NCBI RefSeq assembly: GCF_003003055.1
Contig: NZ_PVTV01000011.1
Span: 682,001 to 746,000 of the forward strand
Reading direction: 5' to 3'
DNA from: Jezberella montanilacus
GTDB lineage: Bacteria > Pseudomonadota > Gammaproteobacteria > Burkholderiales > Burkholderiaceae_B
DNA length: 64,000 bases
Made by a program: the position numbers and the translations under genes. Within the stretch, counting starts at the first letter, position 1, and the number at the start of each line of letters is the position of its first letter. Shown here in pieces: positions 1 to 64,000 of the stretch. The notes under the pieces were generated by a model, which saw only the letters and a list, made by a program, of their open reading frames with translations, was not told the origin of the DNA and ran no database searches.

Positions 1-503
1 AAGCCTTACGCGTGAAAACCATCGCGCTAAATTTATTTACGGCACTTTTGCCAGAACGTACTGAGCAAGACGAGGTCCGTCACGCCTTGAGTTGGGCAGC
101 TGACCTGCATGAGATCGGCTTATCGATTGCACAGGCGGGCTATCACAAACACAGTGCTTATATCCTGAATAATGCAGATATGCCGGGATTTTCACGTGTT
201 GATCAATCGGCGATGGCGCTGCTAGCACTGGCTCATACCGGCAAGTTGTCTAAAGTACAAAGTTGGGTCAAACAACGTGAACAGTGGCTGGCTATTCTGT
301 GCTTACGACTAGCTGTTCTTTTGTGCCGGCGCCGAATGGATATGCCTACCGTGCCCTTAAGTGTGAGTGTCAAAAACACGTCGATCGTTGTCAAGGTAGA
401 CAAGAAATGGCTTGGCAACCATCCATTAACCGACTTTTCGCTGCATGGCGAAGAAGAAGAATGGTCCAAAGTTAATTTTAATTTCGAGCTGATCCCGGTA
501 TAG
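1..503 (+). CDS. ppx: Exopolyphosphatase, C-terminal part (partial)
   Basis: The frame is open to the left edge, so only the last ~165 residues are present. They match the helical C-terminal domain of the Ppx/GppA family, which removes orthophosphate from the ends of polyphosphate chains. The telling stretch is WAADLHEIGLSIAQAGYHKH followed by the Tyr-Ile-Leu-Asn segment and a small-residue helix (residues ~27-80), the HD-like part of Ppx proteins. The ASKHA catalytic half lies outside the window. The gene ends in TAG and faces olsB tail to tail, 24 nt apart. In many Burkholderiales ppx lies a few genes from glmM near the pst-phoU genes, which fits this position. Family assignment is secure; Ppx rather than GppA is inferred from length and context. 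Confidence 0.85.
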   Translation, partial: ALRVKTIALNLFTALLPERTEQDEVRHALSWAADLHEIGLSIAQAGYHKHSAYILNNADMPGFSRVDQSAMALLALAHTGKLSKVQSWVKQREQWLAILCLRLAVLLCRRRMDMPTVPLSVSVKNTSIVVKVDKKWLGNHPLTDFSLHGEEEEWSKVNFNFELIPV

Positions 504-507
504 GCAA

Positions 508-522
508 GAGGGCGTAGCCCTC
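508..522. terminator. Short GC-rich hairpin between converging ppx and olsB
   Basis: GAGGGC-GTA-GCCCTC is a perfect 6-bp stem with a 3-nt loop, lying entirely in the 24-nt gap between two convergent stop codons. Neither side has a clear U-tract, so it is at best a weak bidirectional terminator or an RNA 3'-end stabiliser. Confidence 0.45.
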
Positions 523-527
523 ATACC

Positions 528-1307
528 TTAAACGGAAAAGCCAAAATGCTTGCGGTATCTCGACCCCATCTCACTGACTGACAACAGCATCGGGAAATCC
601 GCCGTGTTGAAATCCGGATCCCAAGCTGGTTCGCCACAAACTTTGGCGCCGAGTTTAAGGTAGCCCTTCAACAATGCGGGGACTTCTGCAGGAAGTTCAC
701 TGTCGAGTTGTTCGACCGGATAGCGATGCAAAGGCTGGACGCGAGGCGTGCCAGCAGCTGTGACATCCTGTCGGACGTGGCGCCATACTTTAGCTGCCGT
801 GTTGCCATCGTCACGCAGGCTCACGCTCGCGCATCCAAAAACATGCTCGTACTGGCCTTGCTTGAGAATCTCAGCCAAACCCGACCAGAGCATCATCAAG
901 ACACCGCCGTGACGAAAGTCTTCATGGATACAGGCACGACCAAATTCAACCAATGTGTTTTTTATTGAACCCAGACCAGTCAGATCAAACTCAGACTCTG
1001 AGTAGTACCCACCGGCGCGCTTGGCTTGATGAGGTGTCAATACCCTGTAGGTGCCAACGACACGATCTGAATTAAGTTCACGCACCATCAGATGCTCGCA
1101 ATACGGATCAAAATCATCACGATCGATCCCATCGCTATTGTCACCGAGGACCGCACCGTACTCACCACTGAAGACGTCGTAGCGCAGCCGCTGAATCAGT
1201 TCTATCTCTTCATCATTCTGCGCCAAACCGACGACGAGGCCCGTTTGCTCATTGGACGATGAGGGAAGGGTAAACAGACTAGCAGCGCTTCGGACCAATT
1301 CGAGCAT
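528..1307 (-). CDS. olsB: L-ornithine N-alpha-acyltransferase (GNAT fold)
   Basis: A 259-residue cytoplasmic protein of the acyl-ACP-dependent GNAT-like family (Acetyltransf_5 type). OlsB moves a 3-hydroxyacyl chain from acyl carrier protein to the alpha-amino group of ornithine, the first step to ornithine lipid. Family marks are the IQRLRYDVFSGEYGA segment near residue 40, VVGTYRVLTP near residue 85, and EFGRACIHEDFRHGGVLMML (~residues 120-140), where Arg, Ala, Cys and the HxxxR pattern are typical. A C-terminal PxLLxGYLKLGAKVCGEPAWD stretch also fits. No adjacent olsA acyltransferase is visible. It is co-directional with glmM, 103 nt upstream, which leaves room for its own promoter. The alternative is a related N-acyl amino acid synthase; length and motifs favour OlsB. 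Confidence 0.82.
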   Translation of the reverse strand: MLELVRSAASLFTLPSSSNEQTGLVVGLAQNDEEIELIQRLRYDVFSGEYGAVLGDNSDGIDRDDFDPYCEHLMVRELNSDRVVGTYRVLTPHQAKRAGGYYSESEFDLTGLGSIKNTLVEFGRACIHEDFRHGGVLMMLWSGLAEILKQGQYEHVFGCASVSLRDDGNTAAKVWRHVRQDVTAAGTPRVQPLHRYPVEQLDSELPAEVPALLKGYLKLGAKVCGEPAWDPDFNTADFPMLLSVSEMGSRYRKHFGFSV

Positions 1308-1410
1308 GTTGCGTAACTCCTGTGTAATGGGAGTAGTGTGAAGCTGTCATATTTCAACAACGTTACCGTAACATGAAAGTTTTGTGATCGCTAAGTTTAT
1401 TTTTAACTTA

Positions 1411-2766
1411 TCAGGCAGTTAAGTCCACTGCGGCAAGCAGTTGCACGCACGACTCGGCCAGCGCGTCATCATCAGCTTCGACCATTAACCTAAGTTTAGG
1501 CTCGGTACCTGACGCGCGGATCAACACCCGACCCCGCTCTCCCAGCAGGTGCTCCGCGCTTTCGCGCGCCAGTTGTAAGCCAACATGCTTAGCCCAATCG
1601 GATCCTGGTTTGAGTGGCACATTAACCATTTTCTGCGGATAAAGCTGCAAATCGGATATCCAGTCTGCCAGCGATCGGCCACTGCGCTGGAGCGCTGCTA
1701 ACACTTGTAGTCCGGCGATAATCCCATCTCCTGTCGTATGGCAATCAAGGCATAGCAAATGTCCCGAACCCTCTCCGCCCAATATCCAGCCGTGCTCTTT
1801 TAACTGCTCAAGCACGTAGCGATCGCCCACCTGAGCCCGCACAAACGGAATATTGAGTCGTTTCATCTCACGCTCGAAGCCATAATTCGTCATGAGCGTG
1901 CCCACAACGCCTGCGACAGGTCCTCTTGTCAGTCGCTCTCGTACAAGCGCAAACAACAGCTCATCGCCATTAAAGACTCGACCGCTCGCATCGACCATCT
2001 GGATCCGGTCGGCATCGCCGTCCAGCGCAATGCCAAGGTCTGCTCCTCGATTCTTGACCTCAACGGCTAGCGCCTCTGGGTGCATGGCACCGACGTCTTT
2101 GTTGATATTGAAGCCGTCGGGCTGACAGCCAATCGCGATGACTTCAGCACCAAGTTCTCTGAAAACGTGCGGGGCGATTTGATAAGCAGCACCATTTGCC
2201 GCATCGACAACTAACTTCAAGCCAGCCAAGTCCAGATCTGACGGAAACGTGCTTTTGCAAAACTCAATGTAACGACCTGCTGCATCATCGATGCGACGCG
2301 CACGTCCTAATTTATCGGATGTGACACAAACCATAGGCTGATCAAGCTCGGCCTCGATAGCCGCCTCGATCTCATCCTCAAGCTTCATCCCTTGCGAAGA
2401 GAAGAACTTAATGCCGTTGTCATCATAGGGATTGTGCGAAGCACTGATGACGATCCCTGCTCGTAAGCGCCAGGCTCTCGTTAAATACGCGACCGCAGGC
2501 GTAGGTAAAGGCCCCGCGAGCAACACATCAACCCCTGCCGAAGAAAGGCCCGCTTCAAGCGCGGATTCAAGCATGTAACCACTGACGCGAGTATCTTTGC
2601 CAATGAGCACGGTTGGCCTGCCCGATCTGCCAGGCTTGCTGGAGGCAGCTCGACTAAAAACTTTACCAACTGCATAGCCAAGACGCAGCGCAAACTCTGC
2701 ATTAATGACCGCACCGCCAACTTTCCCTCTGACGCCGTCTGTACCAAAATACTTTCTTTTACTCAC
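1411..2766 (-). CDS. glmM: Phosphoglucosamine mutase
   Basis: Interconverts glucosamine-6-phosphate and glucosamine-1-phosphate in the cytoplasm, on the route to UDP-GlcNAc for peptidoglycan and LPS. The 451 residues match the usual length. The N-terminal [12 protein letters not shown] motif is present. The phospho-serine loop ISASHNP places the catalytic serine at residue 110, the Mg-binding loop DGDADR lies near residue 245, and the C-terminal phosphate loop [14 protein letters not shown] is intact. The start ATG overlaps the folP stop region by 8 nt, so the two genes are probably translationally coupled. The ftsH-folP-glmM order is widespread in proteobacteria and argues strongly for GlmM over a ManB-type mutase. 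Confidence 0.97.
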
Positions 2767-3610
2767 TGATTACCCCGTGTTGTACCGCTTGCCAGATACT
2801 TACGGCATCAAGGGTGGGGCCAACATCGTGGACCCGTAGTATCGAAGCACCGCGCTCGAGCCCACAAACTGCAGCAGCCACGCTGCCGAATACCCGTTCT
2901 TTTACCGACTTTTGTGTCGTCATCCCAATCATTGACTTGCGCGAAACGCCAACCAACACGGCATATTCTGTCTCAGTTAGGTTCTTCAACTGAGCAAGCA
3001 ATTGGAAGTTTTGTTCAAGGCTTTTGCCGAAACCGAAACCTGGATCAATACAAATGCGCTGTTTTGCAATACCGAGAGCCTCGAGCGTTTGCGCTTGTCT
3101 CACAAGATAATGTTTCACTTCGGACACAATATCGGTGTACTCAGGCTGAATCTGCATCGTGCTCGGATCACCCTGCATATGCATGATGCAGACACCGCAA
3201 TTAGGATGAGCCGCAACCAGGTTTTGCGCCTGCGGGTCGCGAAAGCCAGAAATGTCGTTAATAATATCCGCACCAGCATCCAGTGCCGCTTTCATCACGG
3301 CAGCATGACGGGTATCGACAGACAAGGCAACGTCAACATCACGAAACACTTCAAGCACGGGCATGATGCGTGCGATTTCTTCATCAGCGGCAACTGGCTG
3401 TGCACCGGGACGTGTCGACTCACCACCAATGTCCAGGATACGAGCGCCGTCGGCTATTAACGCCAAGCCCTTCGCAATCGCGGCATCTGCCTGAGCATAC
3501 ATGCCATCGCCGGAAAAAGAATCCGGCGTGACATTGATAATGCCCATCAACAAGGGACCAGTCTTGTTCAAATCAAAATCAAAGCGGCCGCAGACCCATT
3601 TAAGTGCCAT
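2759..3610 (-). CDS. folP: Dihydropteroate synthase
   Basis: Condenses 7,8-dihydropterin pyrophosphate with p-aminobenzoate to dihydropteroate in folate synthesis; it is the sulfonamide target. At 283 residues it has the expected TIM-barrel signatures: [17 protein letters not shown] near the N-terminus, [11 protein letters not shown] near residue 65, an INDISG stretch, DPGFGFGK, and [10 protein letters not shown]. It starts 26 nt after the ftsH stop and overlaps glmM by 8 nt, forming an ftsH-folP-glmM operon. Nothing unusual was seen. Confidence 0.97.
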
Positions 3611-3636
3611 ACTAATATCGTCGCTCTAGAACTTGG

Positions 3637-5529
3637 TCAGACGACAGTCGCCGGATCAGCTTTCGGGCCAGGTGCTGCGCCCGTTGGTGGCGTATCGGAT
3701 GAATCAGGTGCGGGCAATATCACCTTAGGTGCCCGCGGCGGGCGACCTTCGATGATGTCATTGATCTGGTCAGAATCAATCGTCTCCCACTCAAGTAAGG
3801 CGTGAGTCATTGCCTCGACTTTGTCACGATTCCCCTCGAGAATCGCGTGTGCAACTCTGTACTGGTCGTCAATGATTTGGCGGATTTCTTTGTCAACCAT
3901 TTGCATGGTCGCCTCAGACATGTGGGTGGTTTTCGTGACACTACGTCCTAGAAACACCTCGCCTTCATTTTCTGCATAAACCATCGGGCCGAGCACTTCG
4001 CTCATGCCATAACGCGTCACGATATCACGGGCAATGGCTGTCGCACGTTCGAAATCGTTTGAAGCGCCAGTCGTCATTTGATTCATGAAGAGCTCTTCAG
4101 CTATCCGCCCACCAAAAAGCACGGCGATAGTGCAGAGTAAACGCTCTTTGTCCATGCTGTAACGATCACCTTCAGGCAACTGCATGGTGACACCCAAGGC
4201 ACGGCCCCGAGGGATGATGGTGACTTTGTGCACGGGATCGGTTTTAGGCAACATGCGAGCAACGATTGCATGGCCCGACTCATGGTAAGCCGTATTGCGA
4301 CGCTCTTCTTCTGGCATCACCATTGAGCGACGTTCTGCACCCATGATGATTTTGTCTTTGGCTTTCTCAAAATCTGACATATCAACCGTACGGCCATTAC
4401 GTCGTGCCGCAAACAGTGCCGCTTCATTGACCAAATTAGCCAAATCTGCACCAGAAAATCCGGGGCAACCACGAGCCAAAACGTGGGCATCCACATTTTG
4501 TGCGATGGGCACTTTGCGCATGTGAACCTTAAGAATTTGCTCACGGCCACGAATATCAGGCAAAGGGACGACAACTTGACGATCAAAACGACCAGGGCGT
4601 AGCAAAGCGGGATCCAGCACATCAGGGCGATTGGTCGCTGCAATCACGATCACGCCCTGCCCTGACTCAAAACCATCCATCTCAACCAGCATCTGGTTTA
4701 GCGTCTGTTCGCGCTCGTCATTACCACCGCCCAACCCTGCACCACGCTGTCGACCAACAGCATCAATCTCATCAATAAAGATGATGCAAGGAGCATGTTT
4801 CTTTGCGTTTTCGAACATGTCGCGAACGCGGGCCGCACCCACACCCACAAACATTTCAACAAAATCAGAGCCAGAAATACTAAAGAACGGAACCTTGGCT
4901 TCGCCAGCGATCGCTTTAGCCAACAGTGTTTTGCCTGTACCGGGCGAACCCACCATCAAGACACCGCGCGGGATGCGGCCACCGAGCTTTTGAAACTTAG
5001 TTGGATCGCGCAGAAAGTCGACCAGTTCTTGAACGTCTTCTTTTGCTTCATCGCAACCTGCAACATCTGCAAACGTGATGGCATTCGTGCTTTCATCGAG
5101 CATCTTGGCTCGTGACTTGCCGAAACTGAAGGCCCCGCCCTTGCCGCCACCCTGCATCTGGCGCATAAAGAAAACCCAAACCCCTATCAATAACAGCATA
5201 GGGAACCATGAAACAAAGATGCTCATCAGCAAGGAGGGTTCTTCGCGTGCTTTACCCGCAACTTGAACACCCGCTTTAACAAGATCCGAAACCATCCAGA
5301 GGTCACCAGGTGTTGTGAGCGAGTAGGGTCGACCGGTATCAGGCGTAACATGCAAGGTATCACCCTGAACGTCAACGCGCTTGACCTTGCCAGCTTTGGC
5401 TTCTTCCATGAAGGTCGTGTAGCTGACAGTATCCTGCGCAGGCGCACGACTGTCGAACTGTTTGAATACAGTAAACAACACCAGTGCGATCACTAACCAG
5501 ACCGCAACTTTCGAAAAATTGTTATTCAA
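3637..5529 (-). CDS. ftsH: ATP-dependent zinc metalloprotease FtsH
   Basis: Membrane-anchored AAA+ protease that degrades LpxC, sigma-32 and damaged membrane proteins. I place the start at a TTG (5527-5529), giving 630 residues beginning with the usual [18 protein letters not shown] anchor; a perfect AGGAG lies 7 nt upstream. The open frame continues 20 codons further, but that extension has no family counterpart. A second membrane helix follows the periplasmic segment ([17 protein letters not shown]). The AAA module has Walker A GSPGTGKT, Walker [10 protein letters not shown] and an SRH segment ending RPGRFDRQV. The zinc site HESGH lies near residue 415. The proline-rich C-terminal tail is typical of Burkholderiales. 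It follows rlmE by 109 nt and leads into folP. Confidence 0.97.
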
Positions 5530-5536
5530 GGCCGAT

Positions 5537-5541
5537 CTCCT
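5537..5541 (-). promoter_or_regulatory. Shine-Dalgarno that fixes the TTG start of ftsH
   Basis: On the minus strand AGGAG is followed by 7 nt and then TTG-AAT-AAC-AAT, which encodes the conserved FtsH N-terminus. No ATG of the same frame is near, so this site decides the start. Confidence 0.8.
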
Positions 5542-5638
5542 GCGTGTGGTTCCGACCTGCGACCGGAACGGACACTGGTTCGTTACCAAATCGCAAATTT
5601 ATAAACAGATTATTAATACCTAATTCTACCCCTGATGG

Positions 5639-6271
5639 CTACTTGAGGCCTTTTGCCACCAAAAAAGTCTCAGAAGACTGCTTTCTCGAGGCTTTAGGTT
5701 TTATTTCGACCACTCGCTTGAAGTGTCGCTTAAAACTTTCAACGACCTGCGAAAACCCGCTGCCATGAAAGGCTTTTACGATCAGCGCTCCCTCAGGTTT
5801 GAGGTGTAAAAGCGAAAATTCAAGAGCTAATTCAATAATTTGCTGAACCCGGGCTGCATCCGCGCTGCCCACACCGGACAAATTAGGCGACATGTCAGAC
5901 ATAACCAGGTCAACGCGCTGGCCATCCAGGGCAGCAGTGAGCTCCTCTAACGGCTCATCCAAACTAAAATCTCCTTGGATAAAGGTCACTCCAGCGACCG
6001 GATCCATAGGCAAGATGTCAATGGCAACAACTTTTCCGTCAAGGACGCCCCCAGCCCCGACCAACCGCTCGCGAGCGACTTGACTCCAGCTGCCTGGGGC
6101 TGAGCCCAAATCGACGATGACATTACCTCGACGCATCAGTTTTTCAGTATCCAGGATCTCAGTCAGCTTGAAGGCAGCTCTTGCCCGATAACCCTTTTGT
6201 GTCGCTAATTTTACGAAGGGGTCGTTAATGTGTTGCATTACCCATTCTTTTGAAAATTTATTTTTGGCCAT
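5639..6271 (-). CDS. rlmE: 23S rRNA (uridine2552-2'-O)-methyltransferase
   Basis: RlmE (FtsJ/RrmJ) methylates the ribose of U2552 in the 23S A-loop late in 50S assembly, using S-adenosylmethionine. I start it at the ATG opening [11 protein letters not shown] (210 residues), as in homologues; the frame is open a further 25 codons upstream but that part would run into yhbY on the other strand. The catalytic K-D-K-E tetrad is visible as K35 (RAAFKL), D126 (MSDMSP), K166 (VKAFHG) and E201 ([10 protein letters not shown]), with the SAM loop DLGSAPGSW near residues 54-62. It diverges from yhbY with only 18 nt between starts and precedes ftsH. Confidence 0.96.
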
Positions 6272-6289
6272 TCCCGTACAATCTACCTT

Positions 6290-6913
6290 ATGACTATTAT
6301 GGATATCACCCCACGCGAACGCAGCACCCTGCGCGCCGCCGCCCATCCCCTGAAACCTGTTGTCCTGATTGGCGACAATGGTTTAACTGATGCAGTGCTA
6401 AAAGAAATCGATCGGGCACTGACTGCCCACGAGCTGATTAAAGTTAAGGCATCCGGCGCCGAGCGAGCTGATCGCGAGATTCTGCTCGCCGCTATATGTG
6501 ACACATTATCCTGTGCTTCGGTTCACCATTTAGGTAAAACGCTGATTTTATTTCGGCCAGGCGATCAAAGTACTTATCTGGCCCCACCAAAACCTGTCAG
6601 CACAAAACGTAAGGCGAACGAGCCGCACACCCCTAAAAAGTTAGCCGCTAGTGGCAAAAAGTTGACTAAACCCAGTCGCCGGGCGAAGCGACCCGAGTCC
6701 GAGGTCGAAGAAAAACCAAAGTTTTCTTATTCAGCGGTGTTCTCAGGCGATCGGGTTGGGCGACCTTCAAATCGACCGGCGAAAGCGGCCACTGCGCATG
6801 ACATCCCCCGTCGCAGCGCGATGTCTTTAAGGTCGGGCGCACGCCGTGGGCTCTCTAGTGGTGGTCCTGCTCGTGGCCTAGCGGCTAAGCGGGCAGGCCT
6901 TAAGCGTACTTGA
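6290..6913 (+). CDS. yhbY: YhbY-family CRM-domain RNA-binding protein with long basic tail
   Basis: Residues ~5-95 are a CRM (YhbY) domain, which binds 50S precursor particles in E. coli: [20 protein letters not shown] carries the GxxG-like loop, and [15 protein letters not shown] follows. E. coli YhbY ends near residue 97. Here ~107 more residues follow, rich in Lys, Arg, Ala, Pro and Ser, with clusters such as [12 protein letters not shown] and [16 protein letters not shown] and no predicted fold. That tail is probably disordered and nucleic-acid binding (inference). The start could be ATG 6290 or 6299. A TACAAT hexamer at 6277-6282 sits so close to 6290 that transcription from it would give almost no leader. 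It is a divergent neighbour of rlmE, also a 50S maturation factor. Confidence 0.88.
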
Positions 6914-6966
6914 TCGTCTGCCTCAGTCGTCGCTATTGGTAGGCGATTGATGCCTCACAAGCGTCG

Positions 6967-7443
6967 CTAGATATACTTGACACTAACGATTTCGTATTCA
7001 CGAACGCCCGAAGGGGCGTTTACTGATACAACGTCACCCTCAGACTTACCGATCATCGCTCGGGCAACCGGGCTAGAGACAGAAATCAGGTTTGCTTTGA
7101 TATCAGCCTCGACATCACCGACGATCTGATAGGTCACTTTATCACCCGAATCAAGATCCTCAATTTCGACTGTCGAGCCAAACACGACTCTGCCTTCAGC
7201 GTCATGAGCCGCAGGATCAATCAGTTGAGCGTTGGACAAGGTACCGTCCAGTTCAGCAATACGACCTTCAATAAAGCCTTGACGCTCGCGCGCTGCGTCG
7301 TATTCGGCGTTTTCTGACAAATCCCCATGGGATCGCGCCTCGGCAATTGCGCTGATGACAGCAGGACGCTCAATCGTCTTGAGGCGATGCAACTCAGCCT
7401 GTAAACGCTGGGCGCCGCGCACGGTAAGTGGAATAGTAGCCAT
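6967..7443 (-). CDS. greA: Transcription elongation factor GreA
   Basis: GreA enters the secondary channel of RNA polymerase and stimulates cleavage of backtracked RNA. The 158-residue form beginning MATIPLTVRGAQRLQAEL is preferred over a start five codons earlier. The N-terminal coiled coil has the conserved tip HGDLSENAEYDAARERQ, including the acidic residues needed for cleavage. The C-terminal FKBP-like domain ends with a typical GDVVSVNAPSGVREYEIVSV segment. It is transcribed alone, convergent with yhbY, and its leader contains a terminator-like hairpin (separate entry). In many betaproteobacteria greA follows carB directly; here about 4.8 kb of other genes lie between them. Confidence 0.97.
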   Translation of the reverse strand: MATIPLTVRGAQRLQAELHRLKTIERPAVISAIAEARSHGDLSENAEYDAARERQGFIEGRIAELDGTLSNAQLIDPAAHDAEGRVVFGSTVEIEDLDSGDKVTYQIVGDVEADIKANLISVSSPVARAMIGKSEGDVVSVNAPSGVREYEIVSVKYI

Positions 7444-7456
7444 AGTAAATAAATCC

Positions 7457-7492
7457 AAAAAAGCAAAACCCCGGCTCTGGTCGGAACCGGGG
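7457..7492 (-). terminator. Intrinsic terminator / attenuator in the greA leader
   Basis: Read on the minus strand, CCCCGG...CCGGGG forms a 6-bp GC stem that extends to 9 bp with one G-U pair and a 6-nt loop (7469-7492). It is followed by TTTTGCTTTTTT (7457-7468). The U-tract ends 13 nt before the greA ATG. It could end a transcript arriving from upstream, or attenuate greA and release a short leader RNA. E. coli greA has a leader terminator that makes the GraL RNAs; whether this is the equivalent is inference. Confidence 0.72.
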
Positions 7493-7840
7493 CAATCGTC
7501 ACAGGCTCTATTTTGGGCAATCTTTAGCTTAAATGCAAGCCGACTAAAGCATTGCTAGTGGAAACCCGCTGGCTTAAGGAACAAACTGAGTTGTGTAAAA
7601 CCGTCAACTGCGCAGAAAATCATACAGCGAGCCAGTCAATCTGCGGCTACCTTTATTGAGTTAGAAGCATATAACTAAATATGCGTTGCTCTGTCAGCGT
7701 ATTAAACATAGCATCTGCTACTTTTATCTGTTGAGGCCATCACAGGTTCCGAAGCCATTACAATCATCTGAAGTGGCAGAGACTGGGCGTCAGCATGGCA
7801 TCCCGCCTTTATCGATGATCATCAATACTTAGCGATCCCT
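7493..7840. other. Intergenic region between greA and fpr
   Basis: About 350 nt separating two divergent genes. It must hold the greA and fpr promoters, but I see no hexamer pair good enough to call. Only open frames of 17 codons or fewer occur, none with a convincing ribosome site. No tRNA, repeat or mobile remnant was recognised. Confidence 0.5.
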
Positions 7841-8614
7841 ATGAGTGCATTTAACGAAGAGCGCGTCCTGACAGTTCACCATTGGACTGATCGGTTGTTT
7901 TCCTTTACGACGACGAGAGATAAATCGCTTAGATTCAGCAATGGTCACTTCACAATGATAGGGCTGCGTGTCAACGACAAGCCCCTGCTACGAGCCTACA
8001 GTATCGTCAGCCCAAATTACGAAGAACAACTAGAGTTTCTAAGCATCAAGGTTGAGGATGGTCCGCTCACCTCACGCTTGCAGCACATACAGGTGGGCGA
8101 CACCATCATCGTCGGTCGCAAACCGACTGGTACGCTCCTGATCGATTATCTGTTACCGGGCAAGCGCCTTTATCTGCTATCCAGCGGTACTGGCCTCGCC
8201 CCCTTCATGAGCATCATTCGCGACCCAGAGACCTACGAGAAATTTGAAGAGGTGGTGCTGGTTCACAGCGTGCGCGAAGTAAAAGAGCTGGCTTATCACG
8301 ATCTGCTCGTCAATCAATTACCTCAACATGAGTTACTCGGTGAGCAGGTAAGTAAACAACTGCGATACTACCCAACTGTCACAAGAGAAGCCTTTCAAAA
8401 TATGGGACGGATTACCGACTTGATCGACAGTGGCAAGCTTTTCTCGGATCTTGGCGTGCCTGCGCTGAATCCAGTCGACGATCGCATTATGATTTGCGGG
8501 AGTCCCGGCATGCTCAAAGATTTAAAGGCCATGCTTGAGGCAAAAGGTTTCCAAGAAGGCAACACCACTAAGCCTGGTGATTTTGTGATTGAGCGAGCTT
8601 TCGCAGAACAATAG
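7841..8614 (+). CDS. fpr: Ferredoxin--NADP(+) reductase, bacterial type
   Basis: A 257-residue FAD protein moving electrons between NADPH and ferredoxin or flavodoxin; in proteobacteria it supports Fe-S cluster repair and oxidative stress defence. The FAD-binding RAYSIVSPNYEEQLEF motif lies near residue 50, followed by VEDGPLTSRL. The NADP domain begins LYLLSSGTGLAPFMSI, with the CGSPGMLKD segment near residue 215, and the protein ends VIERAFAEQ, the aromatic C-terminus style of the subclass. The start has little Shine-Dalgarno character. A histidine phosphatase gene follows after 21 nt, likely co-transcribed. Confidence 0.94.
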   Translation: MSAFNEERVLTVHHWTDRLFSFTTTRDKSLRFSNGHFTMIGLRVNDKPLLRAYSIVSPNYEEQLEFLSIKVEDGPLTSRLQHIQVGDTIIVGRKPTGTLLIDYLLPGKRLYLLSSGTGLAPFMSIIRDPETYEKFEEVVLVHSVREVKELAYHDLLVNQLPQHELLGEQVSKQLRYYPTVTREAFQNMGRITDLIDSGKLFSDLGVPALNPVDDRIMICGSPGMLKDLKAMLEAKGFQEGNTTKPGDFVIERAFAEQ

Positions 8615-8635
8615 ACTGTTAGTGTGAGGTTTTCG

Positions 8636-9283
8636 ATGACCGAAATCTGGCTGGTACGGCACGGAGAAACCCCTTGGAACGTTGAAAAACGCATCCAGGG
8701 CTGGGAAGACATCCCACTCAACGAAAATGGCGAGAAACAAGCCTATGCCCTGGGTGAGTATTTAGCGCGCACGCACTCGACTGATCAAAAAATAGACGCG
8801 GTCTATGCTAGTGACCTGCAACGTGCGCACCGCACCGCCAAGATTGCGTCCGAGCCCATCGGTTTAGAACCCATTTTGCACAAAGGCCTACGCGAGCGTC
8901 ATTTTGGCGTGTTGCAGAACCTGCTATACGACGAGATGGATCAACACCAACCAGTTGCTGCGATGGCGTGGCGCAGTCGCAATCCAACTGCGATTGTCGA
9001 GGGTGGTGAGACGCTTGAGTTTTTTCATCATCGAGTCATCACGGCGATCAACGAAATCGCAGCGAACCATCCTAACCAAGTCGTCTTGGTTGTCAGTCAT
9101 GGCGGCGCGTTGGACATTGTCTGGCGATATGCCAATCAAGTTGGCTTAAGCGAACCAAGGCAAGCGTCTTTGCTGAATGCAAGTATCAACAGAGTTCACG
9201 TCGCAAACGACGGATGGAAAATGCTTGAATGGGGTCGTGTTGATCATCTCAACAAACCAGCTGGCGAAGACCTCAGCGCTTGA
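8636..9283 (+). CDS. Histidine phosphatase family protein (GpmB-like)
   Basis: Member of the phosphoglycerate mutase-like superfamily. The catalytic histidine is in WLVRHGETPWN (residue ~9), a second arginine in ASDLQRAHRTA, the glutamate in GLRERHFG, and the second histidine in VVSHGGALDI. The ATG at 8636 has GAGG 6 nt upstream, so I prefer it to an in-frame GTG four codons earlier; the protein is 215 residues. The substrate cannot be told from sequence: candidates are small phosphate esters such as alpha-ribazole phosphate or nucleotides. True cofactor-dependent glycolytic mutases are longer. It runs with fpr and converges on the SDR gene. Confidence 0.85.
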   Translation: MTEIWLVRHGETPWNVEKRIQGWEDIPLNENGEKQAYALGEYLARTHSTDQKIDAVYASDLQRAHRTAKIASEPIGLEPILHKGLRERHFGVLQNLLYDEMDQHQPVAAMAWRSRNPTAIVEGGETLEFFHHRVITAINEIAANHPNQVVLVVSHGGALDIVWRYANQVGLSEPRQASLLNASINRVHVANDGWKMLEWGRVDHLNKPAGEDLSA

Positions 9284-9299
9284 AACTTACCGACCAGGC

Positions 9300-10082
9300 C
9301 TATTGACCTCGGCGAGGCTTGCGAGGGGCATCCGACAAGATGATGTCATATAGCCAGTTGGGTAAGACTCTCATAGTTCGAGCAATCCACGCCATCTGCC
9401 AGGGAATGACCGCAAAAGATTTTTTGCGCTTGATCGCTTCAACCGCTTGTCTGGCAAAGCGATCAGTCTCCATTAAAAAGGGCATGTGGTACGGATTTTG
9501 TGCGGTCATTTCGCTCTTGATGTAGCCCGGCGCAATGGTGACGACGTCTACCCCTTTTGTCTTGAGCTCCAGGCGCAAGCTCTCGCAGTATGTGGTCACC
9601 GCAGCTTTTGAGGCGCTGTAGGCACCAGCACCCGGTAATCCTCTGATCCCGGCGACACTCGAAATCCCGACTAAACACCCCTTTTTCGCTTGAATCATGG
9701 TCGGCAAGAAGGGCTCAAAGGTTGCGACTAAGGCCAGTAGATTAGTGTCGAAGATTTCTTTGAACACATCAAAATCGTCGAATTCGTGGGTCAGCGTGCC
9801 GGCACTGATGCCGGCATTAGCAATCACAACATCAATCGTCTGGCCTTGTAACTCAGCTTGTTTAATAAAGTCTTGGGCGGCCTCATGCAGCGCATCCCGC
9901 TCACGCACATCCAGAACATAGCAATGATGACGGGATGGCACTTGATCATCAACCGCGCTTAGCAGCGCATCTAGCCTATCGCTGCGTCTGGCAATCAACC
10001 CAAGCGTGGCCCCCTGAGAGGCATATTGTTTGGCTAAGGCTTGGCCCAAACCGCTACTGGCACCCGTAATGAAAACAAACAT
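9300..10082 (-). CDS. SDR-family NAD(P)-dependent oxidoreductase
   Basis: Classical short-chain dehydrogenase of 260 residues. The nucleotide loop TGASSGLG is at residues 6-13, followed by an Arg pair (LIARRSDRL) favouring NADP. NAG is near residue 90, the catalytic Ser in GISSVAG, and the YSASKAAV motif supplies Tyr and Lys near residues 155-159. The C-terminus (VLPNWLYDIILSDAPRKPRRGQ) is short and basic, as in the YdfG-like subgroup with a membrane-facing tail. Its ATG shares one base with the stop of the upstream Bug gene (TAATG). It thus ends a CaiB-Bug-SDR set that follows carB. Substrate unknown. Confidence 0.85.
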   Translation of the reverse strand: MFVFITGASSGLGQALAKQYASQGATLGLIARRSDRLDALLSAVDDQVPSRHHCYVLDVRERDALHEAAQDFIKQAELQGQTIDVVIANAGISAGTLTHEFDDFDVFKEIFDTNLLALVATFEPFLPTMIQAKKGCLVGISSVAGIRGLPGAGAYSASKAAVTTYCESLRLELKTKGVDVVTIAPGYIKSEMTAQNPYHMPFLMETDRFARQAVEAIKRKKSFAVIPWQMAWIARTMRVLPNWLYDIILSDAPRKPRRGQ

Positions 10083-11107
10083 TAATCAGCCTTGGCGCCA
10101 GATTGGCGCACAATGACTTCCCATTTCTTGGTTTCAGAGGCGTTGTAAAGTGCGAACTCTGCTGGCGTCGATCCAACAGGCTCAGCACCCATATTGGCAT
10201 AAGCTTCGATTACCGCAGGCTGGCGAAGTGCCTGCTGAGCCGATTGAGCAAGCTTATCAACAATCGCAGTTGGCGTGCCCTTGGGTGCCCAATAGCCATA
10301 CCAAGTAGCAATGTCAAAATCAGGGTAGCCTGACTCTGCGATCGTTGGCAAATCAGGCAGCGCTTTGGCGCGCTTAGCAGTAGTCACCGCAATCGCTCGC
10401 AGTTTGCCAGATTTAATGAAAGGCATTGCTGAGGGCATTGAATCGAACATCAATTGAATCTGCCCACCGACCAAATCTGCCAGCGCAGGAGCACTGCCTT
10501 TGTAGGGCACATGTTGCATCTGCACCCCAGCAGCAATCTTGAATGACTCACCAGCTAACTGCTGAGCAGAGGCGCTGCCAGAAGAACCAAAATTCAGTTT
10601 GTTGGGGTTCTTTTTTGCATATTCAGCAAGATCTTTTACGGTTTTGATTGGCGAATCGACGGGAACCACCAATACAAGCGGGACCGCGGCTAGCTGCGTG
10701 ATGGGTACAAAATCCTTGAGTGCATCGAAATGCATATCGGGATAGATGAAAGGATTAATCACGTGCAACGATGCGTTGGCCAAGAACACATACCCATCCG
10801 GATCTGATTTCGCGACTTGCTCAGCGCCAATCATGCCGCTTGCACCTGGACGGTTATCGACCACAATTGACTGTCCGAGAGACTTATTCATCTCAGCGGC
10901 GACAACCCGAGCCGTCAAGTCTGTCGGGCCGCCGGGGGGATAAGGCACGATCATTCTGATCGGTTTGGTGGGGTAGCCTTTAGTGTCTTGTGCACAGGAG
11001 TCTGTTGGCCCAGTGAGACCAATAAATCCCGCCATCAGCAACAGAGCGGTCGAAAGCGGTTTAGCTAGTTTTATTGGATTTTTTTTTATAAAGAAAATAG
11101 CTGTCAT
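10082..11107 (-). CDS. Bug/TctC-family periplasmic substrate-binding protein
   Basis: A 341-residue tripartite tricarboxylate receptor. It begins with basic residues and a hydrophobic signal stretch (LAKPLSTALLLMAGFIGLTG), probably cleaved after CAQ or nearby. The mature part has the family signature YPTKPIRMIVPYPPGGPTDLTAR, then a GASGMIGAEQVAKSDPDGYV loop and HVPYKGSAPALADLVGGQI near residue 190. These proteins bind small carboxylates between two lobes. No tctA/tctB membrane partners are in the window, so it is an orphan receptor, perhaps sensory. It lies 10 nt after CaiB, suggesting a ligand that is a carboxylic acid activated by that CoA transferase (inference). Confidence 0.93.
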   Translation of the reverse strand: MTAIFFIKKNPIKLAKPLSTALLLMAGFIGLTGPTDSCAQDTKGYPTKPIRMIVPYPPGGPTDLTARVVAAEMNKSLGQSIVVDNRPGASGMIGAEQVAKSDPDGYVFLANASLHVINPFIYPDMHFDALKDFVPITQLAAVPLVLVVPVDSPIKTVKDLAEYAKKNPNKLNFGSSGSASAQQLAGESFKIAAGVQMQHVPYKGSAPALADLVGGQIQLMFDSMPSAMPFIKSGKLRAIAVTTAKRAKALPDLPTIAESGYPDFDIATWYGYWAPKGTPTAIVDKLAQSAQQALRQPAVIEAYANMGAEPVGSTPAEFALYNASETKKWEVIVRQSGAKAD

Positions 11108-11117
11108 ACAAGTCTCC

Positions 11118-12296
11118 TTATTTGTTCAACTGGACAACAACACCATCTTTAACCAATTGATGAATATGAGCGGGGTCAATGCCCGCTTCACTTAGTATTT
11201 GGAGAGAGTGCTCACCGATTCCCGGTGCAGCCTCAGCGGGACGTCGATATGGCTTGGTCGGCAAACCAATGTAGGGCAAATGACCAATCCCCTCTTGTTC
11301 GATTGAACCCACGGTGCCTAGGTGCATGGCCTGTGGATGTTGAATCACATCGTCATAACTGCGAACGGGAGCGTGCAAGACCTCGTGGCTCGCTAATACC
11401 TTCAGCCAGTGCTCAGTCGTGTTGGCCAGCAATATGGCACGTATATCGGCATGCAGCACTTCGCGATGTTGCATGCGATCACCATTTTCTTTAAAACGCG
11501 GATCTGTTATCCACTCAGGATGATTCAACGCTCGTGCGACACGCGCGAAATGCTCATTGCCGACAGCGACAACCGTTAAAACACCATCGCTTGTTTTGAA
11601 GATTCCGTTGGGTGCTGTCACGGCACCCGTGGGGCGATGCCCACCCGTCAAGGCGTGTTCAAGAAACACCATCCCTTGAAACGCGGCACAGGCCTCGAAT
11701 AGATTCACTTTGACGTGCGTCCCGACCCCTTTTGCTAAGCGTTGATAAAGCGCTGCTGAAAGCGCTTGTGAAGCGTAAAGTCCTGTTGAGACATCGGCCG
11801 TTAACAAACCTATTCTTCTGGGGATACCGTTCTCATCCTGATTGCTGACCATCAGACCTGTATCGGCCTGCATGACAGAATCTGTTGCGGGCGCATCGGC
11901 GTAAGGACCATCATCACCATACCCGCTAATCGAGACATAGACGAGGTCAGGCTTAAGGGCGCTTAAGGTCTCGTAAGCAATGCCTAGACGATTGACCACG
12001 CCAGGACGAAAGTTTTGTACCACCACGTCAGCTTGGAGGGCGAGTTCGACCAAGACTTTTTGACCAGCTTCTGTTCTCGCGTCGAGTGCCAGGCCACGTT
12101 TGCCCGCGTTGAACTGAATCGACACTGCACTTTGGGTGCCCCGCATCGTGCTCACATAGCGGCCCCAATCACCAGCAGGAGGTTCCACTTTAATTACCTC
12201 AGCGCCCTGCTGCCAGAGAATATGCGCGCAATACGGGCCGGCTATGCCTTGGCTGATATCAAGAATCCGGATATGACTGTACGGTAGTTGACTCAT
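11118..12296 (-). CDS. CaiB/BaiF-family (class III) CoA transferase
   Basis: A 392-residue class III CoA transferase. The N-terminal ILDISQGIAGPYCAHILWQQ segment, EVIKVEPPAGDWGR, and VVQNFRPGVVNRLG are characteristic. The catalytic aspartate should be in the region around residues 160-170, where ATDSVMQADTGLM has candidates. It would move CoA from a donor thioester to a carboxylate. I use the ATG at 12296; a TTG four codons earlier is possible. It begins 30 nt after carB and is followed by a Bug receptor and an SDR, so it may be read through from the carAB promoter. Substrate not predictable. Confidence 0.9.
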   Translation of the reverse strand: MSQLPYSHIRILDISQGIAGPYCAHILWQQGAEVIKVEPPAGDWGRYVSTMRGTQSAVSIQFNAGKRGLALDARTEAGQKVLVELALQADVVVQNFRPGVVNRLGIAYETLSALKPDLVYVSISGYGDDGPYADAPATDSVMQADTGLMVSNQDENGIPRRIGLLTADVSTGLYASQALSAALYQRLAKGVGTHVKVNLFEACAAFQGMVFLEHALTGGHRPTGAVTAPNGIFKTSDGVLTVVAVGNEHFARVARALNHPEWITDPRFKENGDRMQHREVLHADIRAILLANTTEHWLKVLASHEVLHAPVRSYDDVIQHPQAMHLGTVGSIEQEGIGHLPYIGLPTKPYRRPAEAAPGIGEHSLQILSEAGIDPAHIHQLVKDGVVVQLNK

Positions 12297-12326
12297 GACA
12301 TCATCCAAGACAAGTGGCTGAGTTGA

Positions 12327-15300
12327 TCAGGATTTCAAGGACTGATGCAGGTCTTGCAACGAATACACTTTCAATCCGTGACTCTCACGCAAATACTGCA
12401 TGCCTTCAACCGCTGCCCAGGCCCCTGCAATCGTCGTGTAGTACGTTACCCGCGCGGCTAAGGATTGAGTGCGAATCGCCCGCGAGTCGCTGATGGCGTT
12501 GCGGCGTTCTTCTACAGTGTTGATCACCAGCGAAACCTCACCGTTTTTCAGCATATCAACGATGTGTGGTCGACCCTCTGCCACTTTATTCACCGTCGTC
12601 ACGGGAATGCCGGCTTCAGCGATTGCCGCTGCGGTACCACGAGTCGCCGTTAATTTGAAACCCAGTTTATGCAGACCTTGAGCCACTTCAATTGCTCTTG
12701 GCTTATCCTGGTTCTTGACACTGATAAAGGCAACGCCCGCTTCGGGCAGTTTCACACTGGCGGCCAGCTGGGATTTCACGAAGGCTTCGCCAAAACTGGT
12801 GCCGACACCCATGACTTCGCCGGTGGACTTCATTTCGGGTCCGAGAATCGTATCCACACCAGGGAATTTAACGAAGGGGAAAACCGCCTCTTTGACTGAA
12901 TAGTAATGAGGCACAACCTCTTTGGTAATCCCCTGGGACGCCAAGCTTTGACCGGCCATCGCACGAGCTGCAATCTTGGCTAATTGCAAACCAGTGGCTT
13001 TGGAAACGAAGGGCACCGTTCGAGAGGCGCGAGGATTGACCTCAAGCACGTACACATCACCCTCTTGAACTGCAAACTGTACGTTCATCAGACCGTTTAC
13101 ATTCAGCGCGCGAGCCATGAGCGCCGTTTGTCGTTTGATCTCGTCGATAACTTCTTGCGATAGCGAGTATGGTGGCAGAGAGCAGGCTGAATCACCTGAG
13201 TGAACGCCCGCTTGCTCGATGTGCTCCATGACGCCACCAATAAAGACCTGTTGTCCGTCAGATAAGCAGTCGACATCCACCTCAGTCGCGTTATTCAGAA
13301 AGCGGTCGAGCAACACCGGTGAATCATTGCTGACTTTTACCGCCTCTCGCATATAGCGCTCGAGATCAGCTTGTTCGTGCACGATCTCCATGGCTCGACC
13401 ACCCAAGACATAGCTTGGACGAACCACCAGTGGATAACCAATTTCTTGAGCGTGGGCAAGCGCTTCGCCTTCAGTACGAGCCGTGCGGTTTGGTGGTTGA
13501 CGCAGGTTAAGTTTGTGTAGCAATTTCTGAAAGCGTTCACGATCTTCTGCTACGTCGATTGACTCAGGGCTCGTACCAATAATTGGTACCCCATTGGCTT
13601 CAAGTGCACGAGCAAGCTTCAACGGGGTTTGCCCGCCGTACTGAACGATCATGCCAACCGGTTTTTCGACGTGCACGATTTCAAGCACGTCTTCAAGCGT
13701 GACGGGTTCGAAATACAGGCGATCCGACGTATCGTAATCAGTAGAAACAGTTTCTGGATTGCAATTAACCATGATGGTTTCAAAGCCATCTTCGCGCAAG
13801 GCCAAGGAAGCGTGCACGCAGCAGTAATCGAATTCGATCCCTTGCCCAATTCTGTTAGGGCCACCACCGAGTACGATAATTTTCTTTTTATCTGTCGGCT
13901 TGGCTTCGCATTCTTCTTCATACGTTGAGTACAGGTAAGCGGTATTCGTCGCAAATTCAGCCGCGCACGTGTCTACCCGTTTAAAGACAGGACGAACATT
14001 GAATTGATGACGCAACTTGCGCAGCTCAGTTTCTGAGGTATCGAGTAAAAAAGCCAACCGGCGATCGGAGAAGCCGCGACGCTTCAGTTGCCGCATAATA
14101 TCGGCATCAATATCAGCGACCGTTTTTTGCTCAAGCGCTAATTCAAGATCAACGATTTCTTTAATTTGTGACAAAAACCAGGGATCAATCTTGGTCAGTT
14201 GATAGACTTCATCCATAGTAAAGCCTTGGGCAAAGGCATCACCCACGTACCATATCCGCTCAGGACCTGGCTCACCCAATTCGATCTGAATTTTTTCTCG
14301 ATCGATTGTTTTTTGATTTAAGCCGTCAACACCCACTTCAAGGCCGCGCAACGCCTTTTGGAACGACTCCTGGAAAGTCCGACCAATCGCCATGACCTCG
14401 CCAACGGATTTCATTTGCGTAGTCAGGCGAGCATCTGCAGTTGGGAATTTTTCAAACGCGAAACGTGGGACCTTGGTCACAACGTAGTCGATCGTTGGCT
14501 CAAACGAAGCGGGTGTGGCACCACCAGTGATCTCGTTTTTGAGTTCATCGAGTGTGTAGCCCACAGCCAGGCGTGCAGCCACTTTAGCGATCGGGAAACC
14601 AGTTGCTTTGGAAGCCAGCGCGGACGAACGTGAGACGCGCGGATTCATCTCGATCACGATCATGCGACCGTTCTCTGGGTTGAGCGCAAACTGCACGTTA
14701 GAGCCGCCAGTGTCTACACCGATCTCGCGCAACACGGCGATCGATGCGTTACGCATAATTTGATATTCTTTGTCGGTCAAAGTTTGCGCTGGCGCGACGG
14801 TAATTGAATCACCGGTATGAACACCCATCGGATCGAGGTTCTCGATCGAGCAAACGATGATGCAATTATCAGCACTGTCGCGCACGACTTCCATTTCGAA
14901 TTCTTTCCAGCCGAGCAAAGACTCTTCAATCAGGAGTTCTTTGGTCGGCGAAGCCTCTAGGCCACGACGGCAAATCGTTTCAAATTCTTCGGCGTTATAA
15001 GCGATACCACCACCGCTGCCACCAAGCGTAAAACTGGGTCGGATCACAGCAGGAAAACCGCTTGACTCGGTTTTAATAGCAATCTTCTTTTGAATCTCCC
15101 AGGCTTCTTCGAGACTATGCGCCACCCCTGAGTAGGCCGACTCGAGGCCGATTGCGTTCATCGCTGTCTTGAATTTCTGACGGTCTTCAGCCTTCTCGAT
15201 CGCGTGAGCGTTGGCACCGATGAGCTCAACGTTGTATTTTTTTAAGACGCCAAACTTATCAAGATCAAGCGCACAATTCAAAGCCGTTTGACCGCCCATT

Positions 15301-15566
15301 GTGGGCAAAACAGCATCTGGGCGCTCTTTTTCAATGATTTTTTCAACGACCTGCCACGTGATCGGCTCAATGTAAGTTACATCGGCTGTTTCAGGATCAG
15401 TCATGATGGTGGCTGGATTGCTGTTGACCAGCACGGTTCGATAGCCTTCGGCCTTGAGGGCTTTACACGCTTGGGCCCCAGAATAATCAAACTCACACGC
15501 CTGACCAATAATGATCGGGCCTGCGCCAATGATGAGGATAGTTTTTAGGTCGGTACGCTTGGGCAT
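12327..15566 (-). CDS. carB: Carbamoyl phosphate synthase, large subunit
   Basis: Makes carbamoyl phosphate from bicarbonate, ammonia delivered by CarA, and two ATP, for pyrimidine and arginine synthesis. At 1079 residues it is full length. The two homologous ATP-grasp halves are visible: the first opens [23 protein letters not shown], the second [23 protein letters not shown] near residue 560. The C-terminal allosteric MGS-like domain ([20 protein letters not shown] onward) ends near the stop. It starts 10 nt after carA and shares its promoter. Confidence 0.98.
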
Positions 15567-15576
15567 AATGAAATCT

Positions 15577-16776
15577 TTACTTGTTGCTGGCCATCAGGCC
15601 CATGAATTTGTCAAACAGGACGACGATGTCGTGCGGGCCCGGACTTGCTTCGGGATGCCCTTGAAAACAGAATGCCGGACGATCAATGAGTTCGAAGCCC
15701 TGCAAGGTACCGTCAAAGAGCGATACATGTGTGACACGCGCATTAGCAGGCAATGTCTTTGCGTCCACTGCAAAGCCATGATTTTGTGCGGTAATAAAGA
15801 CGCGACCGCTTGCCAGGTCTTGCACAGGATGGTTAGATCCGTGATGCCCGGTTTTCATTTTGACGGTCTTAGCGCCCAGCGCCAGGCCCATAATCTGATG
15901 CCCCAGGCAAATACCGAACACGGGTAGTTTTCGCTCTAAAAATACCTTGGTTGCAGCAATCGCATAATCGCAGGGATCCGGATCCCCTGGGCCATTAGAT
16001 AAAAAGACCCCATCTGGATTCATCGCCAGTACTTGCTCAGCCGATGTTTGCGCAGGAACCAGGGTGATGCGGCAGCCACGCTCTGTCAATAATCGCAAAA
16101 TGTTCGATTTGACGCCAAAGTCGTAAGCCACGACATGAGGCAAGTGCTCGCCGCGCTTCTCTGCTGCAACAGCGGCGAAATTACCGTAGCCGGTTGTCAA
16201 TTGCCAGGTTGATTCAGTCCAAGTGGATGTCTGAGTTGAGCTCACGACCTTAGCCAGATCCTGACCAGCCATTCCAGCAAAGCCACGAGCCAACGCCAGG
16301 GCTTTTTCGGAATCTTCGCCGACCAGAATACAACCGCCCTGTGCACCCCCTTCACGAAGGATACGCGTTAATTTGCGCGTATCGATCTCGGCGATTGCGA
16401 CGACCCCTTGATCCTTAAGGTAGTCTGGCAACGATTGCGTCGCGCGGAAATTCGACATCCGTGCCGGGCAGTCCCTGACGATCAGGCCGGCTGCGTGAAC
16501 TTTATTTGATTCGATATCTTCGTGATTGACCCCCGTGTTGCCAATATGGGGATAGGTAAGCGTCACAGCTTGCCCACTGTAGCTGGGGTCGGTCAAAATC
16601 TCTTGATAGCCAGTCATCGCCGTATTAAATACAATCTCGGCAACCGTATGGCCCGGGGCACCGATCGACACCCCCCTGAAAACGGTGCCATCCGCCAAGG
16701 CTAGAATTGCAGGTGGAAACCGATCGAATCCACCGGCGGCCACACCAGCCACCTCTGAAAATAGTCTTGACAGCAC
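15577..16776 (-). CDS. carA: Carbamoyl phosphate synthase, small (glutaminase) subunit
   Basis: Hydrolyses glutamine and channels ammonia to CarB. The class I amidotransferase domain has the nucleophile in [11 protein letters not shown] and the His/Glu pair in [13 protein letters not shown]; the N-terminal domain has [17 protein letters not shown] and [13 protein letters not shown]. No ATG fits the N-terminus. The likely start is GTG at 16776 (399 residues, opening V-L-S-R-L-F) with a G-rich stretch just upstream; GTG at 16782 is the alternative. An earlier start is ruled out if the TATAAT at 16816-16821 is the promoter -10. It diverges from transaldolase with 49 nt between starts. Confidence 0.95.
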
Positions 16777-16815
16777 AATCACCCCGGTCTCAAAAATCTG
16801 TAAGCAAACCTTGGA

Positions 16816-16821
16816 ATTATA
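16816..16821 (-). promoter_or_regulatory. Candidate -10 box of the carAB promoter
   Basis: A perfect TATAAT on the minus strand about 40 nt before the carA GTG. The matching -35 would lie inside the first codons of transaldolase and is poor at 16-18 bp spacing, so an activator or another -35 may be needed. The box also overlaps the tal ribosome-binding region. Confidence 0.5.
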
Positions 16822-16825
16822 GCCG

Positions 16826-17791
16826 ATGCCTAGTCTTCTCGATTCTCTTCGCTCACACACCACCGTTGTGGCGGACTCCGGCGATTTTGAAAATATAAAG
16901 CACTATCAGCCAACTGACGCCACAACAAATCCGTCCCTTATTCTCAAAGCGGTGCAGCAAGACGTATACAAACCACTTTTAGCGCGTTGCGTGACACAAC
17001 ACGCCAACGCACCAGTCGAGGAGTTAGTTGATCACTTACTGGTGGCTTTTGGCAGCGAGATCTTGAGCGTCGTTCCTGGCAGAGTATCCACCGAAGTAGA
17101 TGCCAGGCTGTCCTTCGACACCCGTGCTACGGTCGAGCGAGCCCGTCGCATTATCCGTTTATACGAGCAGGCTGGTTTCTCACGAGAGCGCGTGCTGATC
17201 AAAATCGCGGCGACCTGGGAAGGCATCGAAGCCGCCAGCATTCTCCAGACCGAGGGCATTCGTTGCAATTTGACGCTTTTATTCTCCTTGATCCAAGCAG
17301 TGGCTTGTGCCGAGGCGAAGGTTCAGCTGATTTCGCCTTTTGTCGGTCGTATTTACGATTGGCATAAAAAGTCTCAGGGTTCAACCTGGGATGAAGCGGG
17401 TTCTGCTGGCGTTAACGATCCAGGTGTCATATCAGTCGCAACAATCTATGCCTATTACAAGCGTTTTGGTCTCAGCACTGAAATCATGGGCGCCAGTTTT
17501 AGAAATACGGGTCAGATTTTGGCATTAGCCGGTTGCGACCTGCTCACCATCAGCCCTGAACTGCTGGGGCAATTGAAAAGCATTGAGGGTGACGTAGCCG
17601 CGCGACTCAACCCCGATTTCGCGCTATCGCAACAGTCGATCAAAATCAAAGCTGATGAAAAGAGTTTCAGGTTTGCACTGAATGAAGATGCAATGGCGAG
17701 CGAAAAACTATCCGAAGGCATTCGAGCCTTTGTTGCCGATTCACGCAAACTGGACGAGCTGATTAAAGCTTCTCAGTCTCGCCAGATTTAG
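16826..17791 (+). CDS. tal: Transaldolase
   Basis: Transfers a dihydroxyacetone unit between sedoheptulose-7-phosphate and glyceraldehyde-3-phosphate in the non-oxidative pentose phosphate pathway. The 321 residues match the TalB subfamily length. [14 protein letters not shown] lies near residue 31, and the Schiff-base lysine is in [13 protein letters not shown] near residue 130, followed by [11 protein letters not shown] and [11 protein letters not shown]. It is divergent from carA. Its last 29 nt overlap the end of the ABC permease gene on the opposite strand, an unusually tight convergent junction. Confidence 0.97.
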
Positions 17792-18575
17792 GCTGCCACT
17801 TCATCAAGCGTTTTTCGATGATGCCGACAAGGGTATCGAGGACGACCGCGCAGGCGGTCAGAACAAAGATACCTGCAAAAACGGTGTCCACGTCAAGGCT
17901 ACCCTCGGCCTGCAGAATAAGGTAACCCACCCCTGAAGCAGAGCCCAGGTATTCGCCCACCACTGCGCCCACAAAAGCCAATCCAACAGAAGTGTGAAGG
18001 CTGGAAAACACCCAGCTCGTCGCTGAGGGCAAATAAACTTGTCTGAGTAATTGACGCCTGTCAGCACCAAGCATCCGGGCGTTATCCAATAGGGTAGGAC
18101 TAACTTCGCGGACACCCTGATATACGTTGAAGAACACGATAAAGAAAACAAGCGTGACGGCCAATGCCACCTTAGACCAGATCCCCAAGCCAAACCACAT
18201 CGCAAAAATTGGCGCCAGAATCACGCGGGGCATGGAATTGGCAGCCTTGATGTAAGGATCAAGAATCTTACTCGCCATGGGGGAGAGGCCAAGCCAGAGT
18301 CCAACAGCTAAACCCGACCCAGTCCCGATAAAGAAAGCCAGAATCGTCTCTGTTAAGGTGATAGCCAGATGACTGTATATATCACCGTTAACCACGAACC
18401 AATCCCATATTCGGTGCCATACACCAAGGGGTTTACCAAAAAAGAAGGCAACTTTTTTGTCCTGAGAGGCAATTTGCCAGGTGCCGACGAGTACGACGAG
18501 TATCGTCACTTGCCAAATGCGTAGCGATAGCTTGGAATTAGGCTTGAATAAGGTCCGCATGGGTTGACGCATCAT
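17763..18575 (-). CDS. NitT/TauT-type ABC transporter permease
   Basis: Inner-membrane subunit of a nitrate/sulfonate/taurine-like importer. About six hydrophobic helices are visible. The EAA loop [20 protein letters not shown] near residue 195 (of 270) docks on the ATPase. Start choice is uncertain: ATG at 18575 or 18572, then 18560, all lack a good Shine-Dalgarno, and the frame is open 30 codons upstream. Its matching ATPase and binding protein lie at 19.6-21.5 kb on the same strand but are cut off from it by an EamA gene on the other strand. Its 3' end overlaps tal by 29 nt. Confidence 0.88.
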
Positions 18576-18674
18576 CCGAAGTGAAAGTGGCAGGCCCAAT
18601 CTTATCCAATTCTCAGACAATTCGCGCGACAAATTAAAAATGACGACAACTACTTGAAAAAACACCGTGATCCA

Positions 18675-18692
18675 GCATTTCGATTGAAATGC
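18675..18692. promoter_or_regulatory. Inverted repeat in the permease/EamA divergent gap
   Basis: GCATTTC-GATT-GAAATGC, perfect 7-bp arms with a 4-nt spacer, near the middle of the ~165-nt region between the permease and EamA starts. No U-tract follows directly on either strand, so an operator is more likely than a terminator. An AT-rich TATATAAA lies 30 nt further toward EamA. Confidence 0.4.
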
Positions 18693-18741
18693 AGCGCTTA
18701 AAATCAGCCATTCAAAAAATTATATAAACAAGATCTTATTC

Positions 18742-19647
18742 ATGCGAATACAACTCGAAACCTTTATTGCCCCTATATTTGTCTTGATCTGGAGCACTGG
18801 TTTCGTGATTGCTCGTCTATCGATGCCATATGTTGAGCCCGCTACCTTTCTGTTTTGGCGTTTTGCGGGGGTTCTGGTGGTGATGGCAGCGCTCAGCCTC
18901 GTCTGGGATATCAAGTGGCCGAGCCGATCTCAAATGCGGCACATTGCGATCGCTGGCGTCCTGCTGCATTTTGGCTATTTGATGGGCGTCTGGTTCGCCG
19001 TCCGTTTAGGAATGACGGCTGGTTTAGTTGCCATCATTGTCGGGTTACAACCCATCGTGACGGCATGGTTTGCCGCCTGGATCTCCGAGAAGATTTCGCC
19101 ACGACAATGGTTGGGCTTAGGTTTTGGTTTTGCCGGAGTCGCTTTAGTCGTGTGGGAGAAAATTAGCTTCGCCCATATCCCGCTGGCTAGTTACTTGCTC
19201 GCCTTCAGCGGACTGCTGTCCATGACCTTCGGAACGATGTATCAAAAGAAGTACTGTCCCACCTTTGATTTACGAGCCGGCTCAACCATTCAATTCAGCG
19301 TATCAGCCATGCTTTGCTTGATCTGCATGTACTGCTTTGAGTCTGGTGTCATGGTTTGGAACGCACCGGTAATCGGCGCTCTACTCTGGTCGATTTTTCC
19401 TTTATCCATCGGCTCAATCAGTCTGCTGTTTATGATGATCCGCAAAGGGGCTGCCACCAAAGTGTCAAGCCTGCTGTATCTCACACCACCCACCACCGCG
19501 CTGATGGCATGGCTGTTATTTGATGAACCATTTAACTGGATGATGGCTGCGGGGCTGGGACTAACGATGACTGGCGTGGTCTTCGTGAATGCCAAAACCT
19601 CAAACCCGTTGATCGCTAAGCGCGTTTCTGCTGGGCATAACCCTTAA
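18742..19647 (+). CDS. EamA/DMT-family transporter
   Basis: A 301-residue inner-membrane protein with about ten hydrophobic helices in two EamA repeats. The first starts APIFVLIWSTGFVIARLSMP and contains RFAGVLVVMAALS; the second carries LLYLTPPTTALMAWLLFDEP, the usual PVxA-like helix end. Such proteins export amino acids or other metabolites; the substrate is not predictable. It is the only plus-strand gene inside an otherwise minus-strand ABC importer locus. Its last 32 nt overlap the end of the ABC ATPase gene. Confidence 0.9.
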   Translation: MRIQLETFIAPIFVLIWSTGFVIARLSMPYVEPATFLFWRFAGVLVVMAALSLVWDIKWPSRSQMRHIAIAGVLLHFGYLMGVWFAVRLGMTAGLVAIIVGLQPIVTAWFAAWISEKISPRQWLGLGFGFAGVALVVWEKISFAHIPLASYLLAFSGLLSMTFGTMYQKKYCPTFDLRAGSTIQFSVSAMLCLICMYCFESGVMVWNAPVIGALLWSIFPLSIGSISLLFMMIRKGAATKVSSLLYLTPPTTALMAWLLFDEPFNWMMAAGLGLTMTGVVFVNAKTSNPLIAKRVSAGHNP

Positions 19648-20434
19648 GAACCTCTTCACGAAGAACGGCCCAGATCGCTGCGTGCAACTCAACAAATCGC
19701 GGTTGCATGCGTACTTCTGCCACATCCCGTGGTCGCGGCAAGTCGATAGTGAATTCGCCAATCGGGTGTGTACCCGGCCCTGCAGATAACACCACCACTC
19801 GGTCGCTCATGGCAATTGCTTCGTCAAGATCATGGGTAATGAACAGAACCGCCTTACGCTTGGCCATCCATAAGTCGAGCACCTCGTTTTCCATTAGTTG
19901 CCGAGTCTGAATATCCAGTGCCGAGAATGGCTCATCCATCAAGATGATATCCGGGTCGCGAATTAACGTCTGCGCAAGCATGGCGCGCTTACGCATGCCC
20001 CCCGACATCTGATGCGGATAACGGTCTTCGAAGCCGCCGAGACCGACGCGCTTCATCCATAACCGCCCCGCTTCTTGCGCCTGAGCGTTCGGCATACCAG
20101 CAAACTCACAGCCTGCCGTGACATTGTCCAAAGCTGAACGCCAAGGCAGTAGCGCCTCGCCTTGAAACATATAGCCAGCGCGTTTGTTAATCCCGCTCAG
20201 TAGTTCACCAAATGTTTCGACCGCGCCCGTTGAAGGGCTGAGCAAGCCTGCGCCGACATTCAATAACGTCGATTTACCACACCCCGTTGGCCCCACCACT
20301 GAGACGAACTCGCCGGCTGCAACTGTCAGGGTGGTGTTTGCAACAGCGGTGTACCTTGCCTTCGGATCGTCGCGCGAGACAAATGTGCAAGTGATGTCTT
20401 TTAATGACAAGGCGGGGGCGACTGGCTGGATCAT
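19616..20434 (-). CDS. NitT/TauT-type ABC transporter ATPase
   Basis: A 272-residue ATPase of the NrtD/SsuB/TauB group. Walker A is GPTGCGKST (near residue 50), the Q-loop MFQGEALLPWRSALDN, the ABC signature HQMSGGMRKRAMLAQ, Walker B IILMDEPFSALD, and the switch histidine ITHDLDEAI. The ATG at 20434 is preferred to a TTG two codons earlier. It follows the binding-protein gene by 44 nt. The permease it needs is encoded 1 kb further on, beyond the antisense EamA gene. Confidence 0.93.
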   Translation of the reverse strand: MIQPVAPALSLKDITCTFVSRDDPKARYTAVANTTLTVAAGEFVSVVGPTGCGKSTLLNVGAGLLSPSTGAVETFGELLSGINKRAGYMFQGEALLPWRSALDNVTAGCEFAGMPNAQAQEAGRLWMKRVGLGGFEDRYPHQMSGGMRKRAMLAQTLIRDPDIILMDEPFSALDIQTRQLMENEVLDLWMAKRKAVLFITHDLDEAIAMSDRVVVLSAGPGTHPIGEFTIDLPRPRDVAEVRMQPRFVELHAAIWAVLREEVLKGYAQQKRA

Positions 20435-20478
20435 AGTCAAAATGCTTAGTTCAAGCGCTGGTGATGAGGACTCGTCCC

Positions 20479-21525
20479 TTAAACTTTTACGTCAGGATAT
20501 TTTTCGTTGGCACGCTTGGCAAAATCGTTGGTCCAGGTTTTATCAAGATCAATTTTGGCATCCCGGATGTCGTTGCTATAGGCAGCCAGGGCTTTCAAGG
20601 CTGTGGCCGGGCCGTCCGAGGGGATCATGCCATCTGGGGACATCGCCTCCATACATTTTTCAACAGCTTTGGTATAAAGATCAGGATTGCCTTGAAAATA
20701 ACTTGCAGGCAGTGCTTTGGTGACTGCCGCTGGGCCTGCTTTCACGATCCATTTGTCGGCTCGCACCATCGCATTGACCAATGCCTGAATCGTCTTGGGG
20801 TTAGCGTCGATATAGCTTTGCGGCAGGTATAGACTACCGGCAGGCATGTTGCCACCAAAAATCTCGATGGTGTCTTTAATTCGACGCGTATCAGCAATCA
20901 CTTGGATATCGTTTGATTCTTCAAGTGCAGTAATGACCGGATCAATATTTGAAATGGCGTCAATATTGCCCTCTCGGATGGCTGTAATCGCACCGGCACC
21001 AGTGCCAACACCGACGTAAGATGCATCGGTGACTTTCAGGCCGTGCTTGGCTAGATAAAAGCTAGCCAACATATTGGTCGAAGAGCCAGGGGCGGTCACA
21101 CCGATTTTTTTACCTTTTAAATCAGCGCCGGTCTTGAAGTTGGCCATATTCTTTTTCGAGACACCCATGGTCATCATCGGGCAACGGCCTTGCAAGACGA
21201 CACAACGAAAGAACTGACCTTTAGCCTGTAAATTGATGGTGTGTTCGAATGCGCCCGACACCACGTCTGCACTGCCGCCTACAACCGCTTGCAGCGATTT
21301 TGCGCCACCCGCAAAGTCAGAAATCTTGACATCAAGACCCTCGTCTTTGAAGTAGCCCAATTGCTCGGCAATCGACAGAGCCTGGTAGTAGGTACCCACT
21401 TTGCCACCTACGGCGATGTGAACACTGGTTTTTTCGAGCTTTTGCGCGAGTAGCAAACCGGGAGTCATTGAAAACAGGCCGGCTGAACCTGCGAATTTGA
21501 TCAATTGCCTGCGTGAAATGGACAT
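20479..21525 (-). CDS. ABC transporter substrate-binding protein (NMT1/NrtA-like)
   Basis: A 348-residue periplasmic protein. The N-terminus SRRQLIKFAGSAGLFSMTPG looks like a twin-arginine signal (S-R-R-x-L-x-K), probably cleaved near AQK. The mature part VHIAVGGKVGTYYQALSIAEQLGYFKDEGLDVKI is typical of the NMT1/thiamine-precursor, sulfonate and nitrate binding group. The ligand could be a sulfonate, nitrate, a pyrimidine or an aromatic acid; sequence alone does not decide. First gene of the ABC locus, with two inverted repeats just upstream. Confidence 0.9.
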   Translation of the reverse strand: MSISRRQLIKFAGSAGLFSMTPGLLLAQKLEKTSVHIAVGGKVGTYYQALSIAEQLGYFKDEGLDVKISDFAGGAKSLQAVVGGSADVVSGAFEHTINLQAKGQFFRCVVLQGRCPMMTMGVSKKNMANFKTGADLKGKKIGVTAPGSSTNMLASFYLAKHGLKVTDASYVGVGTGAGAITAIREGNIDAISNIDPVITALEESNDIQVIADTRRIKDTIEIFGGNMPAGSLYLPQSYIDANPKTIQALVNAMVRADKWIVKAGPAAVTKALPASYFQGNPDLYTKAVEKCMEAMSPDGMIPSDGPATALKALAAYSNDIRDAKIDLDKTWTNDFAKRANEKYPDVKV

Positions 21526-21550
21526 GTCGGTCTCCCTTGATTTTTTCTAT

Positions 21551-21581
21551 CGTTATTTGAGCATAACGCTTACTTAGTAAG
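21551..21581. promoter_or_regulatory. Two adjacent inverted repeats between recR and the ABC binding protein
   Basis: CGTTAT-TTGAGC-ATAACG (21551-21568) and CTTACT-T-AGTAAG (21569-21581) are both perfect and abut each other in the 75-nt gap. No U-tract follows them on the minus strand, so I read them as candidate regulator-binding dyads for the ABC operon rather than a recR terminator. Confidence 0.4.
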
Positions 21582-21600
21582 TTTGCCTCGCAGTTTAGCC

Positions 21601-22209
21601 TTAGGTGGGCTTGCGCTCCATTAGTGCCCACGCAACCGTACCCGCATCGACATACTCAAGCTCACTGCCTGCTGGCACGCCTCTCGCCAAACGAGTCACT
21701 TTAAGACCCTTGGATCGCAGCGCTTCTGACAAATAGTGAGCAGTCGTTTCGCCTTCTGCCGTAAAACTGGTAGCGAGGATCACCTCTTTGACAAACCCGT
21801 TCGTCGCCCGCGCGAGGGCACGGTCAAAATCCAGTTCAGCAGGGCCCATGCCTTCAAGTGGGGCGAGCCGTCCCATCAGCACGTAATACAGACCCGAATA
21901 ACCGTGTGTCGCTTCGATAGAGTTCTGATCCGCTGGGGTCTCAACGATGCAAAGCAAGCTGGAATCCCGCTCGGGATGCTGGCAGGTGCCGCATAAGGTC
22001 GCTTCGGTAAAACTATTGCATTGGTCGCAGTGACGCAGTCGTGACACGGCCTCACTCAAGGCACGCCCCAGGTGTTGTGCGCCCTGCAAATCGTGTTGAA
22101 GCAAGTGGTAAGCCATACGGCTTGCAGTCCGTTCTCCCACGCCTGGCAGGCGGCGAAGTGCCTCGACCAAGGCCAGAAGCGGTTGCGGCTCTGACAGGCG
22201 CGCTGCCAT
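21601..22209 (-). CDS. recR: Recombination protein RecR
   Basis: Partner of RecO and RecF in loading RecA at gaps. The 202 residues contain the N-terminal helix-hairpin-helix ([20 protein letters not shown]), a four-cysteine zinc motif ([21 protein letters not shown]), and a Toprim domain ([22 protein letters not shown]). Its ATG shares one base with the ybaB stop, so the two are coupled. dnaX-ybaB-recR is a classic operon. Confidence 0.97.
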
Positions 22210-22535
22210 CAGAAGGGTAACTTCATCCCGGGTGGCAAGGGCATGCCGGCAGTGACAGAAGACATTTTTTCAGAGCTCGTTGCCTCGGCTTTGCGCAAAG
22301 CATCATTGAAGGCTGCCGCGACCAAATCTTCGAGCATGTCTTTGTCGTCAGCCAAGAGGGTTGGATCGATGGTCACACGTTTTACGTCATGGCGGCAGGT
22401 CATGGATACTTTAACCAAGCCACCGCCCGAGGCGCCCTCGACGATGATGTCTGCCAGCGCATCTTGCGCTTTTTTCATGTTCTCTTGCATCTGCTGAGCT
22501 TGTTTCATCAAGCCAGCGATCTGTCCTTTCATCAT
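22209..22535 (-). CDS. ybaB: YbaB/EbfC nucleoid-associated protein
   Basis: A 108-residue DNA-binding protein with the family start [20 protein letters not shown], a glycine-rich middle ([16 protein letters not shown]) and the ending [11 protein letters not shown] common in proteobacteria. It forms a tweezer-like dimer. It lies between dnaX (26 nt upstream) and recR (1-nt overlap). Confidence 0.96.
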
Positions 22536-22561
22536 GATTATTTTCCCTGATTCAGTTGAAA

Positions 22562-24256
22562 CTATTGGAGTGTTGGACCTGGATGGACGGATCCGGGGAT
22601 CACTTGTGCACCAAACTCTTTGACTAATACCTGCACGAACGCATCCTGTTGGACAATTTCCTCGGCGGCCTTTTGACGGGCGCTTTGCGCCGCCACGTCA
22701 ATTGCGTGAGCTGACTGACCCGAATCAGCGCCAATTTCAAAGCGTAATTGAACTTTGACCCCAAAGTGCTCAGACAACACCGCTTTGAGTCGATCAACCG
22801 CAACACCTTCAGATAAGGCCTTATTGGCGATCTTGAGAGTTAATGTATTGGCTGAAATGCCCACTAGTTCGGATTGACGAGCTAATTGCGCGGCCAGGCC
22901 TGAGAGCTTTAACGAAGCAGAAAATATTGCCCAAGACTGTTCAATCCGGATAACGCGACTCGGAGCCTCGACCGGGGTGCTTTCAACTGTTGCTGCAGAT
23001 ACTGAAAACTCAGTAGCCGATTCAGTCACCCAAGCTGGCGGTTCATCCTGCTTGGTTACCTGCAGAGGTGGCGCAGGCGGCTCAGATGGGACTGAAGCCA
23101 TCTGCTGAACAGCCGGCTCCTTGACGGATGGCGCGGCACTTGCCTGTAAAGCTGGACGATTCCCTGCAGCTGGATCCGAATAAAGTGACAACATGCGCAA
23201 GCATGACATCACAAATCCTGCATATTCATCAGGTGCAATGGACAACTCAGAGCGGCTATGAACGGCGACCGTGTAGAACAGCTGCACAGCGTCGTGCGGC
23301 AAGGTCTCTGCCAGACGACCGATGTCACCCGCCAGAGGGTCTGCTTGATCAACGACTTTGCCAATCCTTTGAGCAATAGCAATGCGGGATAACAAAATAG
23401 CCAAATCTGCCAGTGCAGCGCGATAGGACAAGCCTCTGGTGGCAAGTTCATCAGCGACCTCAAGCACCGCAGTTGCTTGACCTGCCTGCAACGCATCCAG
23501 CAAACGAATCAGATGCTTTTGATCGATTGTCCCTAGCATCCCCCGAACAGACTCTTCGGTGAGATTGCCGGCGCTGTAGGCGATGGCTTGATCGGTGAGC
23601 GATAAGGCGTCACGCATGGATCCTGAAGCTGCTTGGCCAAGCATACGCAAGGCAGCAAGCTCAAAGGGAATATGTTCTTCGCCCAGCACGTTTTGCAAAT
23701 GCCCGACGATGGACTCCCCCGGCATCTGCTTTAAATTGAACTGCAGGCAACGCGACAGCACCGTTACAGGAATTTTTTGTGGATCGGTTGTCGCCAAAAT
23801 GAACTTAACGTGCGCTGGTGGTTCTTCAAGCGTTTTGAGCATTGCGTTGAATGCATGCCCAGTCAGCATGTGAACCTCGTCGATCATATAGACTTTAAAG
23901 CGTCCGGTGCTCGGCGAATAAACCGCCTGCTCGAGAAGTTGAGTCATCTCGTCAACGCCGCGGTTAGAGGCGGCATCGAGCTCAAGATAATCGACAAAGC
24001 GGCCAGAATCTATCTCAGTGCAAGCCTGACAGACACCACAAGGCGTGGCAGTAATGCCAGCCTCGCAATTCAAAGCCTTCGCAAGGATTCGGGACAGAGT
24101 CGTCTTACCAACGCCACGAGTGCCCGTAAATAACCAGGCGTGGTGAAGCCGTTGTGTGTTTAAGGCATGAGTCAGCGCACGCACGACGTGATCCTGGCCA
24201 ACCAGGGTATCAAAACTGCGGGGGCGCCACTTACGGGCCAATACAAGATATGACAT
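22562..24256 (-). CDS. dnaX: DNA polymerase III subunits gamma and tau
   Basis: Clamp-loader ATPase. Residues ~1-240 carry Walker [13 protein letters not shown], a zinc-binding cysteine cluster ([16 protein letters not shown]), the DEVHM motif ([18 protein letters not shown]) and the SRC arginine finger ([12 protein letters not shown]). A Pro/Ala-rich linker follows near residues 375-420, then a C-terminal tau domain. At 564 residues it is shorter than E. coli tau (643). I saw no A-AAA-AAG slippery site, so a frameshifted gamma is not supported. The 4.5S RNA gene lies just upstream in the same direction. Confidence 0.97.
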
Positions 24257-24283
24257 GGGCGTTGCTTAACACCGACAATAAAA

Positions 24284-24384
24284 GGGAGGCGAGCCTGACT
24301 TCGGCACTAACTCTGCACGACTATGGCTGCTTCGTTCCCGACCTGACCAGATTTGCCGCCGAGCCATGCGAAGGGGCCCGCCAA
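24284..24384 (-). ncRNA. ffs: Signal recognition particle 4.5S RNA
   Basis: On the minus strand the apical hairpin CTGGTCAGGTCGGGAACGAA continues into GCAGCCATAG. This is the near-invariant bacterial SRP domain IV with a GGAA tetraloop, except that the loop-closing pair is G-C instead of C-G. The outer stem pairs GGCGGGCC (near 24382) with GGCTCGCC (near 24290), 8 bp with one G-U. CTCCCTTTTATTG follows, a likely terminator tail. Ends are accurate to a few nt. It sits between the addA-like gene and dnaX, a usual place for ffs. Confidence 0.92.
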
Positions 24385-24392
24385 TCAGCATT

Positions 24393-27300
24393 CTAACAGG
24401 GGCGATCCATCTCTACCCAAAGATCATCTCTTGGGAAATACAAAGCCGCTTTAGCTGGGCGTCCATCCAATGCAAAAAGCTGTTGGCAATATCGTTGCAA
24501 CTGAGGTTTGTAACGAGCTAGCATTCTTTTTTCAAATACTGAAAGTGGCTCAGAGGCTGCGGGTCGACTCGTTTTATAGTCCACTACCAACCAGTGATCG
24601 CCTTCGTCTAGAACCAAATCCATAATTGACATCTGACCATTTTCGTCAAGCAAGGCCCATTCGCGCTTTGCCTTTATCTGTCCGAGCAATCTTCTTCCGT
24701 GTTCTTGCGTCAACATCGCCCTTAAGACCTCGACAGCTTCTTGCGCCCCAAGACTGGCCTGTTCTGCGCTTAAGCCAGTCGCGCCTAACTGTCGCTCAAT
24801 CACGCTCCCCTTGCTCGTGATGCGCTCGGTCGTCCAACGTTCCAGACCACTTTCTCCAATGTGGGCCAGCCATTCGTGAACAATTGTGCCCACCAGCCTT
24901 TCACGACCTGCTTCTGCGCCCCAAACATAGGCTTGATTAAACATAGGAATAATATTGCCTGGCAATTCAAGGGGTTCTATCGTGGTCCTTGAAGGTGACC
25001 CCATCGCTGGGACAGTCGCCCGCCGCTGTAGCAAGGGTCCTTTATAAAACGGCATATGTGACTCGACGCGTCGCTCATCTTGTTCAGGCAAAGGGGTTGG
25101 TTGTTGAATAAACGGCCACAAGCGTGCGAGCAAGCTCGATGACTCAGGTGCCGCGACAACCGTCGAATCCTTTTTGTCGATTTTTAACCGAGCGACTAAA
25201 TGAAGGGTTTTTTTTGCTCGGGTTGCCGCCACGTACAAAAGCCTATCCACCTCATGGCTTGCGCGACGCTTCTCTCGTTGCCCCAAGAAATTAGAGTACG
25301 GATCAGCGGTGTCGCTCGCTCTCGATTTGATCGGACCCATCAGTAGTCGACCGTGAGCCTGTTCAATTCTAACCAAAGGGGTATCGTCACCTTTCGCTTT
25401 TTCATGCAAACCAAAAAGAATCACCGTGTCAAACTGCAATCCTTTGGATTTATGCATGGTCATCACCTCAACCACACCCTTGGATTTTTCTTCGACCGAA
25501 GCGGTAGCTTCGTCCTCAACTGACGAAGCGTACAACTTGGTCAGTCGCGATTCAAACATATCCAGATCCAAGCCGCCGTAGGGGGCGAGTCTTTCAATCA
25601 ATCGAAAAACGCTTTCTGCGTCACTCACATCGCCAGTATGGCGCGCGAGTGCTGGCCCGTCGAGCTGTTGCCAGACGCGTTGCACCTTACGAGCAAACAC
25701 TTCCCCCGTTTCTTCACGAACAGCTGCAGAAAATACGCGCGCAACAAATACCAGTCTTGCGTACTGATCGGGTTCGAGCACTTGCTCAGCAGGGTTTGGG
25801 CTTGCTTGAGCAACTTGCGCCAACGTTGCTTCTAAAATATCAATCACGGCTCGTTTGTCGCCTGCGAACAGCCGATGAAGGCTGAACAAAGTCAATCCGC
25901 AGTAAGGTGAGCGCAGCACAGCCAACCAAGCCGCCCTATCACCCAAATGACACAGTGCGCGGACAATTTGCACCAGATCAACAACGTAGGCCCGTTGATT
26001 CAAAGCGACTAATTCGACAGCTCGATACGGCAAGTTCTCTTTTGCCAGCAACTCGGTTGCGCCACGCAGGTTAGATCTCGTTCTCACCAAAATAGCGACC
26101 GGATGTTCACTATCAGGTGCTGCAGCCAGCGCTTCTTTTACGAGCACAATAAGCTGTCTGGCGGGCTCATCCTTATCATCTGAAATGATGAGGTGTTGAT
26201 GAACAGCCTGCTCGGGACTGCCTTCATTGAACGCAACAGATGGCGCGTAGGTGATGGCTCCACCGATCGCATCGTCTTGTTTCGGAAAAATATGGGTGAA
26301 CATGTTGTTCACCCAGTCCACGATACCTGCTCCAGAGCGGAAATTATCAGTCAACCGCAAAGGCGTAAGGTGCAGATCACCTAGACCCTGATCACGGACT
26401 TTCAAAAATAAACCAACCTCGGCTTTACGAAAGCGATAAATCGATTGCATGGGATCGCCGACCAAAAACACAGTTCGACCGTCGTCCGCTTGCCAACCGG
26501 AGGTGAGCCTCTCTAGCAAATCAAGCTGGGTCTGACTGGTGTCTTGAAACTCATCGATCAGTAAATGTCTGATACTCGAATCGAGTTTCAGCAGTAGCTC
26601 GGTGGGATCGTCTGCACGACCAAGCCCGTAGAACGCTCGTTGTGCAATCTCTGCAAAATCTACTTCGCCAAAGGTCGCAAACCGCATTTGAAGCTGAGCC
26701 ACTGCGAGCCAGAGACATTCGATTTGTGCTTTGAGGATGTCCCACTGCGCATCAGAAAACCTTTCATCAACGAGATGTTCCAATGCTTGAAGGGCTTTAG
26801 CCCAACTTGGCTCGTCGCCTCCTCCATTGTTGGCAAGCCAAGCATTAAAGACTTTGCAATAGTCAGTCTTTGATTCAAAACCATGTTTTACATTGATGGT
26901 TTTCCTTACTGTTCCTGCTCCTGTGATCAGAAGCTCTGCCAATGCCCGCCAACGGGGTAAATCTGAAACGTTTGTATCGAATGCCTGGCCGTCCCAGTCC
27001 TGCAAGCATTTCAACTGATCATAAGTGGCCTGGTATTTTTCGGCCGTCGCCAGAAAGGACACTGCTTGGCGAATCAGCGGTGCCAGCTCTTGTGCATACC
27101 CAAGAGGCATCAAGGGCGGGATACCAGAGAGCTCTTCACTTACCGCTTGGGCAAAATGGTCTTCTAACGCGTTTCGGTCACGCTCATTGGTCACGGTCGG
27201 TAACAAGGTCATCCATTGGTCTCGTTGCCCGAGCATTTTCGCAAGGGCTGTGCTGGCGGCCTGAACATCTAAGTCCATGTGCTCGAGCAACTTGGCGACT

Positions 27301-27803
27301 GAAGGATTCGTCCCTACCGAGGCAAAGACTTCTCTTGCCGCGGCGAGATAGTGCTCGTTAGGCTCTTCTGCTACTGTCGGCATACCACCCAGTCCGGATA
27401 GCCAGGGCATACTGCGCACCAGGCTCGCGCAAAATGAGTCGATTGTTTTGATCGATAACCGCGCTGGATGGGCCAGCAGGTGCCAAGATCTTTCTTCGCT
27501 GCGCGCCAAAACGGCTTGCGCGAGCGCAAGGCTCCTTACCTCATAGCTTGTTTTAGGAGCAACATTATCCCGCGCAAGTTCCAATTTTTTCAACACGCGC
27601 GCGTGCATCTCGGCCGCAGCTTTGCGAGTAAAAGTAATCGCGACGATTTCCTCAGGTCGAGAAACCGTCGCCAGCAGCGCCAGGATCCGATCTGTCAACA
27701 GTTCGGTTTTACCGGAACCAGCAGGCGCTTGTACGATAAACGAATGCCTCGGATCGATTGCCCGCTCACGTGCCCGTGCGTCTTGGGGTTGACGCTCAGT
27801 CAT
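24393..27803 (-). CDS. addA: AddA-like UvrD-family helicase/exonuclease
   Basis: A 1136-residue helicase-nuclease for resection of double-strand breaks. Walker A is IVQAPAGSGKTELLTDR (near residue 25), motif Ia ITFTRKAAAEMHARV, motif II LIDEFQDTSQTQ, then VGDPMQSIYRFRKAE and a C-terminal helicase motif DRLLYVAATRAKKTLHLV near residue 870. The last ~100 residues hold a RecB-type PD-(D/E)XK nuclease core: MDLVLDEGDHWLVVDYKTSR. It overlaps the addB-like gene by 8 nt. RecB would be an alternative, but recC and recD are absent and the partner is AddB-like. Confidence 0.88.
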   Translation of the reverse strand: MTERQPQDARARERAIDPRHSFIVQAPAGSGKTELLTDRILALLATVSRPEEIVAITFTRKAAAEMHARVLKKLELARDNVAPKTSYEVRSLALAQAVLARSEERSWHLLAHPARLSIKTIDSFCASLVRSMPWLSGLGGMPTVAEEPNEHYLAAAREVFASVGTNPSVAKLLEHMDLDVQAASTALAKMLGQRDQWMTLLPTVTNERDRNALEDHFAQAVSEELSGIPPLMPLGYAQELAPLIRQAVSFLATAEKYQATYDQLKCLQDWDGQAFDTNVSDLPRWRALAELLITGAGTVRKTINVKHGFESKTDYCKVFNAWLANNGGGDEPSWAKALQALEHLVDERFSDAQWDILKAQIECLWLAVAQLQMRFATFGEVDFAEIAQRAFYGLGRADDPTELLLKLDSSIRHLLIDEFQDTSQTQLDLLERLTSGWQADDGRTVFLVGDPMQSIYRFRKAEVGLFLKVRDQGLGDLHLTPLRLTDNFRSGAGIVDWVNNMFTHIFPKQDDAIGGAITYAPSVAFNEGSPEQAVHQHLIISDDKDEPARQLIVLVKEALAAAPDSEHPVAILVRTRSNLRGATELLAKENLPYRAVELVALNQRAYVVDLVQIVRALCHLGDRAAWLAVLRSPYCGLTLFSLHRLFAGDKRAVIDILEATLAQVAQASPNPAEQVLEPDQYARLVFVARVFSAAVREETGEVFARKVQRVWQQLDGPALARHTGDVSDAESVFRLIERLAPYGGLDLDMFESRLTKLYASSVEDEATASVEEKSKGVVEVMTMHKSKGLQFDTVILFGLHEKAKGDDTPLVRIEQAHGRLLMGPIKSRASDTADPYSNFLGQREKRRASHEVDRLLYVAATRAKKTLHLVARLKIDKKDSTVVAAPESSSLLARLWPFIQQPTPLPEQDERRVESHMPFYKGPLLQRRATVPAMGSPSRTTIEPLELPGNIIPMFNQAYVWGAEAGRERLVGTIVHEWLAHIGESGLERWTTERITSKGSVIERQLGATGLSAEQASLGAQEAVEVLRAMLTQEHGRRLLGQIKAKREWALLDENGQMSIMDLVLDEGDHWLVVDYKTSRPAASEPLSVFEKRMLARYKPQLQRYCQQLFALDGRPAKAALYFPRDDLWVEMDRPC

Positions 27804-30504
27804 CTGTATCCTCTTCGGTATCGAAAAAACGCAGCAAGGGTTTAATGTCGCAATAGGTCAAATCATTTTTACCCAACGATTCGTTACTTGCACAACCCGA
27901 GACAAACTCTTCAGTCAGGGCGCGAACATCGCCCTGCATCTTAGTCATTGCACCCAACCAGTCTCGGCCAGAAAACTCCTTCACATGCGGCAAAACAATG
28001 ACGCCTGCAACACCAATATCGGCCTTGGCTAAGCCAACAACACTTTTCGTCTTATCGCGACTGGTTTCATGCGTTTGCTTGGCATGTATCTGAACCAGCA
28101 TCAAGGCGGACACGCCGCACTCACCCTTTGCTTGTTCAAGCAAAATACTCGCATAAATTGGCAACTGGACATTAACAGGGCGAGCGCTATCCCAATCGTT
28201 GAGCACTGAGGTCAAGGCTGCGCTTGATTTGTAATCAATCACGACTTGTGTGCCATCCTCCAGCAAATCAATACGATCGATCACCAGATCCAGTTGGCTA
28301 GAACCAAGGTTCAAATGCTGAGTCACCTCAACCCCCTTGACTACAAAGGGTGCACGCTGGGACTCGACTTCAAGCCATTGATGAATCAACGGCAGATCTC
28401 GATCGACCTCCATTTGTCGCAAGACCTCTGGCAACTGGGCTAGCTCTAAGGCGGCGACCTCGGTCGCAATATTGCTTAACAGGGTATTAAGAGAATCGTT
28501 GGCTAGCTTGTTTTGTAAGGTTTCTTGGTCTTTTAATTCTGACCATACTCGCTCAAGCATTTTATGAATAAAACGGCCGCGTATTGTTTTAGATGGGATA
28601 TCGGCGTAAGGCCTGAGTCCTTTTACGCCGAGACGATATTGAAAAAACGCCCATAAAGGATTGCGAGCTTGCGTCACCAGTATATTGGCGCCACCTTTAA
28701 TCACCTCGTCTTCGAGTACTGCTGGACCTCGCTGATCTTCAAAGGTTTCTAGCCGAATCGACGATATTTGAACCTTGGGCCGAGCCCAACTATTTTTTAC
28801 GAGACTTGCGACTTTGAGAACTGGCGACGGTCGAAGCTCTCGCTCTCCGTCCCGGCTGGCGAAGCTGGTCATCACCTCAGGTGCCACAGAACAGAGATGT
28901 TCGAAGATGCGCTGAGCCCAATGGAGTTCACGCTCGGCAGTTGACCTGGGGGCTGAACTGCGCGATAAAGCAGATACTGGGATAAAGGGGTTGGGATTCG
29001 GTGCAGCAGGAAAGGCTTCGTCCGACAATCCCAGTAGCCACACACCATCCCAATGACCTCCTTCTGCCTCAAGCAGGCCAAGTACATCAAGCCGCGAAGC
29101 CGCATCCCGCTGAGGTTGAAAAATACTGGCTCGTGCCAAACGACCAAGCCAGGCGAGTGCTTCATGAGCGTCAATTAACCCAAGAATTGGACTCAGGCTT
29201 GCGAAACGATCAATTAGCTTTTCAAGCGCTTCGGTCACTTGGTAATGAACCGAGCTTTGCGATCTTTCACCGGGGAAACCAAGCTGTCCGAGCGTCAGGC
29301 TGAAGCGTTGCGCCCAGCTCCGGCAATCCAAACTCGCTGAGCCCTTTTGCCAGTGCTGAAATGCCATATTCCAGTTAGCCGCAAGCTGTTCGGTCACGGC
29401 AATATCCCTTTGCCAGGCAGCCAGCGTCACTGCAATCGTTTCATGGCTGCGCCAGCGGGCGTCAATGCTCGCGCGAGCGCCTGCTTCAGCGACATGTCCT
29501 GCGCAATGACCAGCAAGTAATGCAGCACCCAAATCCTTCGGGGTCGCAGTTTGAGAAGCCGAGAACTGCACAAACGTCTTTAACCAGAGCAACGCAGCCC
29601 GACCAGGATTCCAATCGCTTAGCGGTCGACCCACTGCAACGTTGTAAGGCAGACTAACCTCACCCGTTTTGAGGACATCGTCGAGCGTGCGTCTGGCATG
29701 CGCGGCATCCGAATCGAGACTGACCGCAATGATTGCAAATTTACCTTGCGGGTCTGACAGCAATTTTTCTTTTGCCCAGCAGGCGGCTGTCATCCACTCG
29801 TCCTGGTGGGTTTCCAGCGTAACGCAGCGAGGTGTTTGGGCGACGGGAGTGCGTTCAGCGAACTTCTTCACTTCGATTCCCTGATCTCGCAAGACGCTCA
29901 AGACCTGCCGCATCCTGGGAGAAAACTCTGAGAAACCAGACAAAACCAGCGTTTTAGGCAAATTCAACGATCGCGCCTGGAGCAAAGACAAGACCCGCGC
30001 CACGAGTGTATTGCTATCAAGGGCGCTTATCGCATGAAGCCTCTGCCGGTAGGCATCTTGCCAGCGACTAAAGCTTTCAAACTCTTCGGTGGTCTCATTG
30101 GCGTCTACTTTGATCGCCCAGTCATCGATCAAGGCATCTGCTTGTTGGGCAGACCTTGCTGCTAGATTCACGTCCAACAATGGGTGCGAGTCTTCTGCAG
30201 CTTCAATTGTTCTAACCCATAGTGCAAGGGAGCCGAAGTGATCAAGTACGATCGCTTGAGAAGACAAGTCAGACTCGAAACTTGCTTGCTTAAGCAGGTG
30301 AGGCAGCCAATTTGACCAAGGCATGACGGTCGGAATCTCAAGAACCTGGCCAGGCTCTCGGATGTTTTCAACCAGAGACGCCATCACGCTGCGGCTCAAG
30401 CGATTATTGATAGTGAGGACGACCGTTGATCGGGCGCAATCTCCGGTTAAGTCATGAAGAGCAACGTTATCTAAGGCGGCGATATCCAAAGGGAGATCGC
30501 TCAT
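27796..30504 (-). CDS. addB: AddB-like PD-(D/E)XK nuclease-family protein
   Basis: A 902-residue partner of the upstream-strand AddA-like helicase. The N-terminal half is a degenerate helicase fold without a Walker A motif. The middle contains LGLLEAEGGHWDGVWLLGLSDEAFP (shown in part), a marker of betaproteobacterial AddB-type repair nucleases. The C-terminal nuclease core is LDLVIDRIDLLEDGTQVVID followed by YKSS. I start it at ATG 30504, because a 51-codon gene ends one base earlier; the frame is open 8 codons more upstream. The usual four-cysteine Fe-S cluster of AddB is not evident. Confidence 0.82.
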   Translation of the reverse strand: MSDLPLDIAALDNVALHDLTGDCARSTVVLTINNRLSRSVMASLVENIREPGQVLEIPTVMPWSNWLPHLLKQASFESDLSSQAIVLDHFGSLALWVRTIEAAEDSHPLLDVNLAARSAQQADALIDDWAIKVDANETTEEFESFSRWQDAYRQRLHAISALDSNTLVARVLSLLQARSLNLPKTLVLSGFSEFSPRMRQVLSVLRDQGIEVKKFAERTPVAQTPRCVTLETHQDEWMTAACWAKEKLLSDPQGKFAIIAVSLDSDAAHARRTLDDVLKTGEVSLPYNVAVGRPLSDWNPGRAALLWLKTFVQFSASQTATPKDLGAALLAGHCAGHVAEAGARASIDARWRSHETIAVTLAAWQRDIAVTEQLAANWNMAFQHWQKGSASLDCRSWAQRFSLTLGQLGFPGERSQSSVHYQVTEALEKLIDRFASLSPILGLIDAHEALAWLGRLARASIFQPQRDAASRLDVLGLLEAEGGHWDGVWLLGLSDEAFPAAPNPNPFIPVSALSRSSAPRSTAERELHWAQRIFEHLCSVAPEVMTSFASRDGERELRPSPVLKVASLVKNSWARPKVQISSIRLETFEDQRGPAVLEDEVIKGGANILVTQARNPLWAFFQYRLGVKGLRPYADIPSKTIRGRFIHKMLERVWSELKDQETLQNKLANDSLNTLLSNIATEVAALELAQLPEVLRQMEVDRDLPLIHQWLEVESQRAPFVVKGVEVTQHLNLGSSQLDLVIDRIDLLEDGTQVVIDYKSSAALTSVLNDWDSARPVNVQLPIYASILLEQAKGECGVSALMLVQIHAKQTHETSRDKTKSVVGLAKADIGVAGVIVLPHVKEFSGRDWLGAMTKMQGDVRALTEEFVSGCASNESLGKNDLTYCDIKPLLRFFDTEEDTDD

Positions 30505-30505
30505 C

Positions 30506-30661
30506 TTAAAAACCGCACATCGAGGCAATGCTATCCCAATGCAGGCTCATCTCAGGTGTCGTGTAGGCCCAAAATCCTGCTGCCAGAACCATTGACAGAA
30601 AAACAAAACCTAGCAGCTGAACCCACCGTTTCGCTGGGTGCTTATGGTTTATGTTTTTCAT
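30506..30661 (-). CDS. Small single-pass membrane protein upstream of addB
   Basis: A 51-codon frame fills the gap between the MFS gene and addB. It opens MKNINHKHPAKRW, has one hydrophobic helix (residues ~14-32, VQLLGFVFLSMVLAAGFWA) and ends with a short polar tail containing one cysteine (SMCGF). The positive N-terminus predicts N-in orientation. Its TAA is separated from the addB ATG by a single base, which suggests translational coupling, and it lies 19 nt after the MFS stop. The ribosome site is weak. I recognise no family; function unknown. Coding status rests on fit between neighbours, a plausible membrane helix and codon pattern. Confidence 0.6.
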   Translation of the reverse strand: MKNINHKHPAKRWVQLLGFVFLSMVLAAGFWAYTTPEMSLHWDSIASMCGF

Positions 30662-30680
30662 CAGGTGCACGCTCGTCGGG

Positions 30681-31895
30681 CTAGGCCAGGACAGCGGAGG
30701 GTTTAACGCTGAGTGGCTTTTCTCGGACTGGCAGGCAAAGGACAGCCGCTATCAGTGCCAGCGCTATGCCCATCCACCAGACCAAATCATAGCTGCCCGT
30801 TATCGCCTGGATACGACCACCTAACCACACACCTGTAAAGCTACCAAGTTGATGACCAAGAAAAATAATGCCTGATAAGGTCGCGGCAAATTGCATCCCA
30901 TAGATTTGTCCGATCAACCCTTGCGTGAGCGGAACGGTACCTAACCAGAATAACCCCATCCAGCCAGCAAAGACGTAGACCACCCAAACACTCATGGGCA
31001 TACACAATATCCACAAAATCCCCAAGGCTCTCATCGCGTAAATAATAGCCAGCAGATTTTTCTTACTGTACATCCCACCCAGCTTGCCCGCGGTAAACGA
31101 TCCGACCACGTTGAACAAGCCAATCAATCCAATCGCCACCGCGCCGGTGCCAGCATTCAGACCTGCGTCGACGACGAAGGAAGGGAGATGCAGCGTAATA
31201 AACGCAGTGTGAAAACCGCAGACAAAGTAACCCCAAAATATCAAATGGAAAGTCGGATGTCTGAAGGCCTGCTTGATTGCCGACAACATGGATTGCTGCG
31301 GTCCAGATCCGTCTGTCTGCACTGGTTTACCTCGCAAAAACCAGGACAGAGGCAGAGATACCGAAACAAAGAGAGCCAAGACCCAGTAGGCACCGGTCCA
31401 TTCGAGGTTAGTAATCAAGAACTGTCCCGTCGGCACAACTAGAAATTGTCCTAAGGATCCACCGGCACTTGCTATACCCATTGCTGTGCTTCTCGATGAA
31501 GGTGCGACCGTTCGGGCGATAACCGGAAGGATCACCGCAAACGTTGTGCCGGCCTGACCCAAGCCGACCAGAAATCCAGCGCTCAGGTACAACTGGGTGG
31601 GTGTCATCGCAAACCGGCTAGCAAGCAAACCAGCGGCGTAAAGCATGCCGCAGAGCGCGATGGTACGACCTGAACCCAACCGATCAGCCATCATGCCCGC
31701 GCCAATAGCGCCAAAACCCCAGGTCAGGTTTTGCAAGGCGAAGGCCATCGAAAAAATCTCGCGTCCCCAACCATGCTCAAGTCCCATTGGTTGAATAAAC
31801 AGACCGAAGGTGGCCCGCGTTCCCATGGCCATCAATACAACAACGGTACCAAGCAATATAGTCCTGAGGGGTAAAGCTGTTTTAGATGAAGTCAT
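30681..31895 (-). CDS. MFS transporter
   Basis: A 404-residue major facilitator with about 12 hydrophobic helices. The N-half opens with RTILLGTVVVLMAMGTRATF and has the motif-A-like loop GMMADRLGSGRTIALCGMLY after helix 2. It resembles the oxalate/formate-antiporter-like and monocarboxylate groups, GXXXG-rich in helices 4-5 (AGFLVGLGQAGTTFAVILPV). Substrate unknown, perhaps an organic acid given the neighbours. It diverges from the Bug-acyl-CoA operon and is co-directional with the small membrane protein and addB. Confidence 0.88.
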   Translation of the reverse strand: MTSSKTALPLRTILLGTVVVLMAMGTRATFGLFIQPMGLEHGWGREIFSMAFALQNLTWGFGAIGAGMMADRLGSGRTIALCGMLYAAGLLASRFAMTPTQLYLSAGFLVGLGQAGTTFAVILPVIARTVAPSSRSTAMGIASAGGSLGQFLVVPTGQFLITNLEWTGAYWVLALFVSVSLPLSWFLRGKPVQTDGSGPQQSMLSAIKQAFRHPTFHLIFWGYFVCGFHTAFITLHLPSFVVDAGLNAGTGAVAIGLIGLFNVVGSFTAGKLGGMYSKKNLLAIIYAMRALGILWILCMPMSVWVVYVFAGWMGLFWLGTVPLTQGLIGQIYGMQFAATLSGIIFLGHQLGSFTGVWLGGRIQAITGSYDLVWWMGIALALIAAVLCLPVREKPLSVKPSAVLA

Positions 31896-32092
31896 GGAGA
31901 TGATGGTCGGTGGCTATGGATAGGCCTGTCAACATAGGTCAACCAATTGATACAAGTTGAGCCACGCTGATTCAGGTTTCTTGCATCATACTGAAAACAG
32001 CAGATCCATGGCCTGAAGCCTTACTAACGGGTCAGGTTTTCGAAAAAGTATGCTTTGCCCAGTTTTCATCCCAAGAAAATAGTCAAAGTTTG

Positions 32093-32110
32093 TAACTGAT
32101 CCCTCAGTTA
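32093..32110. promoter_or_regulatory. Inverted repeat upstream of the Bug/acyl-CoA operon
   Basis: TAACTGA-TCCC-TCAGTTA, perfect 7-bp arms and a 4-nt spacer, 62 nt before the TTG start at 32172 and in the 276-nt divergent region with the MFS gene. Its spacing fits an operator. No regulator gene is adjacent. Confidence 0.45.
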
Positions 32111-32171
32111 TCACTCGTTCAGCCGTGAGTTAGACTCGAACATCAAAAAAATACGCACGCTGGGGATCAAT

Positions 32172-33158
32172 TTGCCTTTGTCAACGTCATACCTGAATCT
32201 TTGCCGAGTTTTCCTTTGGGGATTAGCGCTCTCAACGTCTGGACAGACCTTTGCGACCTATCCAGAGCGTGCAATTAAATTGATTGTGCCATTCGCTGCC
32301 GGCGGTGGCACGGATCTGGTGGCACGCGTTATTGGCGGTGCCATGACGAACGAATTGCATCAAACTGTCATCATCGAAAACAAACCAGGTGGCAGCACCA
32401 TTATCGGTACAGACGCTCTAGCTAAAAGTGCACCTGATGGCTACACCTTGGTCATGGCAACGTTTGCGCATGCAGTTAACCCAAGCCTCAAAACAAAATT
32501 ACCGTACAACCAAGACAAAGATTTCGCACCGGTATGTTTGATCGGTATATCGCCTAACGTGTTGGTGGTGTCAGCTGCAAGCCCGTATCAATCTGTTAAA
32601 GAATTATTAGAGGCTGTAAAAGCCAACCCAGGAAAATTTTCTTATGCCTCTCAGGGCAGTGGCACGTCGGCACATCTGGCGGGTGAGCTATTTGCGTCGT
32701 TAACTGGCGCAAAGTTGTTGCATGTCCCCTATAAAGGCGCGGCGCCCGCTCTGACCGACTTAATGGGGCGTCAGGTCGACATCATGTTCGCGACAGCGTC
32801 AGCGGTGGGCAACTTAATTGAAGCCGGCAAACTGCGTGCGCTGGCTGTCACGACGACCGACCGCTCGACCAGCCCTGTCTTAGCCAAGGTGCCAACCATT
32901 GCTGAGAGCGGCGTGCCAGGCTATTCAGCGGGAAGTTGGTACGGCGTGTTTGCTCCTGCTGGAACGCCGAAAGAGATCATTGCTCAACTTAACGCAGCAA
33001 TCACTAAAGGGGCGCTGTCGAGCAGCTTCAAGAATCAAGTGGAGAGCGAAGGCTTAGTCATTAAGACGGGCACACCAGAGGATTTCGCTCAATTTGAAAA
33101 GACTGAAGAGCTGCGCTGGCGAACCGTCATTAAAGACGGTCACATTACTGAGGATTGA
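32172..33158 (+). CDS. Bug/TctC-family periplasmic substrate-binding protein
   Basis: A 328-residue receptor with signal peptide (LNLCRVFLWGLALSTSGQTFA) and mature start TYPERAIKLIVPFAAGGGTD. Binding-loop motifs GGSTIIGTDALAKSAPDGYT and HVPYKGAAPALTDLMGRQVD are intact. The start is a TTG with GGGGA 5 nt upstream; no in-frame ATG lies near the N-terminus. First gene of a plus-strand operon with an enoyl-CoA hydratase, an ADP-forming acyl-CoA ligase and an SDR, so its ligand is plausibly the acid that the ligase activates (inference). Confidence 0.93.
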   Translation: MPLSTSYLNLCRVFLWGLALSTSGQTFATYPERAIKLIVPFAAGGGTDLVARVIGGAMTNELHQTVIIENKPGGSTIIGTDALAKSAPDGYTLVMATFAHAVNPSLKTKLPYNQDKDFAPVCLIGISPNVLVVSAASPYQSVKELLEAVKANPGKFSYASQGSGTSAHLAGELFASLTGAKLLHVPYKGAAPALTDLMGRQVDIMFATASAVGNLIEAGKLRALAVTTTDRSTSPVLAKVPTIAESGVPGYSAGSWYGVFAPAGTPKEIIAQLNAAITKGALSSSFKNQVESEGLVIKTGTPEDFAQFEKTEELRWRTVIKDGHITED

Positions 33159-33214
33159 CGCTTACGTCTCTGAAACCGAAATTTTAAGTGCAACGTATCA
33201 CCGAAGGAACTGAA

Positions 33215-34012
33215 ATGAGCTTCTCACTGATTGATTTGAAGGTGCAAGATGGAATCGCCACGCTTTTTCTAAATCGGCCTGAAAAACGCAACGCCATGAA
33301 TGACGATATGCGCAGCGAATTTATTGACGCGCTCGAGATGATCACCGCTAACAAAGATATCCGCGCCTTGGTACTCACCGGACACGGCAAGGGTTTTTGT
33401 GCGGGGGGTGATATTTCCGGCATGGAAAAACGTATGAAAGCCCCCACTGGGGAGATCGGCTTCAATGGCTGGCACCGGCAACAACGTGTGCACCACGCGG
33501 TCTCTCTCTTGCATACGATGCCTAAGCCAGTCATCGCTGCAGTCAATGGCTCAGCATCGGGTCTCGGCGCTGACACCGCGTTAGCGTGTGATTTTATTAT
33601 CGCCAGTGAGGCAGCAAATTTCACTTGGTCCTATATCAATCGGGGAATTATTCCCGACGGAGGTGGCATGTATTTTCTGCCCCGCCGGGTGGGCCTTGTG
33701 AAGGCAAAAGAGCTTATTTTTTCAGGCAGAAAGGTGGCCTTTGATGAGGCATGCCGGCTCGGACTAGTTGACCGAGTAACGAGCGCTGAGACACTGGTGG
33801 CAGATGCTCAAGCCTGGGCAGCTGAACTAAGTAAAGGTTCGTCCACTGCTTTGGCACTGGGCAAAACAATTCTTAATCAAACCTTTGAAACAACCTCGGC
33901 GCAGGTTTTTGCTCAAGGCAGCCAGGCGCAAGGGATCTGTTACACAAGCGCCGAGCATCGCGCAGCTGTCATGGCATTTTTAGACAAAGCGGCAGCCGCC
34001 AATCAAGCTTAA
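33215..34012 (+). CDS. Enoyl-CoA hydratase/isomerase family protein
   Basis: A 265-residue crotonase-fold enzyme. The ATG at 33215 has AAGGA 6 nt upstream and is preferred over a GTG nine codons earlier. LFLNRPEKRNAMND lies at the start, the oxyanion-hole segment GHGKGFCAGGDIS near residue 60, and ALACDFIIASEAANFTWSYI near residue 125. The first catalytic Glu of bona fide hydratases is not obvious at VNGSASGLGADTAL (where an Ala-Gly-Gly pattern with Glu is expected), so isomerase, dehalogenase or other crotonase chemistry is possible. The acyl-CoA ligase gene follows after 9 nt. Confidence 0.9.
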   Translation: MSFSLIDLKVQDGIATLFLNRPEKRNAMNDDMRSEFIDALEMITANKDIRALVLTGHGKGFCAGGDISGMEKRMKAPTGEIGFNGWHRQQRVHHAVSLLHTMPKPVIAAVNGSASGLGADTALACDFIIASEAANFTWSYINRGIIPDGGGMYFLPRRVGLVKAKELIFSGRKVAFDEACRLGLVDRVTSAETLVADAQAWAAELSKGSSTALALGKTILNQTFETTSAQVFAQGSQAQGICYTSAEHRAAVMAFLDKAAAANQA

Positions 34013-34021
34013 GGTATTGAC

Positions 34022-36118
34022 ATGACCGACGCAGTTAGCAAATTAATGACGCCAAAAAGTATTGCAATCATTGGCGCATCGACAGATCCCAAGAAAACGG
34101 CGGGGCGTCCGATCGCCTATCTGCAGAAGCATCACTTTAAGGGAAAGATTTACCCAGTCAACCCAAGAGTTCAAGAAATCGCGGGCTTAGTTTGCTACCC
34201 TGACATCGGTTCACTGCCAGAGACACCCGATGTGGCAATTATCCTGGTTGGCACCGACAAGACACTTAGCGCTGTGAGTGAATTAGCCGCGCGCGGCACA
34301 CCTGCAGCAATCGTGCTGACCAGTGGTTTTGCCGAGCACGGCCCCGAGGGCCTGAAACGTCAAGAGGCGCTCGTTGCCGCAGCAGGCAACATGCGGATTC
34401 TCGGTCCCAATACGATTGGGATGGTCAATGTAACTGACGACATCCCCCTATCCCCGAGCAGTGCACTTGAGATGAGCGAGTTCCCCAAGGGTTCAGTAAG
34501 TGTGATCTCGCAGAGCGGAGGGATTCTGGGATCTTTGCTCTCTCGTGCTGCTGCAGCCGGTATCGGTCTGGCTAAATTGGTATCAACAAGCAACGAAGCT
34601 GACTTAGGTTTAGCTGATTTCATTGATTATCTAGCCGACGATCCAAGTACCAAAGTGATTTTGCTTTACGTTGAGAGCATTAGACATCCGCAACAGTTTC
34701 GCGCTGCGGCATTAAAAGCCAGACACGCAGGAAAACCAATTGTTGTATACAAAGTAGGCAAATCAGAAGCTGGCATGAAAGCCGCCATTTCACATACTGG
34801 TGCTTTAGCCGGTGCCGACAAGATGTATGACGCACTCTTTAAAGAGGTCGGCATTATTCGCGCAGATAACTTCTCGGACTTCTTGGATATCCCTGCTGCC
34901 TTGACGACTGGTCGAGTGCTAAAGGGAAATCGTGTTGCCATTCTTACTTCTACAGGCGGTGCCGGCACACTTGTCGCTGACGGCTTGGGTGTCAGCGGCT
35001 TTGAAACACCCGCACCAGATGAAGTGACTGCAGAACGGCTTCGTGCGTTGCAACCAGGGGATCAGGCAGTATTAGATCGAAACCCAATCGATGTCACGCT
35101 GGCTGGTTTGCAGCCTGATCTGCTAAGGGGTGCGATCCGTGCTTTGCTCGATAGTCCGAGCTATGACGCTTTGATTTTGATTCTCGGTTCGTCGAGCCTA
35201 GCCATGCCAGATCTGATGGCGAGCGCTGTGCGGGATTGCATGGATGCAAGTGACAAACCCGTGATCGCCTATGCTAGCCCGCATTCACCGGTGGCAGCTG
35301 CTTTGATGACCAAGCAAGGCATCCCCACTTTTACTCAACCTGAAAGCTGCAGCGTTGCGTTAAGAAGCATGTTGCACACCAGCCAAATGTTGCAAGGCGT
35401 GCCAGTGAGGGGGCGTTTGGCTCAATCCCCTGCAACACTTGACAGCTCAGCGCTTCATGGCTCACTGGATGAACACGAGGCCAAAGTTCTCTTTTCCTTA
35501 TTCGGCATTCCCAAGGTCAAAGAAGTCGTGCTTAACGCACTGAACCCAAACCTTCAGTTAATTGAAGGGTTTGGTGACAAGATCGTTTTGAAAATAGTAT
35601 CCAAGACAATTCTGCATAAGACTGATGTGGGTGGTGTGGCCTTGAATGTCGGGATTAACGATATCCCCAACAGAATCACCGCGCTGATGTCAGACGTTAG
35701 GGCGCGCGCTGGCGTGGAAGTCGAGCAAGTCCTGGTTCAAGAAATGGTGAGCGGCGGCCTTGAATTCATGATCGGCATGCACCGTGATCCCCTGGGAACA
35801 GGGATTTTAGTAGGCATGGGTGGTGTGACTGCCGAACTATTCAACGATACGAGCATTAGATTGCTCACACCAGGTACTGTGCTGCACGAAACAGAGGCAC
35901 TCGAGATGCTGAAAGCGCTCAAAACCTGGCCTTTACTGGATGGTTATCGCGGCAAGCCAAAGTGCGATGTGGCGAGCTTGGTTCAAGCCATCGTTCAGTT
36001 TTCTGAGCTAGTGGCCTGCCTAGGTAACAATCTGATCGAATGCGAAATCAACCCTCTCTTTGTTTTTGTTGAGGGGCAGGGTGTCAAGGCTGCTGATGGC
36101 ATTGCGATCTTCAACTAA
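34022..36118 (+). CDS. ADP-forming acyl-CoA synthetase (acetate--CoA ligase family), fused subunits
   Basis: A 698-residue fusion of alpha and beta parts. It opens with a CoA-binding Rossmann domain (MTPKSIAIIGASTDPKKTAGR), continues with succinyl-CoA-ligase-like flavodoxin domains (SQSGGILGSLLSRAAAAGIG; the phosphohistidine candidate is in ISHTGALAGADKMYD near residue 258), and ends with an ATP-grasp domain (KIVLKIVSKTILHKTDVGGV; MGGVTAELFNDTS). It activates a carboxylate with ATP and CoA to acyl-CoA, ADP and phosphate, or runs backward. Its place with a Bug receptor, a crotonase and an SDR suggests degradation of an unidentified organic acid. Confidence 0.92.
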   Translation: MTDAVSKLMTPKSIAIIGASTDPKKTAGRPIAYLQKHHFKGKIYPVNPRVQEIAGLVCYPDIGSLPETPDVAIILVGTDKTLSAVSELAARGTPAAIVLTSGFAEHGPEGLKRQEALVAAAGNMRILGPNTIGMVNVTDDIPLSPSSALEMSEFPKGSVSVISQSGGILGSLLSRAAAAGIGLAKLVSTSNEADLGLADFIDYLADDPSTKVILLYVESIRHPQQFRAAALKARHAGKPIVVYKVGKSEAGMKAAISHTGALAGADKMYDALFKEVGIIRADNFSDFLDIPAALTTGRVLKGNRVAILTSTGGAGTLVADGLGVSGFETPAPDEVTAERLRALQPGDQAVLDRNPIDVTLAGLQPDLLRGAIRALLDSPSYDALILILGSSSLAMPDLMASAVRDCMDASDKPVIAYASPHSPVAAALMTKQGIPTFTQPESCSVALRSMLHTSQMLQGVPVRGRLAQSPATLDSSALHGSLDEHEAKVLFSLFGIPKVKEVVLNALNPNLQLIEGFGDKIVLKIVSKTILHKTDVGGVALNVGINDIPNRITALMSDVRARAGVEVEQVLVQEMVSGGLEFMIGMHRDPLGTGILVGMGGVTAELFNDTSIRLLTPGTVLHETEALEMLKALKTWPLLDGYRGKPKCDVASLVQAIVQFSELVACLGNNLIECEINPLFVFVEGQGVKAADGIAIFN

Positions 36119-36172
36119 TTACATCTCAAGCAGCGGGCATATCACTCAGCTGTCTCACAATAAGGAAAACGC

Positions 36173-36973
36173 ATGAGCCGTCGTCTAGAAGGAAAAATAG
36201 CTCTCGTGATGGGAGCTGGATCAGTCGGACCCGGTTGGGGTAATGGCCGGGCAATCTCAGTCAGATTTGCAGAGGAAGGCGCGAGCATTTTTGGCATCGA
36301 CAGAGAACTGGACCGGATGACTGAGACTGTCAATCGTGTCAATGAAGCAGGCGGCCAAATGGTGACAGCTGTGTGCGATGTGACGAAAAGCGCAAATATC
36401 AAAACAATCGTTGAGCAGTGTCTGGCTCAGTTCGGTCGCATTGATATTCTGGTCAACAACGTGGGGGGCTCTGCCGCAGGTGGCCCGGTTGAAATGACTG
36501 AAGAGGTCTTCGACAGTCAGATCAATCACAACCTTAAAAGTGTCTTTCTTTCTTGCAAACACGTTTTGCCTGTAATGGAAGCGCAAGGTGCCGGATCCAT
36601 CATCAACATTGCCTCAACCTCAGGCACAAGGTGGACTGGCTCTGCGCAAGTCGCTTACGCAGCAACCAAAGCGGGCGTTATCCAGTTATCTAAAGTCGTT
36701 GCTATTCAGTACGCCAAGCAGGGCATTCGGGTCAATACGATTATCCCGGGCCAGCTTCACACCCCAATGGTCGAGGTGAGATTGGCCGGCCAAAGAACCG
36801 GTGGTGACGTTGAGGCGTTATTGGCGCAACGCCAGGCACGCATTCCGCTGCCATTCATGGGTGATGGTCGCGACACCGCAAATGCTGCGTTGTACCTAGC
36901 CTCAGACGAATCCCGCTTTGTAACCGGTACGGAGATTGTTGTCGATGGCGGGATGTCGGTGAGATGTGGCTAG
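36173..36973 (+). CDS. SDR-family oxidoreductase
   Basis: A 266-residue classical SDR, FabG-like: VMGAGSVGPGWGNGRAIS is a slightly expanded cofactor loop, VNNVGGSAAG lies near residue 92, the Ser in NIASTSGTRW and Tyr/Lys in YAATKAGV, with GTEIVVDGGMSVRCG at the C-terminus. The cofactor loop carries a short insertion compared with TGxxxGxG. A good AAGGAAAA ribosome site precedes the ATG. Last gene of the acyl-CoA operon; only 5 nt separate its stop from that of garD on the other strand. It would oxidise a hydroxyacyl intermediate (inference). Confidence 0.88.
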   Translation: MSRRLEGKIALVMGAGSVGPGWGNGRAISVRFAEEGASIFGIDRELDRMTETVNRVNEAGGQMVTAVCDVTKSANIKTIVEQCLAQFGRIDILVNNVGGSAAGGPVEMTEEVFDSQINHNLKSVFLSCKHVLPVMEAQGAGSIINIASTSGTRWTGSAQVAYAATKAGVIQLSKVVAIQYAKQGIRVNTIIPGQLHTPMVEVRLAGQRTGGDVEALLAQRQARIPLPFMGDGRDTANAALYLASDESRFVTGTEIVVDGGMSVRCG

Positions 36974-36978
36974 GCAGA

Positions 36979-38568
36979 TCAAGTCACGGGCGCAGGGTTG
37001 AACAAGACCAATGAATTATGAATTTTCCAGTGTTCGGCCCACGTTTTTTTGCCACTCGCCACCGCCAGGATCATTTCGAATAATTCTTGGCCGACGTCAG
37101 CAATGCTCGCTTCGCCACTTGCGATTCTGCCGGCGTTGACGTCCATCAAATCGTGCCACCGTCTTGCGAGATCATTGCGAGTCGCGACTTTGATCACGGG
37201 ACACTGAGCTAAGCCGTAAGGTGTGCCCCGCCCTGTCGTAAAGATATGAACATTCATGCCCGCGGCTAATTGCAGCGTGCCACAAATAAAATCACTGGCC
37301 GGTGTCGCCGCAAAAACCAAACCCTTCTGGTCAGGCTTGAGTTTCTCACCGGGTGCTAAAACACTATTAATCGGGCTTGATCCGCTTTTGACAATTGAGC
37401 CCATCGCCTTTTCAACAATGTTAGATAGCCCACCCGCTTTATTACCAGGTGTCGTATTCGCGCTGCGGTCGACCTTGCTACGGCCTAAATAATTATCGTA
37501 CCAAGATAGCTCTTGAATAATGTCACGGGCGACATCTTCAGTGGCAGCCCGCATAGTCAATTGATCAACGCCATCCCGAACTTCGGTGTTTTCACTAAAC
37601 ATCACAGTGGCCCCAGCTCTCACCAAAAGATCCGTCGCAAACCCAACGGCGGGATTTGCTGTGACGCCACTAAAGGCATCGCTACCACCGCATTGAACGC
37701 CCACCACTAAATCTGAGGCAGGACAAGTTTCTCTGCGCCTCGCGTTCAAGCGTTCAAGATGGGGTTTGGCGGTTTGAACAATGTCATCGATCATCGACAT
37801 AAAACCCACGTGATGATCAGCTTGTAAGCAAACCGTTTCGGGACCCGTCGCTTCAAGACTCTCAACTCGCACAGGAAAGCTGCCGGGGGGAAACATCCGC
37901 TCAGGTTGCAGTTTCTCGCAACCCAAACTAACCACAAGCAATTCGCCTCCGAAGTTAGGATTCAAACTGATATTGCGAAGCGTGCGGATTGGGATAATCG
38001 CGTCTTTGGCCTCGATCGCGACGCCACAACCGTACGTGTGCTCGATCCCGACCACGTCATCCACATTAGGATATCTTGGCAATAACTCATTTTTAATTCG
38101 ATCGACGGCGTAAGCAACGACGCCTGATACACACTGAACGGTGGTCGTAATAGCAAGGATATTTCTGGTGCCCACCGACCCATCCTTGTTTCGATAACCC
38201 TCAAAGGTATATCCGTCCAGTGCAGGCAAAACTTGCGCAGGCGAAGTAGCGATTGGCAATCCCTCAAACCCAAGGGCTGGTGGCATCTCAATCAAGCGCT
38301 CGTGAACCCAGGAACCCTTTGGGATAGGTTTAAGCGCGCGACCAATGACGACGTTATACCTGCGTATCACTTCGCCCTGTTCAATATCCACCAACGATAC
38401 TTTGTGACCTTGAGGCACTCGGTCTTTCAGAACTAGCTCCGTATCCAATACGGTACCCGCAGCAAGCCCCTTGTCATTGACAACGATAGCGACGTTATCA
38501 AGGTCGTGCATCTTGACATAACGCGGTATCTCGTGGGGCGTCACGTGCTCGGTTGTTTTAAAGATCAT
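36979..38568 (-). CDS. garD: Galactarate dehydratase
   Basis: A 529-residue UxaA-family enzyme that dehydrates galactarate to 5-dehydro-4-deoxy-D-glucarate. An N-terminal SAF domain ([19 protein letters not shown]) is followed by the catalytic part: [57 protein letters not shown] and [15 protein letters not shown]. Cysteines in the YGCG, LGCEK and QCGGSD motifs are family iron/metal-site candidates. It resembles E. coli GarD along its whole length, including the ending NPAPVT, which argues for galactarate rather than altronate. The ATG at 38568 fits homologue length; the frame is open 47 codons upstream into dctM. Last gene of the uronate operon. Confidence 0.92.
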
Positions 38569-38603
38569 GTTCAAAAAGTCGCTTTTGTTGCTATCAACTG
38601 AGG

Positions 38604-39956
38604 TTACAGAACGGTGTGACCGGTGATGAGTGTTGGCAACCAGGTAGAAAACGAAGGCACGTAAGTGACTAAGGTAATTGCCACAAAGATCGCCAGATAA
38701 TATGGCCATGCGGACTTGGTCGCTTCACCGATGGATATTTTCCCGATCGCACAGCCGATAAATTGAACTGAACCGACTGGCGGATGCACGAGGCCGAGTG
38801 CACAATTCAAGAGTAGCATCATGCCGAACTGAACAGGTCCAACGCCCATTTGAATGGCCAACGGCAAAAACAAAGGCGTTGTAATGAGAATATGGGCAGC
38901 CATATCCAAAAAGATACCTAAAAATATCTGGATGATATTGATATACAGCAGCATCAGCCATGGTTCATGTGTCGCACTTAATAGTGCCTGTTCGATGACG
39001 TCGGGGATTTCTAGATATGCCATCTGATACCGCAACATGTTAGAGACACCGATCAATAACAAAATCACGCCCGTGGTCTTTGAAGCCTTCGTTAGCGATT
39101 TCAGCAGCTTGTCGACCGTCATGGTGCGATAGATAAGAACAGTCAGAAATAGCGCGTAAGTGACTGCAATGGCGGCAGCTTCTGTTGCCGTCGCAACCCC
39201 TTCCAATATACAAACAAGAATGATAACCACAACACCCAGCCCAGGCATGGACGCAATAAAGAACCGAAGGACATTATCCCAACCCGGGAATTTCTCGACT
39301 CTGGTCGAACCATCAGCTAACTTGGGGTAACCGTTTTTGACGGCTTGCCAATAGGCAGCCACCAGCATACAGACCATGATCCAAAAGACGGGGATTAGTC
39401 CGGCGAACATCAGATCACCAATTGAAACCCCTTTAATGAAATGTCCAGCAATCGTGCCTGTTGCGGCCTGCGCTGCAAAAGCGTAGATGATCATATTGTG
39501 CGATGTCGGCATCAGTGCGCCGGACAACGACGCATGTGTGGTCACATTGACCGCGTAGGCGGCGCTATAGCCTTCGCGTTTCATAATGGGGATCATGACC
39601 CCGCCCATCGCCGATGTATCCGCGACTGGTGACCCAGACACCCCGCCAAACAGGGTACAGGCGAAGACGTTTGCCAGGCCAAGGCCACCGCGCCAGTGGC
39701 CCACCAAGCTTCTGGCGAAGTTGACAATCTTGTCCGCGATACCGCCGTGCAACATCAGTTCGCCCGAGAAGATAAAAAATGGTATTGCCAAAAAGCTAAA
39801 TACATTCATCCCAGACGTCATCATCTGAATAGCTGTTTCGAAGGGCAAACCCTCAACGTAGAAAGTTGCCAAACAGCTCAGGCCAATCGCGAAAGCGACA
39901 GGTACGCCAAGAACGAGAAAAACCAGAAAGCTAATACACAAAACTGTCAGTGCCAT
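38604..39956 (-). CDS. dctM: TRAP transporter large permease
   Basis: The 12-helix sodium-coupled subunit of a TRAP carrier (450 residues). Characteristic pieces are [20 protein letters not shown] at the start, [19 protein letters not shown], the loop [20 protein letters not shown] near residue 105, and [20 protein letters not shown]. It overlaps dctQ by 10 nt. With the receptor and small subunit it should import hexuronates or aldarates for the linked udh-garD-kdgD enzymes (inference from context). Confidence 0.95.
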
Positions 39957-40450
39957 GATGGGACTACCTTTTGAAAGCGCAACAGGGCAACAATGTGCTC
40001 AACACTAAACAAGTTGATCAGAATGCCGGCGAGTATGACAGGCACGTATCGCCATGCCTCTGAAACACCGATAGTCGGTATCGTTGTTGCGAAAGTCGAT
40101 ACGGCCATTTCATAGCCTCCCGCCAGTAGCAGTAGGGCAAAACAAATAGTCAGGACATACACCAAGACAGAACACCAGCGCTGGATTTTTGCTGGTAGCA
40201 AAGCGACCACTGAATCTAAACCAATGTGCCCGGCATCACGAACACCGGAAGCTGCCCCAAACATCGCGACGGAGATCACCAATAAAAGAGCGACTTGTTC
40301 GACATAGGGTGGCGCATTGTTAAAGACATAGCGCATAACCACTCCATACACCACCACTAACAGCAAGCCGGTCAAGCAAGCACAAGCTACATAGAGCGAG
40401 TAACGCGAGAGCTTTGCGTTAAGCCTGTTTAGATTATTCATGTTCAGCAT
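39947..40450 (-). CDS. dctQ: TRAP transporter small permease
   Basis: A 167-residue four-helix membrane protein: LYVACACLTGLLLVVVYGVV, EQVALLLVISVAMFGAASGV with the following GHIGLDSVVALLP, then two more hydrophobic segments. This is the standard DctQ pattern. It lies 76 nt after dctP and overlaps dctM. Confidence 0.93.
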   Translation of the reverse strand: MLNMNNLNRLNAKLSRYSLYVACACLTGLLLVVVYGVVMRYVFNNAPPYVEQVALLLVISVAMFGAASGVRDAGHIGLDSVVALLPAKIQRWCSVLVYVLTICFALLLLAGGYEMAVSTFATTIPTIGVSEAWRYVPVILAGILINLFSVEHIVALLRFQKVVPSWH

Positions 40451-40526
40451 CCATCCTGGTTGCTATCAAACAAGACCAGCCTGAGGACTGATCTTGTTTT
40501 TGATCAAATGATTTGTTTGAATCGTC

Positions 40527-42360
<1,834 letters not shown>

Positions 42361-42389
42361 GATTATTACTCGCTGTGTTCCAGAACTTT

Positions 42390-43379
42390 TTATTCAGGCT
42401 CAATGCCTGCTTGTTTAATAATCCGTCCCCAACTTTCGAGTTCATCAAGCTGAAACTTGGCTAACTCAATAGGTGACGTCATAGCAACTTCCATCCCGTT
42501 TTGCTGTGCGAAATTATTCAATGACTCACTTGCCATCGCTTTGCGAACTAGCTTGCTCAATTTGTCGATAAGGTCTTGAGGGGTTCCCGCCGGCGCATAT
42601 AGCGCGTTCCAGTGATGGGCTTCATAACCAGCTAAGCCAGCTTCTGAAATTGTTGGGACGTCAGGCAATAGCGTCGAGCGAGTGGGGCTACTCACACCCA
42701 ATGCACGCAGCTTCCCCGACTTAACTTGCGGCAAACTAGTCGTAAGATCAACAATCATCATGTCAGTCTGTCCGCCAACCAGGCCCATCACAGCTGCAGG
42801 ATTTGCTTTGTAGGGCACGTAGTTAAGTGTTGTACCGCTCATGTGCTGAAACAACTCAGCCGCCACTCGCGCAGATGAGCTGCCAGAGCCATAGTTAAAC
42901 TTACCCGGTGCTTGTTTGGCCATGGCAATGAAGTCATTCACGCTTTGTACTTTCAACTCAGGATTTACCACCATCAGCATGTATCCTTGCACTAAGCGGC
43001 CCACTGGTTCAAAATCTTTGATGGGATCATAGGGCAGTTGTCTCAGCAAATGGGGATTTGCTGCCTGTGTCGTGTTGGTCGTAATGAAAAGCGTATAACC
43101 GTCTGGTGCGGCTCGAGCAGCTGCTTGCGCAGCAATACCGCCAAACGCCCCAGCACGATTATCGACAATTACGGTTTGCGCTGTTGCCTTAGTGATTTCG
43201 ACCCCCAAGGCACGAGCCAAACCGTCGGTCGTACTACCAGGCGTAGAGCCGACAATAATCGTTATGGGCCGATTCGGAAACGCGTCCGCGGCGCTGCTCG
43301 CTTGTGCCTGTGTCACGATCGATACAGCGGTGACCAACAGTAATATCAACGTCTTTACAATCAAAGTTCTCATATTCAT
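42390..43379 (-). CDS. Bug/TctC-family periplasmic substrate-binding protein
   Basis: A 329-residue receptor with signal sequence (LIVKTLILLLVTAVSIVTQA) and mature FPNRPITIIVGSTPGSTTDG. The usual PPGG turn is replaced by TPGS, and the second-lobe motif is NYVPYKANPAAVMGLVGGQT, with Ala-Asn in place of the common Gly-Ala/Gly. Three ATGs cluster here: the one at 43379 lies 5 nt from a strong GAGGAGG, while 43382 is too close and 43373 far. It is the second Bug protein in the uronate operon and differs from the other in its binding loops, so it probably has a different ligand. Confidence 0.92.
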   Translation of the reverse strand: MNMRTLIVKTLILLLVTAVSIVTQAQASSAADAFPNRPITIIVGSTPGSTTDGLARALGVEITKATAQTVIVDNRAGAFGGIAAQAAARAAPDGYTLFITTNTTQAANPHLLRQLPYDPIKDFEPVGRLVQGYMLMVVNPELKVQSVNDFIAMAKQAPGKFNYGSGSSSARVAAELFQHMSGTTLNYVPYKANPAAVMGLVGGQTDMMIVDLTTSLPQVKSGKLRALGVSSPTRSTLLPDVPTISEAGLAGYEAHHWNALYAPAGTPQDLIDKLSKLVRKAMASESLNNFAQQNGMEVAMTSPIELAKFQLDELESWGRIIKQAGIEPE

Positions 43380-43417
43380 CATCGCCTCCTCGTTATCGTT
43401 TTGAGTCTCTGAGTCGT

Positions 43418-44371
43418 TCATGTCGTCAAGCTAGCTTCGGGCCTCAAACCACTCAAAGCCTGCTCCAAACTAGCTAAGACCATCTCACCCATGCTAGTGC
43501 GTGTCTCAATAGTTGCGCTGGCTCGATGAGCCTGCAACGACACATTATCCATCTTGAGCAAAGCGGATGGTACGTTTGGTTCATCCACAAAGACGTCCAA
43601 ACCAGCACCGGCAATCCTCTTTTCAACCAAGGCGTTCACGAGGTCTGCTTCATTAATTAGCTTGCCTCTAGCGATGTTGACAATAAATCCGTTGCAACCC
43701 AAAGCGTTCAATATTTCCGCATTGACGATCCCTTCGGCCTGATCTGCGGCAGCCGCCAACACCAGCGCATCGCTGCTAAGCGCCAAATTTTTTAACGTAC
43801 TCATGTACTCGTAAGGCACGTCTGGCATTGACCGCAAGTCGTTATAACGAATAACGCAGCCAAAGGCAGCGGCTCTGGTTGCGACCGCTCTGCCTACGCG
43901 CCCCATGCCAACGATACCCAGGTTCATGCCACTGAAGCGACGGGCTAAGGGGATGGCACTTGGTTGTGGGTTGGCAGGCCATTTGCCCTCTCGCACGAAC
44001 CTATCACCAGAGAACATACCTCGGCAAGTACCAATTAGCAGACCGATTGCCAAATCGGCCACATCCTCTGTCAACGCGCCTAGTGTGGCGGTTACGGCAA
44101 TTCCGCGTGCCCGCGCATAATTCAAATCAACCGCGTCTGTGCCGACTCCATTAATAGCAACCACTTGTAAAGCGGGAAGCTGATCCATTAGTGCATTCGA
44201 TATTCCGGTATGTCCACCCGTTATGACGGCGCGCACACCGGAACCATGCCTGGCCAGATAGGCCTCTTTGTCAACCTGTTTAAAGAGCTGATGAACTCGG
44301 TATTTTGCTTCGAGCTGATCATTGATTGAGGCAATTAGGATTGGACTGAGCTGGAGGATTTCAGCCTTCAT
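43418..44371 (-). CDS. D-isomer-specific 2-hydroxyacid dehydrogenase
   Basis: A 317-residue D-2-hydroxyacid dehydrogenase, GhrB/hydroxypyruvate reductase-like. VAINGVGTDAVDLNYARARG lies near residue 70, the cofactor loop GIVGMGRVGRAVATRA near residue 150, the catalytic Arg in NIARGKLINEADLV and Glu in DVFVDEPNVP. The catalytic His of the family appears as QAHRASATIETR. ATG 44371 has AGGAG 7 nt upstream. It overlaps the SDR gene. A reductase for glyoxylate, hydroxypyruvate or a keto-aldarate is plausible; its role beside the oxidative uronate route is not explained by the other genes. Confidence 0.9.
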   Translation of the reverse strand: MKAEILQLSPILIASINDQLEAKYRVHQLFKQVDKEAYLARHGSGVRAVITGGHTGISNALMDQLPALQVVAINGVGTDAVDLNYARARGIAVTATLGALTEDVADLAIGLLIGTCRGMFSGDRFVREGKWPANPQPSAIPLARRFSGMNLGIVGMGRVGRAVATRAAAFGCVIRYNDLRSMPDVPYEYMSTLKNLALSSDALVLAAAADQAEGIVNAEILNALGCNGFIVNIARGKLINEADLVNALVEKRIAGAGLDVFVDEPNVPSALLKMDNVSLQAHRASATIETRTSMGEMVLASLEQALSGLRPEASLTT

Positions 44372-44381
44372 TGAAGATCTC

Positions 44382-45146
44382 CTAGCCACGGCCGACGAAT
44401 GGCATGTTGCTGGCCATTACGGTCATACTTAATACATTCGCACTCAGCGGTAACCCCGCAATGTGACAAACTGCATCTGCAATGTGCTTAACGTCGATCA
44501 TGGGTTCGATTGCAATCGCTCCGTTTGCTTGCAAAACCCCTTTACTCATTCGGACAGACAGTTCTGTGAGCGCGTTGCCAATATCGATCTGACTAGCAAC
44601 AATATTGAACTGACGTCCATCCAAAGCGATACTTTTAGTTAGTCCAAGGACAGCGTGCTTGCTAGCCGTGTAAGGACCACTCAATGGCCTGGGCGTGTAC
44701 GCCGAGACCGAGCCATTGTTGATAATGCGACCTCCTTGAGGCGTTTGTCGTCTCATTAAGCCAAAGGCCGCTCGCGCGCACAAGTACACGCCGGTAATAT
44801 TTGTATCGACGACATTTTTCCATTTTTCTAGCGGCAGCTCGTCGATTGTTAATGCGGGCGCATTGACACCTGCGTTGTTGAACAACACATCTAGGCGGCC
44901 GAACTTATTTTCCACTGTCGCAAAGAGCTGTTCAACACTATTTACATCTCGTACGTCCGAAGGGATTGCGATCGCTTGTTGTCCATGACCGAGTGCTTCT
45001 TCGACAATCGCCTGTAACGGCTCAGGGCGGCGACCCGTCAGTACGACGGTGTATCCCAACTGCAGGAACGCAAGAGCCGTTGCGCGCCCTACACCACTGC
45101 CAGCGCCTGTTACTAAAACGACTTTATTGTCGGTAAGCTTAGTCAT
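44382..45146 (-). CDS. SDR-family oxidoreductase in the uronate operon
   Basis: A 254-residue classical SDR: TGAGSGVGRATALAF (cofactor loop), LTGRRPEPLQ (Arg pair, NADP-leaning), FNNAGVNAPA, Ser in NNGSVSAYTPRP, and YTASKHAVLGLTKSIALDGR with catalytic Tyr/Lys. The ending TVMASNMPFVGRG is shared with sugar-acid/alcohol SDRs. It overlaps the following D-2-hydroxyacid dehydrogenase gene and follows a Bug gene by 30 nt. It might handle a keto-sugar acid or an alternative uronate; not assigned. Confidence 0.87.
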   Translation of the reverse strand: MTKLTDNKVVLVTGAGSGVGRATALAFLQLGYTVVLTGRRPEPLQAIVEEALGHGQQAIAIPSDVRDVNSVEQLFATVENKFGRLDVLFNNAGVNAPALTIDELPLEKWKNVVDTNITGVYLCARAAFGLMRRQTPQGGRIINNGSVSAYTPRPLSGPYTASKHAVLGLTKSIALDGRQFNIVASQIDIGNALTELSVRMSKGVLQANGAIAIEPMIDVKHIADAVCHIAGLPLSANVLSMTVMASNMPFVGRG

Positions 45147-45176
45147 TTTGTCTTCTTTTTTTATGTTGTGAAATGG

Positions 45177-46136
45177 TCAATTGGCAGAAATCTTTCTATC
45201 TCGAATAATTTTTTCGTAACGAACACGATCTGTTTCGATCAAAGTTGAAAATTGCATTGATCCTAAGCCTGTCGGCACGGCGCCAAGATCGACGAATCTT
45301 GCTTTTACGTCGTCGAGGCTCATCAGTGCTTGAACATCATTGGCTACTTTCTGTACAACCTCTGATGGTGTACCTGCTGGAGCTAGCAAGCCAAGCCAGC
45401 TGATGGAATTGAATCCTGGTAAATAAGCCTCACTCATCGTTGGGACATCAGGCAAGGCCTGCACGCGTTGATCGCTTGTCACAGCCAAGGCTCTTAGTTT
45501 GCCTGCCTTGATGTGACTACTGGCCTCAAACACGGTCATAAACGACAATTGAACGTGGCCAGCCAAGAGATCCGCTACCGCTGGCCCGCCTCCCCGATAA
45601 GGCACGTGCAGAATACTGATACCGGTAGCTGCGGCAAACATCTCAGCGGCAAGATGCGGTGCGCTGCCTGAGCCTGAACTGCTGTAACTCATGCTCGAGT
45701 CTTTCTTTGCTAAAGCAACAAACTCTTTGACTGTTTGAGCCTTAACTGAAGGGTTGATCATCATCACCAGCGGTAGCTCCGCCACCATCGCGACAGGTGC
45801 AAACGCTTTATCCGCGTCATATGGTAAGTTCTGGTAGAGCGAGGGATTGATAGACTGTGTACCGATATTGCCCATCAATAGGGTGTAACCGTCAGGGGTG
45901 GACTTGGCAACTGTGTCGGCACCAATCTGACCCGCAGCTCCCCCTTTGTTTTCCACGATCACTTGTTGCCCCCATCTTTGGGTCAACTGATTTGCGATAA
46001 TTCGCGCCCCGATGTCAGTCCCACCCCCTGGTGGAAACGGCACGATCAAGGTCACGGATCGCGTTGGATAATCGGCTTGGGCCCACCCAAGAGTGAACCA
46101 AATCCCCAACACGAATGCGCAAATGAACCGACTCAT
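45177..46136 (-). CDS. Bug/TctC-family periplasmic substrate-binding protein
   Basis: A 319-residue receptor with a short signal ([18 protein letters not shown]) and the canonical [45 protein letters not shown] and [20 protein letters not shown]. Its ATG overlaps the kdgD stop region by 4 nt (ATGA type), so it is made with the catabolic enzyme. It may bind an aldarate or a related dicarboxylate (inference). Confidence 0.93.
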
Positions 46137-47044
46137 TGCGGCCCAAGCTGTTCGATCAGTTCTGACAACGCCCGCATCTCGTCGGGTTTTAAATCAGTCA
46201 ACGGAGCCCTCACTGGACCCGCATCATGCCCGACTAACTTAGCACCGGCTTTGACAATACTGACTGCATAACCCGGCATTTTGTTTCGGATAGCAAGGTA
46301 GGGCATAAAAAAATCGCGCAACAACTGATGCTGGGTCGCCATGTCATCGTTTGCCACGGCATGATAGAAGGTCATAGCCGTTTTCGGTATGAAGTTAAAT
46401 ACTGCTGACGAGTAAACAGGCGTCCCCAGAGCCTTATAAGCGGCTGCGTAGACCTCTGCCGTAGGCAAACCACCAAGATATGAGAAGCGATCTCCCATAC
46501 GCATATAGATGGACGACATGGTTTCGATGTCACCTACTCCATCTTTAAAGCCAATCAGATTCGGACAGCGATCTGCCAAGATAGCCAAGGACTCTGGTGT
46601 CAGCTTGCAAACGTTGCGGTTGTAGACAATGACACCAAACTGCACGCTTTTACACACGGCTTCAACGTGAGCAATCAAACCTTCTTGCCCTGCTTCGGTC
46701 AGATAATGAGGTAGCAGCAAGATGCCGTGCGCCCCTAATCGCTCTGCTTCTTGGGCACACTGGATCGCAAAACGCGTTGAACCACCCACACCCGCAATGA
46801 TCGGCACCTTACCCTGACAAGTTTGCACGGCAGTCTTGATGATCTCTGGGTATTCTTCACCTGTTAAGGAGAAGAACTCACCAGTGCCCCCGGCGGCAAA
46901 CAATGCCGTTGCACCATACGGGGCCAACCACTCCAGGCGGGATGCATACCCTTTCGCATTGAAATGACCATCAACGTCGAAATCAGTCACGGGAAATGAC
47001 AGCAAACCGCTTGAAACAATAGATTTGAGGTGTTGTGGATTCAT
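46133..47044 (-). CDS. kdgD: 5-dehydro-4-deoxyglucarate dehydratase
   Basis: A 303-residue DapA-family aldolase-like enzyme that dehydrates and decarboxylates 5-dehydro-4-deoxy-D-glucarate to 2,5-dioxopentanoate. [12 protein letters not shown] opens it, [10 protein letters not shown] lies near residue 52, the active-site tyrosine is Y141 ([13 protein letters not shown]) and the Schiff-base lysine K167 ([11 protein letters not shown]). The GGTGEFFSL and YNRN variants separate KdgD from DapA and NanA. First gene of the ten-gene operon, with the two LacI-type operators immediately upstream. The Shine-Dalgarno is weak. Confidence 0.95.
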
Positions 47045-47070
47045 CGTATTTTTTTAAAAGTGAGTTGAAA

Positions 47071-47084
47071 TGGTACCGGTACCA
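47071..47084. promoter_or_regulatory. LacI-family operator, proximal copy
   Basis: TGGTACCGGTACCA is a perfect 14-bp palindrome with a central CG, the form typical of LacI-family sites, 26 bp before the kdgD start. Flanking TTT/AAA bases extend the symmetry. Confidence 0.75.
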
Positions 47085-47090
47085 AACATT

Positions 47091-47120
47091 ATGGTAGCGG
47101 TACCAAATATCAATTGTCAA
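47091..47120 (-). promoter_or_regulatory. Candidate promoter of the kdgD operon
   Basis: On the minus strand a perfect TTGACA (47115-47120) is followed after 18 bp by TACCAT (47091-47096). The -10 would lie within the distal operator and the start region within the proximal one, so repressor binding would block polymerase directly. The weak -10 lowers confidence. Confidence 0.5.
47092..47105. promoter_or_regulatory. LacI-family operator, distal copy
   Basis: TGGTAGCGGTACCA matches the proximal site at 13 of 14 positions. The two centres are 21 bp apart, two helical turns, so both repressor dimers would lie on the same DNA face. Confidence 0.72.
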
Positions 47121-47167
47121 TTTCAAAATAATAAGGAATTACCCTTATTTAGCTGATTAACCGCTGC

Positions 47168-48196
47168 TTAGGTACTATCACGCTCGTGAATAGAGAACCC
47201 TACGTCAACGGTGGGCATCTGAACGACCCTACCCTCTGCTCTTGCAATCAAATATTCAGCAGCTAGCGCACCAATTTTGCCTGAATTGATCTGGACGGTC
47301 GATAACGCTGGGATCATGTTTTCAATAATAGGCACTCCGCCAAAACCCATTACAGCAAGCCCGTCGGGGATACGGATATTTCTCGCTCGCGCTTCGGTCA
47401 GCACACCCAACGCCAACAAGTCAGAACTGCAAAAAACAGCATCTACCCTGGTTGTGTTTTCGAGTATTTCGGCTAATGCTTGGCGCCCTCTCGTCAACGT
47501 TCTCTCTGATCCAACGTTAATCACCTGAACGGGCGGTAAGCCTTGCTGCGCAGCACGCTCGACGAAAGCAGACATTCTTCGATCGGCGCGTTCGTCCGAC
47601 GCGCGCACGGACGCGAAGCGTTGATAACCTTTGCTGATAAAGTAATCCGCTACAGCAAGACCGATCTTATGGTGCGAGAAGCCGATCAGCATATCGATTG
47701 GCGTGGGCGTCAAATCCCAGGTTTCAACCACGGGGATACCCGACGCGAGCAAGCGCTTACGTGCATTGCTGGGCGGCATAATGCCTGTCAGAAAAATACC
47801 ATCTGGTCTGCGACCAATAACAGCGCCGAGAAGCGCTTCTTCTCGACTAGCAAGATATTGAGATTGCCCCAGCATCAACTGATACCCAGCGTCGAAGAGC
47901 GCATTGTTAAGACTCTCGATGGTCTCGGTAAAAACCGAAAATACCGTGCTGGGTATGACGGCGGCGATCAGTTTACTTTTCGAAGAGGACAAACTACCGG
48001 CCATTAAATTAGGTACATAGCCTGTTCTGGCGACGGCGTCGTGTACTCGTCGCAAAAGCTCAGCAGACACGGTTTCAGGGTGATTGATGGCTCTTGAAAC
48101 CGTAATCGGTGCTACGCCAGCAATTTTGGCGACGTCACGCACTGTGACCGCACCAGAGTTTCGGCGTGACCGCTTGATTGGATCGTTCGGTTGCAT
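47168..48196 (-). CDS. LacI-family transcriptional regulator
   Basis: A 342-residue repressor-type regulator. The N-terminal helix-turn-helix spans ~18-42 (VTVRDVAKIAGVAPITVSRA), the hinge helix is near residues 58-70 (TGYVPNLMAGSLSSSKS), and the rest is a periplasmic-binding-like effector domain resembling the GntR/IdnR branch (AAVIPSTVFSVFTETIESL). It lies 123 nt upstream of kdgD in the same direction; the gap holds two matching operators. The inducer is probably a uronate or an aldarate intermediate (inference). It starts 66 nt after the tRNA-Arg 3' end. Confidence 0.93.
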   Translation of the reverse strand: MQPNDPIKRSRRNSGAVTVRDVAKIAGVAPITVSRAINHPETVSAELLRRVHDAVARTGYVPNLMAGSLSSSKSKLIAAVIPSTVFSVFTETIESLNNALFDAGYQLMLGQSQYLASREEALLGAVIGRRPDGIFLTGIMPPSNARKRLLASGIPVVETWDLTPTPIDMLIGFSHHKIGLAVADYFISKGYQRFASVRASDERADRRMSAFVERAAQQGLPPVQVINVGSERTLTRGRQALAEILENTTRVDAVFCSSDLLALGVLTEARARNIRIPDGLAVMGFGGVPIIENMIPALSTVQINSGKIGALAAEYLIARAEGRVVQMPTVDVGFSIHERDST

Positions 48197-48210
48197 GTAA
48201 TTTTTTACTT

Positions 48211-48230
48211 AGATGATAACGGCATCATCT
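48211..48230. promoter_or_regulatory. Inverted repeat upstream of the lacI-family gene
   Basis: AGATGAT-AACGGC-ATCATCT, perfect 7-bp arms, 15 bp before the regulator start. It does not resemble the TGGTACCGGTACCA sites. It may be an autoregulatory site or a hairpin in the leader; a second hairpin (CCAGCA...TGCTGG, 48237-48253) lies between it and the tRNA and may help end the tRNA transcript. Confidence 0.35.
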
Positions 48231-48261
48231 TATAGACCAGCATCGCCTGCTGGGCAAGTTG

Positions 48262-48337
48262 TGGTACCGCCGACACGAATCGAACGTGCGACTCCCTTCT
48301 TAGGAGGAAGGTACTCTATCCACTGAGTTACGGCGGC
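48262..48337 (-). tRNA. tRNA-Arg (anticodon CCU)
   Basis: A 76-nt cloverleaf with encoded CCA. The acceptor stem GCCGCCG pairs with CGGCGGT (first pair G-U), the D arm is ACTC/GAGT, the anticodon arm CCTTC-CTCCTAA-GAAGG gives CCU at 34-36, and the T arm reads GTTCGATTC. It decodes AGG. It lies 20 nt after the xerD stop in the same direction and just before the lacI-family gene. Confidence 0.94.
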
Positions 48338-48357
48338 AAACCAGGCGATAGTTTAAT

Positions 48358-49257
48358 CTAGCCGCGAGGATGATGCGCAGCATGCAAGCTTTTCAGCCTC
48401 TCGCGTGCAACGTGCGTGTATATCTGGGTGGTAGAGATATCAGAATGCCCCAACAACATCTGAACAACCCGCAAGTCTGCACCGTGATTGAGTAAATGGG
48501 TAGCAAAGGCATGTCGCAAAACATGGGGTGACAGCGGTGAGTGGATACCGGCCATTACCGCATATTTTTTAATTAACAGCCAAAAGGACTGCCTGGTCAT
48601 CGCGGCAGCCCTTGCTGTCACAAATAATGCGGGGCAAAGCCTCTGGCCCAGTAGTTGAGGGCGTGCCTCTGCTAAATACGTCGACACCCAGTGAGCAGCT
48701 TCTGCCCCAAGGGGCACAAGGCGATCCTTACCCCCTTTGCCTTGCACGACCCTCACGACCCCATCAGACAGGCTGATATCAAGGACGGCAATGCCAACAA
48801 GCTCGGATACGCGCAGCCCGGTTGCGTAGAGCACCTCGAGCATCGCACGATCACGCAATCCTCTGGGCAGGTGAACCGCGGGTTGTGCAAGCAATGCTTC
48901 TACTTGAGTCTCGGATAAGGTTTTAGGCACACGCAATGGTTGCCGAGCTGCTACAAGCTGCAAACAGGGATCAGCGGTAACACGATGCTGCCGAAGAGCC
49001 CACAGGTAATATCGCCTGAGTGTCGCCAATCTGCGATTGGCGGTACTGGCTTTAGTGACTGCGTGCTTGGCGGCGAACCAAGCCTCGATGTCTGCACCTG
49101 CAGCTTGATCAAGATCGATTTTTTTCTCGAGTCGCAACCACTCATCAAAGCCAGTTAAGTCCTGTCTATAGGCCGCTAAAGTATTAGCGGATAGACCGTC
49201 TTCCAGCCACACCGCATCAATAAATGCAGTAATGGCCTCGGACTCGAGCTTAGCCAA
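48358..49257 (-). CDS. xerD: Site-specific tyrosine recombinase XerD
   Basis: A 299-residue chromosome dimer resolution recombinase that acts with XerC at dif under FtsK control. The N-terminal SAM-like core-binding domain (FIDAVWLEDGLSANTLAAYR) precedes the catalytic domain: Arg in TGLRVSELVG, Lys in VQGKGGKDRLVPLG, HVLRHAFATHLLNHGADLR, and His/Tyr in LGHSDISTTQIYTHV. Length and N-terminus match XerD rather than a phage integrase. The start is TTG directly after the TGA of the upstream Bug gene, so translation is likely coupled. Confidence 0.95.
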   Translation of the reverse strand: MAKLESEAITAFIDAVWLEDGLSANTLAAYRQDLTGFDEWLRLEKKIDLDQAAGADIEAWFAAKHAVTKASTANRRLATLRRYYLWALRQHRVTADPCLQLVAARQPLRVPKTLSETQVEALLAQPAVHLPRGLRDRAMLEVLYATGLRVSELVGIAVLDISLSDGVVRVVQGKGGKDRLVPLGAEAAHWVSTYLAEARPQLLGQRLCPALFVTARAAAMTRQSFWLLIKKYAVMAGIHSPLSPHVLRHAFATHLLNHGADLRVVQMLLGHSDISTTQIYTHVARERLKSLHAAHHPRG

Positions 49258-50253
49258 TCACTGCAGCTCTATCTTCTGTTTTACGACGACATCTTTGGCC
49301 CAGTCATTTTGGGCTTTGATCTCTTTGGCGAAATCCTCTGGGCTATTGCCAGAGGGTGATGAGCCCTGCTCTTCGAGTACTTTCACGACAATCGGGTCTT
49401 TCAAAGCAGCAGCCGCCGCAGCATTCAATTTGGCGATGATGGCTTTAGGTGTACCAGCCGGCGCAACGAGCCCGTACCAAACTGCCTGATTCAACTGCGG
49501 GTATCCGACTTCAGCCAAGGTTGGAACATCCTTAAGATTATCGAGGCGCTTATCCCAGGCAACCGCGATCGGACGCAATTTGCCGCCTTGAATTTGCGCA
49601 ATCGAAGAGGGCAAATTATCAAACATGATCTGTACTTGACCACCGACCGCATCAGCTACCGCAGGACCCGCGCCTTTGTAAGGGACATGAACAATGTCGG
49701 TACCAGTTGCGAGTTTGAACGACTCACCAAACAAGTGCAGGATGCTGCAAATACCTGAACTGCCATAGGAATATTTGCCTGGATTTTTCTTTAGTTCTTC
49801 AACGAGCCCATTAAAATCTTTGGCAGGGAATTTATTCGTGACCTCAATCACATTTGCGGTGTTCGCAAAATTGGTGACTGGTGCATAGTCTTTTACCGGG
49901 TTGTACGGCAAGTCTTTGGGCCGGCAAGCCGGTAACACCGCCATCGTCGACACGGTGGCAACTGTCAAAGTATAGCCATCAGGCTTGGCATGTGCACCCT
50001 CGGCTGCACCAATTGCACCCCCAGCACCAGCTTTGTTCTCAGCAACGACCGGTTGACCCAGTTCTTGCGACATCCGTTGTGTGACCAGACGACCGATAAT
50101 GTCAGCCGAGCCACCTGGCGCGAACGGTATGATTACTCGAATCGGTTTATTTGGGTAGTTTTGAGCGTTAGTTTGCGCACCGACAACTGACGACAAAGTG
50201 GCAAGGCTAACCGTTGCCGACAAGGCGACACCAATCCTGATAACGTTCTTCAT
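49258..50253 (-). CDS. Bug/TctC-family periplasmic substrate-binding protein
   Basis: A 331-residue receptor with signal (IRIGVALSATVSLATLSSVV) and mature YPNKPIRVIIPFAPGGSADI, GAGGAIGAAEGAHAKPDGYT, HVPYKGAGPAVADAVGGQVQ. ATG 50253 has AGGAG about 6 nt upstream, so I prefer it to an earlier in-frame start. Two cysteines (ACRPKDLP and GICSILHLF) are unusual in the family and might form a disulfide. Its stop abuts the xerD start, an odd pairing of a transport receptor with a recombinase. It diverges from an AEC carrier. Confidence 0.92.
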   Translation of the reverse strand: MKNVIRIGVALSATVSLATLSSVVGAQTNAQNYPNKPIRVIIPFAPGGSADIIGRLVTQRMSQELGQPVVAENKAGAGGAIGAAEGAHAKPDGYTLTVATVSTMAVLPACRPKDLPYNPVKDYAPVTNFANTANVIEVTNKFPAKDFNGLVEELKKNPGKYSYGSSGICSILHLFGESFKLATGTDIVHVPYKGAGPAVADAVGGQVQIMFDNLPSSIAQIQGGKLRPIAVAWDKRLDNLKDVPTLAEVGYPQLNQAVWYGLVAPAGTPKAIIAKLNAAAAAALKDPIVVKVLEEQGSSPSGNSPEDFAKEIKAQNDWAKDVVVKQKIELQ

Positions 50254-50347
50254 TCGGACTCCTGACAATATAGTCATCAATAGTAGCATTGGTCCCCTGA
50301 TGATCACACCAAAATAACAACTTGAAACCTTGACCTAAGCTCATCCT

Positions 50348-51241
50348 ATGTCCATCGCTTTACTCGTATTACCGGACTTTTTAATCATCGCCTTTGGGTG
50401 CCTACTCAACCGTCAACTCGGCTTCACTCGCGAGTTTTTTTCGAGCCTGGAGAAACTAGTTTATTTTGTATTGTTTCCGGCTTTGTTATTTCAATCTGTC
50501 TTGAAGGCCCCCATTCGAAGTAGTGGCGCCTCAGATTTATTTTTAGCAGCAGTATTACTTTGCGTCATTGGTGTTGTCCTGTCTTGGTTAGTTGCTCCAT
50601 TTTTTCGAGGACAAGCCTTGGCACAAGCCTCCGCTGCGCAATGCGGCTATCGTTTCAACACCTATATTGCGCTTGCTCTGGCACTGACTCTGGCCGGTAC
50701 AAAAGGGCAAGAGCTGATGGCCTTGATCGTCGGTTTCTCAGTTCCGGTCGTCAATCTCGCCGCCGTCTATCCGCTAGCGCGCCACCATGGCTCAAATATC
50801 TGGAGCGCCCTCATACGTAACCCACTGCTGATCTCGACAGTCCTGGGCCTAATCGGCAACTTAGCCCAATTGCATCTGCCGACGCCCATTGAAGTATCTA
50901 TGGGTCGACTTGGCGCAGCAGCTATCCCTTTGGGTACGCTCTGCGTCGGCGCGAGCCTGAGGTGGCAGAGCGAAGGCAAAAACTACCACTTGGTAGGATG
51001 GCTGTTAACCGTTAAGCTTCTTTTGTTGCCGATCGCCGCTTGGCTCATCGGCTCGGCTTTCGGACTAGATCCCCTTAAACGACAAATGCTGATTGTGTTC
51101 GCAGCCATGCCCCCCGCCACAGCTGCCTATGTGCTGGCAGCTCGGATGGGAGGAGACGCAAATTTGGCGGGTTTAGTGATATCAATCGGTACCGCACTAT
51201 CTGCGATTACCATCCCACTTTGGTTGATCTTTAGCAGCTAG
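50348..51241 (+). CDS. AEC-family (auxin efflux carrier-like) transporter
   Basis: A 297-residue inner-membrane protein with about ten helices in two five-helix repeats. LPDFLIIAFGCLLNRQLGFTR begins it, a polar break occurs near CGYRFNTYIALALAL, and FAAMPPATAAYVLAARMGGD near residue 255 is the conserved proline-rich crossover. AEC proteins move organic acids such as malate or malonate. It diverges from the Bug gene with 94 nt between starts. Confidence 0.9.
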   Translation: MSIALLVLPDFLIIAFGCLLNRQLGFTREFFSSLEKLVYFVLFPALLFQSVLKAPIRSSGASDLFLAAVLLCVIGVVLSWLVAPFFRGQALAQASAAQCGYRFNTYIALALALTLAGTKGQELMALIVGFSVPVVNLAAVYPLARHHGSNIWSALIRNPLLISTVLGLIGNLAQLHLPTPIEVSMGRLGAAAIPLGTLCVGASLRWQSEGKNYHLVGWLLTVKLLLLPIAAWLIGSAFGLDPLKRQMLIVFAAMPPATAAYVLAARMGGDANLAGLVISIGTALSAITIPLWLIFSS

Positions 51242-51272
51242 TGTGTGAAGTCAACAGCGTCCGTTAAATCTT

Positions 51273-51503
51273 TCAGCAGGGACTGGCAGTACTTGCCATT
51301 TGCCCGTGCGCTTGGTTGCCGGATCCCCGCTTGTGGTCAAGGTAGTGATCAAGGAAATGGGAAAGCACCGTATATTCATGTTGGCGCAAGAAAGACGAGA
51401 TGATGACGTTCAACTCATCGCTACTGTATGACTTTAAACGATGAGACACACTGAGCCCCAATGTCTCTTGCTCATTTGATTGATCGAGAAAATGATTTCG
51501 CAT
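51273..51503 (-). CDS. Hypothetical small protein
   Basis: A 76-codon frame from ATG 51503, with GAGGG about 9 nt upstream. It opens MRNHFLDQSNEQETLGLSVS and has an amphipathic, partly hydrophobic middle (SDELNVIISSFLRQHEYTVL, SHFLDHYLDHK). No signal peptide, membrane helix or known motif. It lies alone in a 456-nt gap, convergent with the AEC gene. Coding potential is plausible but unproven. Confidence 0.35.
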   Translation of the reverse strand: MRNHFLDQSNEQETLGLSVSHRLKSYSSDELNVIISSFLRQHEYTVLSHFLDHYLDHKRGSGNQAHGQMASTASPC

Positions 51504-51587
51504 GGCGCAGGCCCTCAACTTAAGCATCAGCAAGCCTTATTGTGGCCGCATGTCGCTTAAAGCTAAATCCCTTATTCTTGGGGTGTT

Positions 51588-51618
51588 TTGACTAATTTGT
51601 AGAGAGACTCTCTATACT
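51588..51618 (+). promoter_or_regulatory. Candidate tsaE-operon promoter with embedded palindrome
   Basis: TTGACT (51588-51593) and TATACT (51613-51618) are separated by 19 bp. The spacer carries TAGAGAG-A-CTCTCTA (51600-51614), a perfect 15-bp dyad running into the -10 box. It lies 80 nt before tsaE. The long spacer would be weak unless a bound protein reshapes it, as MerR-type activators do (inference). Confidence 0.52.
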
Positions 51619-51697
51619 TTTACGTTGGGGCCGAAGCGCTGCATCAGCGGTCTTTCAAGTAACGAAATTAACGTGTCTCATTTTTTAGAAACTAACT

Positions 51698-52246
51698 ATG
51701 TCTGATGAAATAAACACGCATCGGCTCAAGATGGACCTGCCAAATGAGCAAGCTACGGTAGCGTTGGGCCAAGCCTTGGCGCACGTGGCAGCAGATCTGA
51801 CGAGCAGTGTGACGGGGCATTTTGAGCCAGGCAGCCAGGCAGGGGGACGGATTTATCTAAAAGGTGAGTTGGGTTCGGGCAAGACCGCGTTGACGCGAGC
51901 TTTATTACGCGAGTGCGGGGTGACTGGTCGCATCAAAAGCCCAAGTTATGCTTTAGTTGAATCTTATCAAGTTTCTAGCTTATACTTGTATCATCTTGAT
52001 TTTTATAGATTTAGCGACTCAAAAGAATGGCTAGACGCTGGATTTAAAGAAATCTTCACGAACAATGCTTTAGTGCTGATCGAATGGCCTGAACGTGCTG
52101 ATGAATTACTAGGCGCACCAGACTTGTTCATTGAGCTTAGCTATGCGGGGGATGGTCGTAGTGCCAGTCTCACCGCGCAGACACAAAAGGGGGTCTCATG
52201 GCTCACCACGCTGACGTCCCACCTGGATACTCACCCGAGCGAGTGA
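51698..52246 (+). CDS. tsaE: tRNA threonylcarbamoyladenosine biosynthesis ATPase TsaE
   Basis: ATPase that supports TsaB/TsaD in making t6A37 of ANN-decoding tRNAs. Walker A GELGSGKT is at residues 56-63, followed by TRALLRECGVTGRIKSPSYA and YHLDFYRF, then IEWPERADELL. The 182 residues include a slightly long N-terminus. First gene of the tsaE-amiC-mutL-miaA operon; it overlaps amiC by 49 nt if the ATG start of amiC is used. miaA, also acting at A37, is in the same operon. Confidence 0.95.
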   Translation: MSDEINTHRLKMDLPNEQATVALGQALAHVAADLTSSVTGHFEPGSQAGGRIYLKGELGSGKTALTRALLRECGVTGRIKSPSYALVESYQVSSLYLYHLDFYRFSDSKEWLDAGFKEIFTNNALVLIEWPERADELLGAPDLFIELSYAGDGRSASLTAQTQKGVSWLTTLTSHLDTHPSE

Positions 52247-53550
52247 AGAGTCTTGGGCGACGCCGCCTGCTGAGCACAACGACCGTATTACTGTTACCGG
52301 TTCTTCCAAGACTTGCCCTGGCGTCAAAGCTATTGGCGGTAAGAACTTGGCCTGCGAGCGAGTACACACGCGTGACACTCGAACTCGACAGTGAACTCAA
52401 AGCAGAACATTTTGTTTTAGAGAGCCCAAACCGGATCGTAGTCGACATTCAGGGTTTGGATATGAGCTCTGGTCTGAACGATCTCGTTCGCAAAGTTAAG
52501 TCTGACGATCCCAACATCAGCACCATTCGGGTTGCGCAAAATCGACCTGGCGTTGTGCGATTGGTCTTTGACTTAAAGCAGGCCATTGCACCGCAGGTGT
52601 TCACTCTGAAGCCAGTAGGTGATTATCAATATCGCCTGGTGCTCGATTTTTATCCCAAAGCAGCGCAGGATCCTTTGGCTGCGTTGCTAAAAAACAGACC
52701 GACTAAAACAGAAGATGATCCCTTAGCCAAAATCCTGGAGGATATCGGCAAGCAAGCGGCTAGTGCGCCGCCCTCATCCACAGCGATGAATCAGACGAAT
52801 GAGGTGCTTGGTCCGAGTCAAGAGATGGGTGGTAAGTTAGGTCGCCGAAAAACACTCACAGTTGCTTTAGATCCGGGCCACGGTGGCGAAGACCCGGGGG
52901 CAATTGGGGGCGGAGGTACTCGTGAAAAAGACGTGGTACTGGCCATCGCCCTTAAACTTAAAGCTCGGATTGACGCAACACCTGGCATGCGTGCCTACCT
53001 GACTCGCGATGGGGATTACTTTGTGCCGCTAAACGTGAGAGTAGAAAAAGCCCGTCGCATCAAAGCTGACTTATTCGTCTCGATCCATGCGGACGCCTGG
53101 GTGAAGCCTACGCTTGGCGGTAGTTCGGTTTACGCCTTGTCTTCAGGTGGGGCGTCGAGCTCAGCGGCTCGTTGGCTAGCCGACAAAGAGAACGCCGCCG
53201 ACCTGATTGGTGGCGTGAACTTAGGAACACAAAATCCACAAATTGCTCAGGTTCTGCTCGATCTGTCCACCACTGCTCAAATCAACGATTCGCTAAAAGT
53301 CGGTGATAGCGTGCTGAATGAATTAAAAAATGTTTACCGTTTACACAAAAGTTCAGTAGAACGCGCTGGCTTTGCCGTCCTCAAAGCACCTGATATCCCC
53401 TCTATTCTGGTTGAAACTGCCTTCATCAGTAATCCTGAAGAAGAACGCATGTTGCGCAACGCCGCAGATCAGGACAAGTTTGCGGTCGCCTTGGTCGGAG
53501 GCATTCAACGATTTTTCGTCGCCAATCCACATTTGGCGATGGTCGGTTAA
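52198..53550 (+). CDS. amiC: N-acetylmuramoyl-L-alanine amidase, AmiC type
   Basis: Periplasmic zinc amidase that splits septal peptidoglycan. A twin-arginine-like signal (GRRRLLSTTTVLLLPVLPRL, ending ALA) leads to an AMIN domain (VRTWPASEYTRVTLELDSEL), a linker, and the Amidase_3 domain. Zinc and catalytic residues are in ALDPGHGGEDPGAIG (His), REKDVVLAIALK (Glu), SIHADAW (His) and LVETAFISNPEEE (Glu). ATG 52198 has GGGGG 4 nt upstream. A GTG at 52243 would shorten the protein by 15 residues, leave a compact Tat signal and overlap tsaE by only 4 nt; the choice is open. Confidence 0.95.
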   Translation: MAHHADVPPGYSPERVKSLGRRRLLSTTTVLLLPVLPRLALASKLLAVRTWPASEYTRVTLELDSELKAEHFVLESPNRIVVDIQGLDMSSGLNDLVRKVKSDDPNISTIRVAQNRPGVVRLVFDLKQAIAPQVFTLKPVGDYQYRLVLDFYPKAAQDPLAALLKNRPTKTEDDPLAKILEDIGKQAASAPPSSTAMNQTNEVLGPSQEMGGKLGRRKTLTVALDPGHGGEDPGAIGGGGTREKDVVLAIALKLKARIDATPGMRAYLTRDGDYFVPLNVRVEKARRIKADLFVSIHADAWVKPTLGGSSVYALSSGGASSSAARWLADKENAADLIGGVNLGTQNPQIAQVLLDLSTTAQINDSLKVGDSVLNELKNVYRLHKSSVERAGFAVLKAPDIPSILVETAFISNPEEERMLRNAADQDKFAVALVGGIQRFFVANPHLAMVG

Positions 53551-53553
53551 CTG

Positions 53554-55308
53554 ATGCGCCGACCGATCGCTCACTTACCCGATTTACTGATCAGCCAGAT
53601 TGCTGCGGGTGAAGTGATTGAACGGCCAGCATCGGTACTCAAAGAGTTGGTCGAAAATTCAATTGACGCTGGCTCGCAAACGGTTGAAGTCAGACTTGAG
53701 GCGGGAGGCATTCGCCGCATAGCAGTCATCGATGATGGCAGCGGCATTCCCGCAGACGAACTACCTCTCGCGCTAACGCGCCATGCGACTAGCAAAATCG
53801 GGTCACTGTTAGAACTTGAATCAGTCCAGTCGATGGGATTTAGAGGTGAGGCGTTGGCTTCGATCGCTGCCGTATCCCAGATGACTATCACGTCGCGAAC
53901 GGCCGAGGCTGAGCACGCTTGGTCACTGCAGCCCGGCGATTCGATAGCCTCACCCGCAGCAGGCTCTCAAGGCACGAGCATAGACGTACGCTACCTCTTC
54001 GATCAAGTACCTGCTCGACGCAAGTTCCTACGTGCTGAAGCGACCGAGTTTGGGCATTGTATTGATGCCATTGAGCGCATTGCTTTGGCTTTCCCCGAGG
54101 TAGGCTTCAGAGTATTTCATCAAGATCGGGCTGTCAGGCAATGGCTGCCCACCTCGGCTCTGGCGCGGGTAAGCGATGTGCTCGGTGACGAGTTCAACGA
54201 ACACGGTATCGAGATCAACCTGCACGGGGGTTTGGTGTCGCTACTAGGAGTGATCACCCGACCAACGGCTTCGCGTGCACGGGCTGATCGACAGTTTCTT
54301 TATGTTAATGGGCGTCACGTCAAGGACAGGACGGTTTCGCATGCTATTCGCAGCGCCTATGCTGACGTCTTGCACGGCGATCGCCAACCAGCCTACGTGC
54401 TTTTCTTACAGATTGATCCGATGGCTGTAGACGTAAACGTACATCCAGCCAAACACGAAGTTCGATTCAGAGACAGCGGTGCTGTCTATCGCTTTGTTAA
54501 TCACGGACTGACTCAAGCACTCTCTGGCACTGCGGTAACTGCAAATCCAGTTAATGCTGGTGCGAGTTCTGTTGTCGCGTTTCAGGAACCAGATCAGCAA
54601 GAAGTCTGGCGTCCTGTTGCACAACAGCCTTTGCAGTGGCGTGAAAGCACGCCAGCCAGACCAAATCAAATTGATCCTAGTGCCTGGAAACCTTTTTATC
54701 AACCGCTCAACGAAGAGCCGGCCGCTTGGCCATTGGGAAGAGCCCTGGCTCAGGTGCACGGCATCTATATTTTGTCGCAAACCGCTCGAGGTCTTGCGCT
54801 GATTGATATGCACGCGGCACATGAACGCGTTGTCTATGAACAACTGAAGACCGCTATCGATGCACAATCCTTACCTCAACAGGTGTTGTTAGTACCCCTT
54901 GTATTTCGAGTGACAGAAAGAGAGCTGGCGCTTGCCGACGAGCATCGAGACGCCCTGCTTGCCTTGGGCTTCGATATGGCGGCGGGTGGGCCGCAAGCCA
55001 TGACCTTGCGCGCTGTACCCGCTATGCTTGCCCGTGGCGATCTGGAAGCGCTGGCACGTGGCGTATTGCGGGATATGGAGCAAATCGGCGCCAGTCAACT
55101 GATGACCGAACAGCGCAATACCTTGTTGGCAACGATGGCTTGTCATGGTGCCGTCCGTGCCAATCGCCAGCTCACCGTAGAGGAGATGAACGCTTTGCTC
55201 AGACAAATGGAGCAAACCGAAAGGGCAGATCAATGCAATCATGGTCGCCCTACTTGGGTGCACTGGTCAATAGCCGATCTGGATAAGCTGTTCTTGCGCG
55301 GACAATGA
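53554..55308 (+). CDS. mutL: DNA mismatch repair protein MutL
   Basis: GHKL ATPase linking MutS to downstream repair steps. The N-terminal motifs are [39 protein letters not shown] and [10 protein letters not shown]. The C-terminal domain keeps the endonuclease motif [12 protein letters not shown] from D418 to E429, plus the metal-site motifs ACHGAVRA and CNHGRP. This marks a nicking MutL as in bacteria without MutH. 584 residues; overlaps miaA by 4 nt. Confidence 0.97.
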
Positions 55309-56264
55309 AAGACCTCGCCTGGTCTGCTCCCTTGATTTGTTTAGTGGGGCCTACCGCATCTGGAAAAAGCGCCCTGGCTCGTGCAATCGCTGATCGATGG
55401 CCCACTGAAATCATCAACGTTGACTCAGCCACTATTTATCGCGGCATGGATATCGGCACTGCTAAGCCAGATGCTGCTGAGCGCAGGGCCTACTCCCATC
55501 ATTTATTGGATATTCGTGATCCGTCAGAATCCTACTCTGCTGCCGCATTTCGTCGCGACGCACTGGCTTGTGCTGCCGACATTCGATCTCGAGGCAGTCT
55601 GCCGCTCTTGGTTGGTGGCACCATGCTTTACTTCAAAGCGTTACGGGAAGGACTTAACGATTTACCAGAGGCCAGCCCTGAAATCAGGCAACAACTCGAG
55701 CTCGATGCGCGAGCGATAGGATGGCCTGGCATGCATCGGCGATTGGCTGCGATCGACTTGGTGACCGCAAACCGGCTGGCGCCGAACGATAGCCAACGGA
55801 TTGGCCGAGCACTGGAAATTTACTTAATCTCGGGGAAGCCCATGTCCGAGCTCCTAGGCAAGAATTGTCCAGCAGATACAGGCACACCCACAATCACCAT
55901 CAGCCTGGAACCGGATGACCGAAGCACGCTGCATCGCAATATCGAAAAGCGTTTTGATCAAATGCTTGAGAGGGGTTTATTGAATGAAGTAAGAAATTTA
56001 TTTGAGCGCAACGATTTGAATCCCGCCCTGCCAGCCATCCGCTGCGTCGGTTACAGACAGCTGTGGGCCATGCTGGAGGGCCAACTTAGCCTGTCGGACG
56101 CGAGAGAGGCTGCGGTCGCGGCAACCCGACAGCTGGCTAAACGTCAATTGACCTGGTTGCGTAGCCTGCCAAATCGAAAGATCGTTAATTGCTTTTCAAG
56201 CAGCGCAACAGCAGAGGTCGTCGCACTGGTCAACGCCCAGCGCGAGTTGGTGCTCAAGTCGTGA
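55305..56264 (+). CDS. miaA: tRNA dimethylallyltransferase
   Basis: Adds the dimethylallyl group to N6 of A37 in tRNAs reading UNN codons. P-loop GPTASGKS lies at residues 15-22, then [19 protein letters not shown] (with Thr/Ser at the catalytic Asp-Ser region), [19 protein letters not shown] and [11 protein letters not shown], and a C-terminal [10 protein letters not shown]. 319 residues. Its start overlaps the mutL stop (ATGA). The last 11 nt overlap the CBS gene on the other strand. Confidence 0.96.
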
Positions 56265-56682
56265 TGTATTGCTGCAGCTGCTCGATCATGAGCTTCTGCG
56301 TCGCTATCATCGCTTTGACAACATCCCCAATCGAAATCATGCCAACTACTTTATCGTCTTTCAAAATCGGTAAGTGACGGATTTTGTGATCGGACATGAT
56401 CTGCATGCACTGTTCGACCGTGTGACCGGGTGTGATGGATATTGTTTTACTCGTCATGATGTCCCGAACCAAAACCGAGCTACTACTTTTACCCATCAAG
56501 ACGACTTTTCTAGCGTAATCACGCTCTGAAAATATACCGACCAGACGATCGTCAGCTATCACGACTAGTGCGCCAATATTTTTGTCTGCCATGACTCTCA
56601 AGGCATCGATCACTGTATCGTCTGGTTTAACAGACCAAACTGGATCTGAACGTTCTGCAAGAAACTGTGTAATCGTCTTCAT
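56254..56682 (-). CDS. CBS-domain protein
   Basis: A 142-residue protein consisting of two CBS motifs and nothing else ([20 protein letters not shown] and [20 protein letters not shown]). Such Bateman modules bind adenine nucleotides or similar ligands and act as energy or redox sensors. It lies 60 nt after a universal stress protein gene in the same direction, a common pairing in betaproteobacteria. Function otherwise unknown. Confidence 0.93.
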
Positions 56683-56742
56683 GATTCATCCTTTGAGTAA
56701 TTCTTGTTAATCGACTTGGCCAGCTCAACACTAAACGAATGA

Positions 56743-57198
56743 TTAAGCAGCCTCGTCCAGAATGACAATCAAGACACTGCAATGTGAAAGCTCGATGAGG
56801 GCTTTTGATCTTGCACCGCCCCACCAGCGAGCAGCCCAATTAGTACGATGCTTGTGGCCAACAATAATGAGATCGGCATTGTTTTTCTTGGCAAATTGGG
56901 CGATCTCGAACGCTGGGTCTCCGCGCAGACATACGCCAGTCACGTTGTAGCCGCCGGATCGCAAAGATTGCACGCCTGTGTCGAGAATTTCCCGCTGGGC
57001 TTCTTCGTCGATTTCCATTTCATCCTGGGTGACAAAACCTCCCACGATTTCCATTGAGACGTGATAATTATTGGTCGATACAGATAACAAAGTGATGTTG
57101 GCCGAGCTCCAGTTAGCGAGCTCTTTACAAGCTAACAGCGCTTTTTGATCAGCTTCAGAACCATCGTAAGCAAGCAATATGTTCTTGTACATATTCAT
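56743..57198 (-). CDS. Universal stress protein (UspA family)
   Basis: A 151-residue single Usp domain. It starts ILLAYDGSEADQKALLACKE and has the ATP-binding signature in VGHKHRTNWAARWWGGARSK (variant of G-2x-G-9x-G-S/T), then ALIELSHCSVLIV. The Trp-Trp-Gly insertion before the last part is a little unusual. Upstream are two perfect inverted repeats. It pairs with the CBS gene. Confidence 0.94.
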   Translation of the reverse strand: MNMYKNILLAYDGSEADQKALLACKELANWSSANITLLSVSTNNYHVSMEIVGGFVTQDEMEIDEEAQREILDTGVQSLRSGGYNVTGVCLRGDPAFEIAQFAKKNNADLIIVGHKHRTNWAARWWGGARSKALIELSHCSVLIVILDEAA

Positions 57199-57224
57199 CT
57201 CCTAGGCTTTCAGTTGAAGCAAGG

Positions 57225-57260
57225 GATTGCGCACGAGTCGCAATCACCACGACGTGGTGA
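57225..57260. promoter_or_regulatory. Two overlapping inverted repeats upstream of the usp gene
   Basis: GATTGCG-CACGAGT-CGCAATC (57225-57245) and TCACCAC-GAC-GTGGTGA (57244-57260) both have perfect 7-bp arms and share two bases. They lie in the 132-nt gap between the Bug stop and the usp start. No U-tract follows on the minus strand. They could be operators or a composite 3'-end hairpin. Confidence 0.42.
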
Positions 57261-57330
57261 CTACCTTTCTAACATGAGCAAAATTTAAAAGCTAGATGGG
57301 TTAACGAGCGCCCTGCTCTCATCGCTTGGC

Positions 57331-58317
57331 CTATATATGAATATTTCTTGCTCTAATGAGCTCACCCCAGCGCTTGTATTCGCTCTGGATCAGCTCATCG
57401 AAGTGAGCGCCATCGAGCCCTAGAATTTCACACTCCATCGCGTCAAGCTTTTCGCGCACAGCAGGCAGTTTCATATTCCGTTGAAATTGTTCATCCAGAA
57501 ACTGACGCACCGGCATCGGCGTTGCTGCCGGAACAGCCACCCCATACCAACTTCTAACCAGTATGTCGGGGAACCCTGCTTGGGCAACGGTGGGGACCTC
57601 AGGCAATGCCCGAGTTCGAGCAACCATATTCATTGCGAGCGGCCTGACCTTACCCGTTTGAATAAGGGTCAGCGCGAGATCTTGAGAGAGCAACCCGAAA
57701 TGCACACTACCTTGACCCAAATCGGGTAGCGATTGTGGTTGCCCTTTGTAATTCACGTTGGTCAGGGTAATCCCGGCGTGTTCAAAAAACAGCTCCTGCG
57801 CCAGATGCATGGTGCTGCCCGTGCTGGGGTTAGCGGCGTTATAAAAACCGGGCTTTTTCCGAGCAAGTTCGATAAATTCTTTCAAGGTTGTCGCAGGCAC
57901 GTCGCTATTAACCACAAATACAGATGGTGGTGCCGCGAAGGCGCACACGCCAGCGAATTCGCTAGAACGTCCCTTCATTTCGGCCATCAAGTGCTCACCG
58001 ACAGCGAGTATGGGGGTTGCGGCAATCAGTGTGTAGCCATCCGCAGGCGCTTTCGCAACCGCGTCAATGCCAATACGACCATCTGCACCTGGTCGATTTT
58101 CGACCACGATACGTTGTGCTAGATCATAGGATAGCGGTTCTGTGACGGCTCTCATCACAATATCGACCACCCCTCCTGCAGGGTACGGGACGACCAATTT
58201 AATGGGTCGGTCAGGGAAACCCGACGCGCTTTTGATATTTTGCTGAGCCTGCGAACGATTGAACGCTGACAGCAAGAGTGCCCCCAAGCTTACTTGGGTG
58301 AATATTCTTCGATTCAT
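57331..58317 (-). CDS. Bug/TctC-family periplasmic substrate-binding protein
   Basis: A 328-residue receptor. N-terminus MNRRIFTQVSLGALLLSAFN is twin-arginine-like but also fits Sec. Mature part GFPDRPIKLVVPYPAGGVVDIVMR and PGADGRIGIDAVAKAPADGY; the second-lobe motif NVNYKGQPQSLPDLGQGSVH departs from the usual HVPYKG, so the ligand may be unusual. ATG 58317 has AGGAG about 6 nt upstream. It is the last gene of the nitroreductase-ECH-fadH set. Confidence 0.92.
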   Translation of the reverse strand: MNRRIFTQVSLGALLLSAFNRSQAQQNIKSASGFPDRPIKLVVPYPAGGVVDIVMRAVTEPLSYDLAQRIVVENRPGADGRIGIDAVAKAPADGYTLIAATPILAVGEHLMAEMKGRSSEFAGVCAFAAPPSVFVVNSDVPATTLKEFIELARKKPGFYNAANPSTGSTMHLAQELFFEHAGITLTNVNYKGQPQSLPDLGQGSVHFGLLSQDLALTLIQTGKVRPLAMNMVARTRALPEVPTVAQAGFPDILVRSWYGVAVPAATPMPVRQFLDEQFQRNMKLPAVREKLDAMECEILGLDGAHFDELIQSEYKRWGELIRARNIHI

Positions 58318-58367
58318 GATTGCTCCTTTCATGCAGCCGATCGAGCCAACTCAGGATTCACCACCAG

Positions 58368-61258
<2,891 letters not shown>

Positions 61259-61333
61259 GTCGCGCTGTCTCCTTGCTTATGGTTCTCAAGCCGCTTAAGT
61301 GGCAATATTCAAGCACAGGCTTGCTTCGCAGCT

Positions 61334-62011
61334 TCAAGAATCGAAACCAACATATCTCACAAAGGTTTGGTTATCCTCACGAACAGATTTCACGTGATTT
61401 GCAACAAATTCTTCGTCTGGATAACCCATGGCAATGCAGGTCATGATGCTTTGATCATCTGGTATCCCTGCGTGCTCATGGACGACGCTCGATTGCATGA
61501 TGCCTTGACCGTTGATAACCGTGCCTAAACCTCTCTCCCAGGCAGCCAAGACAATCGCGTGCGAGAGTGCACCCAAATCGAACTGACTGATCGCGGCAGG
61601 CTCAAGATGTTTGTCATAGGTCAATACCAGTGACACAGGGGCGTCGAATTGCCTGAACCCGCGCATCACCCAGTCGGTACGTCGTTCTTTGTCGTCACGA
61701 GCAATACCCATGGCTTCAAACAGTTGCACCGCAATCCCAATTTGGCGCTGGCGATGCACGCCCTCGTAAGCCTCTTTCATGGGAAAGTCGCGCTTAGGCG
61801 GAACCCCTGTGACCATGTTGTGAGTGTTCCCTTGTCGGATACGATCAAGCGGATCTCCAGTGATCACGTGAACATACCAGGGCTGAGTATTCATTGATGA
61901 AGGCGACCACTTGGCCACTTCAATGATTTCGTCGATCACTTCTCGAGGCACTGGTTTATTTAAGTAGCCACGAATACTCTTGCGTGACCTGATGAGTTGC
62001 GAAAACTCCAT
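61334..62011 (-). CDS. Nitroreductase-family protein
   Basis: A 225-residue FMN-dependent oxidoreductase: MEFSQLIRSRKSIRGYLNKP (Arg-x-Ser-x-Arg FMN site), VAKWSPSSMNTQPWYVHVIT, and the C-terminal GYPDEEFVANHVKSVREDNQ. Substrate unknown; family members reduce nitroaromatics, quinones or flavins. An AT-rich TATAA lies just upstream. First gene of the minus-strand set leading to fadH. Confidence 0.92.
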   Translation of the reverse strand: MEFSQLIRSRKSIRGYLNKPVPREVIDEIIEVAKWSPSSMNTQPWYVHVITGDPLDRIRQGNTHNMVTGVPPKRDFPMKEAYEGVHRQRQIGIAVQLFEAMGIARDDKERRTDWVMRGFRQFDAPVSLVLTYDKHLEPAAISQFDLGALSHAIVLAAWERGLGTVINGQGIMQSSVVHEHAGIPDDQSIMTCIAMGYPDEEFVANHVKSVREDNQTFVRYVGFDS

Positions 62012-62098
62012 GTCATCTCCGTCTCGGTTTTATTTTTCATTTTTATAACAGAGACGATGATATCGCAGACTAAGCAATAATGGGGTACAGAGCCTAGG

Positions 62099-63145
62099 TC
62101 ACACCACTAGCGTCTGTGCATCGTTTGATGCGCACTCACGGATCTCACCCAAGTTGTAGACCGTTTCGCCATGCTTCTTGAGGGAAGCGGTGATTTGACC
62201 GGCTTGATCTGCTGGGACAACAACGACCATACCGATGCCGCAATTGAAAACACGGTGCATTTCGGTATCGGCCACGCCCCCTTGCTGCTGCAACCAAGCG
62301 AACAACTCGGGCAATTGCCAGGCGTCGCGATGCAGATAAGCTTGCAACCCCGATTGCAGAATACGAGGCACGTTATCTAACAAACCGCCGCCAGTAATAT
62401 GAGCCATACCCTTGATTGAGCCACCAAACTCAGCCAGCACCGCCAACATGGGCTTTACATAAAGGCGAGTCGGCGCCATCACCACATCTTTTAGCGGCTG
62501 GCCATAGAAATCCTGCTCTGGTTTAGCACCAGCACGCTGCAATACCTTGCGTAACAGTGAGTAGCCATTTGAATGAGCGCCACTCGAGGCTAAGCCCAGC
62601 ACGACATCACCAGGAGCAATGGTTTTACCCGTGATGATCTTGGATTTCTCGACCGCGCCCACTGCAAAACCAGCTAAATCATATTCACCATCGGGGTACA
62701 TGCCCGGCATCTCGGCCGTTTCGCCGCCGATCAAGGCACAGCCAGAGAGCTCGCAGCCTTTGGCAATGCCGCCCACGACTTGAGCAGCGACGTCCACCGA
62801 CAACTTGCCGCAGGCAAAATAATCAAGAAAAAACAGTGGTTCAGCACCTTGAACCAAAATATCGTTGACGCTCATGGCAACCAGATCAATCCCGACTGTG
62901 TCGTGGCACTGCCAGTCAAAAGCCAATTTAAGCTTAGTGCCAACCCCATCAGTCCCCGAAACCAGCACGGGTTCTTTGTAGCGTTTGGGGACCTCAAACA
63001 AGGCACCAAAGCCGCCGATGCCCGCCAGAACCCCTTCCCGCATGGTTTTTGCTGCGAGAGGTTTGATCCGGTCGACCAGTTCGTCGCCTGCATCAATGTC
63101 AACGCCTGCATCGCGGTAAGTCAAAGGGGTTTGCTGTTGTGTCAT
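62099..63145 (-). CDS. purM: Phosphoribosylformylglycinamidine cyclo-ligase
   Basis: Makes 5-aminoimidazole ribonucleotide (AIR) in purine synthesis. [20 protein letters not shown] opens it, then [52 protein letters not shown] and [18 protein letters not shown] 63145 (348 residues) agrees with homologues better than one eight codons upstream. It diverges from hda with 68 nt between starts. Confidence 0.97.
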
Positions 63146-63213
63146 GGGATAGCCGTGGTTGTGTGACAATTGCCAAGTTTCTGTAAGGATTTACCCGGAT
63201 TTTAGACGAAGCC

Positions 63214-63918
63214 ATGCAACAGCAGTTATTGCTAGAGATTATCCCTTCTGCGCCGCCCACCTTGGAAAACACCGTTACCGGTGATAACGCCGAGGCCATT
63301 GCGGCCGCTCGCAACTTACTCCCCGGCCGCACCTTGTACCTGTGGGGAGCGTCTGGCTGTGGTCGAAGTCATCTTCTAAAAGCGCTTGCTGCGACCCAGA
63401 CAGCTCGTTTGTTTGACGCAAACAGCGACGACAAGGATATATGGGCAGCAGCCACAAGCGGTGTTGATTCGGTCAAAGCCAAAACGCTGATCCTGGTGGA
63501 CGATATTCATGAAATGAATGAGTTGCAACAGTCGGCTGTATTTGCCTTGTACAATCGCTGGCGCGAGCTTGCATCAGCGACGGCTGCTTTTGCCCTGGTG
63601 GTGTCGGGTGATCGGGCGCCTTTAATGATGGATTTGCGTGAAGACCTGCGCACTCGACTGGGCTGGGATCTTGTTTATCGACTTGATCCGCTATCTGATC
63701 AGGATAAGTTATCTGCGCTTGAGAACCACGCCCAACTGATCGGATTGCCCTTGTCTCATGAGGTGCTGCAGTGGATGTTTACCCATTACGCGCGCGACAT
63801 CAGACAACTATTTGCACTGGTGGATGCCTTAGACCGCTACTCCTTGTCTAAACATCGCAATATTACCGTGCCTTTGCTGCGCGCCATGCTGTCTGACCGA
63901 GATTTTTTGCAATCATGA
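63214..63918 (+). CDS. hda: DnaA regulatory inactivator Hda
   Basis: A 234-residue AAA+ protein that, with the DNA-loaded clamp, stimulates ATP hydrolysis by DnaA and so limits reinitiation. The N-terminus QQLLLEI resembles a clamp-binding peptide. A P-loop (LWGASGCGRSHLLKAL), LILVDDIHEMNELQQ (Walker B) and DLRTRLGWDLVYRLDPLSDQ (arginine finger) follow. It sits between purM and a HAD hydrolase, as in many Burkholderiales. Confidence 0.94.
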   Translation: MQQQLLLEIIPSAPPTLENTVTGDNAEAIAAARNLLPGRTLYLWGASGCGRSHLLKALAATQTARLFDANSDDKDIWAAATSGVDSVKAKTLILVDDIHEMNELQQSAVFALYNRWRELASATAAFALVVSGDRAPLMMDLREDLRTRLGWDLVYRLDPLSDQDKLSALENHAQLIGLPLSHEVLQWMFTHYARDIRQLFALVDALDRYSLSKHRNITVPLLRAMLSDRDFLQS

Positions 63919-64000
63919 TGTCCAACCGACTTGCTCTCTTTGATTTAGATCACACCCTGCTGCCTCTGGATAGCGATTACCAATGGGCAGACTATCTGGC
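63915..64000 (+). CDS. HAD-superfamily hydrolase, N-terminal fragment (partial)
   Basis: Runs off the window after 28 full codons. MMSNRLALFDLDHTLLPLDS carries the DxDxT nucleophile motif of HAD phosphatases, and SDYQWADYL fits the HAD-IB (SerB-like) group found after hda in Burkholderiales. The ATG overlaps the hda stop by 4 nt; a second ATG follows at 63918. Confidence 0.85.
   Translation, partial: MMSNRLALFDLDHTLLPLDSDYQWADYL

Follow-up and report, generated by a model that had tools for sequence, protein, structure and literature searches.

Within a 64,000-nucleotide stretch of the Jezberella montanilacus genome (the window), we find what is very probably a regulatory region that puts a galacturonate/galactarate catabolic operon under repression by a LacI-family protein, whose gene lies just upstream. 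Judged from sequence, this is a bacterial on/off switch of an ordinary kind, functional-looking and conserved in relatives, although the 21-bp spacing of its two operators is not conserved; what relatives retain is instead the way in which the distal operator fits the promoter. The control region comprises the following elements.

47071–47084, minus strand: proximal operator O2, TGGTACCGGTACCA, a perfect palindrome (sequence pattern)
47092–47105, minus strand: distal operator O1, TGGTAGCGGTACCA, reading TGGTACCGCTACCA on the minus strand (sequence pattern)
47091–47120, minus strand: predicted sigma-70 promoter, TTGACA at 47120–47115, an 18-bp spacer and TACCAT at 47096–47091 (promoter scan)
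47168–48196, minus strand: gene of a LacI-family regulator of 342 aa, GntR/IdnR-like (profile matches)
48214–48227, minus strand: probable weak operator TGATAACGGCATCA, equal to TGATGCCGTTATCA on the minus strand, with 3 mismatches (sequence and orthologue pattern)

Both strong operators have the form of LacI-family sites, being even palindromes with a central CG (O1 carries one mismatched pair), and the 20-nt units surrounding them are 90% identical. They start 21 bp apart, a whole number of helical turns (2.0), and from the promoter pattern the start of O2 is predicted to fall at about +1 of the transcript. The original prediction had placed two 14-mers at this distance between a LacI-family gene and kdgD, which we confirmed. 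It had also proposed a genome search for the 14-mer: in the entire genome (G000; 3.16 Mb, 19 contigs), O1 and O2 are the only exact TGGTANCGNTACCA sites. Six further sites carry one mismatch, giving a total of 8 versus 9 for the reversed control; five of these six lie inside open frames of at least 100 aa, and the sixth is intergenic, its flanking genes by eye unrelated to sugar acids. On these counts, a wider regulon in this genome was rejected. Within the window, all remaining matches to TGGTANCGGTACCA carry 3 mismatches; the claim that the window holds no other copy stands for strong sites, but it overlooked the probable weak site before lacI. From the observed site density, chance alone should place a pair of sites within 40 bp of each other 0.0005 to 0.0008 times per genome. 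With fewer than 0.001 such pairs expected, and with operators that are conserved in relatives, the idea that O1 and O2 are chance palindromes without function can be given almost no weight.

Conservation was assessed at the best 80 of at least 549 relatives, drawn from at least 598 matching stretches of the genome collection, and operators were counted with up to 2 mismatches within 500 bp downstream or 200 bp upstream of the orthologous lacI. Many of these loci are close kin and not independent (the regulators of L070 and L105 are identical). A downstream operator is present at 78 of these 80 Burkholderiales loci (74 with at most one mismatch), against 8 of 80 for the reversed control, and an upstream operator at 65 of 80, against 1 of 80. 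Two loci lack a downstream site: in L051 the contig stops about 220 bases past the gene, and in L065 the roughly 1.3 kb downstream of the gene hold no site with at most one mismatch. This comparison of orthologous intergenic regions, also proposed at the outset, shows the palindromes to be conserved and supports the assignment of LacI-family operators to the promoter of the galacturonate/galactarate operon. To these loci we added a same-genus locus (L010) and 28 family loci (L103–L130); 28 of the 29 were counted, one with fewer than 100 downstream bases being left out, and 11 of the 28 have a downstream site (control, 1). Among the 25 more distant regulators (L106–L130), the exact motif is rare and the stretches examined hold mostly TGTTAACGTTAACA-like sites or none; the motif therefore seems to belong to this orthologous group only.

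The palindromes might also be bound by a regulator other than the neighbouring LacI-family protein. That protein falls below the cut-off of each of the 17 NCBIfam families that it matched, which leaves some room for such a reading, yet the motif follows or precedes the orthologous gene at the high frequencies given above (3' in 78 and 5' in 65 of the best 80 loci) and a related TGTTAACGTTAACA is present at more distant paralogues. In addition, a central CG is typical of LacI-family operators (PMC4052901). We consider another binding protein highly improbable, and repression by the neighbouring LacI-family regulator is the reading followed here.

The promoter scan alone is weak evidence, because 3 promoter-like sites were found in the scanned 1.5 kb versus 1.2 (sd 1.2) in shuffles. 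The predicted promoter matches the consensus in 10 of 12 letters, with TACCAT matching 4 of 6 letters of the −10 consensus. As a pattern, the right half of O1 plus the next base (TACCAT) coincides with the predicted −10 box. Operators overlapping a TTGACA-based promoter had been claimed from the start; this is accurate for O1, which overlaps the −10 box and the spacer, but the TTGACA itself lies just upstream of O1.

We examined this geometry at 84 loci, 82 of which have a site, counting a hexamer as TTGACA-like when 5 or 6 letters match. At 37 of the 82 loci such a hexamer begins 14 bp ahead of the first operator (17-bp spacer), and at a further 8 it begins 13 bp ahead (16-bp spacer); against these 45, 58 TTGACA-like hexamers are spread over 92 other positions. 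The operator right half plus one base reads TACCAT at 41 of the 45 loci, TAACAT at 2 and TATCAT at 2. With its 18-bp spacer, the window promoter is one base longer than the commonest 17-bp geometry of its relatives. At the 37 of 82 loci without a TTGACA-like hexamer at the expected place, O1 loss explains 12 cases. Twenty-eight of the best 80 loci have one site, with O1 lost in 12, O2 lost in 9 (O1 and the −35 hexamer kept) and the other 7 unassigned. In 14 of these 28, a TTGACA-like hexamer starts 39 to 46 bp before the site, and in 12 of those 14 a T(A/T)NNAT hexamer (for example TAACAT, TAGCAT or TAATAT) lies 17 bp after the −35, where O1 is expected. The other two (L052 and L067), together with seven more one-site loci, have a −35 adjoining the site itself. 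Because the promoter persists where O1 has decayed, the reading of TACCAT as a −10 box is supported.

The spacing between the operators is far more variable. Fifty of the best 80 loci carry two sites, at 22 to 32 bp and never at 21 bp (22 bp, 2 loci; 25, 1; 26, 9; 27, 11; 28, 5; 29, 4; 30, 2; 31, 15; 32, 1). Eighteen of these 50 pairs are near whole turns (22, 31 and 32 bp), 26 are near a half turn (25–28 bp) and 6 are at 29–30 bp; orthologues thus show no general in-phase spacing, and same-face cooperativity is no general rule. Spacing follows kinship: among closer relatives, 16 of 24 pairs are near whole turns, mostly Hydrogenophaga at 31 bp, and among more distant relatives 23 of 26 are near a half turn. 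Three added close relatives with two sites have spacings of 29, 30 and 31 bp. In a tree, the window regulator groups with two Polynucleobacter sequences (support 99/90), on a long branch that makes its place less sure; one of these two relatives has a spacing of 26 bp (L024) and the other a single site.

The exact 21 bp in the window may nevertheless reflect dimers that sit on the same face two turns apart, touch and bind cooperatively. Consistent with this are the O1–O2 distance of 2.0 turns, the upstream sites exactly 21 bp apart at 6 of the 25 more distant family regulators, and the 31-bp spacing held within Hydrogenophaga, whose records account for 12 of the 15 orthologues at that distance. 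In a survey of tandem LacI-family sites, spacings peak at 13, 22 and 32 bp, the last two being read as cooperative (PMC4052901). On the other side, the 26 orthologous pairs at 25–28 bp include the nearest two-site relative, Polynucleobacter L024, and 28 of the best 80 loci keep one site at the threshold used. We regard this explanation as possible but lean somewhat against it; the cooperative side-by-side dimers of the original prediction could exist at 21 bp, but a fixed two-turn spacing fails as a rule across the 50 loci.

Alternatively, each site might repress alone, with the second merely raising the chance that the promoter is covered, an explanation that we place just short of an even chance. 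Spacing varies freely (22–32 bp), O1 stays at a nearly constant distance from the −35 hexamer, and either site can be lost, as the 12 loci without O1 and the 9 without O2 indicate. Yet 50 of the best 80 relatives keep two sites, where free redundancy should allow more decay, and in the window O2 is a perfect palindrome, with O1 a single letter short of one.

Tandem LacI-family sites at 21–22 and 32 bp are already in print, among them those of ScrR of Burkholderiales and RafR of Enterobacteriales (PMC4052901). Like these systems, the window has even palindromes centred on CG at a distance of two turns, and a local, probably autoregulated regulator of a sugar operon; it differs in that its orthologous group has no fixed spacing and in that the distal site also supplies the predicted −10 box. 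Across the loci compared, 21 bp is a recurrent, known arrangement that is not fixed in this orthologous group. Upstream of their genes, the more distant paralogues L117, L118, L119, L122, L123 and L126 carry TGGTAACGTTACCA-like sites in tandem at exactly 21 bp, with three such sites in a row at L117.

The putative repressor matches PF00356 (LacI helix-turn-helix) and PF13377 (sugar-binding, periplasmic-binding-protein-like core) above cut-off, which places it in the LacI family. LacI-type tetramers, which form DNA loops, are marked by a C-terminal tetramerisation helix beyond the core domain. No such helix was found in the window regulator: the PF13377 match reaches the model end (167 of 167) at residue 342, the last residue of the protein. 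Since no residues follow the core-domain match, the regulator is unlikely to loop DNA as a tetramer, in line with the preference against looping expressed in the original prediction. The best family matches are GntR of Pseudomonas and GntR and IdnR of Escherichia coli (gluconate and idonate regulators), and the best solved-structure match is a chain labelled GntR (3h5o). The operator type is similar (TGTTANCGNTAACA in paralogues here). The window regulator nevertheless differs from these proteins in scoring below their curated cut-offs (400, 500 and 433 bits), the best NCBIfam match, NF052440 (Pseudomonas GntR equivalog), reaching 272.7 bits versus 400 and thus falling outside that family; its operator differs in the letter at position 3, and it adjoins aldarate genes, not gluconate genes. 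The interval that separates lacI from the promoter holds a hairpin, AATAAGG/CCTTATT and then ATTTT (47125–47149, minus strand, by eye), which may be a weak lacI terminator and is absent from the scanner's list.

Besides O1 and O2, the lacI promoter probably carries a third, weak operator. Read along the minus strand, TGATAACGGCATCA starts 31 bp ahead of the lacI start and immediately follows a TTGCCC-17-TATAAG pattern recognised by eye; in orthologues, the 66 upstream sites start 22 to 99 bp ahead of the gene. We call it probable only, because a matrix built from the orthologue upstream sites ranks it sixth in the window, behind O1, O2 and three intragenic sites. In relatives, the region 5' of lacI also serves a divergent garD. 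The window has garD at the end of the operon instead, so that a strong site before lacI would be less needed.

Ten genes follow the control region, all on the minus strand and with gaps under about 100 bp; together they are predicted to break down sugar acids of the pectin type.

46133–47044, minus strand: kdgD, 5-dehydro-4-deoxyglucarate dehydratase (TIGR03249 above cut-off)
45177–46136, minus strand: tripartite tricarboxylate (Bug/TctC) binding protein (PF03401)
44382–45146, minus strand: SDR oxidoreductase (PF00106)
43418–44389, minus strand: D-2-hydroxyacid dehydrogenase family (PF02826/PF00389)
42390–43421, minus strand: second Bug/TctC binding protein (PF03401)
41554–42360, minus strand: udh, uronate dehydrogenase (three of the four best solved-structure matches so named: 6mfh, 3rft, 3rfx)
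40527–41513, minus strand: TRAP binding protein DctP (family and structure matches)
39947–40450, minus strand: TRAP small permease DctQ (PF04290)
38604–39956, minus strand: TRAP large permease DctM (TIGR00786 above cut-off)
36979–38709, minus strand: garD, galactarate dehydratase (TIGR03248 above cut-off), its true start probably near 38520 because the family match begins at residue 64 of the open frame

These ten genes are predicted to form one transcript. The single control point once proposed for them agrees with the one strong point found in the genome, but misses the probable weak third site. In the predicted pathway, galacturonate is oxidised to galactarate, which is dehydrated by GarD and then dehydrated and decarboxylated by KdgD. 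We found no glucarate dehydratase (TIGR03247) in this genome; galactarate dehydratase is therefore the one of the relatives' two dehydratases present here, and glucarate use in this genome was ruled out by the absent match. As in the oxidative (Udh) hexuronate pathway (PMC6353982), udh stands together with GarD and KdgD; the window operon differs in showing no family match to a lactonase or lactone isomerase and in adding a TRAP transporter and two Bug proteins to the gene row. The operon region 42390–46136 encodes two Bug-type binding proteins, and the operon, with its TRAP transporter, shows no tripartite tricarboxylate permease gene.

To narrow down the likely effector, we counted the near neighbours of the orthologous regulators (loci up to 13 kb long), splitting the best 80 at an arbitrary line of 61.5% regulator identity into 50 closer and 30 more distant loci. 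Among the closer 50, garD is present in 49 and stands divergent within 500 bp before lacI in 47; kdgD is present in 7 and udh in 10, the latter being all udh occurrences among the 80. On the regulator's strand, gudD occurs at 42 of the 50 closer and 27 of the 30 more distant loci. In two loci viewed in detail (L040 and L074), gudD scores above its cut-off and is joined by tartronate semialdehyde reductase and by a GarL/HpaI-like aldolase that stays below cut-off. Overall, garD, gudD or kdgD (at least 50% identity) is found at 77 of the 80 loci, and the remaining three are loci of 3.6 to 7.3 kb. Both aldarate dehydratases yield one product, 5-dehydro-4-deoxyglucarate. Since aldarate genes are the common thread of the loci, an aldarate or 5-dehydro-4-deoxyglucarate is the likeliest effector, and galacturonate is less likely because 70 of the 80 loci show no udh. 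Compared with a uronate, either of these would be the more probable signal for the regulator. The label "uronate operon" still describes a galacturonate/galactarate operon, but on the regulator's side it narrows to aldarates.

The operon lies in a probable insertion (31896–48261) beside tRNA-Arg(CCT) at 48262–48337. At all 11 same-genus loci examined (29 other genomes matched), the next gene after the xerD-like one is a homologue of the window gene at 30681–31895, which is MFS-like by eye; the tRNA lies between the two at 2 of these 11 loci. Among 32 genomes of the genus, the regulator occurs at more than 60% identity in this one and G029 only, and kdgD in the same two. Duplicated island ends around the tRNA were rejected, the longest exact match between the tRNA region (48240–48345) and 31850–32400 being 9 nt. 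The same inserted stretch carries a plus-strand cluster (32172–36973; by eye a Bug protein, an enoyl-CoA hydratase-like protein, an acyl-CoA synthetase-like protein and an SDR) that points towards the operon's end.

We propose the following switch. Without inducer, one repressor dimer would occupy O1, covering the promoter spacer and the −10 box, and a second would occupy O2 at about +1 to +14, both blocking RNA polymerase. Galacturonate would enter via the TRAP transporter and be oxidised to galactarate, which would then be dehydrated; binding of an aldarate or 5-dehydro-4-deoxyglucarate to the repressor would free the promoter. Through the weaker operator before its gene, the repressor probably also holds down its own production.

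A literature search that covered part of the matching papers found no publication on this regulator, and we do not claim that it is absent from print; one published study reportedly treats hexuronate regulons of proteobacteria. We judge the chances evenly balanced for a joint reading in which a little-described or undescribed Burkholderiales repressor group shares sensing of the aldarate pathway, with half an operator serving as the −10 box. In this joint reading, the intermediate (5-dehydro-4-deoxyglucarate or aldarates) would be sensed whichever downstream route is used, garL/garR or kdgD, and the window lineage would have kept one strong control point because garD ends the operon instead of standing divergent before lacI. 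As a single-genome finding, the arrangement is ordinary. For Burkholderiales, its orthologous group provides a regulon of aldarate and galacturonate use that can be tested, and with the natural spacing series (21 to 32 bp) on one promoter skeleton one could measure how far helical phase matters when paired dimers repress.
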